Source of the DNA: Leptodactylus fallax
Taxonomy: Eukaryota > Chordata > Amphibia > Anura > Leptodactylidae
NCBI GenBank assembly: GCA_947044405.1
Contig: CAMRHE010000462.1
Span: forward strand, 1,151,001-1,215,000
Direction: 5' to 3'
DNA length: 64,000 nucleotides
The notes beneath the pieces were generated by a model. The model was given only the letters and a program-made list of their open reading frames with translations. It ran no database searches and was not told where the DNA came from. The first letter of the stretch is position 1. Each line of letters begins with the position of its first letter. Positions 1 through 64,000 of this stretch are shown here, in pieces. The translations under genes were made by a program, and so were the position numbers.

Positions 1-540
1 AGAATAGGAGTGTGACGCCTGATGTTCCTAGCCTGTGTGTGGAGGGAGTATCGCATTACTGCTGTTACATGACTGTACACCAGGCCGAGCTTATTTTAGA
101 AATGGTGTGTGAAGGGGAGGAGAAGAAAAGGCTTTTTACATCACCATGGGGCTGAAATTGTTGTTTCAGAAGAGAAAGCAGCTCTTAGCTGTGTGCTAGA
201 TGTTCATTGGAGGCCGAGATGCTAATTAAATTGTGCCTTTGTGTCTCAGTCTTTTCCAGCGTGCGCCATCTTCCTCTAAGTTTCCAGTAGAAATCATTTT
301 CATTTGCTGTTTAGTATTCTTGCACGTCACGATTATGAGTTCAGTTCTGTACTTATAGTCACGGACATGTCTTTATTGATTGTTTAGTCAGATACCTATT
401 GAGTTCTGAAAACGTACGTCAACAAGATAAGATTGGTACGAGCCTTGATTTATACAAAGACCACGTAGAGCCAACAGGGAATTCAGGTATAACTCTCTTA
501 TTTATCTCATTGCCTGAATTCCTGCATCATTTCAGTTTTC
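1..540. other. Single-copy sequence, no feature seen
   Basis: AT-rich sequence with no recognisable repeat, RNA gene or exon. A 76-codon open frame starting at 399 has no recognisable domain and is treated as chance. Confidence 0.4.
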
Positions 541-775
541 TTAAAGGGATTGTCGACCAACAAAAGCGGTATATGATAATAAAAGTAGTAAATATTCACC
601 TTTCCAATCTGCACTCTGTCTCTGTATAGTGGCATCCATAGATGATGTCTTGACACATAAATGTGACCACTGCATTCACTCATTTGCCACCGAGATGAAG
701 AGTCATTAACACTGCGATCACTGCTCTATCCAGTGATTGGCTGCAGTGGTCACATGTTTGTGTCAAGACTTAGGA
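541..775. repeat. TTAA-type MITE fragment
   Basis: It begins TTAAAGGGATTGTC, the terminal signature shared by many elements in this window. Inside is 'tgattggctgcagtggtcac', a block that recurs in similar form near 59650. The right end is not clear. Family assignment rests on the terminus and the internal block. Confidence 0.45.
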
Positions 776-784
776 GAATATTTA

Positions 785-1090
785 GTAAGACTGACATTTA
801 CTATGCCAGTCTGAATCAGTTCCTCTGCTGGCATAAGAGGTTTTGGCCTCTTAATAATTCTGAAGCATTTTGGGAGGTCCAGTGCACCAGAATTGCAACC
901 TAAATCAGCAGGGATCTGGTGTAGATTTTCAGGTATAACTTAAGCTACTTTTCTGCTTCAAATTATAGTAAATCTGTCCTCCTCTCCATTCCACCCACTG
1001 TTTGAAAAAGTGGTCAGCAGGGTGGAAAAGGGACTAAGCAGTACAACTTTGGTGCAAATCGGGCCATGTGCCAAAGGTGCAACGCTTTCA
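785..1090. repeat. Old dispersed repeat (family F) fragment
   Basis: It resembles the segments at 12925-13160 and 18525-18755 in mixed phrases such as 'caccagaattgcaacctaaa' and 'ccattccacccac'. It is degraded and its boundaries are approximate. Confidence 0.3.
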
Positions 1091-1266
1091 CAGAATTTTT
1101 CATTTTGATAAACTCTTCCTATAGCTCCAGAAGCCAGTATACAGATACAGACGGGGCATCAGGAAGTGTTGGAAGTGGAGTTGGGATTAGTGAGTGTTGG
1201 TTATTTTGATATTTTATAACATTCTAAAGTGTTTGCAAATTTTTTTTACTGGCTTAAGAAACTCGA

Positions 1267-1491
1267 TTAGGCTGAGGCTCCATGTTGTGGAAACACAGCT
1301 TTTTTTGTTGCAGATTTGGCTGCGTTTTTTTTGCGCCAAAGCCAAGAATGGCTACAAACGGAATGGGAAATATATAGGAAGTACTTAAACTTCTACCTTC
1401 TGCTCAATTCACTCCTGACTTTGGCTCAAAAAACATAGTAAAATCTGCAACAAAAAAGCTGTGCTTCCACAAAGTTGGGCCTCAGCCTTAA
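1267..1491. mobile_element. Fold-back MITE, family A, copy 1
   Basis: A palindromic element. The left arm opens TTAGGCTGAGGC and contains 'cagctttttttgttgcagat'. The right arm carries the complement, 'atctgcaacaaaaaagctg', and closes with GGGCCTCAGCCTTA. The middle carries 'ccaaagccaagaatgg' facing 'actcctgactttggc'. Related copies are at 2616-2816, 30160-30350 and 60056-60270. No transposase is encoded; its autonomous partner is not in the window. Confidence 0.75.
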
Positions 1492-1623
1492 AAATCTGTT
1501 TACATACCTTGCTAAAAAAACTATAGCTCTTCAAATATGTTTGAGGAGGTGCTGTGGAATGGCACTGAAATAACATGGGGGAAGCCATTGTCTTAGTGCA
1601 TATACACTATATATGTACATAAA

Positions 1624-1625
<2 letters not shown>

Positions 1626-1674
<49 letters not shown>

Positions 1675-1690
1675 CACATACACACACACA
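1626..1690. repeat. (AT)n then (CA)n microsatellite
   Basis: An uninterrupted AT dinucleotide run from about 1626 to 1672, followed by a short ACAC tract to 1690. Confidence 0.95.
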
Positions 1691-1828
1691 GGGCCGGTTT
1701 TAGACAAAGTGGGGCCCCGGGCAGAATTAAAAGTGGGGCCCCAAATGTTGAAATATTGTACCTACTACATGGTCACATTTTGTTAATTTGATGTGCTGCA
1801 GTGCTTACAGGAGTGTTCCTAAGGTCTT
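1691..1828. repeat. GGGCC-rich dispersed repeat (family G)
   Basis: Contains 'agtggggccccgggcag' and a second 'agtggggcccc'. A related GGGCC-rich piece lies at 4055-4110, separated by other insertions, so these may be the two parts of one interrupted element. That link is inference. Confidence 0.4.
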
Positions 1829-2060
1829 TAAGTCCGGGGGCCCCCACGTTGTGAAAACGCAACATTTTACAGTACCTGCAAAGTGGAGGGGATTCTGACT
1901 AATCCTATACACACATTGCAGAAAAAAATCTGCAGAGGAAAAGCTGCGTTTTCACAGCATGTCCACTATACCTTCATAAATGCTGGTGTTTTCCATAAAG
2001 GTATAATAGGTACAGAAAGTCCACAGAGGAAAACTCTGAGATCGCAATGAAAAACGCTGC
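1829..2060. mobile_element. Fold-back MITE, family B, partial
   Basis: Carries the family B hallmarks 'cagcatgtccactatacc' and 'gaaagtccacagaggaaaac', also seen at 5008-5333, 49990-50155, 58033-58218 and 60770-61679. The right end runs directly into a 40-bp tandem array instead of the normal terminus. Confidence 0.65.
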
Positions 2061-2335
2061 TGTATACCAAGACTGAATACTCTCACGTCACCCACTGACC
2101 GCTATACCAGGACTAAATACTGTCACATCAGTCACTGACCGCTATACCAGGACTAAATACTGTCACCCGCTGACCGCTATACCAGGACTAAATACTGTCA
2201 CGTCACCCACTGACCGCTATACCAGCACTATATACTGTCACGTCACCCGCTGACCGCTATACCAGGACTAAATACTGTCACGTCAGCCACTGACCACTAT
2301 ACCAGGACTAAATACTGTCACGTCAGCCACTTACC
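2061..2335. repeat. 40-bp tandem repeat, seven units
   Basis: Seven head-to-tail copies of a 40-bp unit containing 'ctataccaggactaaatac' and 'tgtcacgtcacccactgacc'. The third copy is 5 bp short. Copies differ by a few substitutions. The array starts inside a family B element ('aaaaacgctgctgtatacc'), so it appears to have expanded from the element's own sequence. Confidence 0.95.
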
Positions 2336-2615
2336 ACCGTTTTCCCTCTGCCCTCACAGTATAATCCACAAATAGCGGCTTTTACTGTATAATGTTCTCC
2401 TTGTAGCACCAAACCCTACGATCAGAGTTACTCCATTCCCCATCTTGAGAGCACAACTACCCCCTTGTATTTGCAGATGCCCCTCATAACGCCAGCCAGC
2501 AATTAACCTCTTCCTGCCTGCACTGTAATAGTACACTGCAGTAAACAGGTTGTTCCTAGGCCTACACTTTGCAGAGACTGTAAAATGACTGTTTATGCCA
2601 CGTAGGGCCCTGGCC

Positions 2616-2816
2616 TTAAGGCTGAGGCCCCACTTTGTGGAAAAGCAGCTTTTTTTGTTGCAGATTTTGCTTTTTTGAGTCAAAGCCAAGCAGGGCTACA
2701 ACAGGATTGTGAAATATCTAGGAAGCTTCTTGCACTCCCTGCTCAATCCACTCCTGGCTTTGGCTCAAAAAACAGCAACAAAATCTGCAACAAAAAAATC
2801 CGCTTTTCTGTAACGT
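2616..2816. mobile_element. Fold-back MITE, family A, copy 2
   Basis: Opens TTAAGGCTGAGGCCCCAC, and contains 'cagctttttttgttgcagat' facing 'aaatctgcaacaaaaaaat'. The right terminus is eroded (GTAACGTG where GGGCCTCAGCC is expected). It abuts the terminus of a family B-like piece (GGGCCCTGGCCTTA) on its left. Confidence 0.65.
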
Positions 2817-3077
2817 GAAACACAGCGATTATGGCGGCTGCAGAAATATGTGAGGAAAGTGAATAAAATGTCATCATTTAATCTCATCTACAGCAGGTTC
2901 ATTTTATCTGTGGAGATGCGAGAATTTCCACATATATTTACCGTAATAGGGGAAGAAAGTGCAGAGTAAAATGCATCAAAAGCTCAATGGAAAACGCTGT
3001 GGGAAAAAACAATGTGTTTTTGCTGCTTTTTATCTCCTGTGTTTTTTAGCTGGGTTTTACTGTGTTGGGCCTAATTT
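2817..3077. repeat. Diverged family B-like element
   Basis: Contains 'aatggaaaacgctgtggg' and 'caatgtgtttttgctgc', which recall the right arm of family B. It is strongly diverged and its ends are not sharp. Confidence 0.35.
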
Positions 3078-3528
3078 TTAAAGGGGTTGTCCAGGAATTA
3101 CAGGTTTCTGCAAGGAGGCCGGGGAAGGTGAAAAATAAAACCCACACTCACCTGTCCCTGGTCCTCCCACCCCTGTCCGGTCCAGCGGCGCCCCGGGGCT
3201 TGTTCCAGCGGCAGTTCTCGCCACACGTAACCTCTGAGGCCTATCATCCGCCTCAGCAGCCTAAGGAAAGGAACCTGGATGTCACTCACATACGTTACCT
3301 GTGATGTCACTCACGTACGTCACCTGTGATGTCCCGTGTCCTTTCCTTAGGCCGCTGACTGACCTCAGCAGTTACGTGCGGTGAGGACTTCTGACAGAAC
3401 AAGCCCCCGGGCGCCACTGGACCGGACAGCGGTGGGAGACACCGTGGACAGGTGAGTATGCGCTTTCTTATTTTTCACCTTCCCCGGCCTCCTTGCTGAA
3501 AACAGTAATAACTGGACAACCTGTTTAA
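3078..3528. mobile_element. TTAA-flanked fold-back element E1 (451 bp)
   Basis: TTAA at 3078-3081 and 3525-3528 bound an imperfect palindrome. The left arm reads AAGGGGTTGTCCAG; the right arm ends CTGGACAACCTGT. Inner arms 'gaggccggggaaggtgaaa' and 'tttcaccttccccggcctcc' pair over 20 bp. The centre holds direct repeats of 'gatgtcactcac.tacgt'. A perfect splice-donor-like CAGGTGAGTA lies at 3449-3458, with its mirror on the minus strand near 3146-3153. TTAA duplications are typical of piggyBac-type transposition; no transposase is present. Confidence 0.8.
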
Positions 3529-3554
3529 CATCTCAATATACTGAGCATCACACT

Positions 3555-3790
3555 ATACAATACAATTCTAGTATGTATAATGGTACACATGTACAGAAGA
3601 AAACACAGACAATAATATGCTGTATATACCTACATATATACCATATATTTACACTCATACATTCATATACAATATACACACACACATACCTGTCTACAAT
3701 CATACAGTACTCACACAGTAGCTAACACACATACTGTAAACAAATATACACATATATACATATTATATACATATTAAATATACATATTTT
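3555..3790. repeat. AT/CA-rich low-complexity tract
   Basis: Irregular stretch of 'acatatata', 'cacacaca' and 'atacat' motifs, with no other structure seen. Confidence 0.8.
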
Positions 3791-4339
3791 ACACAAAACT
3801 AACACTTACATTTGGCTGAATTGCTGGGTACACTGGAAATGGAGGATGCTCATGTGCAGCTCTGTCTGGCAGTAGTGAAAGCATCGCAGCAGACTCCCCC
3901 CTGCACACTACCATGTGCTGGATTCCTGCATGTGGGGGGGAGGGGAAGCTAGTAACTGTTTCTAAGTGCAGGCAAACTGTAGAAGCAGCGACCAGCAGAA
4001 TCTGCATCTGCCGATGCTTTCATCTACTGCCGATTAAAAGTCCTAATAGTAGGGAAATTATGGGGCCCCTGAGGATGTTGGGGCCCTGGGCAACTCTTTT
4101 ACACCAAGAGAGGGCAACAGTTTAGTTTTCTACAACACTTCTGGTATATTTCACAGTATGAATGGTCATGATATCATACATACATCTCATACATATCATG
4201 AAATCTGTAACTATATCATAGATTAATGGACTGGATCTCCAAGGCAAGAGCAGCTTTTTGTGACTGACCTTTGCGACTTCGATATGCCCTAATACGGTCT
4301 ATGGAGACAGATTGTCTTATTGAAACAGCTACTTTAAAA
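3791..4339. other. Mixed sequence with a GGGCC-rich fragment
   Basis: Mostly without recognisable features. Positions 4055-4110 ('ggggcccctgagg', 'ttggggccctgggc') resemble the family G piece at 1691-1760. Confidence 0.35.
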
Positions 4340-4672
4340 ATAAAACCCTTAAGAATCAGTACTCACCTCACCTCCTATTTTGATGCTGCCCGGAACTTAA
4401 CTCACCTCGACTCTCCTGGTGCCTGCACAGGGAATGACAGCTCAGCCAATCAATGGCTCCAGCGCTGACCCCCTCAGGGAGTAATTGGCTAAGTGGCATT
4501 TCCTGTGTGCTTAGGGACACCAGGAGAGTTGAGACGAGAGTGGTCCCGGGCAGCATCCGAACGGAAGCAGCAGGGGAATGGTGAGGTGAGTAGTGCTTCT
4601 TTTATTTGCAAACCAATTCTTAACCTGTGCTAAAAAATAAAAATCCCCCAAGACAAACCCTTTAATGCTTTA
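4340..4672. mobile_element. TTAA-type fold-back element E2
   Basis: Left arm 'aataaaacccttaagaa' then 'actcacctcacc'; right arm 'ggtgaggtgagtagtgc' then 'caattcttaa', ending AAACCCTTTAA. Inner arms pair around 'gctgcccgg' and 'cgggcagc', and 'ctctcctggtg' and 'caccaggagag'. A donor-like GGTGAGTAG is at 4585-4593. The central region resembles the element at 40212-40592. Confidence 0.65.
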
Positions 4673-4840
4673 ATTTCTTCGACCGAAAATGTCTGTAATG
4701 TACTGTGGAATCTGTTGGCACTATACAAGTAAGCAAAATAATTAATGAACTGATTTCATTTCATTTGATTTTGATTATATTGATTTTTTTTATTGTCTTA
4801 GAAGGTTTATTTATCTCTCATTAGTTTATGTTTATCACAG

Positions 4841-5007
4841 CTAGAAGACTGACCCATTCATTTCTATGGCCCCATACACCTCGCTATGTAGACAATACCG
4901 CAAGCTGCGCTGTCTTGGTGCCGGTGATCTGCAGGGTTCCGGGTGTCGGATCTCCGCAAATCTAATGATAGGCCATCAATGTTAGAAACCAGATAACCCC
5001 TTTAGGT
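4841..5007. repeat. Dispersed TTAA-type repeat (family I), right end
   Basis: Contains 'ccatcaatgttagaaacc', then AGATAACCCCTTTA. The same end pattern ('aggccatcagtattagaaa', 'ggataacctcttta') is at 15236-15320. It looks like the 3' portion of a longer fold-back family also represented at 30005 and 49700. Confidence 0.5.
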
Positions 5008-5333
5008 TGAAGCCTGACATGGCGTAAATGCTGCGGTAAAAAATGCAGCGTTTTACAGTCTAGCGAATCCCATCCACACATTGCAGAAAAATACCTGCAG
5101 CAGAAATGCTGCGATTTCCAAAACTGTCACGTTTTTGGAAATCACAGCATGTCAACTGTACCTACGGAAAAGCTGGCGGTTTCCTTATAGGTATAATTAA
5201 ATCAGAAAGTCCACAAAGGAAAACTCTGCAGAGTTTCTGTGAAAAACACTACAGGAAAACCCACAATGTGTTTCCACCACGATTTTTCCTGCAGCACTTT
5301 TTCACTGCGGCCTGCTACATGGCCTTAGCCTTA
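5008..5333. mobile_element. Fold-back MITE, family B, nearly complete copy
   Basis: Opens 'gaagcctgacatggcg' and closes 'ctacatggccttagcctta'. Internal palindromic blocks are 'atgctgcgatttccaaaa' facing 'ttttggaaatcacagcat', and 'ctctgcagagtttctgtg'. It is the best-preserved copy of the family here and is useful as its reference. No coding capacity. Confidence 0.75.
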
Positions 5334-5655
5334 ATGTACATTAGGATACAGTCCCTGTTTTTTGTTCTGCTTTCTGAGTATGAATAACGGACGGTATAAT
5401 GGACGAGCATCTGTGACTACCTGTCACCCATCCGTTACCTGTAGACATTAAAATTTAAAAAATAAGGGACACTTAACATCTGTCAAAAGTCCTTTATTTT
5501 CAGTGGAGCCAATGGGCCTATGATGGATTTGGCAATAACGGACGCAAACGGACAACATTATAAATCCCATTGACATTAATGGGATTTTTAATGGATTTTT
5601 GACAGATCCATTTCTATCCATTGTTAACAGTAGTGTGAATGTGCCCTGAGGAGGA
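5334..5655. repeat. Fold-back MITE, family D variant
   Basis: Contains 'tgaataacggacgg' and 'ggcaataacggacgc', then 'tcccattgacattaatggg', and ends 'gtgtgaatgtgccctgagg'. The terminal style (ggg..cattcacac) matches the family D element that follows. Confidence 0.5.
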
Positions 5656-5697
5656 CACATGTCCATGAGTGTTTTGAAAAAACTGTAGCATTTGTCC

Positions 5698-6023
5698 TTA
5701 AAGCCTTATTCACACGAATGGGAAAAATCACGGTGTGATGGCCGATTTTTTAATGACCATCTGAAGGCTGTTTTTAAACACATTGAACACATTTTAAACA
5801 CATTTCAGTATGGCTATTCATATGTCCCATTTCTTTGATGGTCTGTTTCTATGGACCATCAAAAAATAGAACATGTCCTGTTTTTGTCTGTTTTCAACAA
5901 ATTCCTCAATAGACTGGTCTATGAGGAATCCATGATAATGGGTCACAGGTGAATGGAAAATGGATGTGAAAAAACAGACCGTTTTGTCTGTTTCTTTCCT
6001 TAGTACTGTGAATATAGTCTAAG
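5698..6023. mobile_element. Fold-back MITE, family D
   Basis: Opens 'aaagccttattcacacg' and ends 'gtgaatatagtctaagg', an imperfect inverted repeat. Inside, 'gatggtctgtttctatgg' faces 'ccatcaaaaaatagaaca', and 'caatagactggtctatgag' forms a smaller hairpin. A related copy is at 7840-8040. Confidence 0.6.
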
Positions 6024-6179
6024 GGTGCATTCTAATGTAGCAGTGGACACATGTGGCTGAACACCCAGCTGCATGCAAACACCAATGATAGTACAATTAT
6101 AAAGTTGTCTCCCTTTATGACCTACACCTGGATTTGGCTTCAGAGACTGCATCAAGAAATCCTGAAAGTGGGGCCTTAC

Positions 6180-6345
6180 CCCAGGGGCATATCTTGAAGC
6201 TCCTTGGCCCCGATGCACAATCTGTAATGGGGCCCCTAACTACCTTGCGGCATTTAGAATATTGTTCTATTTTATGTGGATAAGGGAACATTGGGGTCTT
6301 GTCAGCGTCCACATTGGTGACTGCTGCCACGGCATTCCTTATATC
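6180..6345. repeat. GGGCC-rich dispersed repeat (family G)
   Basis: Contains 'cttgaagctccttggcccc' and 'caatctgtaatggggcccc'. The same pair of phrases occurs at 48483-48540, which shows it is a dispersed repeat. Confidence 0.55.
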
Positions 6346-7839
6346 TACGCCTCTGCTTTATCCTCAAGGGGGAGTAAAGTAATCTTAGTATAACTGGTCA
6401 GACATTTTCTATACATGCATGTTTTTCCCTTGTAACATTTCCTCCCGAGGTGACTATTCAGTCTGCCAGATGTTAGGATTGTATCCATATTTGCTGTGTG
6501 TGGCCACCTATTTACATCTATGATCTTCATAGTTTTTAATAAACACATGAAGGTAACATTCGATGGCAAGGAATCAGCAGACATTGCTAAATGTCCTTGA
6601 CATCTAAATTCTTCTACAACCGATAAAAAAAAAAAGTCTTTGAAATGTTCTCGGGTTCCAGCTCTGAAAATCAGAAAATCTCATTGCAGGTTTCAGGAAA
6701 TACCAGCAGGAAAAGGTAACAAGTTAATCCCTTAATGACTGGTGTAGCCTTGCGAGATAACCCTTGTAGAGTTGCGTATGGCTTGTGGATGTTTTAGAGC
6801 CCTCACAGTTGAAAATCCTGGTACTGGGATCATCTATAATCCCCATACAGTTCGTGGTTTATTTTCATATACCTGGTTAACCTTTCATTAACACTGTGTT
6901 TCCTTGCTTAAAACAAACACACTGACAGGATCTATATTTCCCTGCAGCAAGCAGACTACTTTACGCCCCTATTGATAGGCTGAGTTTGCAGTGTCACAGA
7001 TTTGCTGTGGATTATCTGCATGCGTGCCTCCTCCTCCTCTGCAGATGGCTGTCATGTTAGAGGGATTACACAGGTTAATGTAGACAGCGCTAAGTGGTAT
7101 CTATTGGCTCAGACCTATGATATCAAACATTCTCAATCTATATCTGTGTGATCAGGGCTGAGCCAATAATAACACTCACCGGTCAATGTGATTTGACACT
7201 GCAGATCTCTGTTTGATTTGCTGTAAATCCACGCTGCCTTCCCCAGGAATTGTAGTATAGGCAGGACTGATAATGATGATGAGGCAAAGCGCCAAGACCA
7301 GACGTAGTAGCACACTGATCATGTGGGCTGTCCCTTGAAGATCCTGCAAGCTGATCATTATTTACTGTAATTATGCACAGCAATTATTAATATTGACTTT
7401 TTATAAAGGGATTTATAATATTAATATAAAAATGATCAATTACTGTGCTGATGACAAGAACAAAAGCAAACCATGTCAAATGAAGAACTCCAGCTCTCAG
7501 GAGGGCTTGTGCTGTTTAATGTTCTGATGGAGACTGTAGATATGTGAAGTATAACTACAAATCTCAGTTTCTACCTGTCAATTCCTTGATCCTAGGGGGC
7601 TCTCTAGTAGATTAATGCAGTGTAAAAGAAAAGAAGCAAGCATTATAATGTTAATTATTTCACCTTCATTAGCCAAGTCACTCTCACTGATGCCTGTATT
7701 AATACTTGCACCCGACTAGGTATACGTGAAATGCTAGTCAGCTAAAATATTAGCTGGTAGATTGAGAAATAATAATGTAATAGAGTTACTAGAGACCCAT
7801 CAATTGCTTTACGGCAGCTTTAATTTGAATGTTAGTGAA
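6346..7839. other. Single-copy sequence
   Basis: No repeat family, exon or RNA gene recognised. Nothing else can be supported. Confidence 0.4.
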
Positions 7840-8040
7840 TGGGGCTACTCACATGACCATTATTTTGACGGTCTGTTGTCACAGGTCATGTCCTATTTTT
7901 GGCTGTTTTCACAGATTACTCCATACACTGAAATGTATGGGGAATCCATGAAAACGGGTGCCCTTCAGTGCAAGATGGCCATGATAAATGGATGTTTTCT
8001 ACGGCCATTTTGCACCTCAATCGTGTGCATCTAGCCTTAG
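7840..8040. repeat. Fold-back MITE, family D, right part
   Basis: Contains 'ttttgacggtctgttgtc' and 'aggtcatgtcctatttttgg', and ends 'gtgtgcatctagccttag'. It is homologous in layout to 5698-6023 but lacks a clean left end. Confidence 0.5.
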
Positions 8041-11000
8041 TAAGAGAGTCGCTACAGTGATTGTCTCTTTCTCTCTGAGGACCAAAGAGATTTGTGCATT
8101 AAACATAATCAGCCCATTGGTTTAAATGGACACTGTATGATGGATGATGCTTCCTTTCACCTATAGAGACGCTGCAGGGAAAATGAACACTTGCTCTCAG
8201 GTCTCCTTGCAATTTATGGTTGATTACAGGGTTGCTTGTCACCAGAAGACTTTAGATAAAAAGGTATATATACACATTTTGTTCCAGTTCTATACTTTTT
8301 TTTATACCCTAGTATCCAGAGACATTAACGGATATCCAAGGCTAAAGGTAGACTGCTTTATTTGAAGTTTCTCTATTTACAGAGGTCACAGATGGTGCTA
8401 CTTTGTGTATGTTATTATGCACTGCTTTTGATAGTTTATTGTATACAGCATTAAAATAGCATCTGTAGTTATCATTTAGGCACCACAGTGTATATACTCA
8501 TTTTTCTTCCATTGCTACTGCAGGGAACATAAAGAAATACATGGCAGTTATTGAAGTCAATGGAAGAAGGTCGCTTGAGTTTTCCAGGCACCAGTAATCC
8601 TCAAGAACACATGGTCACTCAACTTGAGGGGGTTGTCTAATACAGATAGAAAAAAACTGTGCTGTAAATCCTTCCATGCAGATACAATTACTCCCATCTA
8701 AAAGTTACTTACCTTATAAATATGTATCTTGATGCTGGATTTGCATGGATCCATTTGCAAGTTGTCTTTGATGATTCTTCTAAGGGTCTTGAATTTTATT
8801 TGCCACGAGAATTATACAGTACATGGTCAGTCTTATTGCCCCTTACTAGCCAATTTTATTTTTTTAATAGCCAAACAATGGGACAACAATAAAAACAACA
8901 AAAAGGGTACACACCAGACCCTATTTTGAAATAGTTAATAATGTGTAATGCTAAAAAAGACAAATATACATTCAGTTCAGCCTAATACCTTGCGATGTTG
9001 ATCCAGAAAGCAATAATGAGGTAGGAACCAATTTTTCTGATCTTAAGTAAGAAGGTTCTTTCTGACTCCAATTTTTGTAGTCAGAATAAGTCCGTGGATC
9101 AACAACCCATGTCCCATATAGTAACTGTAACTTGTAATATTATGACAGGTCCATAACCCTTTTGAAGAACGCTTTCTGAAGGGGAGACGGTACAGGGACT
9201 TATTTACACCATGCATGCCCTGCTAAGAATTCTGGGCACGAAATGTGCAAATAAGACCCCTTGGTGAAAAAGAGGAACTTGCTCTCAGTAAGTTCACCAT
9301 GATAACTTTCTTTGGCAGAGAGTCCCACAGTCAAATTGCTGTTACACAAAAGAACCCTTTTATGATGATAAAGTAACCTTCTTTCTTCTATACTAGTGGA
9401 TGTGCCCAGGCAAAAATATATTCTGCCTATACGTAGATGAGGGAAATCTCTGTATTGGTCTTTTCTATATACTGTACAGCTGGTGTATTCATGATGGTCC
9501 AGGTTCCTGGGGCTTGGGATTTGCCTAGCCCTCATGTTCTCCAGTTTATATACTATATGTATTGTTGGCAATATTTCCAAGGGCAGTTTTTAATTACCTT
9601 GATGATTATAGCTAAAAAAAACACGATGCGTTAAATAAATTATAACAATGTGGCCCCTCCTTCACTTAGGCCATTAGTAAAAGTAGAGTTTCCTATGGTG
9701 TTTTGTATTATGATAAATAGATGAGTTTATGGTATAGAAGAAATCATGGTGTAATATTTTCATGTAGATGTGCCACAATCCGACACAGTCGCTCATGCCC
9801 ATATTGCTGCAAGGTATGTTGGCACGGTGGCAGGAACTCATAATTCTCTAATTAGCACATTCACCTCACTTAGAGATTATAATAATGATTCCAGTCCCTC
9901 AAGCCTAACAAATACATGTGCTTGTCAGTCGAGTTGTGTGAATCAGGGTGGCTTAGGAGCTCATCTAGTCGCATCGTAATCCTGTGGATGTTTGAGGTTT
10001 CCATGTCATTCTCCTATGAATTCAGCAAGGGTATTAGATGTGCTTTGAGTAAACCCCGCTTTTATGCAGTGATATTGTGGAATATCTTCACTCCACATGT
10101 GCTCGATCGGAAGCTAAGTAGCTGCTCGGAGGGTAATATATGGTTATGGTAGCTTCACAGTTTACAAAACCTGCTGTTTGAGAGGTCAGGGCGCTTGACT
10201 AGGACAGATTGTTTTACCTGCACTGTAAGAAAGGTCATTTACACAATATGTCATAGAATTATTTCTTCTTGCCTGGAGAAATATAAGCTTTGCCTGCATA
10301 AAAAATTGGACACTATTGTCTTGGGTTCTGGATGTGCCTATTATAAAATATAGATAGCACTGCACCCTTAAACATCACAACTCATATCTTCACAGCTTGG
10401 AAAAGAATTCTGGGGTGGTCCTGCTATCTCTCCCCCGGGCGCCGTTTTATACTCCTACACCTTCATTTTTCACTCTCTTTCCGTCTCGCAGGCAACTCGC
10501 TGTTTTCTCCGAGCCTTTGTCAGTCTTTGCAAGTTGTACAGCGATTGGCTCAGCTTTGTCTGCGATACAGCACTGCTCACTTAGCAACAGGGAGATAGAG
10601 AGGCAGAGCAATGCCACCTGCCTTAGCTGACACCAGAGAACAGCTTTGCAGCAGTGTGGACAACGAGCGGCATCACATTCCATTTAACCCTGTCATGGCT
10701 GATTCCTACGCAAGATAAACATGCATGCAGGGTACAGGAGCAGTATCAGATAAAGAGCACAGACTGCATAGTCCACATGATGCTTCTAGTCCAGACTGTG
10801 GAATAAAAGGCAGGAATATAAGATGGTTGTTTCTAATTTGCCAGTGTTTTACAGTTTTATATGTAAAGGTGGCATTGTTTGACATTGGTATGATGTGTAG
10901 TTGGTTGCTACTATGACTAGGACTGCTTTTAGTTGGGACTGTTCTATTGGTGGACCATAGCACTAAATAAATGGACTGTCTTTAGTGTTGCTTTAGATTC

Positions 11001-12313
11001 CTTGTGCTTTCTTATCTTATTTGTAAAGACACTTGCCAGTCTTATTTTGTTAGTGTATATTTTCTTTCTATATTCATTGTTTGTTGTACCACAGGCATTA
11101 CTTTCCGATACAGAAGAAAGGCAAATGTCCCAGTGTCATCTTTTGGTATATATTGTGTTACTGTAATCATCTTTTGCTATTGTAGCAGTTCATGTAGCAC
11201 TCGAGATTTGGTCATCAGCTGGTATACATTTAGATTTATATACATATACATTCATATACATACCCCAATGTAACATAGTGTAGTAGTGCCTATATAAACT
11301 ATTTCAGTGGGCGACAAGTTATCTTCTCATTTGTTACGGGCTCCATATTATTGACTCGATTGGTTAAGCTTTTTTGTTACCTTTATAGAGGGACTCCACC
11401 TAAGTTTATTCTTAGGAAAGCTCATTAATACCACAAGCTGCGATGGGAAGTGACATAGCTTGACTGCTGCCAAGCTGGTTTTCCCCTTCTGTTCTGTCAG
11501 CTAAGAGCCAATTGAACTTTCATCAAATAAAAAAATCAGGTGAGACAGACTGGTTGTTAGGAATACACTGCTTAACAACCATAGTCTTTCAATGAGAATT
11601 TCGGCCACAGCATCTCAAAATACTCAAGTAGGCAAGATGCAAGGGCAGTTGGACCCTGGGAAGAAAAATACTCGAGTGGACTAGATGCAAGAGCGCTTGG
11701 ACTCTGGGAGATCCCCACCAAACAATGCCACATACTGGACGGAATTTATTAAGCCATGTATGTGTTTCTAGCATCAAAATGTCACAATACAATATTTTTG
11801 CGACTTTTTGGGCTTTTTTATTTAACTATTTAGTGCTTTTTTTCAGGATTCTGACATTCAATCCCCTTTTGTGAAAAAGGGGTGGTAGAGTCACTGTAGC
11901 CAGTATTGTGAAAGCGGTTTGCTGCAAAGAAGTGTGTATAAATAGAGAAGATCAAAAAAGGTCGCAAAAGTGTAAGCCATGTAAAAGGATCGGGACGCCA
12001 GTCCATGTCCAAAACTGATGACAACATTGAGCGTGCAGGTGAACTGCTTCTGTTGGGTAGACAAGTGAGCGGATTATGTGGCAAATTATTTGCAAATCAG
12101 CTATGGCTTTGCCTATATAATAATCCACAACAATAAAACACAAGCGTTTGAAAAACCTGCAAACAAAATCCTCTGAAAGAAGCCATGCAAGATAAAGATT
12201 CAAGTCCAATGAAGAGGTGAAGGTAGCGGTGCATTCGTGGCTCGCAGCTCAGCCTTTTAATGAGGGAATATATTGACGTATAGACAAAGTGTATTGAAAT
12301 GGGGGGGATAACT
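8041..12313. other. Mostly single-copy sequence
   Basis: No recognised repeat or exon over this interval. Two open frames (9200-9580 minus, 126 codons; 10397-10630 plus) have no recognisable domain. The stretch 10390-10690 has higher GC and contains 'gcgattggctcagc', an inverted CCAAT-box-like motif, but promoter function is only conjecture. Confidence 0.35.
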
Positions 12314-12766
12314 TTAACTTTCCAGTGTTAGGGTGGGTTCACACTTGCGACGGCACTCCGTCCGCCGCAAATCTGACCCAAATGTCCGAAAACTGAATAG
12401 GAACTGGATAGGGAAAGGTTTGTGACGCTTTGCTTAAAAACCCATTCACTTCTATGGGTTTTTAAAGCAATGCGCGGGTGTGTGCTTACACCCTCTGCGC
12501 CGCAAAGCCGTTTTTTTTCGTCGGAAACAAAGTTGGACATGCAGGACTTTGTGTCCGACACAAAAAAACTTGCTTCACGGCACAGAGGGTGCAAGCGCAC
12601 ACCCGCGCATTGTTTTAAAAACCCATAGAAGTGAATGGGTTTTTAAGCAAAGCGTCGCAAACCTTTCCTTATCTAGTCCCTATCCAGTTTTCCGACATTT
12701 GGGTCAGATTTGCGGCGGACGGAGTGCCGTCGCAAGTGTGAACCCACCCTAACACTGGAAAGTTAA
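12314..12766. mobile_element. 453-bp near-perfect palindrome (fold-back element)
   Basis: The left arm begins TTAACTTTCCAGTGTTAGGG and the right arm ends with its exact complement. The arms are about 220 bp each around a loop of about 12 bp near 12540. They differ at only a few positions and small indels, so the element is young or was homogenised. The termini 'gtgggttcacacttgcg' and 'cgcaagtgtgaacccac' match the style of the family C MITEs nearby. No clear target duplication outside the arms was seen. Open frames inside are products of the palindrome, not genes. Confidence 0.9.
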
Positions 12767-12924
12767 ATGCCAGTCTTATTAAATCGACCCCACTGTTTCT
12801 CAGCTTTCTCGGCCTATCTGAATATGACCTGAGAAGAGTTCAAAAGAGTTCAGTCACACCTGAATTTAAAGTGTACTTACAAAATAAACTAAAAAGATGA
12901 AAATTTATGATTTCAACCATAAAG

Positions 12925-13160
12925 AACAATGAGGGGGAATTCATCAAGAGAGGCATATTGTTTGCTGGTCTTGATGTCCTGTGCACCAGCAGAGAATGCA
13001 TTTAATTCATGAGGAGGTGTCGTGAATTAGGCACATCTTCTAGAAGTCAATGTGCCTTGGCTAAAATCTACACCAGCTGCTTCTGCTATCATTGCAATGT
13101 GGCACAGCTCCATCCCACCCATTTTGCAAAAAATGGAAGGGCAGCATAAAAAATCTACTT
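12925..13160. repeat. Dispersed repeat, family F
   Basis: Opens 'gggggaattcatcaag', a common start of this family (compare 'ggggcagatttatgaag' at 44763). Contains 'ctccatcccacccattttgc', comparable to 'tccattccacccactg' near 985. Right end unclear. Confidence 0.5.
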
Positions 13161-13229
13161 TTAACTCTTTAAATTACAATTGTCGTTTTTTAAGCCTCAG
13201 TGCTTTAGACAACTGATCACACATTGTCA

Positions 13230-13500
13230 TTGTCCAGAAGGAAGTCAGTGTAGTTGAAAATTTAGTTCAGTAGTTGGCAGAAAGATCATTTGTAAAAAAA
13301 AAAAAAAAAAAAAAATTTTTGCCCAGGAATGATCTTTTTTTGAAAGAACATTGTCAGAAAGATTGTCCACTCTTTTTCCAGTTTCCTTGAATGTGCTTGG
13401 CCAGTTTGAAGTGTAGCGGCCAGTATACACTAAAATGTATATGGCTTCATCTGCAAAATGATCTCTCACCAGAATATTGTTTTTTTTTTCTATTGGTTGC
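13230..13500. repeat. Degraded fold-back repeat with a poly-A tract
   Basis: Contains a run of about 22 A at 13294-13315 flanked by 'aaagatcatttgt' and 'ggaatgatcttttttt', an imperfect inverted repeat. It is probably another fold-back element; family unknown. Confidence 0.4.
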
Positions 13501-15235
13501 TCATCCATCAACCTACTTCTGTCTAACATGTATGGTCGCCTTAAGGCTTTAAAGTTTTATTTCTTTTTATATCTAAAATTCCCTTGCTCTACCATATTTT
13601 ATAACACAATACATATTTTGTCTTTTTCCCTGTGTCCCTTCCCACTGTATATGAGGATTTAGAAGGAAAGAGCTTGCTGGTCTTTGATAAAGAAGCTCTT
13701 TTTAGGAACGGTTAGCCCTGTGTGAACAGAGGGTGCTATGCTATCTATTTACTGCAAGTACTGAGGGCAGCCGTGCTGAATCATGACATGATTGACAGCA
13801 TTGATAGAAACACGCCTCAATAGGCAGCTCAGTGGAATATCAGCTTTCTAATGAGGTCACAGACAAGAAGAGACTGAAAGAGACGGCAGCAAGGAATCAG
13901 CCTAAAATTAGGAACTAAATGCTTCAAATATTTGGCTTGCCATACAACGCCTCTTAGAAATACATTCTGCCTAGCTTTGTTTTAGCTGTGCATTGTAACA
14001 ATATTATTTCCTTGTATGTTATTGGGGCCATTTCTTGATGGCAGAAAGAGAATCTTGAGCAGCAGCCACAAAGCTTAGATTTTACTTCATTATTGATCCT
14101 GAGTTAACTGAATGAGAATAAAATGGGAACAGTGGAGCATAAAATGTGTTAACACCCAGTAATGGTTGAGACAGAACTACAAATAGACAGCATTAACCTT
14201 GTGCAAAGTGTTGCCATACACGATCATGAATCTGTAATTTGCTGGGTGCTGAGGGACGTTGGTGGCTTATAACACATCATGTGAAAAGGTATCAACTCTG
14301 TGTTGGAATTACCTAGTTATTAATTCTCTGCCTACACTCTGAGTCATAGAGTCAACTGTTCATTTCATATTCTGCAATATATGAAGCCACACAACAATAA
14401 CATGCTGCATTGTTTAACTGTAGGGGAGGCAGGGGAGACAAGTAAAATAATATGAGGATGTGGGACTTATTTACTAAAAAGCAGCATTTACCTTGCCTGT
14501 AGTAAACATGACCTGACACAGATCTGCCAGCTTGTGGTAAGTAACTCATGTTTGATAAAGCCCCTCCCTGAGATAAGGCGCTGATTATAATGTATTGCAA
14601 TACTACTAATTATATTGTGCGGGGGTTTTATCAAGTACTGTATTGAATCATGTTGTAGAAATGTAATGACAATGGCACTATCACCTAGTATGATGCTCTC
14701 ATGGCTGGGTCATTTTCTGCTGATGGGTGTTTCTAGAATTGTGGCGTTGCCAAGGTTTGAACAACCACAAATACCTTAGACATCCTTTGTTAAGACTATA
14801 TCTGTTTCTTTTTCTATCCTGTATACAGCAAATCCATGACAAGTTTACCCTATGACTTTTGCACTATGATTAATACACTGTTGAGAATGGCATTTAATAT
14901 GTAAGTAATCCAAGGTATGCTTACTGTGCTGAATGGCCATAATGTGTAAGTCCCTTGTTGCATTTGGAACAAGTGTTAAGTCGCCATGTCCATTAGATCA
15001 ACATGGGCCGAGCTAGCCATCCATCCATTGTGTATGAAGTTGTTCTGATGGTTCAAAAGAAGGATCAAGCATGTTAGACTTTAGGGAGGTAAGCTGAAGT
15101 GTTTGGCACTTCTCCACATTTAGAACACATGTATGCGTGTCCGGGCCTAAAACATATGTGTATGAGAAGGTTAGGGGAAATAGCTCTTAGCCAAACAAGT
15201 GTCTGGCACATATGGGCACATTAAAGCTTCACAAA
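13501..15235. other. Single-copy sequence
   Basis: No recognised repeat, exon or RNA gene. Confidence 0.4.
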
Positions 15236-15320
15236 CTAGTGTCAGACGGTTGCAGATCTAATATTGATGATCTACCTAAGAATAGGCCATCAGTATTAGA
15301 AAGTGGATAACCTCTTTAGT
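15236..15320. repeat. Family I repeat fragment
   Basis: Carries 'aggccatcagtattagaaag' and 'ggataacctcttta', matching 4960-5005. Confidence 0.5.
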
Positions 15321-16229
15321 GCGTGCAAGATTTATTGTAGACATGGTGAAAGAAGAAAGGTCTTCTTCTGAAGACCTGTATTCTGCTGATCGGTTTAAAG
15401 TGGAAAAGAAATTCTTAGCCCCAAAGTCAATACTCAAGGGACTTTTCATTTTACCCAGTAGTTGGTGTGTCAATTTGCAGTATGTAATGGGTTAACAATT
15501 ACCATGCTGCTGAAACAGAACATTCAGCAGTCTATTTTTACAGGTTGGTACATGCTCAAAAGCTCCATTTCTGGTCCTTCTTTTATTTTAATACTTTAAT
15601 TACCAGCAAGCTTCATGATAAATGGCTTTCAAAACATTTTAATTGATGCTATCCAGTTAATCATAGACCCACATCTGAAAAACAGTGTTTACAGGCAGCC
15701 ATGCAGCCAGCGCTGAGTGTGAATACGTAATAACAATGCGGGGTCCAGGCCTGGTGAGGAGATTGTCTTGTTTAACCCAAATTGAGTATTGAACATTGAA
15801 TACTTCACTCATGGCAGTGAGAAGAGAGCGCAGCTTCTGACTGCATTATGTAAATCAAAAAGCATTATTGGAAATGATAGTCCACCACATTTCTTGTGCT
15901 GGCCAAATTTAGATATGTTATTGCTTACCCATACACTGCAGTTTATTTACTAATAGTATGTACCATGTAAAGGGATTATTCCAGGAGAAATACTAGTGAT
16001 ACTAGATAAACTTTATTACTAATATTTAACCAGGTCCATCTAGGGCCTGGATGGTTATATTTGCAGAGTGCAGAGGGGTGCTGGTGCCGCTGCAGCTTTA
16101 TGTAACATCGCCGTGTCCACTGTACTTTAACTGCAAGTCCATAGAATAGAGTAGAGCAGAGTTGGTCATGTGATGAGAGTCGAAATGACAGCAGGGGAGG
16201 CAGAGAAACAAGACTTCTGGCCTCACCAA
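15321..16229. other. Mostly unclassified; one TTAA-like terminus
   Basis: At 15968-15985 'tgtaaagggattattcc' resembles a TTAAAGGG terminus. No matching right end was found, so it is a fragment at best. The rest shows nothing recognisable. Confidence 0.35.
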
Positions 16230-16790
16230 AGATAACAGTCAAGAGACCAGATAGAAAATCATGATTTGTCACTCCACACATTTCCACTGTTCTAGAGTCC
16301 AAGGGCAGCTTTACACCACTCCATCTGACGCTTGGCATTGTGCTTGGTGATGTAGGGCTTGCATGCAGCTGCCATGGAAACCCGTGCCATGAAACTGGTG
16401 ATGTTAGAGCCAGAGGGGGTTTGAAAGTCTGTAGTGATTGAGTCAGCATAGTGTTGGCGACTTTTATGTACAATGTGTCTCAGCACTCTGCTCTGTAACT
16501 TTACGTGGGCTGTCACTTTCCAGTTTTCAATAATACCACTCACAGCTGATGGTGGAATATCTAGGAGGGAAGAAGTTTCATGAACTGACTTGTTACAATG
16601 GTGGCATCCTATTACAGTATCACACTGGAATTCAGTAAGCTCTTTAGAACAACCCATTCTTTCACAAATGTTGGTAAAGGGGGCTGCATGGCTAGGTGCT
16701 GGATTATCATACACCAGTGACCATGGGCCTGAATAAAACACCTAAATTTAAGGATCAAGAGTTTTGTCTCAATACTTTTTCTATATAGTG
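16230..16790 (-). pseudogene. 5' fragment of a Tc1-like transposon and transposase
   Basis: Read on the minus strand, the element starts at a TA (16791-16792) with CACTATATAGAAAAAG. A transposase begins at 16657 with MGCSKELTEF and continues through an HTH-like segment 'NKSVHETSSLLDIPPSAVSG' and 'SADSITTDFQT'-type sequence. It then reaches 'KRQMEWCKA', just before the usual first catalytic WSDES block. That block is present only as degraded sequence with an in-frame stop near 16265. Nothing after it (second Asp, Glu, 3' inverted repeat) is present. Family assignment is from the conserved N-terminal phrases of Tc1 transposases. It is a truncated, dead copy. Confidence 0.75.
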
Positions 16791-16792
16791 TA

Positions 16793-17200
16793 TCTTATTA
16801 AGATAAGGGTACAAATAGCAGTGGCCGTATGGAAACACAGACACACACAGACATTCTGCTGCAGTGAACAGTACATCTTTAGCATTTTTTGGCAATTGTT
16901 TTTTGTAATACTGAACAATATTGATGTTAGATAAAAAAACATACTGTTAGCTGCACCAGGACGTCTGTGTCTATGTGTCTCTCATTTGTCTCCTTTTCTC
17001 CATTCTCCTCGCCATAAACTTATATAAAATGTAACATAATATGTCTGTGAGTTGCTTGCTTGTCTTCACCAAAGACAGATTTGAGCACTGAATTGAGCGG
17101 TGAACGGGGAATATGTATGCAGTATTTTTTTTTTCTAATAAGATAATTTACAAAGTTTCTTATATTTGCTTGTATTAAAAATTGAAATGTCAGTTACACT
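16793..17200. other. Single-copy sequence
   Basis: No recognised feature beyond a short poly-T run near 17126. Confidence 0.4.
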
Positions 17201-17265
17201 TTAAAGGGGTTTCCAGCCCCAAATCGATTTTTCATGCTGATGACCTATCCAAAAAACCCCTTTAA
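17201..17265. mobile_element. 65-bp mini TTAA element
   Basis: TTAAAGGGGTTTCCAG at the left and ACCCCTTTAA at the right enclose only about 40 bp. This is the smallest TTAA-bounded unit in the window and is probably an internal-deletion relic of a longer element. Confidence 0.5.
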
Positions 17266-17867
17266 GGCCATGCTATGTCTTTATAATTAATGTCATTAAT
17301 AACATATAGGTTGCACATAAGCATATGGCTCCATATTTCATTGAAATCTCACCCATCTTTTAGCACAAATACAACAAAATATTTTGCCACCCACCCTTTA
17401 TAATACTGTATATCTTTTTGAAACACAGGTCGTATTAACAACCCAGGTAGCCCTCTCTTCTTCACAGGAGCAACAAAAATGGCTAAGGTGCCCTCTACAG
17501 ATGACACTGCAGTTAATGCTCTCATTACAGGCTAATTGACTGGAGAGACTTCTCTCATATTGCATTTAGACCGATAGTTTTCTATCACTCAGTGAAAGCA
17601 ATGGACAGCCAAGCCAATTATCACTGCAATGGAAAGCATATCAGCAGAACAGACTAAATCCAAGACCTATGGGTAATGTTCAGTGCCAGCTGGGACCCTC
17701 TTTCAGCTAAAAGGTGTTTCCAGAATATGCCACTCTGTGTTAGGTGCTTATGTGCTATCTCACTATCTACTATCTAATGTACTACTTACTGTATTTACAT
17801 TCAATAAATCATCATAAAACCTTTTTATAGAAATGTAAAAATATTTGGTGAAATATTATTCCATTTA

Positions 17868-18036
17868 AAGGAAGTTTGTCACCTGAACTCAGCATCTCAA
17901 GCCAGCCATGCAGAAAACAGTGTATTCCCCTTAAGTAGAAATTAAAGGCTATACACACCTTTGCAACATGTAGGGAAATTTATCAGGGCCACCGTTTCTA
18001 CCAAAGTCTAGATATCCCCTGTGTGTGAGGATGCAC
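17868..18036. repeat. TTAA terminus and family F fragment
   Basis: 'ttaaaggaagtttgtcacc' at the left is a TTAA-type terminus. 'gggaaatttatcagggc' near 17970 is a family F phrase. Element E3 starts at the next TTAA. Confidence 0.4.
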
Positions 18037-18470
18037 TTAAAGGGAATCTGTCAGGTCAATCTGGGACACTAAACCATCCACAGGTTCGTATTTTATAAAA
18101 ATAAAAAACCTTTATACTTACCTAGAGAAGGGTCCGATCAACACTGTTCGGTGAGAACAGTCCGGCTTGTTCATGAGCTTCTTTGTTGGCACGCCTCCCC
18201 CATGATCCCGGCGCCTGTGCTGTTCTTCAGCGAAGCCGAAGATGGACACCCCGGCTTCACTGCGCAATTGCCAGAGGTGTACTCTTCTGGCTTCATTGAA
18301 GAACTGCGCAGGTGCGGGGAGTACAGCGGCAGGGTGAGTATAAAGCTTTTTTATTTTTAATGTGGCCATGGATTGCGTTATAACAGGGTGATTTGGGACA
18401 CTAAACCCCAGGTCCATAAGGACGTGTGGGTGGTTTAGTGTCCCAAATTTCCATGACAGATTCCCTTTAA
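18037..18470. mobile_element. TTAA-flanked fold-back element E3 (434 bp)
   Basis: TTAA at 18037-18040 and 18467-18470. The left arm AAGGGAATCTGTCA pairs with the right arm TGACAGATTCCCTT. 'gggacactaaaccatcca' faces 'ggtttagtgtcccaaa'. The interior is GC-richer and itself palindromic ('tgttcttcagcgaagcc' facing 'ggcttcattgaagaac'). Donor-like GGGTGAGTATAAAG lies at 18332-18345 on plus, and GGTAAGTATAAAGG on minus near 18111-18124. No coding capacity is credible. Confidence 0.85.
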
Positions 18471-18524
18471 TTGATGATGAGATCCGTACTTTGTTATAAA
18501 TTAAGGGCATCCTCCGTGTGCCTA

Positions 18525-18755
18525 AAATGAAATCTAAACCAGCTCATAGTTGGCATGAATTTCAGCCATCATTTCCACGAGAAAACTGGTGTAAATGATA
18601 TTAAATCTGTGTGGGCTGATGACACCGCCTATGTGATTCCGCCTTTTCAAAAAGTGGAAAGGCCAGCTTAAGAACATCATTTTCACAAATGTTTTTCTGC
18701 AAATGGCTTTTAATGCCAGAAAACTAGTGTAGGGGGTTGATAAATCTCCCTCGAT
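18525..18755. repeat. Dispersed repeat, family F
   Basis: Contains 'gccttttcaaaaagtggaaa' and ends 'ggttgataaatctccctc', a typical family F terminus. Confidence 0.5.
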
Positions 18756-18937
18756 GACTTTTCTTGGCTGCAGTGCAGGTACAATAAAAAATAGTAGCAT
18801 CTTTGCTAATAGCTTATTAAAAAATATCCTACCATTTTGTGTACACAGTTCCTTTGTACAGTAGATCTGTGTGCACCAAGTCGCTGCATCTCTGCTCTGT
18901 ATGTATGTAGTCTGCGGCAATGCACCTTAGATAACTA

Positions 18938-18963
18938 CACTGTGTTCCAAATTATTATGCAAA
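18938..18963. repeat. Left terminal inverted repeat of the DD37E element
   Basis: 26 bp starting CACTGTGTTCC next to a TA; exact complement of 20482-20507. Confidence 0.95.
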
Positions 18964-19264
18964 TAATATTTTCTCATATTTTCCAAAATTACCTATATGA
19001 ATTGCAGTCATTGTAATTTTCCAGTCATCAACTATTCCAGTATAATTGAAAGGTTTTTGAACAAACTGACTATGATAACAGTATATTTAAAAAAAAAATA
19101 AGCACTCAAAATGCATGTTTTAAATTATTATGCACAGCAGAATTTGCAACCTTTTCATTTTTATTAAGAACAAAAAAATGGTCATTGTGAAATTATAAGC
19201 ATTAGCAGGTTATTACAAACTGAAATCAAACAGTTTTTAAGCCAAAACTTTATTCGAGGTGATG

Positions 19265-20278
19265 TTACATTTGCACATAGGACCCTTTGTTCGAAAGAAG
19301 CTTCTGAACTCTCTCGTCCATTGAATTTGTCAGTTTTTGGATGGTTTCTGCTTCAATTGTTTTCCATGAGGACAGAATACCCTCCCGGAGCTGTTGCTTA
19401 GATGTGAACTGCCTCCCGCCATCATAGACACTCCTTTTGATGATGCTCCAGAGGTTCTCAATGGGGTTGAGGTCAGGGGAGCATGGAGGCCACACCATAA
19501 GTTTGTCCCCTTTTATGCCCATAGCAGCCAGAGATGCAGATGTGTTATTTGAAGCATGAGACGGTGCATTATCATGCATGAAAATGATCTTTCTGCGGAA
19601 TGCATGGTTCTTCTTCTTGAACCATGGCAGGAAGTGCTGTTTGAGAAACTCCACATACATTATGGAGTTCATCTTTACCCCTTCAGGGATCCTAAAGGGG
19701 CCGACAATCTCTCTCCCCATGATTCCAGCCCAAAACATTACTCCACCTCCTCCTTGTTGGCGCCGTAGCCATGTTTGCATGGGGTGTCCATCAACAAGCC
19801 ATCCTCCACTCCATCCATCTGGACCATCGAGCGTTGCACGGCACTCCTCGGTGAACAAAACAGTTTTGAAGTCAGTCTTCATGTATTGTTTGGCCCACTG
19901 GAGTCGTTTCTGCTTGTGTGCAGTGGATAGAGGAGGTCGACAGGATGGCTTACGCACAGCTGCAAACCTCTGAAGGACCCTGCATCTTGTTGTTCGGGGG
20001 ACGTTGGAGGCACCAGCAGCTTCAAAAACTTGTCTGCTGCTATGACAAGGCATTTTTGAAGCTGCTCTTTTAACCTGACGTAATTGGCTGTTGGAAAGCG
20101 TCCTCAATTTTCCCTTATCAGCACGCACACGTGTGTGCTGTGAATCAGCTACATACTTCTTGATTGTGCGATGATCACGATGAAGTGTCTTGGCAATGTT
20201 GATTGTAGTCATGCCTTGACCTAAACACTCCACAATTTGTTGCTTCTCAGCAGCCGACACATCCTTTTTCTTTCCCAT
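19265..20278 (-). CDS. Tc1-like transposase, 337 aa, intact frame but altered catalytic triad
   Basis: The protein would bind the terminal repeats and cut and paste the element into TA sites in the nucleus. Residues about 8-45 form a first helix-turn-helix ('NIAKTLHRDHRTIKKYV'), with a second DNA-binding region to about 120. The catalytic domain follows: block 'VLFTEECRATLDG' at 140-152, glycine-rich 'QQGGGGVMFWAGI' at 174-186, 'FMHDNAPSHAS' with Asp236, and '[12 protein letters not shown]' with Glu274. Asp236 and Glu274 are separated by 37 residues. The first catalytic Asp would fall at residue 144, where the codon at 19847-19849 reads Glu (GAG). In this family the motif is normally T-D-E, and Asp-to-Glu at a DDE position usually abolishes catalysis, so this copy is probably inactive despite its open frame. 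Start ATG gives MGKKKD, a usual start for the group. Stop is TAA. Length is normal for Tc1 (about 340). Confidence 0.92.
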   Translation of the reverse strand: MGKKKDVSAAEKQQIVECLGQGMTTINIAKTLHRDHRTIKKYVADSQHTRVRADKGKLRTLSNSQLRQVKRAASKMPCHSSRQVFEAAGASNVPRTTRCRVLQRFAAVRKPSCRPPLSTAHKQKRLQWAKQYMKTDFKTVLFTEECRATLDGPDGWSGGWLVDGHPMQTWLRRQQGGGGVMFWAGIMGREIVGPFRIPEGVKMNSIMYVEFLKQHFLPWFKKKNHAFRRKIIFMHDNAPSHASNNTSASLAAMGIKGDKLMVWPPCSPDLNPIENLWSIIKRSVYDGGRQFTSKQQLREGILSSWKTIEAETIQKLTNSMDERVQKLLSNKGSYVQM

Positions 20279-20481
20279 TTTGGCTGAAAATGTAGGCTGC
20301 TTAATAATGTGGGACAGACTTTTTAAGTAGTCTTGCCTTTAATTGGACACACGTGCCAAACTAATTAGCACAGGTGTCTGCAATTGCTTTCAGTGATATA
20401 AAGAGCCCTGACACACATCACCATCAATGAGTTTAACTGACAAACAAAAAAAAATTCTTACCTTATCACTCCTAAACACTT

Positions 20482-20507
20482 TTTGCATAATAATTTGGAA
20501 CACAGTG
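20482..20507. repeat. Right terminal inverted repeat of the DD37E element
   Basis: 26 bp ending GGAACACAGTG, then TA; exact complement of 18938-18963. Confidence 0.95.
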
Positions 20508-20717
20508 TATTGTTCAGCTAACACTGTTACCCCAGACTTATCCGTGTACAAGCATATTCGGCTCAGCTAAACATGCATGTGTTTTTAAAAGGGAGAGAGA
20601 AATAAGCCACTGACGAACAAAGGACAAAAGGGTGGGGTTGCATGATGTTTTTCTATTGTGTTTGGTAATCTGTACTTCTGAGCACTGTGGAGCCATCTGC
20701 ATCCGTAAGAGACTGTC

Positions 20718-20873
20718 ACAGATTCCACTGGAATTCGGCAGAGAGAAAAGTCTTGCATTGTAGTCTATGGGGTCCTCGGGTAACTGGTGTTTTAGCAGCC
20801 GGGCTCTCCATCGTTCAGGTCCCATGGTGGATACGAACGACGGAGAGCATGGCGCAAGTGTGAACCTAGCCTT
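20718..20873. mobile_element. Fold-back MITE, family C, right half
   Basis: Contains 'gtagtctatggggtcctcgg' and ends 'aagtgtgaacctagcctta'. Matches the right half of 20928-21185. The left end is missing or eroded. Confidence 0.65.
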
Positions 20874-20927
20874 ACTGTCACTTATACATATCATGTTATA
20901 TAGTATATCCACAAGGAGATGTCTGAC

Positions 20928-21185
20928 GCTAGGTTCACACTAGCGTTTGCTCTTCTCCGTCCAGGATTCATCTTAAATAGGAAGAGAGAAAAGTCCTGCA
21001 AGCAGGACTTTTCTCATCACCAAGTTCATTATAAAATTGTCGGAAACCCGGCATACCGCATTATAGTCTATGGGGTCTGCAGGTTTCCAGGGGTTACCGC
21101 TTTTTAAATCGGACAGGATTTCCGTCTTTTGGGTCCCCATGCGAACCCGAAGGACGGAAACCCAACGCTAGTATGAATCTAGCCT
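20928..21185. mobile_element. Fold-back MITE, family C, complete copy
   Basis: Left end 'gctaggttcacactagcg'; right end 'cgctagtatgaatctagcc'. Inside is a perfect hairpin 'agtcctgcaagcaggact' and the phrase 'tatagtctatggggtctgc'. Other copies are at 26771-27047, 31388-31575 and 53518-53608. Termini of this type suggest a hAT-like or related cut-and-paste origin, which is inference. Confidence 0.75.
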
Positions 21186-21585
21186 GAGCTGCATTATCAC
21201 ACTAAACATTTTACAGTGGCAGAAGGAGGGGGAAGAAGACAGTCTACTGCCTTTAGAAAAGCGCTGAAGACTGAGCTTGCTTCACAGGACCCACTGAGCT
21301 CTGAACATGTAGTTCCACAATTAGGTCTATAAATTTGGGTTAATTGCCAAAATAACCCAACCCTTACCTGTAAGACTGAGCAAAAAAGTTAAAGTTCAAC
21401 AAAATGTAAATCTCTTTAGGAGCCTCTTTTTATTGAAGTAGTAGTATCATTTTTGCCATTCTTTGCCGCACTTAGCTTAGGATTCTGGCATACTTTTTTT
21501 TTAATAAATATCCTGTAATGTATATTGCAAACATAGATTATAATGACCCTGTTAGCATAAAGGAGAACTCCATTATACTGTAGGT

Positions 21586-22332
21586 CAGGGGTGTCAAACT
21601 CATTTTCACCAAGGGCCATATCAAGATTATTGTTGCCTTCAAAGGGCCATGTTTGGTGTCAAAATGCCGTCATATATTGTACTCGTATACCACCGACACT
21701 GCCTCAAATCACAAAAGAGTTATCGTTTTTTACCTATAAGCATAAACATGTATTCACTTTCCTATCTTTCTTTAAACTGCCTTCTGAATCAATTTTCTCT
21801 TGTTGGGCATTATTTCTGAACACCACTTGGAAAACCACCTCATGTGGAAGTATATCTGTGTCCTTGTGCCTGCCTAAATCCACTTGCTGGCGCACCTCTG
21901 CTAAATGTTGTGTCCCTAAGTGAGATACCTCTGGCTGTTGTGTAGCTACTGCAAACTCAATGCCAAAAAAGGCCCCTGCTCCCACTCCCCGTGCTGGGTC
22001 CTGCCCCCTATGACAAGGACTGTGTCCACCTTGAGCCACCTGACATGGAACTACTTTGTTTCTGAATGCCAAGATGCCGCTCTTGCTCCCTGCTCTTGGC
22101 TCCAGCCCCTCTGACAAGAACATCGTCCTCCTCAACATACTTTGCGGGCTGATCTGGAACTACTTCATTTTTGCACGCCAAGATCCTGCCCTCGCTCCCC
22201 ACTCCCTGTGCTGGCGCCACCCCCTTGCCTAGCACTATGAAAGTGAGTGAAATAAGTGAGAGACCTTGCGGGCCACATAAAATGACTCGGAGGGCCAGCT
22301 TTGGCCCACAGGCCTTGTGTTTGACACATGTT
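21586..22332. mobile_element. Non-autonomous hAT-like element, 747 bp
   Basis: Left terminus CAGGGGTGTCAAACTC, a typical hAT-style end; the right end carries its eroded complement 'gtgtttgacacatg'. Flanking 8-bp duplications CTGTAGGT (21578-21585) and CTATAGGT (22333-22340) differ at one base, consistent with hAT insertion and some age. The flanks 'accaagggccatatcaag' and 'cgggccacataaaatgac' are also paired. The interior has about three diverged repeats around 'tgctccctgctcttggctc', 'gctcccactccccgtgctgg' and 'gctccccactccctgtgctg'. No intact transposase. Confidence 0.75.
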
Positions 22333-22340
22333 CTATAGGT

Positions 22341-23112
22341 GCTCAATAAGGATGTGATTACATATAAAAGGTAGGTGATAAAGATATTGAATTTTACATT
22401 TGCACATTATGTGGCAGACATTGACGTAAAATATATTTTCAGCAATCTCTGGTAAGTTCTTGTTGTGGAGTTGTAGTGTCAGGCAAATGTAAGGAAAGCA
22501 TCATACAAAGTGATGTTCTTCAGCAAATCAATACAACCGGGATAGAGGTAGCTCCGACTCTCCAGACTTAAACAAATGCTATTTATTTACTACATCAGTG
22601 TGCCGAATCAATAGCGTTCAGTTTAGCGAGTGCTGAGCTTCAGTCACTTCAGTTTCAGGAAAAGAGATGAAATTTACATAGCTGCTACACCAAGAAGCAG
22701 ACATTAGACGTCCATCAACAAATATTTCACCTGCCTGACTTGTCAAGTGAAATCTGAAGTAAACTGCACATCAGCAACCATAGCTATGTAACGTACAAGG
22801 CAGTAATTGGGCTCTGTCTATTAGAAAGTCCTAGCTGAGGTAAACAAAAAGCTCTCTGTCTTTCAGAAAGTTTTCTTTTCTACTACATTCTCCTATAATT
22901 CCTGTTTAGACTGCTTTGTGATAACACCATATGTGCTACACCATTACAACCACTGAATGTCACCCCCAAATACTTTATGCTGTATTCTGGGCAACACTTC
23001 CTTACAGCCACTCGGTTCAGATGGATCACATGATCCTCTATGGTACCTAACAAGAATCGTGTAGTATACCTCTATTCCTCTAAGAGGTATCTTGCCGTGA
23101 CAGATGCTAGTT
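22341..23112. other. Single-copy sequence
   Basis: Nothing recognised. Confidence 0.4.
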
Positions 23113-23220
23113 AAAGGGGGTTTCCCACTAAACAACATTTGTTCCCTATCCACAGAGAAGTGGATAAGTGTCTGACCCCCCAGGGGCCAGTAGTCAGACT
23201 CCTATTAGTCAGATACTAAT
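23113..23220. repeat. TTAA-type repeat, left end (family I)
   Basis: Begins TTAAAGGGGGTTTCCCAC and contains 'tgtctgaccccccaggggc', resembling the 'ggggtctgacacctgg' block at 30016. Confidence 0.5.
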
Positions 23221-23640
23221 CACAAGAATTGGAGTTACCATGTTACCTGTGTGAATGTAGTGGTAGTGCGCATGTTTGGGCAACGCAAGTCTTAATAAAT
23301 TCCCCTTTTTGAGCTTTCTTATTGTTAGCTATTGGAAGGTTAAGAAGCAATTATAATTTATCAAAACCCATGCTCTTGTTTCCATGCGTCTTGAATATTT
23401 TCATAATCATCCCTCTCTTCCATGTTACCTGTCATAGGTTTTCTTCAAGCCCCTGTGATTTGAAGTCTGACTTACCAATTTTATGGATCAATAATCTCAT
23501 AAACTTCCAAGAAGATCTGACTGAACAAATCTCAGTTATACAAGCCCTTGAGTTTGATAAGAGATGTCATTGTTTGAGATGCATACATTAACACTTTTTA
23601 TTTCATTCCCTTTTCAATTTATAAGATATAATATATAATA
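23221..23640. other. Single-copy sequence
   Basis: Nothing recognised. A 89-codon open frame at 23322 is treated as chance. Confidence 0.4.
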
Positions 23641-23647
23641 TATTACA

Positions 23648-23692
<45 letters not shown>
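23641..23692. repeat. (TA)n microsatellite
   Basis: Uninterrupted TA run from about 23650 to 23688 with short flanking AT and CA tracts. Confidence 0.95.
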
Positions 23693-23694
<2 letters not shown>

Positions 23695-24231
23695 CTGCAG
23701 GACTGGTATATATTCTTCTATTATTTAATTGTTTTCTTTGCGTATTTTTCCATAAATCAGTAACCTCAGTAGGTTAACCCAGTGTGTACCTAGAGCTGCA
23801 GAATGGGGGCGTATGTAAAGCTTCAGTTTAACTCACAGATTTTTATTAGCTTGATATGCTCTTAGCAAAGCACACTTTGAAGACATCTAAAAGACGTCCA
23901 TACCCTGTGCTTTCTTCATGCCCATCAAAAGTACTTTCCCTTTTATGGAGGATGACCACTGCCTACATTCTGTTTCCTCAGTCAGGACTGAACATGGACA
24001 GACACCTTCAGCAGTTTTCAGCTGATACATACACACATGAAATTGTGTGAAATTGGTGTTGGTCAAAGAATGAGCCTCTATTGCCTAAATTCCAAATACC
24101 TTTACAAGACAGAGTGCCCTCATTTTGGGGAGATAGTATAGCTTTTCAAGAATCAGACAGCCACTCAGTCTCATGGTGAGCAGTCTTCACCCACCTTAGG
24201 ACACTCTGGAACTCTCAACTAGGAAAAATAA

Positions 24232-24232
<1 letters not shown>
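23693..24232. other. Single-copy sequence
   Basis: Nothing recognised. Confidence 0.4.
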
Positions 24233-24306
<74 letters not shown>

Positions 24307-24322
24307 TATATATTATATATAT
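24233..24322. repeat. (TA)n microsatellite, about 90 bp
   Basis: Continuous TA run from about 24235 to 24302, then imperfect TA/TTA sequence to 24322. It is the longest dinucleotide array in the window. Confidence 0.95.
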
Positions 24323-25440
24323 TTCCCTCTGCATCAGCTCACAAAAAGTCTTTCAGCCCCACAGGCGCTGATCAATCTCAGTGCTACACCCGTCCATGAC
24401 TTCCTGAGCAAAAATAACTTCAGTCCATGCCAATCTCCACATCTTCTCCCCTGTGGTACTAGACTCCACAGTCATATGTAGAAGCAGACTGGCAAAGATG
24501 CCTTGTTTGTTGATCATCTGTAGTAAAGCATAATAGCACAATTATAGTGAATCATAGTATTTGGCGTTTTTTATGTTAAATCTTACTTTGAATGTGTATT
24601 TTCAGCTGTTAGATGCCTGACTGCTTATTTTCTGGCACGTGTATAATACCTGATACTGCTCACACGATTGTAGGAAATGGCATTTCAGAAATGATTATGG
24701 GTATCTATTTTCAGTGTGGGTAAGAGACATGTAATTGAAGTGATAGATAAATGCACTGTTTCTAAATACTATTAGGCATACTAATGTAATAATGGCCACT
24801 TCTGTCTTTCTTCACCTGTTGTAGTTATGTCATTTTCTAGTTTTTGGTATCTATTTTTTTATGAGATTAAAACATTATAACCCCCTGCAGTCCCCTGGCA
24901 TACAATTCAGCGCTCGGGCGCCCATCTATATATACCATCTCAATGGATTAATCATATAGGCAGCAAAGAATTGGGATAAATACTGCACATCAATGTATTT
25001 TCTGTGTTTCCTTTCTGTAATATTTTGTAGACGTTCATACAAAACTATTAATTAAGAAACTCCCAATAGTTCTGTAAGGCTCACATGACCCTTACCCAAA
25101 CGTAAGGAACGGTATATACAAGACAAACATAGCAAATCACAGAACCCAATGTTACTTATACAAGATGTACAAAAATTCATAACAAAGGCTAAGCAGATTT
25201 CTTTCATTGTGTGTGATCTAAACATGGATCTGATTTGGTCAAATAGGTACCTGGAATGAGAAAAGGTGCAAGGAAAAGATGGAGAATATTCAAAGCTGTC
25301 ACATTGAACGACTTATAAACATTGACAGATGAAAGTTACTTATCTTATACAAAAATAAAGACAGGTTTTAGAAGGGGTTGAGACAAACCCGCACAATTTT
25401 AATGAAGATTGTCCTACTGGTAGAGTGGTTTTCTAAAGGG
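24323..25440. other. Single-copy sequence
   Basis: Nothing recognised. Confidence 0.4.
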
Positions 25441-25575
25441 TAAGGTACACATAAAAATGCTCTTGATTGATGGCCTATCTTCAGGATTGGTCATTTGTAT
25501 CAAATCGATAGGGGTCCAACATCTGGCACCTTCACTGATCAGCGAAAAGCAGATGGGTGCATTGTGTGCTTCACT
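25441..25575. repeat. Family I repeat fragment
   Basis: Contains 'gatggcctatcttcaggatt' and 'ggtccaacatctggcacc', an order typical of the same dispersed fold-back family seen at 30005. Confidence 0.5.
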
Positions 25576-25794
25576 TTGTATAGATACTGTAGATAGATTA
25601 TATTAGTGCTAGTAAAACGTTTGGGCACACCTACAGTAGATTTGTAGACAGTTAAAAGTTAAACATTTTTGCAAACGTAAATATTTAAAAATTTAGCAGA
25701 ATTTTAAAGGTTTTCTCTAATCATCTCAGTGAAGTTTGTTGTCTCGATGTGTTGCAATGGATATGACCATGGGGATGCAGAAACTTTACTCACA

Positions 25795-25985
25795 ATAATA
25801 ATAATTTTATTTATATAGCTCCAACATATTCCGCAGCACTTTACAAATCAAAGGACACATAAACAATATTTGACATTACAATGTGACAAAGAATTAATGT
25901 ATCAAACAATAGGAGTGGGTGCTCTGCTCGCGAGAGCTTACATTCTATGAGGAAATAGGGGGACAAAACAGGTAAGACTTTCCAG
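25795..25985. repeat. Retroposon-like repeat (family J), copy 1
   Basis: Starts with a (TAA)n tract followed at once by 'ttttatttatatagctccaa' and 'ccgcagcactttacaaatc', then 'ctctgctcgcgagagcttac'. A second copy at 43531-43735 begins at the same point with the same tract. A shared boundary with a simple-sequence tail is typical of a non-LTR retroposon 3' end, here read in reverse. Specific family not assigned. Confidence 0.65.
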
Positions 25986-26770
25986 CCAGGATTTCCTTAT
26001 TATTCATGCATTATCTTCCCGTACAAGTGAATGAAGAGACCTGAGCAAGCTATCTGCCCCTTCACTGCAGCAGGCACCACCGGTCTTGAGAAATATGCAT
26101 CTGTTGGGCATGTTTATCCTGTCCTATGGATAAATGTCCACATGGGAATACCTATTTAAAATTCCTTCTCCGCCCAAGACCACCATGAAAGTCTGAAACT
26201 AGTCTTTGGCATGTTTTTATTATTTTCTCCTGTCTATATTTGGGTGCATCATATAGTTTTGAGTACATTTTTTATTGGAAATTTTCATTTTGTAAAAGAA
26301 AATCTAGGCATCAAATTCCCTATTCATATTTATGTAAAACACTCATTTCCAACATTTCAGCATGTCATTAAATCAAAATGTCATAAGGCTCATGAGAAAA
26401 ATACTTAGAGTGAGGTGTGTCTAAACTTCTGACTGGTGCTGTGTATTGCCTGAATTACTATCTTAATGGTGGCTGCATTCTGCTGACAATGCTAGAAGAG
26501 CAGCTTTTGGGCAATTTAGGTTCTTGTTGCTGCTCTTCTGTATTACCTTAATGTCTTCCACTTGTAAAGGCGGCAATTTAAGTAATTGATGCATATTAGG
26601 CAGTTGCATGCAATACTTTTACATTATGCTAAGCTTACAGACAATTGCCATGTGAATTTAATGTGGCAACAAAAACAGAGAACAAAGCAGTTAATAAATG
26701 AAGGCATATTTGTATGAGCTAAAACATAAAGCCTTTGTTGTAAAGAAAGTCAATAAAAATATAAAAAGCT
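25986..26770. other. Mostly single-copy sequence
   Basis: A short family I-like phrase near 26110 ('cctatggataaatgtc'); otherwise nothing recognised. Confidence 0.35.
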
Positions 26771-27047
26771 CAGGCTGGGTTCACATCTGCGCTTGCTCAC
26801 CGTTCGGGGATTCCGTCCCCCATTCCACTTGAAAAATGCGGAGAGAAAAGTCCTGCAAGCAGGACTTTAGTGCAAGCAGGACTTTTCTCTCCACATTTCT
26901 GCGAGCGGAAACCGGGCAGACCTCATTATAGTCTATGGGGTCCACGGGTTTCCGCGGGTAACTGCTTTTAAGTGGATTGGGTTTCCATTTTTCAGGTCCC
27001 CAAGTGGACCCGAAGAACAGAAACGCGAACGCAGGTGTGAACGTAGC
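26771..27047. mobile_element. Fold-back MITE, family C, with internal duplication
   Basis: Left end 'caggctgggttcacatctgc'; right end 'cgcaggtgtgaacgtagc'. The central hairpin is altered: 'gcaagcaggacttt' occurs twice in tandem (about 26866-26900), unlike the single copy at 20995-21015. 'attatagtctatggggtcc' is present. Confidence 0.75.
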
Positions 27048-27115
27048 ATAATTTCAATAAATAATGTGGAGGAGGCATTTGCTGCCTAGCATAAGGTCAC
27101 AACTCACCTATAGCC

Positions 27116-27515
27116 CTAAAGATCACCTGTCAGAATGTTTTCCCCTAGTAAACAATACATTATCCTAAGTATTCATGGGGGGTGGGGAGCAGCTTCTACC
27201 TAGTCACGCTGTCCTCTTGCTGATCCCACCTCCTGGGAATGATTGACATCTCCCTCACAGTCCCCTCACTCCCTGATGTCACAAGGGAAATGTCAATCAT
27301 GCCCAGGAGATGTGACTAGCAAGGGGATAGCATGAGTAGGCTGAAGCAGCTCCCCGCCCACCATGACTACTTACGTTAATCTGCATATGACTTTTTATGC
27401 TGTCAAACACTTATAACTCCATTTTGCTGCAACAGAAAGAAGAGATATCAATGGAAAGATCATTACTTGGTCCTATACATGATTGTGTCAGTTTATGAAG
27501 AAACCATTTTAATAC
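27116..27515. mobile_element. TTAA-type fold-back element, same family as 46050-46545
   Basis: Left end 'taaagatcacctgtcagaa'. Paired inner blocks are 'gggaatgattgacatct' facing 'atgtcaatcatgcccagg', and 'ggagcagcttctacctag' facing 'ggctgaagcagctcccc'. The right arm 'gcatatgactttttatgctg' complements a block in the left arm of the 46-kb copy. The right terminus is eroded. Confidence 0.7.
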
Positions 27516-28379
27516 AACATTGCAATATGCTAGCAAGACCATTGACATTCTGCAGTGCACAACACAAGGTGGCCACACTTAGACACATATAGGATAGGCA
27601 TCTTGTCACAGATAATCGCAAAATCATGTTGTTTTGAAAAACTGCTCATCTTGTGACACACAAATCTGTTCATGTTCAGCCATGAGGGAACATAAGGGAG
27701 AACACATCTGTTTGCTCCAAGGAATCAACTGCAAGGAAGTGGAAGTACTTTTTTAGCAAATCACCAATAAGCGACCCTGGTGTTGTTGGAATTCACTAAA
27801 GAGCATTGAATTGTTGGAATCCTACTATAATTTGTACTAGAAAGTAAGTAGCAAGTAACTTATATATAGCAGCAAATTATAAATGATAAGAGGTGACATT
27901 AGAGGAGCAGCCCGCCTAACTATTTTTATTTAATTGGGAAATGCCTGGTGACAGGTTCTCTTTAACACATATGTACCCACACTTTAAGAACACAACCAAA
28001 AGACTAGAATACTGGCTTGTGCTGAAGCTATATTGTTAAGATATAAAATAAAGTTGACATGATGTGTTTCACAGGAAGCCGTATTGACTAAATACCATCT
28101 TAACATGAATTACTAATTGAACTTTCAATTGATATTTTATTTTTATGGGCATTGTCATTAGATTTCATATGCAAGTGTTCTCTCCCATTGTGAGTACAGT
28201 CACTCTTTTATGCTGTATTGCTATTTTTCTCTCTCTATGATATTGTTAAGAATAGGTATCTGTTCATGTGCTTCAAATGAACAGGTGTGTTGAAAGGAGT
28301 GTAAACTTTTTCTTTTTAGGGTAGAGAGCAGTTTAAGTGTGCAGTACAGACCCCACAAAGTCAAAGCTGTACTTTATGT
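27516..28379. other. Single-copy sequence with one TTAA terminus
   Basis: 27940-27966 reads 'tggtgacaggttctctttaa', an isolated right terminus of a TTAA-type element. The rest is unassigned. Confidence 0.4.
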
Positions 28380-28400
28380 AAAAAAAAAAAAAAAAAAAAA
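28380..28400. repeat. Poly-A tract (21 bp)
   Basis: Uninterrupted A run; no retroposon body was recognised beside it. Confidence 0.9.
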
Positions 28401-29660
28401 GAATCCACCATTGAGGTTGCATATGGAGTTACAGCAGAGCTACGGAGGTTTAGGCTCTTTTAATGTTTCTTCTGTACAGGAGGAACATTTAAAGAATGGC
28501 GCTGTTTTGAGTAGAATATGCCGAGACTGAAATATGAGCAGTCACAAGTGTAAGCTTTCTAAACAGAGCTCTCTCCTTATTCATAAAATTGACATTTCGT
28601 AGTCATTTGTCTTTATACATATGTAACTGTACATAGAATTATACATATATGCTTAGTTTATTGCAATATTATCTGTAGGGAAACTGGCTGCATAGTGTTG
28701 TGGACATTCAGTAACTAATACCAGCACTTTTACTATTCCAGTCCAGGACCTTCGCCCACCACAATACATTTTCTAGCACCTTTTTTTTCATTCTTGGAGC
28801 AATGCTTTATCCGTTTCAGTCCCTGTTATTTGGCGACTGCCTTCACTCATTCTTGAATTGTGATAGGTGTGCCATGTAAAATCAGAATTCACTAGCTGTA
28901 AGCAATGTCACCAGAGTTTACGAGAGTAGATGCAATTGTTTCTCCTGATTTCACCTATTTTATGTTATTAATAGAGCTTTTTTGTTGTTTTAGCTAAAAA
29001 TATCAGGAAATGCATCAGCCCGCAAACAGAAATGTAAAAGAATATATGATTTGGGGGTCTTTTGTACAGACATAAATGCTTAAAAAGCAGGAGCACCATT
29101 GAGATAATCTGATATTCCTGCTTGTTAGGAGTAGATGGCCATAGAGAACCTGGGGAGCGTACAGCCCTGTTGCTAGGTGACAGTATCATATGTAAAATAT
29201 TAAAATTATAAAGTGTGCCTTTTGAAATGTGACACACACCACTGTGCCTTTCCACTAACATGATTTAACAGCTGCATTGAAAAGGGAGCTAGGACAATTG
29301 GGCATGGCGGGAGCAGCAGCTAGTTCTGCCATGGCGTGTGTTAATTACCAGCAGCCGATAGACAACTCAAGGCCCTTTGTTAAACAGACGTTTTCCTGTA
29401 GTCGCCTGCATAAATTTTCCATTGAGAAAATGTGTTACGCTGTGAATCACATTAAATCTGCCTAAGTTTCCCTTCTTGATCTGTGTATGGGTTTGGGATT
29501 GCAAAGGATTATTAAATGTGCAAATAGAAATAAATATAGTATTTCTGAGATCAAACAAAGTTTATAATAGATATTCATCAGCAAAGAGGGATTTTAGCTA
29601 AACTATTGAGAGTCATGCTGGTTTTACAGTGTGATGCTGTGCTAAGAGTTATTTTGGACA
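28401..29660. other. Single-copy sequence; candidate conserved element
   Basis: No repeat family is seen. The part 29270-29480 is balanced in composition with 'gtgttaattaccagcagccg' and 'ttttccattgagaaaatg'. It has the look of a conserved non-coding element, but that cannot be shown from one sequence. The 62-codon frame there is not convincing as an exon. Confidence 0.3.
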
Positions 29661-29986
29661 TTAAAGGGGGTCTGTCATAAGTAAATTGGTTATGTGATTC
29701 CAAGTATGCCTCTGTTATTCAGCTTTGGAGCTCCATTTTTATGTAAATCACAATTTTATCCACATGCAAATAATGGGAAAAGTGCTTTAGCATGCTTGGG
29801 CTTATGTCACCATTCTAGGTTTCCAGTCAAAGAACTTTTCCTTCATTTGCATGAATAAAGCCACAATTTACATGAAAATAGGTCTCAAAAGGTGAAGAAT
29901 AGAGACATTTAGAAACTGTTGTATCACCTCTACAAGGTACTGGGACTAGGTTTATAACAAAATTACTGCTGACAGATTCCTTTTAT
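29661..29986. mobile_element. TTAA-type element
   Basis: Begins TTAAAGGGGGTCTGTCA and ends 'tgctgacagattcctttta'. The inner blocks 'tccatttttatgtaaatcac' and 'caatttacatgaaaatagg' pair, as do 'tccacatgcaaataatgg' and 'tccttcatttgcatg'. The right TTAA is mutated. Confidence 0.65.
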
Positions 29987-30004
29987 CCATATAATAAGGT
30001 CAAC

Positions 30005-30160
30005 AGTTAAAGATCAGCAGGGGTCTGACACCTGGACCCTCAGCCGATCAGCTGTTTGAAGAGGCCGCAGCGTTCAGGTGAGCACTGCAGCCTCTTCAGT
30101 ACCAAGCACAGCGACATACATTTGCACAGTAGCTGTGCATGGTATCGCAACTCAGCCCTT
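30005..30160. repeat. Family I fold-back repeat, left half
   Basis: Contains 'ggggtctgacacctgg', 'cagccgatcagctgtttgaa', 'gaggccgcagcgttcagg' and 'ctgtgcatggtatcgcaact'. The complementary half is not adjacent. It is followed by a family A-like segment. Confidence 0.6.
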
Positions 30161-30350
30161 TCAATTTTTGCTGCTTTTTTGTTGCAGATTTTGGTGCTTT
30201 TTTTTTTTTTTTTTTTTGAGCCAAAACCAAGAGTGGTTTCAAAAGAAATGGGAAATACTAAAAAAGCACTTATACTTCTCTCTTCTGCTGAAAAAATACA
30301 GCAAGATCCGCAAGGTGGCTGCATCGTTTTGCAGGATTTTTTTTGAGAGG
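30160..30350. repeat. Family A fold-back MITE, diverged copy with poly-T
   Basis: 'tgctgcttttttgttgcaga' and 'gagccaaaaccaagagtgg' match family A. A 20-bp T run at 30198-30217 interrupts the left arm. The right arm is strongly changed ('cagcaagatccgcaagg'). Confidence 0.55.
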
Positions 30351-31387
30351 ACTTTTTACTAGTTATATACTACTTAAAGAGTATCTCGCGTTAGGAGGAA
30401 TTTATTGGTGTAACTTTCCTGAAGCCTGTCAAGAGACTGTATATTGTCAGATATAAGCAAATTATAGACATCCCAGTCGTCACTCTTCATTAGCTGAACA
30501 TGGGCAATGCTTATAGCAGTATCATTTATGCTCCCATGAGTATCAGTGATGTACGACCTCCAAAGTAGAGCTAAATATTAGGGATAAATGACCTCCAAAG
30601 TAGAGCTAAGGCTTGAAAGTTCCTTGCTGCATATAGGATAGGTCTCCAGTTTGACTTAAGCAGTAGGAATAGAAAAGAAAATGGTATCTCGCAGAGGAAT
30701 AGTGTTTGCCTATTTTAGTAAAGCATTATGAAATAATTCACTGTTTTACAAGCTGCAACATCTAACAACCAATTTTCTTGTGTAGACGTGTTGGCATACT
30801 AAGCCGTCTTTTGTGCAAATGATTTCTTTTTGCATTCTCAGAATGGAAATGCAGATTATCAAAGTTGTGGAGAGAGGTGCTGGGCTGAAAGTGACTTTTT
30901 CTTTTACATAGAGCTGTCATTCTTGGAAACGGTAATGAAATAAAATGAAACATTTTGTAGAGGAAGAACCTGTTAGATGTGATATTTATCCTATTTACGA
31001 TTATTACTATAGCTTACACATCCTACGCTTGAAACAAACGCATTTCCCAGAGGGCAGCAGGTAATATTTTATCAAGTCCCAGACTCCCTCAGTTTGTCTT
31101 GTCTCAGTGAGCTCTTGGGTACTGTGTGTGCGCTGTAACCATGTTTGTTGCAGAGTTTGCTTTGTAGTTTGGATGTACTCATTATTTATAGGAAATGTCC
31201 AGAAAAGTTGAACAAATATAGATTTTTAGAAGTCAGTTCAGGATCACAGGTGACTTAAAGAAGCTAGGCTAGTGAAAACACTTTTTCTATCTGTGCACCC
31301 CTTACCTGATTGTCTTTTACACTCTTCACTTCTGTTTATGTATATTGTGACTCATGCCTACGGTTCAGCAGTCTGTCTGTATCTGAT
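30351..31387. other. Single-copy sequence
   Basis: A short direct repeat 'gacctccaaagtagagctaa' occurs twice near 30557 and 30591. Otherwise nothing recognised. Confidence 0.4.
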
Positions 31388-31575
31388 CTTAGGCCCCATG
31401 CACATGACCAAGGTTCAAATTTGCATTGGAATCCTGCATGGAGGACTTTTCTCTCTGCCAGTTTCAGTATAAAACTGTCGGAAACCTGATGGACACCCTG
31501 CGGACCCCATTATAGTCTATGGGGTCCGTGGATAACCACTTTTTTAGCAGACAGGCTAGTATGAACCTAGTGTAA
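31388..31575. mobile_element. Fold-back MITE, family C-like
   Basis: Contains 'aggacttttctctctgccag', 'aaaactgtcggaaacctg' and 'attatagtctatggggtccg', and ends 'ctagtatgaacctagtgta'. It is a diverged family C copy with a left end of family D style ('ggccccatgcacatgacc'). Confidence 0.6.
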
Positions 31576-31604
31576 AACTGGTATCTTCTTATATTGTAGA
31601 GAGG

Positions 31605-32060
31605 CTTTGCCTCCCCCCCCAGGCTCCAGAGTCCGCTAGCAATTGTTACTGTTGCACCCCCCCATAGCTACGCTCCTGCAGCAGGAACCTTTTGGACTGA
31701 CAAGGAAACTTCATAGTGTTGAATTCCCATTTCTTTTCTGCATTATTATCAATTGCTCTGATGAATTGTAATCAGAACCTTTTTAATACCTATGTACTTT
31801 TTCATATGGATGAATAAGGGGATAATGTGTTCACATAATTTTTTGTATTATTTTTAATACGTATGCTAGAAAATCTCCAAACATGCATGCTAAATGTGTC
31901 CATAGCTGTAGGGTATGAAGGTAGCAGTCGCTTCAGGGCCCTGGACCCTGATGGGGCGCCAAAGCACCCCTGACACTTAAAATATACCACTATTCTAAGT
32001 GGCACAAGGTAGGAAGGGGCCCCATTACTGATTTTGCAGTTGGGTCCAGGAGATTCAAGT
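31605..32060. repeat. GGGCC-rich dispersed repeats (family G), two pieces
   Basis: 31605-31680 ends 'catagctacgctcctgc', matching 'gtagctatgctcctgcc' at 48575. 31905-32060 has 'cttcagggccctggaccctg' and 'gaaggggccccattactg'. Separate fragments of related repeats. Confidence 0.45.
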
Positions 32061-33918
32061 CTTGCCTCTTCAAAAGAGTGTTGTTTTGGCCTTTATCTGG
32101 CCAGTATACATCAGTGACTAAAATGGGACTATATGAGTGATGAATGATAGATACCACTGTATGGCATCCATGATAGAGATAAGTTTAATGGCCTAGCATG
32201 GCGTATAAGAGGTCATAAACACAATGTGAACAGAGCCTGAGACAGATGTGTTTTTCAAACTATCCTAACGGATCATGCTCATGTCTTTTTTCCAGTGACA
32301 GAAATAATGGGTTATTGCAGAGAACAATTGTTTGTATTGTATTGCACCCACCCAAGTTTACCCCAAAACATTTTTTGAAAGAGATTGCCGTGAAATCTGC
32401 AAATATTAATATATTCTGTTTTTTTCGGACACAAGAATATGCGATGCCTTGTGATTCTGTGTGCAGGGATTCTCCGCTCTATATGCTAGGGAAGACTTTG
32501 GTTATTGAGTATCAGTAAGATGTCTTCGCAGCATGTAATAGCGGCTTAAGGGAAAATTACTGAAAAATTGCATGGTGATGGATGTGGTAAAGAAGATGGG
32601 AGTATAAAGTCAATTTGTAAAAATAAAAAAATATATATGGTTTTCAGTGGCGTAAGTGGGGACTGCTGTTAATATGATACTTTAATAATCCGGATCTGTA
32701 TCTCTTGACAGGTGAAAAGAGCTTTATCTGTGAATGAAGAAACACTAGCAGTCTCTGAAGCAATCCCTTTCTCTGAGTATTGGAGATAACAGACATGAAA
32801 TAGAGGCTGGGTATTAAGGGATGTCCTGTGATAGTGAAGAGTAGGGAGGGGAGATATCAGAGAGAGTGGGCGATGGGTTTGCTTGCAAATCATTAGTCAT
32901 TTATTTGCACAGCAAGCTTTTCCCTCAACCCATTCAGCCATCTATTACTTGCTAGCGAAAAGTCACAAAGCCCTGTCATTAGTGGAATCAATCACCACAG
33001 GGCCCACTGCGAGCCCTCCCATGGCCTCTCATTTACGCAGCTAAAGAGCTATGAATGTCTGCCTGTGGCTGACTCTGTCTCCATGTCTTCCTCTCCAGCA
33101 TGAACCACTCTCCACCCCATCGTCATAATCCGTGTCTTCTTCATTCACACCCACTGCAAAGTCTCTGTAATTACTATATATCTTTCACAACATAAGATAT
33201 GTAGAGCTACAGTGCTTTATATACCTATATTTGATATTTTGCAAGGTCAGCTAATGAAAGAGCATATGTAATATTAATACATCTAGTTATTTGTACATGC
33301 TGCGTGTAACATACTAGACAAAGTTAATGATTTCATCCATAAAAGTCAAGTTATATTGTAATCCTTGGAGTCTAACGTACAGAACAGTTAGTGATCCGTT
33401 ATCTGAGCCCGAGTTATAAAACCCTACTATTTGAGCCCTTATGATCATTTCTGGCATTACATAATTTATCATGTAATAGATGATTGCTTCTATTGTTCGG
33501 CTGCACAATCCATAAAATATTTCCCAGCTACTTAAATTGTGATATCTTTCTTATACTGTTGGCTGCTTTCTTCCTCCTTTGTACTGACACTTGAAGTTGT
33601 TGTGGCGGATTTTTAAAACAAGGATGTTTTTTATTTCACAAAAACGGCACCACACCTGTCCATGGGTTGTGTCTGATGTTGCTGTTCAGCTCTAGTGTAG
33701 TGAATGAGGCTGAGCTGGAATACCACACACACCAGTGGACAGTTGTGGTACTCTTAGTGGGAGTAAGTAGCATTTTATTCTAATTTAAGAAGTGACAGTG
33801 CTCCATCATCAGTATGTACTGCTAGCAGTATAGCAAAATTATTTCACTAGTCTTTCACTTTTTTGTTGTGCTTGTTGCTTTACAATGCATTAGGCATGTG
33901 TGTCAGTAGAGTTTCTCC
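32061..33918. other. Mostly single-copy sequence
   Basis: 32930-33130 has a composition like a conserved non-coding element ('gtggaatcaatcaccacagg'). 33620-33760 resembles family I. Nothing coding was found. Confidence 0.3.
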
Positions 33919-34270
33919 TTAAAGGCTACCATTCACCACCTCCACCAAAGCTCCAACTCTTACATCTTTCAATAGGTACTGATCCACTAATTCCAGCACA
34001 GTTGGAATTTTTTATCCAGCCCTTACAGTTCCTGAGCCCCAATAGTTTCTGAGCAATTGGCGCTATTAATTTCAGCACCCAATATTCTAAATAGGCCCTC
34101 TTCTATCAGTTGGGTGGCCCCAGACTGTCTGCTCCAGCTCAGGAACACACACCTGATCGTAGAGAGCCTAATTAGCATATTGGGTGCTAAAATGAACAGC
34201 ACTGATTGCTCAGGAATAGTGGGGGCTAGAAAAAAAATCCAACTGTGCTGGAATCAGTGGAGCACCACAA
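33919..34270. mobile_element. TTAA-type fold-back element
   Basis: TTAA at 33919-33922. The left arm 'ccagcacagttggaattttt' pairs with the right arm 'aaaaatccaactgtgctgg'. 'tcagcacccaatattct' faces 'agcatattgggtgctaaaa', and 'tttctgagcaattggcgct' faces 'agcactgattgctcagga'. The right terminus past about 34270 is not clear. Confidence 0.7.
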
Positions 34271-35119
34271 TAATTATTTTACTTCTACGGTTGTTTTTTT
34301 GATCATTCAGTATGCATCATTCTCCCACTCAGCATATACTCTCTCATGCAACAAGGCTAAGACTATTGGCATGCCCATTACACTTGACTTTTTTTTTCGC
34401 AAATATTACAGTTCAGTGTTGCATTTGCTCCTGGGATTCCCAGTATTGTTTATTTTTTCTGCAAGAAACACCATATGGCATCATGAGGGAAATTACAAAA
34501 TATAAGGAATATACTGGCAGTGCACATTTCCTCTGTCGATTTAGAGGAAGCGGCTTTTATGCAGTGCTCCTCTGTATAAGCAGACCTTTCCCTAACCTAA
34601 TCCACATAAATTCTTATTAGACATGATCCATAACCACTTAATTGGCCTCTTAAGTGCCAGACAAGGTTGCCATCTGTCCTAGATTAGGGAAACATCTGCA
34701 AACAGCACTGTTTTTATACATAGGAATATATTATTTAATAGCAGACTCCCAGTGAGAGGGTTTAAAGCATCTCCTACTAGGGGTGTCATACATAATCCCA
34801 AATCTTCAATATCTTCATTTTGTTCCAGTTATTAGTTTGCTGCAGAGTTCTTATTAAACTTATCAAAGTTTTACAACATTGATATTTTTTATGTAGTAAC
34901 CTTTGGCATATATCTAGATGCAAAAGAAAGCAAAAATTCAATAATATGTATGTGCTGTGAAGACTACCACGTAGTTAGATATTGATCTCCATAAAACATC
35001 CCCATTCCACTTGGGTATCAAATTCCAGATTTTTATCTTTGCACAACAGATATTATTTTCTTCTTTCCCTTGTGATTTCCCTTGTAATAGGGGAAATAAT
35101 AAATACTACGTGGGGCTTT
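34271..35119. other. Single-copy sequence
   Basis: Nothing recognised; short frames here lack any domain. Confidence 0.4.
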
Positions 35120-35169
35120 AGACACATTGTGCAGATGTACTAAGCTAGATGTACGCTGAGTCTTGCTTA

Positions 35170-35356
35170 CAGTGGGTACGGAAAGTATTCAGACCCCTTT
35201 AAATTTTTCACTCTTTGTTTCATTGCAGCCATTTGCTAAACGCAAAAAAGTTCATTTTGTTTCTCATTAATGTACACTCAGCACCCCATCTTGACAGAAA
35301 AAAACAGAAATGTAGATATTTTTGCAAATTTATTAAAAGAGAAAAACTGAAATATC
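35170..35356. repeat. Left terminal inverted repeat of the 35-kb Tc1 element
   Basis: About 187 bp, complementary to 36593-36779. Confidence 0.9.
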
Positions 35357-35563
35357 ACATGGTCATAAGTATTCAGACCCTTTGCTGTGACACTCATATT
35401 TAACTCACATGCTGTCCATTTCCTTCTGATTCTCCTTGAGATGGTTCTACTCCTTCATTGGAGTCCAGCTGTGTTTAAACTGATTGGACTTGATTAGGAA
35501 AGGCACACACCTGTCTATATAAGACCTCACAGCTCACAGTGCATGTCAGAGCAAATGAGAATC

Positions 35564-36583
35564 ATGAGGTCAAAGGAACTGCCCAAGGAGCTCAGAGACA
35601 GAATTGTGGCAAGGCACAGATCTGGCCAAGGTTACAAAAGAATTTCTGCAGCGCTCAAGGTTCCTTAGAGCACAGTGGCCTCCATAATCCTTAAATGGAA
35701 GAAGTTTGGGATGACCAGAACTCTTCCTAGACCTGGCCGTCCAGCCAAACTGAGCAATCGCGGGAGAAGAGCCTTAGTGAGAGAGGTAAAGAAGAACCCA
35801 AAGATCACTGTGGCTGAGCTCCAGAGATGCAGTAGGGAGATGGGAGAAAGTTCCACAAAGTCAACTATCACTGCAGCCCTCCACCAGTCGGGGCTTTATG
35901 GCAGAGTGGCCTGAAGGAAGCCTCTCCTCAGTGCAAGACATATGAAAACCCGCATAGAGTTTGCCAAAAAACACATGAAAGACTCCCAGACTATGAGAAA
36001 TAAGATTCTCTGGTCTGATGAGACGAAGATTGAACTTTTTGGCATTTATTCTAAGCGGTATGTGTGGAGAAAACCAGGCACTGCTCATCACCTGCCCAAT
36101 ACAATCCCAACAGTGAAACATGGTGGTGGCAGCATCATGCTATGGGGGTGTTTTTCAGCTACAGGGACAAGACGACTGGTTGCAATTGAAGGAAAGATGA
36201 ATGTGGCCAAGTACAGAGATATCCTGGAAGAAAACCTCTTCCAGAGTGCTCTGGACCTCAGACTGGGCCGAAGGTTCACCTTCCAGCAAGACAATGACCC
36301 TAAGCACACAGCTAAAATAACAAAGGAGTGGCTTCGGAACAACTCTGTGACCGTTCTTGACTGGACCAGCCAGAGCCCTGACCTCAACCCAATTGAGCAT
36401 CTCTGGAGAGATCTGAAAATGTCTGTCCACCAACGTTCACCATCCAACCTGACGGATCTGGAGAGGATCTGCAAGGAAGAATGGCAGAGGATCCCCAAAT
36501 CCAGATGTGAAAAACTTGTTGCATCATTCCCAAGAAGACTCATGGCTGTGCTAGCTCAAAAGGGTGCTTCTACTCAATACTGA
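35564..36583 (+). pseudogene. Tc1 transposase pseudogene, 339 codons with two stops
   Basis: One continuous reading frame from ATG (MRSKELPKEL) to the TGA at 36581-36583, interrupted by TAG at 35666-35668 (codon 35) and TGA at 35912-35914 (codon 117). There is no frameshift. The TAG sits where the family has Lys ('VP-K-STVA'); the TGA sits where it has Arg, as expected for CpG decay. An HTH region is at 1-60 and a GRP-type linker 'RPGRPAKLSN' follows. Catalytic residues are all kept: 'LWSDETK' Asp152, '[11 protein letters not shown]' Asp243, '[11 protein letters not shown]' Glu278 (34 residues apart). A glycine box '[11 protein letters not shown]' is present. The length is normal, so this is a recently silenced gene. 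Confidence 0.93.
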
Positions 36584-36592
36584 GCAACTTCA

Positions 36593-36779
36593 GATATTTC
36601 AGTTTTTCTCTTTTAATAAATTTGCAAAAATATCTACATTTGTTTTTTTTTCTGTCAAGATGGGGTGCTGAGTGTATATTAATGAGAAATAAAATGAACT
36701 TTTTTGCTTTTAGCAAATGGCTGCAATGAAACAAAGAGTGAAAAATTTAAAGGGGTCTGAGTACTTTCTGTACCCACTG
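36593..36779. repeat. Right terminal inverted repeat of the 35-kb Tc1 element
   Basis: About 187 bp, complementary to 35170-35356; ends CTGTACCCACTG before TA. Confidence 0.9.
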
Positions 36780-37102
36780 TAATTTGCGCCAAAACATTGG
36801 CTACAAGCTGTGCTCCACATTTACTGTGTGTTTTAATACTTTGTTCACCCTTCTATCAACGATGCAAAGCTTGCCAGGAAAGTTGAGGACATACAACTTG
36901 TGTCAGAATTTGCACCAAAATTATGTTGCAACTGTCTGTTACAAAGAAAGTCAACCAATAGGTAGTAGAGGCTGAGACTAGACAGGGCAGCCTAAAGATG
37001 AGCTAGATTTATCAACCTGCATCAGCCAGGGGCATTTTTAAGATTGTCTAGTCAGATTTTGCATTGTGTAACTAATAGACAAGATTAGTAAATCTACCCC
37101 AT

Positions 37103-38082
37103 TATTCTAAAATCTTAGGTTTAGTTTTCATGGACATAATACTGATTTCTATGCCTTTATCCATCTTGTTTTTATGTACCTTTGAGTCATTGTTTGATCT
37201 TGCTGTCTACGGTATTCTCAAATCTTCACTGACACCAATTTTCAGAGTTATCATTATTTTTCCTGTTCTGCTGCTTTATAATCCAGCTTTAACAGTGAGA
37301 AACATGGATACCACAGCCTCGACAATTCTGAAAATGTTTCTATTATGTCTTTTATTCTTCCTTCACTGGGTTCCAGAATCTATCAGTTTCTTGACGGATA
37401 TAGCATTTGTTATTAATAATAAATCCAAGAAGGCACCAGCTATGGAGAGCAAGCTCTATACCAACACTGGGCAGGCAGGGAATGCTGGGCATTTCAGCTT
37501 TGAAGCCTGCAGAATTCTGAATGTATATAGCTGTGCATCTGAATCAAGCATAAGAAATATATGTATTACATAAGTAATGCATATCAATATCAGTGTATTT
37601 TCTAAGTTTGAACTGTAACAGAAAGGTATAACTAGGAATGGCAAACTTTTTAATGGGCCACCCCCTCAGGCATAAACCTTTATCAGTTTCTTGTAAAAGC
37701 TAAGGCAAGGGCCCACTTTTCTGTTAGGCCACCAGGTGTGTCCTCATGCTTAAAGATGTAGGAATAATATAATATAAAGCATTGATATGTTATAGTACCT
37801 CAGACCCCTAACTTATCAGACCTCAAACTAGGCCCTTAAATTATCAGTCCAACTTCGACTCCTGCTCGGACTCGTTCATAATTGGTTGACAGCAATGGTC
37901 AGTCAGAAGCAGTAAAGTTCCTCTAGTTCATTAAAAAGCCATTTATTGAATTCCTATAAAAGTAAATATGCAAGAAACGATGTATCAAATTAGTTATACG
38001 ATATTAAAAATTGTATAATGTAATTGAAAATAAGTCCACTGATCCACCACTGATAAAGAAGCTTAATGTACAGTAACACTAG
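37103..38082. other. Unclassified sequence with a 147-codon open frame
   Basis: 37130-37573 plus is open for 147 codons and is hydrophobic at its start ('LSILFLCTFE', 'FRVIIIFPVLLLY'). I recognise no family, no repeat copy and no upstream gene context. It is most likely a chance frame; annotation as a gene is not supported. 37630-37730 has a GGGCC-type phrase. Confidence 0.3.
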
Positions 38083-38203
38083 GCTCACATATTGTATCAT
38101 ATTCCAAAGTGCTTTACAGAGATATTGTCCACACTGTCCCAAGTAGGGCGCACAATCTAAATTCCCTATCAGTATATCTTTGGCGTGTGGGAGGAAAGTC
38201 AGT
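38083..38203. repeat. Retroposon-like repeat fragment (family J-like)
   Basis: Contains 'ccaaagtgctttacagagat', 'gcgcacaatctaaattccct' and 'ctttggcgtgtgggaggaa', phrases of a common amphibian and fish interspersed repeat. It is a fragment only. Confidence 0.55.
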
Positions 38204-39249
38204 AGTAGTGCTCAGTAGTAGTCTGTAGACATGTTGGACATATGGTTTTTTGCAGGACTACATGTATACAACCATGAGATTTCACAGATGGACAGTCACA
38301 TTTGCAGTTGTTAATTATTTAGTCAGTAGCTATCTTCCTTAGTTTTATTATCTTACCAGAAGTTATTGTTCAACTCTTTCTTTTAATTTGTTCATTTTAA
38401 GTTAAGATCTTCTCACACTGTCTGAATGGCCACAACATACGGGTTACTCAGTTATCTGTCACATAGCTCTCTTAAAGTATAAAGCACGCCGCCACGAGTG
38501 CCAATCCACTTCCGTATGCCCAGTTGTCATGCAGTGAAGTTTTGCCTTTGTTAAATGTCACCATGAACTGAGTTATAAGGATTGAAGAGTTGCTGAGAAG
38601 TAGGGCAGCGCTGCAGGGGCTGACATATTATGTGACACTTAGCCACTGACAAGCAGTGTGCACACTGTAACATAGTCTTCCTAGCCTTTTGTAGTGATCA
38701 TGCTTTTGAAGATGATAGAATGGACAGTATATAGGTAGTATACTATAATATGGAATTCTTAGGGTCTGTGGCAGTCATAATTTGGGACACTTGGAAGTTT
38801 GTGGGCCTAGCTATTCCTCTTTATCCATCCAAGTCTGAGGCCTTCTCCATCTAATGACTTATCACACAGGAATTCTCCCCAGCACTGTTTCATTTTTTTG
38901 GGGAGGAAGGGGTGATACCTCCATATTGCTGGTGCATACAGTGATGGTGAGTGCTCCTTTGTAACCTCTTTATGGATATGGAGGTAAGGCCTCAAAATCC
39001 ACGGGAGATATGGGTGCCATATCATGGCTTTGTACAAGATGTACAGCTGTAGGCTCGGAAGTTTTGTTATGCAACTTCTTCAGTATTATTAGTATTAACT
39101 GCTACATGACAACCTTTTTTTTTATTTTTTACCTTATAGTGTTCATCATACAGTAACCCACATATAGCTCCAGGTTGCACAAGTATTTCTTTTCTTAGAG
39201 GAAATGAAATGAAAATAATAAATGTACAATTTCCTAAAATGATGGACTA
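38204..39249. other. Single-copy sequence
   Basis: Nothing recognised. Confidence 0.4.
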
Positions 39250-39665
39250 TGGAGTTTACCACCACCAAAATCTCTTCTAAACCAGTTATATGCCATTGTA
39301 GGGGGGGTTTAATGGCATGGTGAACGTACATTTTTGTGCCAAAGTGCAGTCTTGCACTTTTAATCCGTATGCGAATGATCATTTCAGAGCATCGGGAGTG
39401 TGGCTGTGCCTGCCAGAACACCTGTTCTTTTTGCCTGTGGTCACCACCCAGCGCCACCTCCTGATGTGCAAAAACCAGGTGTTCTGGTAATCGTGGCCAC
39501 GCCACTGGTACACTCAACAGCTCTTTTTGCATATGGATTACAGGTTGATTTTCTCGGCAGCAAGATTGCATTTTAACACAGAAAGGTACGTTGACTATGC
39601 TACTAACCGGCCTTATAACATATAAGTGATTTAGAAGAGATTTTGGTGGTGGCAGACTGCCTTAA
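39250..39665. mobile_element. Fold-back element (about 416 bp)
   Basis: The left arm 'ccaccaccaaaatctcttct' is complementary to the right arm 'agaagagattttggtggtgg'. 'caaagtgcagtcttgc' faces 'gcagcaagattgcatttt', and 'cagaacacctgttct' faces 'aaccaggtgttctgg'. It ends near a TTAA at 39662-39665. No coding capacity. Confidence 0.75.
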
Positions 39666-40211
39666 ATGATGACTGCAAACCTTGTCCTCCACAATTTGAC
39701 ATGTATTTTGCATTTTATCAAGCACACCTTGGTAGCTAGCAGAGATTGTTCTCCGGTGAAGCATACAGAAAAAACATGCAACACCTCACATAAATTGTAT
39801 TTGATTATGTTTAATTATGGTGCTGTCATATAGATGGAAAAGAAAGCTTGCTTTGTCAAATAGCAAAAGAATAACCTGCTGTCTGTCTGCTGACTTAATG
39901 GCTTTAATTGCCAGCACAAAATCAGAATCTGGTGAAGTTGTTTGAACATATCAGCATGAGCCAAATATTTTCAATTAAGATCAAGTTGTGTGATTGAAAC
40001 AATTCTAATTGTCGTCACTACCTTTGCTTTATGACAGGACATGCTTGACAAATTATTTATTACTGGCGCAAGTGCCTGGCATTAGAGGAATCCAGAGAGC
40101 TGGCTGGTGGACCTCTGTACAGTACAGTTATTAAATCCAGCAAGCGCTAAATCCCTCAAAAATCATAATGTACAGCATCCCTAGACATCAAGAACGCTGT
40201 CACACATTGCT
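39666..40211. other. Single-copy sequence; candidate conserved element
   Basis: 39860-40080 has several homeodomain-core motifs ('cttaatggctttaattgcc', 'tttcaattaagatc', 'ttctaattgtcgtc') and no repeat similarity. Function is not demonstrated. Confidence 0.3.
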
Positions 40212-40592
40212 GTATAAATGAAATTTTTCCAGGAAAAAAAAAGTTTTATTTAAAACAGCTAAACATGGATCCATGAAATAAAAAAGTGATATTTGCCTCT
40301 CACCAGTCCCTGGCTGCTCTGATTCAGTTTTCCTCTTTATCCTGGTGTCTCCCAACACACAGCAAATACCTCTAAGCCAATCCCAGGTCACCGCTGTCAG
40401 TGATAGAGTGGGAATCTTCAGATATTTCCTGTGTGCTGAGACACCAGAAAGTAAAGATAAGCAGGAATCTGGGCAGCACAGGAACTAGAGAGGCGGTGGA
40501 TTGGCAAGAGGTAAACAACAATTTTTTATGTTAGAAATTCATATTTATCTTCTTTTTAAATAAAGTTTGGTTTCGATGGAAAACCCCTTTAA
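40212..40592. mobile_element. TTAA-type fold-back element, relative of E2
   Basis: The right end is AAAACCCCTTTAA (TTAA at 40589-40592); the left end is eroded near 40212. 'tatcctggtgtctccc' faces 'ctgagacaccagaaa', 'ctctcaccagtccctgg' faces 'ggcaagagg', and 'atttcctgtgtgct' matches the E2 centre. No coding capacity. Confidence 0.55.
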
Positions 40593-41056
40593 TATGGCAT
40601 TACGTGACAGTATTTTTGATGTCTAGGGATACTAATAGAGTTGCCAGCAGCTAATCTGTTGCGATGTTCTGTGACAACAAAGTGGATGAGATTTACATAA
40701 TGTGGGTTTTCACTGTATTGCAAAGGTTGAAACCCATAAAAAAGACCTTGTGATTTCTCACAACAGACGTCTCAGCAGACATGTCCCATGTGGACCCAGC
40801 AGTAACTTTTCAATAAAATTGGCATAACTCAATAGTACTACAGAATATAAGAAACGTGTTATATATGTGCTATATACATCACAAAACAATTCTCTTTCTC
40901 TACTCATCAGGCTCTTTCCCTCCTCACTTCTAAACTAACATACTGAAATCTCTGCTGAATCCATCTTAGTCTCTCAAGATGGAGTGTCAGCTCACTGAAG
41001 TTATCAGATTACATGTGCCTACAGAAGTTTAGGAAAAAAGAGGGGGAGGAGGGAGG
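40593..41056. other. Single-copy sequence
   Basis: Nothing recognised. A G/A-rich tract (41037-41056) precedes the hammerhead element. Confidence 0.4.
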
Positions 41057-41063
41057 TGAATTT

Positions 41064-41217
41064 ATCACAAGGCATTATGGGAAAGGAGCTGGGAACTCAT
41101 GCGCCCTCTGTTGGATGTAACAGATCCTCAATTTGCTTTTGACTCACCGAGTCTTGAGACAGCAAAAGGGATTTTAGCCAAGCCAATTTCATTTATCTGC
41201 ATACAGCGCTGTTTCGG
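41064..41217. repeat. Direct repeat copy 1 (154 bp)
   Basis: Starts 'atcacaaggcattatggg' and ends 'cgctgtttcgg'. Confidence 0.95.
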
Positions 41218-41242
41218 GATTTTTGTCCCTCGTCAATGCAAA
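41196..41242 (-). ncRNA. Hammerhead ribozyme motif, core C3 substituted
   Basis: Read on the minus strand: stem I 5' strand TTTGCA; core TTGACGA (consensus CTGANGA, so C3 is T); stem II GGGA-CAAAAA-TCCC; GAAA; stem III, the perfect palindrome ACAGCGCTGT; then A as the cleavage-site base (41202); then TGCAGA, which closes stem I with five Watson-Crick pairs and one wobble. The short self-complementary stem III is the form seen in amphibian and Penelope-associated hammerheads, which act as dimers. The C3 substitution would be expected to reduce or abolish self-cleavage in this copy. Confidence 0.78.
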
Positions 41243-41374
41243 GCAAAATGAACTGGCTGGCTTTGTGAGAGGCAATGAGTGGGTTATGGACAGAGACATC
41301 TCTCCTTGGGGAGAGCACCAGTGAAGGTGTGTAGAGTTTTAAATTTCCTTTCGCCCTCTACTACGCATCTACAT

Positions 41375-41528
41375 ATCACAAGGCATTATGGGAAAGGAGC
41401 TGGGAGCTCATGCGCCCTCTGTTGGATGTAACAGATCCTCAATTTGCTTTTGACTCACCGAGTCTTGAGACAGCAAAAGGGATTTTAGCCAAGCCAATTT
41501 CATTTATCTGCATACAGTGCTGTTTCGG
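41375..41528. repeat. Direct repeat copy 2 (154 bp)
   Basis: Same as 41064-41217 apart from GAGCTC for GAACTC and CAGTGCT for CAGCGCT. Confidence 0.95.
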
Positions 41529-41536
41529 TGAATTTA

Positions 41537-42313
41537 GTAAGAGAGAAGAGGATGATATAGTCAAATAGTAGGTTTTTCTGTTTCACTCCACTTTTCTGGG
41601 ATCAATGCAATGGGCTCATTCATATTTTACTAGTGAAATGCATGTGCTGGTCAACTCTGCCTGGGGTGTTGTAAATTTAATTTTCTTTCAAGTTGCAATG
41701 GCCCAGAAAGAACCAGAAGTAACTTTATTCCCGGTTAAATCTTATTGGAGCAAATAAATGTGGGCAGCATATGCCCATGTCCTATGTGTCCACATCTCAG
41801 TAATTGAGCTGTAGCGTGTGTAACTGGTAATTCTCTACTAGTTGGTGTGATGAGCTTGTGGTTTGTAGGTTTCTATTATAATAATTCTATACCAGTGGAA
41901 ATGCTTTGTCATATAATATTACTTTTCTTTGCATTCATCTCCAGGTAAAGAGCCTGGTGGCGCGTACTTACATTTTACTACAATGTTAATTTGCCTTCAC
42001 TTTTCTATACAGCACTTATTGAAATGAATTTTATGAAGCATACTACATATTATTGCTTTGTCAATATTTTCACTACGTTTTTATTTTTCTCATCCTTGTG
42101 TATTTAAAAACAAGTGAGAAAGAATCAATCATTGTATGAAAGAAGCGAAGGCAATTGTCTGTGTGTTTACAGTATGCGTTAAATATGTAACTTTGGGGGT
42201 TTCTTGTAACAAGAGCCTAACCAGTGAGGAGAACAATGCTTTGTGGTAACACATCATTTACGGATAATTTACAGGTCCACATTCTAGTGAATGGGTACAC
42301 ATGATACCATAGC
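41537..42313. other. Single-copy sequence
   Basis: Nothing recognised. Confidence 0.4.
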
Positions 42314-42681
42314 TTAAAGAAGACCTGTCACCATGTAGAAAATGCTAAATGCCATACATCATTTGGTTCTTGCTGTTCCCCTGAACAATCTGGTGTTTTT
42401 CTTTTTAAAACCCATCCACCCATTCAAAAGATATGGCCCCTGCAAAACTATATGTAAACCAGCTCTGATTCTTTTTGCGGCGGTAACCTTTTATTTTCTC
42501 ATAGACAAACATAAGGTTACCACCCACTTGGCTAATCAGAGCTATAAACTTCCAGTGGTCATACCTTTTGAATGGATGGACAGCTTTTAAAAAGAAAAAG
42601 ACCAAATTGACCAGGGGCACAGCGGGAATCAAATGATGTATGGCATTTAGTATCTTGTACTTGGTAACAGACCCTATTTAA
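42314..42681. mobile_element. TTAA-flanked fold-back element E5 (368 bp)
   Basis: TTAA at 42314-42317 and 42678-42681. Long arms are 'gccatacatcatttggttc' facing 'aatcaaatgatgtatggc', and 'cacccattcaaaagatatgg' facing 'ataccttttgaatggatgg'. The centre is 'ggtaaccttttattttct' facing 'acataaggttacc'. Open frames on both strands mirror each other and are not genes. Confidence 0.88.
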
Positions 42682-42682
42682 C

Positions 42683-42726
42683 GGAACGTTCAAGGAACGT
42701 TGAAGGAACATTAAAGGAACGTTGAA
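42683..42726. repeat. 11-bp tandem repeat, four units
   Basis: Four copies of GGAACGTTGAA-type units (variants CAA and ATTAAA) abut the right TTAA of element E5. Confidence 0.9.
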
Positions 42727-43530
42727 GTTCCTCCTTTGGACCACCAGTGAGCCGCACCTTTGTCCAATTTTGGGCAGGGTTTTAAGCCATGAGCCCTTTT
42801 GGCTTAGCCCAAATTTTCCAGAATTGTTTCAAAAAATTGTCCTGACAATTGAGTGTTGACTGCTTTGTACTCATGCTGACTCCCATTCAGAACACCATAT
42901 AGGCAGATTGTGAACAATGACTAATATATGAATGATTTAGGGGATTGTAGAAAGTTGTATTTTTTTCTTGCCAGGCACAAAAGTAAAAAAAAAAAAAATT
43001 CTATGCTTTCGGTCCATGACTTGAAAATATGTTTTTCCATTCTGTGCCCTACCATTTACCTTATACCTTAATATCTCCCAAACCACCCTCATTCCCCATA
43101 GTGCTTCTAATGTGTTGCCATCTAGTGTCCTTATAATGCCCAAGCATTGCTGCCATTCCCCAGAAGATAAGGTTTATTATTTATGCAAATTAGATGTTTA
43201 AAGCCAAAGGGGTGGAGATCTAATGGAAGAAGTCAAGCTCGCGGGCCCCCTCTGGGATGGATGTCCCTAGGCTGGCAGTTGCAGTGATGTTAGCAAGGCT
43301 GAGGGGCGTCACTCACAGAGAAAAGACTGGGTAGTGGATAGTTTGATTGTTACTGTTGGCACTCAAAAAGTTATTTTTCAGTGGATGTTGGACACCGAGG
43401 GAAAACATATGGGGAGTACTAAGAAGTATGGATTGGTAACTTATTCCCTTTAAGTGGTAAAGTTCTGTATGATATATGATCTTCTATAACATTGCACATG
43501 TGCTGTCCTGTTTTGTTGTCTGGGATTAAG
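42727..43530. other. Single-copy sequence
   Basis: Nothing recognised beyond a short poly-A at 42986-42999. Confidence 0.4.
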
Positions 43531-43735
43531 TTATAATAATAATACATTTTATTTATATGGACCCAACATATTTGTTGCAGCACTTTACAAATTGTAGGGT
43601 TAAAGTACAGACACCAAAAGACATTACAGAGTAATAAGTCAATTCACACAATGGGATTGAGGGCCCTGCTCACAAGAGTTTACAAACTATGAGATAGAGG
43701 GGGTGACACAAGAGGTAACAGGGGCGGCATCGGAG
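43531..43735. repeat. Retroposon-like repeat (family J), copy 2
   Basis: Begins 'ataataataatacattttat', then 'gcagcactttacaaattg' and 'ccctgctcacaagagtttac'. Same start point as 25795-25985. Confidence 0.65.
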
Positions 43736-44762
43736 GTAGCATTGCTTATACAGTTTTTTAGCATTGGAGATAGATGGCCATGGGAGCACAAATAAATTCA
43801 ATAACTGATTTAGTTCAATGAAAAGTAATTCTGCTTGTACATTGATGGTGTTTGCTGTATGTAAATACTGCAGACAGCAGCCAAGGCTTAGTCTGTATAT
43901 ATAACCTCCCTTCCATACATGGCAGCTTTCTCCAGTAGACCTGGTGCTGTATTCATTCAGTGCCAGATCTATTACTATAATTGGCCAACTGATGGGTACA
44001 GAGTCTTTCTTAGTGGTCGTACGCGGTCTCATGAATTATCTTTTTTGTTGGTAAGCAACTACTCTTACTTTGTTACATATCTTCGTAAGTATGTTGAATT
44101 ACGATCCTTTTAGGTCATTCCCACTCATTTTACCAGTCCCAGGTGTTACAGAGAATGACAATTCATTCACACCTGATCTTATAAATATGCCACCCTCTAG
44201 GGCATCCATTTTTAACAGGTTTCTTTCACACGCTACCTTTCTACTTGTGAAAGAACTAGTGTAAGTGAGCACACACTTTGGTCTTGGCTGCCTCCATAGC
44301 TATAAGTGTACATGTTGATTTCTGCTCCCATGTTTCTGAGTGACGGTGACAGAAATTAACTCTTTGTTGGTAAATTACAGCTATATTAATTGCTTTTTAT
44401 CTATTCACTCGTTTAACAGCTTTACTAATTCACACTTCAGAGCATTAGTGTGAGGATTGAAATAATTACACACATGCAGTGGCAGTGCAAGTCAGCCTGG
44501 TGGTAGAGGCTGTTTAGCTAAATGTGCATTTACTATAAACCACAGCAGAGAGTATGCAGATATTGGTACAAATGTGGATGTCCTATCTGCTGCAGAGATC
44601 TGTTTTATACCATCTGTTGTAATAACAGTAGCAGCGCTGCCAGCTATTAGCATTTTCACAAGTTTAAGGGAAACATTTCCAACCAAAACTACATAGATTA
44701 GAAGTTCCACCAATGGAAGAGAAATTATTAAGACCGGCATTTCTTAAACTGAAGTGTACTAG
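43736..44762. other. Single-copy sequence
   Basis: Nothing recognised. Confidence 0.4.
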
Positions 44763-44835
44763 AGTACATTGGGGCAGATTTATGAAGACTGACGCTACTA
44801 ATACCAGTCTTCATAGCCCTGAAGGCTGATGAAGG
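44763..44835. repeat. Family F terminus
   Basis: 'ggggcagatttatgaagac' and 'ataccagtcttcatag' form a short imperfect inverted repeat typical of this family's end. Confidence 0.55.
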
Positions 44836-45256
44836 GTTAATATTAGAGATGGGTGAACCTTACGTGATTCGTTTTGATGAATATTCAGCCCTTTGGTTTA
44901 TGTCAGACAGAACTTGTTCAGCTTAAGCCATCAGTGCTATGACATCAGTGCGCCCCACATGACCTTGGGGCACATAATGTTAGCCAGGAGGCCAGAAGAG
45001 GAGACCGAGGAACTGCTGGCCGCCAGGAGGATGCTCAGGAAAGGTGAAGCAAGGTGGGTATATACACTGAAATGTTGCAGACTTGGATCTGTACAGTAAG
45101 AAAAATTCAATAAACAGAAAAAAGAGAAAAGAGAAAAAAAAACAGCAATAGTAGAAAAAAATGTATCGCTGTCATATTCTTTCTTAAATCAAGAAATTTT
45201 GTTGTGTTGATTTTGTTGGTTGAGATTTACTTAGACTGGCAGTTCTTACGCCGATC

Positions 45257-45526
45257 TTAAAGGGAACATGACCTCATGAAAATACTATCTAGTTTTAGAG
45301 CAGGAGGAGCTGAGCAGAATGATTTATAGTTTTGTGGGAAAGATTGAGTCTAATTTGAAATTTTCAGTGACTGACAGCTATATTCATATGCACACTCATA
45401 CTAGTGAGGCTGCTAGTCACTAAACAGCACAGCCATCTTGGCTTGTCAACATAGAAACTTTTTTTGTCTATTTGTGGAAGTTGGATGGATAGATAATAAC
45501 TGGATATTATCAGAATACCCCTTTAA
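45257..45526. mobile_element. TTAA-flanked element (270 bp)
   Basis: TTAAAGGGAACATGACC at the left and ATACCCCTTTAA at the right. The interior is not clearly palindromic ('tgacagctatattcatatgc'). It is a member of the TTAA group by its ends only. Confidence 0.6.
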
Positions 45527-45971
45527 GAGATGTGAGAATCCCTGTTTTTAATATTGACCAAGGTTAGAGTCATTCATGTATGTTCTATAATGTAAATTCT
45601 ACCCAGTCCTCTTCTGGAAGATTATTTTTCTGAAGTTGTTTTTTTCCTAAGGAATCCTAACCAGTCATGTATTGTGGATTTTAGTAATATTGAACAGATG
45701 ATTTAATTAGTTTCATTAAAGTAATTAAGAAATGTGTTTTCTCCATGGGAAATACTCAAACCATGGCTTGTTGGTATTCCCTAGTGATTAGATAAGGAAA
45801 GTTTGCTTTAAAGGCTAGTTACATTGTGATCAGGGAAAGCAGGGTAGTCAATTTTTTTTCACTGGGGGATTTTCTTTATACAGAGTTTTGGTCATCTGTC
45901 GGACACAGACACGTGTGGCACACAGTGGATGCTACTGCAAATTTTATTTGTATATAAGTTTTGGAAGTGAA
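45527..45971. other. Single-copy sequence; candidate conserved element
   Basis: 45690-45740 holds clustered TAATTA-type motifs ('gatttaattagtttcatt', 'aaagtaattaagaaatg'). No repeat similarity was seen. Confidence 0.3.
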
Positions 45972-46795
45972 ACATTGGGAAACATTTATTAATGAAAATG
46001 CTACTGGATTCAGGTGTAATTTGGCCCATGTGCCTTAAACCACATTTACTAAAAGGAACCTGTCAGGTGGTTTTTCCACCATAAACTGGCCCCATGCAGG
46101 ATTAAGTAATTCCCTTACCATTGCTGCCCGTCTGTAATATTTCTATTGCAGCAAAGTGAAGTCATAAATGTTTGACAGCATAAAAAGTCATATGCAAATT
46201 AACCTAAGTAGTGACAGGGGGGCGGGAGCAGCTTCAACCTAGTCACACTGTCTCCTTGCTATTTACACCTCCTGGGTATGATTGATATCTCTTTAAGACA
46301 TGGAGTAAGAGAAGTGTGATGGAGATGTCAATCATGCCCAGGAGGCGTAAACATCAAGGAGACACCGTGACTAGGCTAAAGCTGCTCCCGCCACCGTGAC
46401 TACTCAGGTTAATTTCCAAAAGACTTTTTAACTTCACTTTGCTGCAACAGATTACAGAGGGACACCTGTGCAAAGAGAATAACTTCATGCTACACATGAG
46501 GGGGCCAGTTTATGGTGGAAAATACACCAAACAGGTTCCCTTTAAAGTAGTGTAAACACTTTTTGCTCCTAGTGTGAGAAGGGAGCGTGGCTTACTGGAA
46601 AAGAGGCATTGCTTACCAAACACAGGTGTGGCTTAAGAGGCAACACAATGTGCGAAAAAATGTGTCAAAATTGTGGCTCATTTTTTGATGAAAACTAAGC
46701 CAGAAAATGAGTAGTATAAAGTTTTACAGTCTAAAGCTGCATCAGATTCATCATCAACCATAAGCCATTATAAGTAAATCTGCCCCATTACCTTC
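45972..46795. repeat. Family F element interrupted by a TTAA element
   Basis: The left part (45972-46049) contains 'gggaaacatttattaatg' and 'ttggcccatgtgcc'. The right part (46546-46795) ends 'agtaaatctgccccatt', the usual family F terminus. The segment between is a separate TTAA element. Confidence 0.65.
46050..46545. mobile_element. TTAA-type fold-back element E7 (about 496 bp), nested
   Basis: Left 'aaaaggaacctgtcagg'; right 'caaacaggttccctttaa'. Paired blocks are 'ggtggtttttccaccataaa' facing 'tttatggtggaaaatacac', 'cctcctgggtatgattgat' facing 'gtcaatcatgcccaggagg', and 'gcagcttcaacctagtcac' facing 'gtgactaggctaaagctgc'. Same family as 27116-27515. It lies inside a family F copy. Confidence 0.85.
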
Positions 46796-47817
46796 AATAT
46801 ATGAGCAGGAATTTCCACTATTTTCATGACAGCTGCTGTGTTTTATTCATTCTTTTTCAGTCTTCTTGATAATGATGCATGCAGCATTGCTGAATAGAGA
46901 AGGGTTTCTCTAGAGCCTGTACCGTTCTCCAGAGTCCATTCATTGAAGTGTGCAAACTCAGCTCACCACAGATCATAGGAACCAGAGAGTCTTTTCGCTG
47001 ATAGGAAAAAAGGAAACACTCCAGTTTTCATTGAGTAGGCTTTCTCATATCCATATCATGTGTGGACTGGTAATGATTGTTCTTAAGACAACGCCTCGAT
47101 TTATAGCTATTATGTGCAACAATACATAAGAAATAGTGTACAATAGGCTTAAAAAAATAGAGATTGGCTGCTATGAGGCTGCTTATTCATAGATATATGG
47201 TTGCAGGATGAGATGAGCAGTGCCTATACAGCATCGCTCATCCTTGTATAGCCATTAGGTTCTGACATAACAATGTGATGTTTACTCAGGTATTTTCTAC
47301 ATCGTATCGATCATATAGTGTAGATAATAATATAATAAATCTTGGTATGGGAGCCATACTTATATTCACATGAAGCATACACTTACAGATAAACCTTTCT
47401 AGTTGAATTCATTCAGATTATATTCTGGCCACATTTTATTTCCTGGCAGACATTTGTACGCTGTGAAATTAGAGAGGTACAGAAAGGTTGGATTCACATG
47501 GGACATGCTAGCAGCAGGTTAGCCTCTGTGGAATTGCTGGTGGCTAATTTGCTGCAATGTACTGTAGCAGCAGGGTGGATACAATGCACATGCTGTGCAA
47601 AATGACCTGTATTGTGGGTTCTCAAGCCACAGCATGTCAATATATGCTGCAGGTTTTCACAACAGTTTCTACCACTGATCTACCACATGATCTAATGCTA
47701 TGGTTGGGCTTCAGTTTGATTTGATTTTTAGCCTTTTACAAAGGTTTAGTAGTCTGTATTGTAATTTATACAAGTTATCATCAGATCGCTGTTCACAAAG
47801 TATTACATATAACATAG

Positions 47818-47818
<1 letters not shown>
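46796..47818. other. Single-copy sequence
   Basis: Nothing recognised. Confidence 0.4.

Positions 47819-47892
<74 letters not shown>
47819..47892. repeat. (CA)n(TA)n compound microsatellite
   Basis: CA run to about 47862, then TA run to 47892. Confidence 0.95.
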
Positions 47893-47896
<4 letters not shown>

Positions 47897-48482
47897 CACA
47901 TATTTATACACTTGTATATATCACGTATTTATTTATATGTAGGTTTACGCAAGTTATAAAAAAAATCTGTTTCATTTATGTCAATTCCCTAATATTACAT
48001 TATTACCACTTAAAGGCATCTTGGAACTTAATATACACCATGAGGCATTACCATGGCTATTTATGGCAGACTTAGAGAATAAAACGCCTGCAGGACATCA
48101 ACAGAGTTGGTAAAGGAAGCCATACAAATAGGTATTTGCTAAACTCAAAACAGCCGATCATCTAATGTACAATATAAAAGGACCTTCCCATTATTTCCTG
48201 GTGACAGATGTTGAGGGAGATCAGGATTGGGCTTTTGGACTTCAATATACTTGATCCTTTTGCTGTCATTGACTTATTCTCCCTATTCGTTGACCAGGTG
48301 TGCTTATGTTTGGAGGAATAGCTGTTAGTCCAATTGGCTAATGATTATATAATTTGCACAACCAGCCTAATTCCCACAACCCTGCTATTAGTAAAAGATT
48401 CCCACTTGTAAAGAAAGTGATAAAATTGTTACTTCTTAAGTCAGTGGCTAACTTTGCAGTCTACAAACCAATGGGCTTAAGT
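47893..48482. other. Single-copy sequence
   Basis: Nothing recognised. Confidence 0.4.
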
Positions 48483-48595
48483 TGAAGCTCCTGGGCCCTA
48501 ATGAAAAATCTGTAATGGGGCCTATACTTACCTTTGGGGCTCCTTACCACTGCTACTGTTGCACCCACTGTAGCTATGCTCCTGCCAACAACCAT
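48483..48595. repeat. GGGCC-rich dispersed repeat (family G)
   Basis: 'gttgaagctcctgggcccta', 'aaaatctgtaatggggcc' and 'gtagctatgctcctgcc' match 6190-6240 and 31660-31680. Confidence 0.6.
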
Positions 48596-49699
48596 TGACA
48601 GATGAAGTATTAAAAACATGTACTATTAAAGTCTAGTCATCCAGAAACCATCCATTGAAAACATAGAACATGATATGAACAGATCCTTACCGTCTGCAGC
48701 TTCCTGTACCAATTTACTGAATGGTAAATGAGTGAATACAATCAGTTGATTCAGAACAAGTAATTGTACTTAGGAAAATGAGTACGAGAATCTGACGAAT
48801 ACTCTTATCATTGACAATTGGTTTCCTATTGTTTGTTTTCATTGTCTAAGACATGCAGAATTATACTCAGATATTGTCTTTGTACTTCACCAGTCACAGT
48901 ACTAAGTCATAGCAGATATAAGCACCTCACATCTAGGGCCCACGCCAAAAATTAGACTGTTTTCTCTTTGTTAAGCATGATTTTTCTGGAAGATTTGAGC
49001 TACGCACACAGCAAAATGTTACATTCCAAAAGCCAATAAAATATGCAGAAACCCCATTGGAGTTAATTATTTTTCATGCTCCAGGTGAACAATTCTTAAG
49101 ATTATTGACACCTTGTTATTTCAATGTGTAAGCGTGTGGAGGAATAAGCCATACCTATACGCAAGGCAGATGACAGTGAAATAGTGTTATTTAACTCGCC
49201 AGTATAAATCATAGACTGAAAGAAATATCATGCTTGACACTTATTTAAGAAATAACAGAATATCAAATGTGTATTCATATAGACGGTAAGTTGTGGCCAG
49301 CAATGGTTTATATGGGCTTTTTCTAGTATATTCCCATTATTCTACCCGGCGACAAGCATTAATGATCCCTTTAGTAACTAGACATTTACACCTGTATATT
49401 ACTCCAGCTAGAACACCGAAGTGTCAAGGTCCAGCGATCATGTATGGCAGGAGTGCAGCTCATAGCTAAGTGGAGTTCTTGTCCTGTTAAGATACAGATA
49501 AAATACTATAACAGCATTCATGCTTTTTTTATTGGAAATGTTCCAATACATGTGTGCACATTTTACAGTTTTCTGAATTTTTCCAATAGATGTCAATAGA
49601 AACATAATAATATGTGTCAACAGGAAATTTCTAGGTTCATTGCTGCCTGACTACTTTGCCCAAGTCTGGTTTAAGTTATTACAGAAGGGTTTTAATATA
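48596..49699. other. Single-copy sequence
   Basis: Nothing recognised. Confidence 0.4.
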
Positions 49700-49989
49700 G
49701 ATGACTTACCCTAAGGATACATCATCAGATCGTCAGGGTCCATCTCTAGGCTCACCACTGATCACTTGACTGAAGGGCTGTTGTGCTCTAGAAAAGGCAC
49801 AGCTCCATGCATTGTGAAGTGGTCAAGAATGGTAGTGCAGCTGTTTCCTATTCAGTTGAGTACAGCCCCATTCGTGGCAACTACACATGGTATGGAGCTG
49901 TGCCTGTTGTGGAGAGCTGCAAGCAGATTGGTTGGAGTTAGATCTCATGAGGATAGGTCTTCAATATTATAGTCCAGAACAACCCTTTT
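49700..49989. repeat. Family I fold-back repeat
   Basis: 'aaaggcacagctccatgcat' faces 'catggtatggagctgtgcc', 'gctgtttcctattcagttga' lies near the centre, and the end is 'ccagaacaaccctttta'. It resembles the region around 30016-30160. Confidence 0.55.
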
Positions 49990-50155
49990 AGGGTAAGGTC
50001 CCATATAGCGGGGTGCAGTCAAAAAATGCTATTATGCAGACTTCTGCTTCTATTATACCTATACGGAAAATGCCAGTGTTTCCATAGGTATAATTGACAT
50101 GCTGCGATTTTCAAAAACACTCGCTTGTTTCTGCAACATGGGGCCTTAGCCTTAA
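49990..50155. mobile_element. Fold-back MITE, family B, short copy
   Basis: Contains 'cttctattatacctatacgg', 'ataggtataattgacatgct' and 'gcgattttcaaaaacac', and ends 'catggggccttagcctta'. Internally deleted relative to 5008-5333. Confidence 0.7.
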
Positions 50156-50558
50156 TCTGAGATTGGTATTCAATGTCCAGGCTAAGATTGGTCTATGAAA
50201 TAGTCATATCAACCAGATTATTCATGCATCTGTGGTTACTTCTGATGACTTGGGGTCTCAGTGTATCATCTCGTTGTTCCTTTTCATTTATATTTAAGAG
50301 AAAACTCTAAGATCCCCGAGCACAAAGAGGTCGTCATGTGACAGATATTCCCACACCCCTGATTGATGGCCTCTATACATTCAGGCGACAAGCCAAGTCA
50401 TTTGTTTCCCTGTGACACAACTCATGTGATCATCTCCATTAACTGCGAGACAGGAAAGATTTTTTTGTCACATATCCAAAGTCCAACCCTTAACATGCAT
50501 TGTCATTAAGGATTGAGATAATACAGTCTTATACCCAGATTGATGCAGAGATAATGTA
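50156..50558. other. Single-copy sequence
   Basis: Nothing recognised. Confidence 0.4.
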
Positions 50559-51084
50559 CAGTACAGTGCAAAACTTTTAGGCAGGCGTAGCCAAATGCTG
50601 CAAAGTAAGAATGTTTTCAAAATGAATAGTTTATTTGTGTTCATTGACAAAATTTAGTGATTGAACAAAAGAGAAATCTAAATGAAATCAATATTTGGCG
50701 TGACTACTCTTTGGGGGTGTCCTGGAAGTGATGGTATGGCCCCAATATAGTCCTGATCTCAACATCACCGAGTCTGTCTGGGAATACTGTACATGAAGAG
50801 ACAAATGGATCTGAGAAAGCTACATCCACAGAAGATCTGTGGTTAGTTCTCAAAGGTGTCTCAAACAATCTCCCTGCCAAGTTCGTTCAGGTATTCCTAG
50901 AAGAACTGAAGATGTTTTGAAGGCAAACGGTAGTCGCACCAAATTTTCATTTAATTTAGATTTCCTCTTTGTTCATTCTTTTTTCATTTTCATTATTAAC
51001 AAAAATAAACAATTAGTACTTCTAGTTTTTAAAGCATTCTGGCAGCATTTTCATACATCTGCCTAAAAGTTTTGCACAATACTG
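50559..51084 (+). mobile_element. Deletion derivative of a Tc1-like element (526 bp)
   Basis: TA at 50557-50558 and 51085-51086. The left end is CAGTACAGTGCAAAACTTTT and the right end AAAAGTTTTGCACAATACTG. 'tttggcgtgactactctttg' at the left and 'ggcaaacggtagtcgcacca' at the right are the inner parts of a long TIR. The transposase is reduced to its 3' end: positions about 50733-50790 read VWPQYSPDLN and TESVWEYC, containing the catalytic Glu region, then stops follow. Everything encoding the N-terminus and both Asp residues is gone. Confidence 0.88.
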
Positions 51085-51264
51085 TATATAAACTGTCCCT
51101 GTACCAGTTTTTATTTTCGTTTGAGAAGAAGGAACATAGTGCTAACATAAATAGGTCCACCATTATTCTTGTAATGTTAGCCCCAACATTTTAGTAGATC
51201 CATTCAGCTTCCTTATACTTGAGGTGTCTGCGTTGTCAGCACGCAGGAATAATTCCAATAAGTA
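51085..51264. other. Spacer between two Tc1-type elements
   Basis: No feature seen. Confidence 0.5.
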
Positions 51265-51461
51265 CAGTGGGGAAAAAAGGTATTTAGTCAGCCACCAATT
51301 GTGCAAGTTCTCACACTTAAAAAGATGAGAGGCCTGTAATTGACATCATAGGTAGACCTCAACTATGAGAGACAAAATGAGAAAACATATCCAGAAAATC
51401 ACATTATCTGATTTTTAAAGAATTTAGTTGCAAATTATGGTGGAAAATAAGTATTTGGTCA
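51265..51461. repeat. Left terminal inverted repeat of the 51-kb Tc1 element
   Basis: About 197 bp; pairs with 52666-52856. Confidence 0.9.
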
Positions 51462-51477
51462 ATAACAAAAGTTCATC

Positions 51478-52499
<1,022 letters not shown>

Positions 52500-52665
52500 A
52501 GTGGAGTTTGGAGTGTGACTGTTTGAGGTTGTGGTCAGGTGTCTTTTATACTGATAACAGTGTCAAACAGGAGCCATTACTACAGGTAATGAGTGGAGGA
52601 CAGAGGATCCTCTTAAAGAAGAAGTTACAGGTCTGTGAGAGCCAGAAATCTTGCTTGTTTGTAGG

Positions 52666-52856
52666 TGACCAAATATTTTCCACCATAATTTGCAAATAAA
52701 TTCTTAAAAAATCAGACAATGTGATTTTCTAGATATGTTTTCTCATTTTGTCTCTCATAGTTGAGGTCTACCTATGATGTCAATTACAGGCCTCTCTCAT
52801 CCTTTTAAGTGGGAGAACTTGCACAACTGGTGGCTAAATACTTTTTTTCCCCACTG
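52666..52856. repeat. Right terminal inverted repeat of the 51-kb Tc1 element
   Basis: About 191 bp; a few bases are lost in the inner direct repeat relative to the left side. Confidence 0.9.
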
Positions 52857-52858
52857 TA

Positions 52859-53517
52859 GATTGTTGCTTGCTGGTGTTCTTTTGTCAATGTTGACTGAGC
52901 AAAGTACACCAAACTTCTTCCTGCTATACTAGAGACTGCCTCTCCTAGCTGCACAGAACATGCCACCGCAACTTTCTAATTCTTACATTCAGGTAAAGAA
53001 ATAGAGTAGAAGTCATTTCCCATTGTAACTGTGTGGTGGAAGTGAAGTGGTCAGTCATTAACTACTCCAGGCACAGATGGATTATTCATCTTCTGCAGAG
53101 AGTGCTGAGGTCAGCAGAGGAAGAAAAAGTGACATGCGAGTAACTGCAGACTGAATGCTTGCATCTGACTAATTGGCAATAGAGGAAGACAGTGAGTGAG
53201 TGTAGGACTTGTACACTGGAACATTATAGAAATACAAAGGCTATAATGTTTATGTAAATGGCTGTGGCTTAAATGCAGTATTGCCAGTATTAGGAAATAA
53301 GTACTATGTCTGTCTGGTATTTTTGTACATTTACCGTGGACTGTGTGATTTTAAATGCACTACCCTGTCAGTAATATAATGCCACTATGACATATGTGGG
53401 CAGCTTGTCTGGTGGTATTATATCAGAACTCTGGCTGATATATAGATGTGCATGCCCTTCCTGGGTGAGTTGCACAAGGTCACCAGCTTAAAAATACCCT
53501 GTTGGGCATTGCGAGTA
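52859..53517. other. Single-copy sequence
   Basis: Nothing recognised. Confidence 0.4.
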
Positions 53518-53780
53518 AGGCTAGGTTCTCACCTGCGCCCGGATTCTGTTCGGGGATTCCATCCCCCATTCCGCTTGAAAAATGCGGAGAGTAAAGTCTG
53601 TTTTTTTAACTGACTGTTTTTTTTGTGTCTTAAAAATGGAAATGTGAATACTCTCATTCAGTCCCATTGTTTTTAAAACATCCATGTGATGACTGTTAAT
53701 GAAACGGCAGCCGCATGGCCATTTTTTTACTACTGTGAGAATTAGGCCAACAAAAATTTTTTTGTTTTCAAAACTAGTCA
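53518..53780. repeat. Family C MITE fragment joined to a family D-like fragment
   Basis: 53518-53608 has 'gctaggttctcacctgcgcc' and 'gcttgaaaaatgcggagag', the left arm of family C. It stops abruptly and is followed by family D-like text ('tcagtcccattgtttttaaa', 'gaaacggcagccgcatggcc'). Confidence 0.55.
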
Positions 53781-55689
53781 TTGCACACCACTGTATCCTA
53801 GAGGAAAACTAAGGAAGGACTCATGTGTATGGTTTCTATGGCTCCTGTAACATAAGAGTTACTGTATCTGGAATTAGCTGTACTCTAGTGGTATTTTATG
53901 AGTAGTATGTCTTCTGTTGTTATTTAGGCATTAATACGGTTGGTACTGTTTCATGGACACTGTACATTACATTTATTTGGGTACTCTATGGCACAATTTT
54001 TATAGATGCAAATGGATACAATGGTTTTGGTTGTGTGATTCATAAATTCTATTAAAATTTATTATGGCATGGCCAAAGTCTGAAGCATTTGGTTCAGCAG
54101 TTTATGAACCTGTGTGCTAAGAAGAAGCAAGACACTGTATGGCAAATGGAGATAGGCTTTATATAGATTTATTGTCACGTCAATTACACCTCAGAATTTT
54201 GTAATATTGTGTACTGTTAGATGTTTTTTTTTTTTTTCTAAACACTTGACAGCAAAAAACATTTTCTCTTTAGCATGTCAGCAGCCATTTTCAGCCATAT
54301 CAATGCCTGTAAAGACTGGCTATGACAAAGGGTAGTCTCGGCTGTCAGTACAATGTGGTCGGTTACTGGTAAATGTGACAGAGAATCGAGGACACTAGTT
54401 ATTTTAATTGAAACTAAAGACAGAATGACATTTGTCATATAACACACCTGTGCCCAGAAATCCTGATAGCCACCTCTATGATAATGGGTTAAAATGCTAA
54501 AAGATCACATATTAGCCTGGCACAGCCTTGTTTCCTGCCCTAATGGATGCTTGTTTAAACACTAGAGGTGTTTGCATTGCTGTGGCTCACTGCACGTTAA
54601 ACACAGGCCTCTGAAACAGTACGCCAATCCAATAAAGGTATCAGCAGTTCAGCGTTGGGAGGCAATTACTACAAGGTCCCAAGTGTGCCTTCTAAGCTCT
54701 AGGAAGGAAAATTTGATCGAACTGACTAAAAGGAAAATCTGATTCTGCTCAGCGTCACGTGGAGGACACAAGGCTTAAACTGCAGCCGGGTCTGAGGCGG
54801 GTAGCAGAAAATCAATACTCCAGCGAGTGAGAGCAAGTGCACATTGTTAGGGGAGGCTTGCAGACAGCCTGTTAGTAGGTGCAGAAATCGGATCACATGC
54901 ACGCCCCCTCTTCTGCTTCCTCCTAATATGTTACATTATATAGGCATCACAACTACTGGCTGTATTGACTGCCATAGGTACTCACCCATTGACTCTTTGC
55001 CATGTCAAAACAATAAACTTACCTACCCTCAAACACACTGGTGTCTATTCTCTGACATAAGGCCATATAGTGTCTGTGATAAAAACAGCAAAACAATTGT
55101 ATCGTGGAAGTTCCTAGATTGCCAGTGATGGGGCGTATAGCACTGCTAGTTGCCCCCAGCATTTCTGTCAGACTTTCCCTGCCAAGCCAGAGTTTTCAAT
55201 AGATTGACCAGAACAGAATAGAAACTGAACAGCAAACAATGATCTCTGTGTAAATACAGTCATAAAATGTTCAACACTGCACGGATTTCCTAGAGTCGTA
55301 TAGTACCTATGAGAAGTGCGATGTACTGTTGCGTTTTATCCACATATTCAGTCACTATGTCTATTGATTTGTGTTGCAATCCCTGTTGACAGGGCTAGTT
55401 TTAGGCTCAGTATACAGATTTTTTTTTTTTTTTTTTATATTTTTGGCCTCTTTTTCCCCATGAACGATGACACATTACTTTCTCTGCCACACAAGGGCAC
55501 ATTCATCTAAACTATGAAACTATAGTCCAGATGACCATGACATTTCAGAGCTGGATATGGGAACAAGAAAGCAACTGAAAAACCATGAATATGAAAGGTA
55601 CATTAAATTAGACATGGCACACTGGGTAAGAAAAACTAAGAAATATGCACCAGAATTCTGGCGTAATTTGCATAAAAAAAAACTGGCAT
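53781..55689. other. Mostly single-copy sequence
   Basis: Poly-T runs at 54225-54237 and 55422-55437. Nothing else recognised; open frames here lack domains. Confidence 0.4.
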
Positions 55690-55934
55690 ACGCATACTTC
55701 CCAACCGTCCCGGATTCTGCTAGACAGTCCAGGATTGTGGGTCCTGTGCACGGTCCCGGTCGGCGGGAGGTATATCCGGATACAACTCATCTACGTCCGG
55801 AGCTGTAGGCGCGACGTGATGATGTCACTCACATCGCGCCTGCAGCTCCCTGAACACACTGGGACAAGAGACTGCAGACTGCGCAGCAGGGGAGTGAGGA
55901 GAGGTGAGTATTAGTGTTTTTTATGTTAAACTTT
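55690..55934. repeat. GC-richer repeat flanking a minisatellite
   Basis: Contains the hairpin 'gagctgtaggcgcgacgtga' facing 'catcgcgcctgcagctc', the phrase 'gatgtcactcac' (also in element E1), and a donor-like GAGGTGAGTATTAG at 55901-55914. Likely one arm of an element of the E1 type that hosts the minisatellite. Confidence 0.5.
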
Positions 55935-56361
55935 GGCAGATGAAGAGGGACATTAAACTGTGGGGGCAGATGGGGGGGACAATAAACTGCGGGGCATATG
56001 AGGCGGACATTAAACAGTGGGGGCAGATGGAGGGGGACAATAAACGTGGGGGCAGATGGAGGGGGGACAATAAACGTGGGGGCAGATGGAGGGGGGACAA
56101 TAAACTGTGGGGGCATATGAGGCAGACATTAAACAGTGGGGGCAGATGGAGGGGGGACAATAAACTGGGTGGCATATGAGGGGGTCATTAAACTGTGGTG
56201 GTAGATGGAGGGGGGACAATAAACTGGGGGGCATATGAAGAGGGACATTAAACTTTGGGGGTAGATAGAAGGACATTAAACTGGGGGCAACTGGAGGGGG
56301 ACATTAAACCAGGGGGGTAGCTGGAGGAGGACATTAAAATGGGAGGAGGACATTAAAATAG
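55935..56361. repeat. Minisatellite, about 29-30-bp unit, about 14-15 copies
   Basis: Units of the form 'ggcagatggaggggggac' plus 'aataaactgtggg' alternate with a second type, 'ggcatatgaggcggac' plus 'attaaacagtggg'. This suggests an approximate two-unit higher-order period in the left and middle part. The right end decays into shorter units. Because the unit is near a multiple of three, all minus-strand frames stay open as Pro/Leu/Cys-rich text; these are not genes. Confidence 0.95.
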
Positions 56362-57377
56362 GATAGGTGATAAATGGCTAACCTCTGGCAACCACTATGC
56401 CCCCAACTTATCACTGGACTGAGCCCCATGTACATCCCTGTACAACCACTGTGGGAAGTAATCTAAATGAAACAGCAGTCCACATATGTTGTGCCGCTCA
56501 ATTGGGACTGACAGGGATAGCCATGTACAACCCCACTAGTGATCAGTGGAATAACGGTGTCTTGGGAAAGGGGCGTATTTTCAAATAATATTTGTGCTTT
56601 GGGTTTCAAGCCACAGATAAGACCCTAATATTTCCCAAATGTAGCATCAAGCTAGTATGTGATTGATTTCATTAGGAGATACTGCCTATAGGTCTGCTGT
56701 TGTGGAACGCGCCATATACTCTGTTTTGTAAGATATTTGTATTCTGTAGACATCCTTAGCTGTGAATTCATCTCTCAATGGATTTGGCAGTGAACTTGAC
56801 TGGCTGTTCAGAGGCAAAGCCTTTCATCAGAGTTAATTACTGTTATGATGATGAGATCCAGTCACTGTGTGGCACTACCAGCCTACTGGCATTGAATAAG
56901 TTAAGAAATTACAGTGTATGTTGAATGACTCATGCTTGCTCTGTTCCTCACATAAGTGAGATAATTTAACAGAAAGTATACTCTTCAGATATATACGCTG
57001 GAGAGAACCTAAGCAGAAAATCATGCTCTCCACTCCAGTATCCAGTATTACCAAATCACTGCTATTCAGCCCATGCTAAGCTTCCTATAGCTAACACTTG
57101 TAGAGGTCCAGGTAGCTGGATTGCACTTAAAACTGCTATACAGTGCAATATACAATGGCCTTATTATCATGTTAACATCAAATGGTGTACCATAGCATTA
57201 GCACACTTTGCAGTATTCACTTTGCAGTTTTACTACATAGGACCCAACACTAACGAGAACACATAAGAGGTATGACCATGCTTGTGGTCCTAAGAACAGC
57301 GCTCGTCCCAGGGGACAATGGTAGGATAACAGCCATTGGTGACAGATTAGCAAAATCCACATTAAAAGGCAGATATA
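56362..57377. other. Single-copy sequence
   Basis: Nothing recognised. Confidence 0.4.
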
Positions 57378-57919
57378 CAATACTGTGCAAATGTTTTAGT
57401 CAGGTATGGAAAAAATGCTGCAAAATAAGAATGCTTTAAAAAAATGTGATGCAAGAAGTGTTAATAGTTTATTTTTGTCAATTAATAAAGTGCAAAGAGG
57501 ATGAAGAAAAGAGAAATCACATCAATATTTGGTGTGACCACCCTTTACCTTCAAAACAGCATCAATTCCTCTAGGTACAGTTGCAAACATTTTTGGAAGG
57601 AACTCAGCAGGGAGGATGTTCCAAAAATCTTGGAGAACTAACCACAGATCTTCTGTGGATGCAGACTTGCTCTAATCCCTCTCGTCACGTAATCCCAGAC
57701 AGATTCGATGATGTTGAGATCAGGGCTCTGTGGGGGTCATATCTTCACTTTCAGGACTCCTCCAAAGAGTAGTCACACCAAATATTGATTTAGTTTTTTT
57801 GTTTATTTGCTTCTTTTTTTAATTGAGAATAATAAACTATTAACATTTCTGTATTTTGAAAGTGTTCTTACTTTGCAGCATTTTTTCCACGCTGGCCTAA
57901 AACGTTACAGTTAAAACTG
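57378..57919 (-). mobile_element. Deletion derivative of a Tc1-like element (542 bp)
   Basis: TA at 57376-57377 and 57920-57921. The left end CAATACTGTGCAAATG matches the 50.6-kb copy; the right end is mutated ('aacgttacagttaaaactg'). 'tttggtgtgaccaccctttac' and 'gagtagtcacaccaaatatt' are the long TIR arms. The transposase remnant is on the minus strand (about 57625-57735) and reads SPDLNIIESVWDY, including the catalytic Glu region. Same family as 50559-51084, inserted in the opposite orientation. Confidence 0.88.
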
Positions 57920-58032
57920 TAGGCAGGGTTTTTCTGTTTTTTTCACACATCATGATATTGCAATAAATATAAATATTTTTATTGTATTTTATTTACTGTT
58001 TTATTTTTATTGTAATGTCATGTAAATTTACT

Positions 58033-58218
58033 TAGGCTAAGGACCCAACGATTTTGGAAATCGCAGCGTCTCTGCTGCGCGTATTTTACAGCACTGTGGG
58101 GATAGGATTTGCTAGAATCCCATCCACTACACAGTGACTGTAAAACACCACGTTCTTTTCCGTGGAGTTTCTGCCGTGGGCAAACTATGATGTTTACGCC
58201 ATGTGGGGCCCTGGCCTA
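58033..58218. mobile_element. Fold-back MITE, family B, short reverse copy
   Basis: Opens 'taggctaaggacccaacg', contains 'gattttggaaatcgcagcg' and 'cagtgactgtaaaacaccac', and ends 'tgtttacgccatgtggggcc'. It is the reverse complement of the left arm of 5008-5333. Confidence 0.7.
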
Positions 58219-60055
58219 AAGGTGTATTTCATAAACTAGGGCAATGTGAATAATAGTACAGGCCAGCCATGGTGAATTTCCAGTATATGCACAATTGCAG
58301 CCTTTTGCTCTCTTTACAAAATATGCCTGGATTTTTCTCTGGGGCAACAGTTTAGTTCACTTCCCTCACCCTGTATCTTAATACTCTGTCCCAGGCAAAA
58401 TGGCTTCTTAGTGCCCCTCCTGACAACCAGCACTTGAGACATATGCCCAGTTTCCGCTTCCTGACTATTTTCCTGATCAGTTCGCATACACTGGCCATTT
58501 TAAATGCATACTAATCTCTGAGGTTTTGGGATGTTTTACTTATAAAACCTGAAATGTTGTATAATTTATCACAAGAACTAAATCAATATAGCATTTTATT
58601 AAATTCCATGTTAATAAAAAATTAAGCTGAGAACCGCAGTCTCTCCCTACACAGATCTTCCTGTACATAGATCTATTAGCATATCAAATGGGAGGAAAGG
58701 CCTGAAAGAATTGCAGAAGTCAGGCCGCCGTGCACAGGAACTGTGAATAAAAGAAGGACCCCATCTTTAAGTGTAAGAAAGCCCAAAGTAATGATTAAAG
58801 AGGCTGATATTTCAGGGGAAGCCGTCTCGATGCATGCACATAGGCAGGAAGTCACGCTGCCTCTGCTTACTTTACACTTGAAATTAGAGGCAAACGGATC
58901 CGGATGTGTCAGAAAGTGGGCACGTCTCACCAAGGCAGGCAGCAGCTTACAAATCATCTGCCCTAGTTTTCCAGGATTGTTCCAGCCTTATTAAGGACAG
59001 AGTCTTGTCTGTCTGAGGCCCTCACTGGTGACACAAGTGGGGAAAACTGATTTATTTGCAGAATCTGATAACCTGACCGGATGATTGATATCACATCTGC
59101 ATCTGAGAGGCCTTCAGATAAAAAGCTCCCTGTGGAAGACGTGCTGAAACTGTAGCATTCACATATATTTTTTAGTGTTCTTCAGAATAAAACATTTCTG
59201 TGCCTTAAGCACATCTGAGGGTATTTTTGCCAATTACAGAGGTGCAGAATCCTCCGCGCAGACAGGCAAAAAGTTCTCTTAATTCCTCCAGTTCAACAGG
59301 AGAATAAAAAAGTTTTATTTCTTAGCACTGAAAAGCTGAGATATTATTGATTATTAGTGATCATGTGTTTTTTTTTTCACAGGACTTTTACCTATATAGA
59401 GAAGGTATTATAATTGAGAAAATATGTATGTCAGCAGCGCCAACTTTATGGGGTTGCAGACTGGACAGTTCCTAGGGGCTTCCAGGGACAGGAACTTTAG
59501 GAGCATATTTAATGGGTTTTTCAGGCCCAAAAAATATGACTTGGCCACTACAGCCAATCATTTGTCTAAGCAGTAGTCAGGTATGTCATTGCTGCATAGG
59601 TTCTGGTGCTGCAACAATGCTGTACCTGACTACCACATGTGATCACTGAAGCCATTGATTGGCTGCAGCGCCAACATGAGGACCCTTGACATAGGTGATG
59701 CATTGCCACAATCGGATACCAGTGTAGAGCAGGTTGAAGAAAAGTTGTAATTTTGTTTGATTTTAACCCATTTTCAACCACAAAGTATTATTTAGCAATG
59801 TATGGTGCAATTGAATTGCAGTGTTATGCTGTGTCGGTACTAAATAACAGAATTCTGTGGGCTCTTTAAGGGAGTATAATTTGACTGCAGCATGTTATTT
59901 CAGCATTATTTGGGGTATTGTTTGAACTGTATATATCAGTATGAAGAAAATAGTATACACATGTTCAGAAAGGCTTTAAGCATCAATGTGGTGGATCTTA
60001 CTACTACTACTACTCACTACTGAGTGTGTAGTTCCTTGTAGATGAGTGTAGAGCA
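58219..60055. other. Mostly single-copy sequence; candidate conserved element
   Basis: 58670-59120 is GC-richer and repeat-free and could be a conserved non-coding element; not testable here. 59560-59700 has 'cattgattggctgcagcgcc', similar to 730-745. A short (CTA)n lies near 60000. Confidence 0.3.
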
Positions 60056-60270
60056 TTAGGCTGAGGTCCCACATTGTGGAAAAGCTGCTTTTTTTCTTGA
60101 AGATTTTGCTGCGTTTTTTTGAGTCAAAGTCAGGAGTGGATTTAACAAAAGTTAAATGTCTAAGTCCTTTATATTTCCCATTCCTTTTCAAACCACTCTT
60201 AACTTTGGTTAAAAAACAAAAACACAGCAAAATCTGCAACAAAAAAGCAGCAACGTGGGGCCTTAGCCCA
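60056..60270. mobile_element. Fold-back MITE, family A, copy 4
   Basis: Opens TTAGGCTGAGGTCCCAC; 'tttgctgcgtttttttgagt' faces 'aaacacagcaaaatctgcaa'; ends 'acgtggggccttagccc'. Well preserved. Confidence 0.75.
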
Positions 60271-60410
60271 AGGGCTTTCACCAGCTCTCAAAAGCCCAAC
60301 GACCTACCTCATCTGATAGGTGCTGTCACCCTTAGCATTTTGGTTTTTCATTTGGTTTCGTTTGTTTTTTCTTTTAGCCATTTCAAAGATATAAGTCCTG
60401 TTAGTGCTTA

Positions 60411-60680
60411 TACAAATTAGGGAGTCCATCTGCATTCACCCCAATGTGACAAACATGATGGACACTGTATTCAGTCATGTTTTTTACTTTTGTGACGGAA
60501 GAAAAAGCTGTGCTGCAGGAATTTTTCTTCAATTTCAAAGGTAAATAAACATGATGGAAGACAGTGTCTGTCATGTTATTTACATTAGTGTCAATGGGAA
60601 CGGACACAAAGGGGGCGCCATTTGTGTCCATATACTATGCTGCTCCTATGATTAACAACAATAGTGTGAACGTTCCCTTA
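60411..60680. repeat. Fold-back MITE, family D-like
   Basis: 'acaaacatgatggacactg' faces 'cagtgtctgtcatgtta'; ends 'gtgtgaacgttccctta'. Confidence 0.55.
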
Positions 60681-60769
60681 CTTCTAGTTTTTGTTGCGTT
60701 TTTTCCCACAAATGATGGATTTATTCTATGGAATTAAAGTTTTAATAACTGCTTCTATGTGAAACACAA

Positions 60770-61679
60770 CATGTTTTTTTCCTGCTCCTGTCAACACATA
60801 CGCAGCAGAATTCTGGCTAAACCCATCCACAGATTGCAGAAAAATATCCGCATTGGAAATGCTGTGCTTTTAAAGAGGACCTTTCACGTTATCATGTATA
60901 TGCGGTTTTACATACCACTAGAAAGCCGACAGCGTGCTGAATTCAGTGCACTGCCGGCTTTCCTGTTATGTGCCCCGGGGTTGGAGATATCCGGGGTCTT
61001 AGTTTCACGGTTCACCGTCAGAAGGGCGTTCTTGACAATCTAGCTGCGCTGTGAGGAACGCCCTCCCTGACAGTATTCCTCCATAGCACTGTACTGAGGG
61101 GGCATTCCTCACAGCTTAGCGTCATCACTGGACAGTGAGGAACGCCCCCTCTGACTGTACTCGTCCCATAGCCCTGTACTGTCAGGGGGGGGGGGGGGGT
61201 TCCTTACCGCCCAGCGATGACGCTGAGCTTTTGAGGAACGCCCCCCCCCAGTACAGTTCTATGGAGGAATACTGTCAGGGAGGGCGTTCCTCACAGCGCA
61301 GCTAGACTGTCAGGAACGCCCTTCTGACGGTGAACCGTGAAACTAAGACCCCGGATATCTCCAGCCCTGGGGCACATAACGGGAAAGCCGGCAGTGCGCT
61401 GAATTCAGCGTGCTGTCAGCTTTCTAGCGGTATGTAAAACCGCATATACATGATTATGTGAAAGGTCCTGTTTAAAAATGCTTGTGTTTTTGTAAATCGC
61501 AGCATGTCAATTATACCTATGGAAACGCTGGCATTTTCCATATAGGTATATTAGAGGCAGAAAGTCCGCAGAGGAAAACTCTGCAGACTTTCTGTAAAAA
61601 GTATTGCAGAAAAAAACTCCGCTGCGGTCTTTTCCGCAGTGCTTTTTGGTTGCGGCTCGCTATATGGGACCTTAACCTA
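60770..61679. mobile_element. Family B MITE split by a TTAA palindrome
   Basis: The left part (60770-60867) has 'cacatacgcagcagaattct' and 'cattggaaatgctgtgc'. The right part (61476-61679) resumes 'aatcgcagcatgtcaatta' and 'gaaagtccgcagaggaaaac', and ends 'tatatgggaccttaacct'. The 608-bp palindrome between them is a later insertion. Confidence 0.75.
60868..61475. mobile_element. 608-bp TTAA palindrome, nested
   Basis: Both ends are TTTAAA, so a TTAA lies on each side, followed by a terminal GAGGACCTTTCAC on the left and GTGAAAGGTCCTG on the right. Arms such as 'tatatgcggttttacatacc' and 'ggtatgtaaaaccgcatata' pair along about 300 bp each side. The centre contains smaller nested hairpins ('gaggaacgccccc' repeats) and a 15-G run at 61185-61199. 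No coding capacity. It could form a very long hairpin RNA if transcribed. Confidence 0.88.
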
Positions 61680-63937
61680 TGAATGGCATACACTTGTGAG
61701 GAATAAGGAGCGTATTAACTTTCTCTAGCTTTTCTCTTGTAACACATATTTCTGAATGGTGCTTGCACAAATTTATGTGCTTGCCACCAAATCTTCGGAA
61801 CTGATTTTCATTTAGCAGAATATTTTGCAATAAATCTCATGTGACTATACACTTATGAAGATAAGTAGTTTGTGAATGTACCTGTGAAGACAACTTATAA
61901 TTACCCCTATTATTTGGATTAGTATGGAACCCTTCTATCAATATAGCTTTAGGTACATGACATGTAGCATGCATAATCACAACATTTCACTGTTTTATCT
62001 CTAGGCTTTATTGTAATTCCTTATATTAATTAATGGATAATACTTTCCTTTAATAATCTTTGTAACAAATGTAAGCTCTCAATTACAAAGTGCCTAGAAG
62101 AGCAGTATTCTCTGACAGATTCATAAAGCTCCTGGGCCCCTATGCCCAATCTATCTCCTGGCTCCCATCTAGCATGTGTCATTTATAATCATTATGTGGC
62201 AGAGAGGTCTTTGGACCCCTTCAGGTACTAGCACCCTAGTATGAATGCTACCTCCGCACACCCTATAACGAAGCTTCTGGAAGTACAGTAGGACTGCCGC
62301 ATGAGGCTTAATTCACAAGTCAAAGATGTAACATAGCTTCTGTGGCTAAACTGTATGAAACTCGTATCTCAGTCCACTTCCAGCAAGTGAATAGGGTTTC
62401 TAAAATCCCATTTACTTGCAATGGAAAAGTCTGCAGAGAGTTTCGTCAGTGCTGTCACCCATGAGAATAATGAGCATGTTCGTTAGTTTTGCAGACTCCT
62501 TACTGAGTGACAATAGGTCGATTCCCCATGTGGATCAGGAGCACACCTAGGGCAAATATTTGAGTGCCAGCCTTGGATTTCTGCTGTGGGTCCTTCAGTA
62601 ATATACTTGTTGGATTTACCACAATGTTTCATAGAAATCTATTCCCAAATATGTTTTTTTTTTGCATCTGTGAATATATAAGGATTTTGTTAAGCTGATG
62701 GATATGTTACCACTGTGCATAATGAAAAACTGAGTGAACCTTGTGTCTGGACATCAGCCCCTCTGCCTGGTGAACTCCAGACTAGACTGTAATGGCTATA
62801 TACAAAATAATTAGCACAAATAAAGGGAAAGAGATAGATTTCCCTTCTACACAACTTGGGATTTCAATATTTTCTACTGTTCCATGTCTAAAATGGATAT
62901 TATGAAGATTCTGTTGATTTCCGATTTTATGGGTAACCAAATTTGCAGCCAGAAATACATTCAGAGCTCATTAATATCTCATTATGTTCATAGCAGTATC
63001 ACAGCTGATGTAATTTAACACATTGCATACCAATGAGACCATTGCACGGACCAGAGCCATTTGCTTCCTTATGTATTATTGTGGATAAATAGATTTTCAG
63101 CTTTGGTTCTGTTTGTGTAAGCCACCGAGTAAGGGATTGTCAGGAACTGATCCTCATTAACACAGACAGAAAATCATTGACAACAAGAATGCTGATGTAT
63201 GGTATTGTATCTTGGGTACACTCTAGCCCACCTTTTTCTGTGTGATGGACTGTAGGCGATATGTGTGTTTTCATATAAGTCTTTTGTATGAGTAAAGTGT
63301 CTATGGAAGAATAAGAAAATATCTAGGAATTCATCTATAAAAGGTACAGAACTAGCAGTTGCACCTGAGCCCTAGCGTCTGGGGGAGGGGGCAGTGCCCC
63401 TCTGCAGCATAACAAGACACTAGTTTTATATATGACACATGTGCTAATGAGACCGGCAGGGAAATTTATGATGGTGGCATACAATATTTCCAGGAAATCA
63501 GAGATTTCATACAGTCAGTTAGGTTTGTCATATAACTCCTTCATGAAATGATTTATTTTATTCACAGAAGGGAGGTTCAGATGTGACAAAAAATAAGAAA
63601 CTGTGCCCACCCAAAAATATAAGCCATTCACCTCACTGGCTGACTTCAGCCACCTTATTATTTATTATGTCATCGGTTTACATTATGGCAATTTTCACTA
63701 CTCAAGGATCTGTGAACCTTACAGTTATTAACTATGGAACTAGAAATATGATAATTTTCTGTAGCTATGAAAAATGTACGGTACATAAAGATTACATGTA
63801 AAAACAGCTTACATAAGTGGTGCAGCTCCCCTTACAACACAAACCAAGCTATAACATGTACTAGTAGGCCGTAATCCTGGACACCTGTCTGGCACCTATC
63901 AATGTGCAAAATAGTGCAGATACCACAGATTCAGCTC
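61680..63937. other. Mostly single-copy sequence
   Basis: A family G-like phrase is at 62140-62160 ('ctcctgggcccctatgccc'). No exon, RNA gene or repeat element could be supported in the rest. Confidence 0.35.
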
Positions 63938-64000
63938 TAAAGCTGGGGTACCATGTGGCATAAACGCCGTGGCAAAAACCGTGGCGTTTTACTGTCCCTG
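63938..64000. mobile_element. Family B MITE, left end, cut by the window edge
   Basis: 'ggtaccatgtggcataaacg', 'cgtggcaaaaaccgtggc' and 'gttttactgtccctg' match the left arm of 5008-5333. Confidence 0.65.

What the first reader, a model, noticed from the sequence alone, without database searches (positions are those of the whole stretch)
41065..41528. Retrozyme-like insertion: hammerhead ribozyme at the boundary of 154-bp direct repeats
Seen directly: two 154-bp direct repeats with a 311-bp period, flanked as a block by TGAATTTA on both sides, with a hammerhead secondary structure on the minus strand (all three stems pair; GAAA and A9/G8/A6/G5 are kept). Known: Penelope-like pseudo-LTRs and metazoan retrozymes carry hammerheads with short stem III and are propagated as multimeric or circular RNA. 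Inferred: this is a 1.5-mer non-autonomous insertion of such an element, 5'-truncated inside the second hammerhead, in an amphibian-like genome.
Basis: partly seen in the sequence, partly recalled or inferred. Interest (0 to 1): 0.85.

Follow-up and report, generated by a model that had tools for sequence, protein, structure and literature searches.

The report
Frog retrozyme bearing Penelope-type insertion marks
A tiny protein-free jumping gene with a self-cutting RNA motif is scattered through this frog-like genome, and the way its copies sit in the DNA points to the enzymes of another jumping gene, the Penelope-like elements, as its carrier.

Summary
Window 41065-41528 is an insertion of 1.5 units of a 311-bp repeat, flanked by TGAATTTA, with a type I hammerhead on the minus strand. 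The window copy has lost core base C3, but 70 of 71 distinct copies of that region keep it. It is a member, probably anuran, of the known metazoan non-LTR retrozymes.

What is new is how copies sit in the genome. Of 62 insertions examined, 25 are head-to-head doubles whose two ends both start inside the RNA unit. In 23 of the 25 one end starts at site A (about nt 140) and the other at site B (about nt 229); none is A/A or B/B. Exact target duplications of 9 bp or more, mostly 13-14 bp, flank 44 of 62. Penelope-like elements (PLEs) of the same genome follow the same rule: 9 of 9 head-to-head copies with both ends visible have one 'tailed' end and one shorter end. The best explanation is a PLE enzyme, so far proposed in print only as a candidate, copying retrozyme RNA from two start sites. 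Against it: no sequence is shared with any PLE tested, and nothing was tested at the bench.

The parts
41057..41064 (.). left target-site duplication TGAATTTA (10 bp GGTGAATTTA at 41055-41064 if the two ambiguous bases are counted)
41065..41528 (-). retrozyme insertion: about 1.5 units of 311 bp; RNA 5' end at about 41526-41528 (unit nt about 296), 3' end at 41065 (site A)
41063..41217 (-). repeat copy 1 (155 bp; the first two bases overlap the target duplication)
41374..41528 (-). repeat copy 2, 2 mismatches to copy 1
41177..41261 (-). complete type I hammerhead with bipartite stem I; C3 is U at 41236
41201..41202 (-). predicted self-cleavage site (UA|UGCAG), defines unit nt 311|1
   Evidence: inferred from the hammerhead rules on the sequence
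41488..41528 (-). partial second hammerhead, cut by the 5' end of the insertion
41063..41065 (-). reverse-transcription start site A as used here (RNA ...CCUUGUGAUA); TA shared with the target
41281..41288 (-). start site B (RNA ...CUGUCCAUAA, unit nt about 229), not used as an end in this copy but used in others
41529..41536 (.). right target-site duplication TGAATTTA

Best explanation
This is a non-LTR retrozyme: a 311-nt protein-free RNA unit with a type I hammerhead, spread as RNA. Proposed cycle: multimeric minus-strand RNA is cut by the (probably dimeric) hammerhead and closed into circles (recalled and from PMC7229834; not shown here). A PLE-type protein, acting as a pair, nicks the two target strands about 13 bp apart, preferring TA^GACA. 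One 3' end primes on the RNA at site A, the other at site B 89 nt further 3'. Each cDNA runs 5'-ward round the RNA, often more than one turn, and where both succeed their ends are joined, giving a head-to-head insertion with one A end and one B end inside a 13-bp duplication. The window copy is an A-end insertion without the second arm.
For: Shown: two 3'-end sites. Of 37 single insertions 27 end at A, 9 at B, 1 elsewhere; of 25 head-to-head insertions 23 are A/B, 2 A/other, none A/A or B/B. For the 23, independent choice at the singles' rate would give this with probability 1.6e-10 (the 2 A/other left out). Exact duplications of 9 bp or more flank 44 of 62 (23 of 25 doubles, 21 of 37 singles), against 0 of 2,435 mismatched pairings, so doubles are single events. 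The two arms end at different places (more than 20 nt apart in 21 of 25), against snap-back. Passes agree at 13 diagnostic sites: 727/743 comparisons within an arm, 419/426 between arms of one insertion, 61.6% between insertions, so both arms copy the same variant. Base after the duplication at the A-priming nick: G in 28 of 39; G in 28 of 44 over all ends tested, p 4.5e-10. PLE of the same genome: thousands of candidates; 9 of 9 head-to-head copies with both ends visible have one tailed end B' and one shorter end; GACA sits 10-17 nt beyond B' more often than further out (7 of 304 against 7 of 1,406 positions, p 0.006). Print: PLE protein PAc cuts and extends both strands and starts internally at two sites matching the 'tail' (PMC11167929, main text read); the 31-bp tail is optional at one of the inverted pLTRs (PMC3846280, passages).
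Against: No sequence similarity between the retrozyme and the PLE stretches compared: best 14 nt, E 0.19. The shared target word is weak: the motif score near PLE ends beats the genome (p 0.018) but not far flank of the same copies (p 0.25). The A-B distance is 89 nt against about 38 in PLE-1. In PAc, start sites did not differ between strands (PMC11167929). Of the 9 PLE doubles, the shorter end is at A' in 7, 20 nt short of it in one (C308) and about 90 nt short in one (L086). 18 of 62 retrozyme insertions lack a duplication of 9 bp or more. No LINE of this genome was examined as a control. Nothing about circles, expression or cleavage was tested.
Confidence: 0.68

Rival explanations
1. A LINE moves the retrozyme by ordinary target-primed reverse transcription; the doubles are LINE twin priming, and 13-14 bp duplications are usual for LINEs.
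For: Duplication length and 5' truncation fit LINEs as well (recalled). PMC7229834 names LINEs beside PLEs as possible carriers.
Against: In LINE twin priming the second start is at a variable place (recalled); here both ends start at fixed sites, one of each in 23 of 25 doubles. Same-genome PLEs show this arrangement. LINEs themselves were not examined here.
Confidence: 0.17
2. The template is a linear multimeric transcript, not a circle. (A rival to one step only; it can hold together with the PLE reading.)
For: A linear uncut multimer also lets copies run past the cleavage site and keeps passes alike. The PAc study found uncut RNA to be the dominant substrate and mutants of the hammerhead still inserted (PMC11167929).
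Against: Retrozyme circles are abundant in axolotl and invertebrates (PMC7229834). Here 16 of 25 shorter arms of doubles, which the queries did not select for this, cross the cleavage site and 0 of 25 stop within 3 nt of it; this speaks against a cut linear monomer, not against a multimer. The higher figures over all blocks (78 of 88 crossing, 2 of 88 ending there) are inflated because both queries span the site.
Confidence: 0.4
3. The doubles are not one event: two nearby insertions, a later inversion, or snap-back of the cDNA.
For: Inverted repeats are prone to such events in general (recalled); PMC3846280 proposes self-priming for PLE inverted repeats.
Against: One duplication encloses 23 of 25 doubles; arm junctions are not mirror-symmetric in 21 of 25; A/B pairing has no reason under two random insertions.
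Confidence: 0.04
4. A tandem satellite amplified by recombination, with the hammerhead a relic.
For: Tandem 311-bp period; amphibian hammerhead repeats were first called satellites (PMC7229834).
Against: Copies are dispersed over many contigs as short insertions with target duplications and fixed ends.
Confidence: 0.02

Closest known systems
Axolotl and newt non-LTR retrozymes (331/353-nt units, HHR_Amex1/2; newt satellite 2) (PMC7229834, parts 1-4 of 6 of the text read)
   Same: unit of about 300 bp in short tandems, type I hammerhead with very short stem III and a palindromic tetraloop, low GC (46% here), no protein coding (longest stop-free run 75 aa in a tripled unit)
   Different: 311-nt unit of other sequence; host apparently anuran; start sites, doubles and target word were not described in the text read
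Penelope-like elements, e.g. PAc of Anolis (PMC11167929) and Pen families of Adineta (PMC3846280)
   Same: internal start at two sites, tail at one of two inverted ends, duplications of several to about 17 bp, hammerhead
   Different: PLEs encode RT and GIY-YIG endonuclease; the retrozyme encodes nothing and shares no sequence with the PLEs compared
Plant LTR retrozymes (PMC4918200, listing only)
   Same: hammerhead, non-autonomous, multimeric insertions
   Different: type III hammerhead, LTRs, 4-bp duplications (as described in PMC7229834 and PMC7761336)
HH9 hammerhead of amniotes (Rfam RF02275)
   Same: best covariance match of the retrozyme hammerhead
   Different: recalled as a single-copy intronic motif, not a mobile element; match below the gathering score

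Membership tests
metazoan non-LTR retrozyme | type I hammerhead with intact core in the family | tested here: met
   71 distinct copies: C3 70/71, U4 70/71, G5 71/71, A6 70/71, G8 and A9 71/71, G12 66/71; 97.8% of stem cells paired, one pair (36-92) with changes on both sides in 11 of 62 sequences, one likely event. Window copy itself lacks C3
metazoan non-LTR retrozyme | unit of about 170-400 bp in dimers to multimers | tested here: met
   311 bp; arms from 47 to 1,783 bp
metazoan non-LTR retrozyme | no coding, GC below 50% | tested here: met
   GC 46%, longest stop-free run 75 aa in a tripled unit
metazoan non-LTR retrozyme | no LTR, primer-binding site or polypurine tract | not tested
   no separate search made; ends are internal sites A/B, not LTR ends
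metazoan non-LTR retrozyme | target duplications longer than 4 bp when present | tested here: met
   44 of 62 have 9 bp or more; null 0 of 2,435
metazoan non-LTR retrozyme | self-cleavage and circular RNA in tissue | not testable with these tools
   no RNA data
moved by a Penelope-like element | two internal start sites, one of each at the ends of head-to-head insertions, as in PLEs | tested here: met
   retrozyme 23 of 25 A/B; PLE-1 9 of 9 one B' and one shorter end, 7 of them exactly at A'
moved by a Penelope-like element | duplication length like the host's PLEs | tested here: met
   retrozyme mostly 13-14; PLE-1 repeats, microhomology with the element end included: 17, 17, 14, 13 (17 with one mismatch), 14 with 2 mismatches, 13, 10, 9 and 7 bp in 9 copies
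moved by a Penelope-like element | same target word | tested here: inconclusive
   GACA at 10-17 nt from PLE B' ends p 0.006; AGACA 7 of 39 near, 1 of 33 far; motif score not above far flank (p 0.25)
moved by a Penelope-like element | shared cis sequence with a PLE | tested here: not met
   best match 14 nt, E 0.19-0.25, in 12 PLE loci
Penelope-like element itself | encodes RT and GIY-YIG endonuclease | tested here: not met
   no ORF

The most novel reading that the evidence does not exclude
Animal retrozymes are obligate parasites of PLEs, and their copies reveal a two-start, two-strand integration: a paired PLE enzyme nicks TA^GACA on one strand and a weaker site 13 bp away on the other; the strong nick always primes at A and the weak nick at B of the same small RNA, so that a circle is read from two points at once. 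The A/B asymmetry would mean that the two subunits hold different parts of one RNA.
Probability: 0.5. Interest if true: 0.76.

Novelty: new member of a known kind. Interest (0 to 1): 0.57.

Why it matters
Retrozymes spread without any protein of their own, and which enzyme moves the animal ones is open: PMC7229834 (parts 1-4 read) and PMC7761336 (passages) call PLEs candidates on grounds of co-occurrence, hammerheads and tandem layout. The searches listed no paper with insertion-site evidence. If the signature reported here holds, the question becomes testable with one purified PLE protein and one short RNA, and thousands of natural insertions become a record of where and how a PLE enzyme starts on each DNA strand.

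Tried and rejected
Rfam on the window: nothing for a hammerhead. A 91-bp query for a structure-neutral sample found nothing because its words are too common; a 212-bp query replaced it. PF26215 is not in the library. Sequence homology between retrozyme and PLE: none. A conserved 7-bp stem enclosing site A in both elements was seen by eye but not tested and may be chance (note). L088-family PLE start sites: the search did not complete. L089-family search showed a 288-bp repeat with sharp ends, not an A/B pattern.

Sampling limits: the 62 insertions are the 40 scored places (39 fetched plus the window) and 22 of the 30 loci (8 were repeats of earlier ones and dropped); both queries span the cleavage site and favour longer, window-like copies, so proportions of long or crossing arms are inflated. 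A/A or B/B doubles would have been found as readily as A/B. PLE doubles: 11 head-to-head loci were seen; L080 and L087 were left out of the count of 9 because one end lies outside the fetched stretch (L080's visible end is short of A', L087's is at A'); a further partial case (C245) was not looked at.

The odds of the PLE reading were set after that.

Full report
Observation. The window holds two direct repeats of 155 bp (2 mismatches) 311 bp apart at 41063-41217 and 41374-41528, bounded by TGAATTTA. The minus strand of about 41177-41261 folds as a type I hammerhead. I number the RNA unit from the predicted cleavage site, so that RNA position p = 41513 minus the window coordinate for 41202-41512.

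The hammerhead. In 71 distinct copies of this region C3 is C in 70 and T only in the window copy; G5, G8 and A9 are invariant, A6 is 70 with one gap, G12 is 66 of 71. On 62 of these, aligned afresh, 97.8% of stem cells are standard pairs, against 12-42% when partners are slid; one pair shows a change on both sides in 11 sequences. Those 11 also share other linked changes, one of which breaks a neighbouring pair, so this is probably one event in a subfamily and weak as covariation. Shuffles gave as many pairs with two-sided change (485 of 500) while paired cells and the covariation score exceeded every shuffle. Rfam did not find the window copy; HH9 matched L013 and L042 below its gathering score and no hammerhead was reported in the other 10 of 12 loci. 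Stem III is three pairs around GCGC, which as a dimer makes a 10-bp palindrome in A-type copies; the axolotl hammerheads are described as working as dimers (PMC7229834).

The family in the genome. G000 is 2.5 Gb. A search with the insertion put 1,804 candidates in its first look and scored 40; a 212-bp query 1,040 and 40. I examined 62 independent insertions: all 40 and 22 new ones. Copies are dispersed. Relatives of a PLE protein from this genome that carry an organism name are anuran in 14 of 16 cases; this makes a frog host likely, not proven.

Where copies begin and end. RNA 3' ends fall at two places: A (about nt 131-147) and B (about nt 212-236). Singles: 27 A, 9 B, 1 at nt 172. Head-to-head doubles: 23 A/B, 2 A/other (L015 nt 184, L031 nt 89), no A/A, no B/B. 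In the 22 loci of the shorter query alone, 8 are doubles and all 8 are A/B. Exact duplications of 9 bp or more flank 44 of 62, 25 of them 13 or 14 bp; pairing flanks of different loci gave none among 2,435. 18 of 62 have none that long. The 5' ends of arms vary, and those of the two arms of a double lie more than 20 nt apart on the unit in 21 of 25, which does not fit snap-back copying.

What the template was. Arms longer than one unit exist (56 of 88 blocks, 12 longer than two), but both queries favour them and span the cleavage site. In the 25 shorter arms of doubles, which were not selected for this, 16 cross the cleavage site, 7 exceed 311 nt and none stops within 3 nt of it. A cut linear monomer is therefore not the usual template; a circle or an uncut multimer is. 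Units of one insertion agree at 13 diagnostic sites in 727 of 743 comparisons within an arm and 419 of 426 between arms, against 61.6% between insertions; mean difference is 1.8% within an arm, 1.5% between arms and 3.6% between insertions.

The target. At the nick that primed A the next base is G in 28 of 39, at the nick that primed B in 10 of 28 (Fisher p 0.006); in 5 singles primed at B it is G in none. The word after the A-priming nick is approximately TA^GACAG. So the two strands appear to be treated differently: the better nick goes with A.

The PLEs of the same genome. GIY-YIG matches: 112 from 150 scored of 647 candidates. The commonest family seen (here PLE-1) has 3' ends at two places about 38 nt apart, A' (...CTTCCAC) and B' (...ATACTACTA). 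Nine head-to-head copies have both ends visible. Each has one B' end; the other end is at A' in 7, 20 nt short of it in C308 and about 90 nt short in L086; L084's B' arm has an internal deletion. Repeats across the insertion, element microhomology included, are 7 to 17 bp. In 38 unique flanks of B' ends GACA begins 10-17 nt out 7 times in 304 positions against 7 in 1,406 further out (p 0.006); a motif score trained on the retrozyme is higher than genome background (p 0.018) but not than the far flank (p 0.25), and of seven words tried AGACA stood out most (7 of 39 near, 1 of 33 far).

Reading. The retrozyme and the PLEs share an unusual insertion architecture. For PLEs it is on record that a tail of 31 bp is optional at one of the inverted pLTRs (PMC3846280, passages) and that a PLE protein cuts and extends both strands and starts at two internal sites that bound the tail (PMC11167929, main text). 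The simplest account is that a PLE protein inserts the retrozyme. This is inference: no shared sequence was found, which PLE is the partner is unknown, no LINE control was run, and the PAc study saw no strand difference in start sites, unlike the A/B order here.

Known and new. The element is a new member of a known kind. The pairing of A and B ends in a retrozyme, the strand polarity, and the match to same-genome PLEs were not in the parts of the papers I read, and the searches listed no title or abstract on them; subscription papers are not covered.

Noticed in passing
window 19265-20278 (-): Open 337-aa Tc1/mariner-type transposase (DDE_3, E 1.2e-13); further DDE_3 ORF at 35942-36583 (+) and a Sleeping Beauty-type HTH fragment at 16292-16741 (-).
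   Followed up: no
L089 1152-1440 and 4427-4714: A 790-aa PLE-like ORF is bracketed by a 288-bp repeat in inverted orientation; the repeat has sharp ends (query 288-575) genome-wide and recurs as inverted pairs on five other contigs (C188, C273, C408, C428, C840). A PLE inside terminal inverted repeats would be unusual.
   Followed up: partly
L088 654-3299 (+): Open 882-aa frame with a GIY-YIG domain, a third PLE type in this genome.
   Followed up: no
L009 1749-1868 and similar junctions: Head-to-head retrozymes form long hairpins that score as miRNA families below gathering thresholds (MIR9408, mir-5615 in L009; MIR2863 in L049): a source of false miRNA calls.
   Followed up: no
window 41101-41114 and 41412-41425: The unit carries GCGCCCTCTGTTGG, which resembles the CTCF site as I recall it; not tested against any motif library.
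   Followed up: no
PLE-1 B' ends, L108-L147: Some PLE-1 copies continue as TCAACTTG beyond the usual B' end, so B' is a small cluster of starts.
   Followed up: partly
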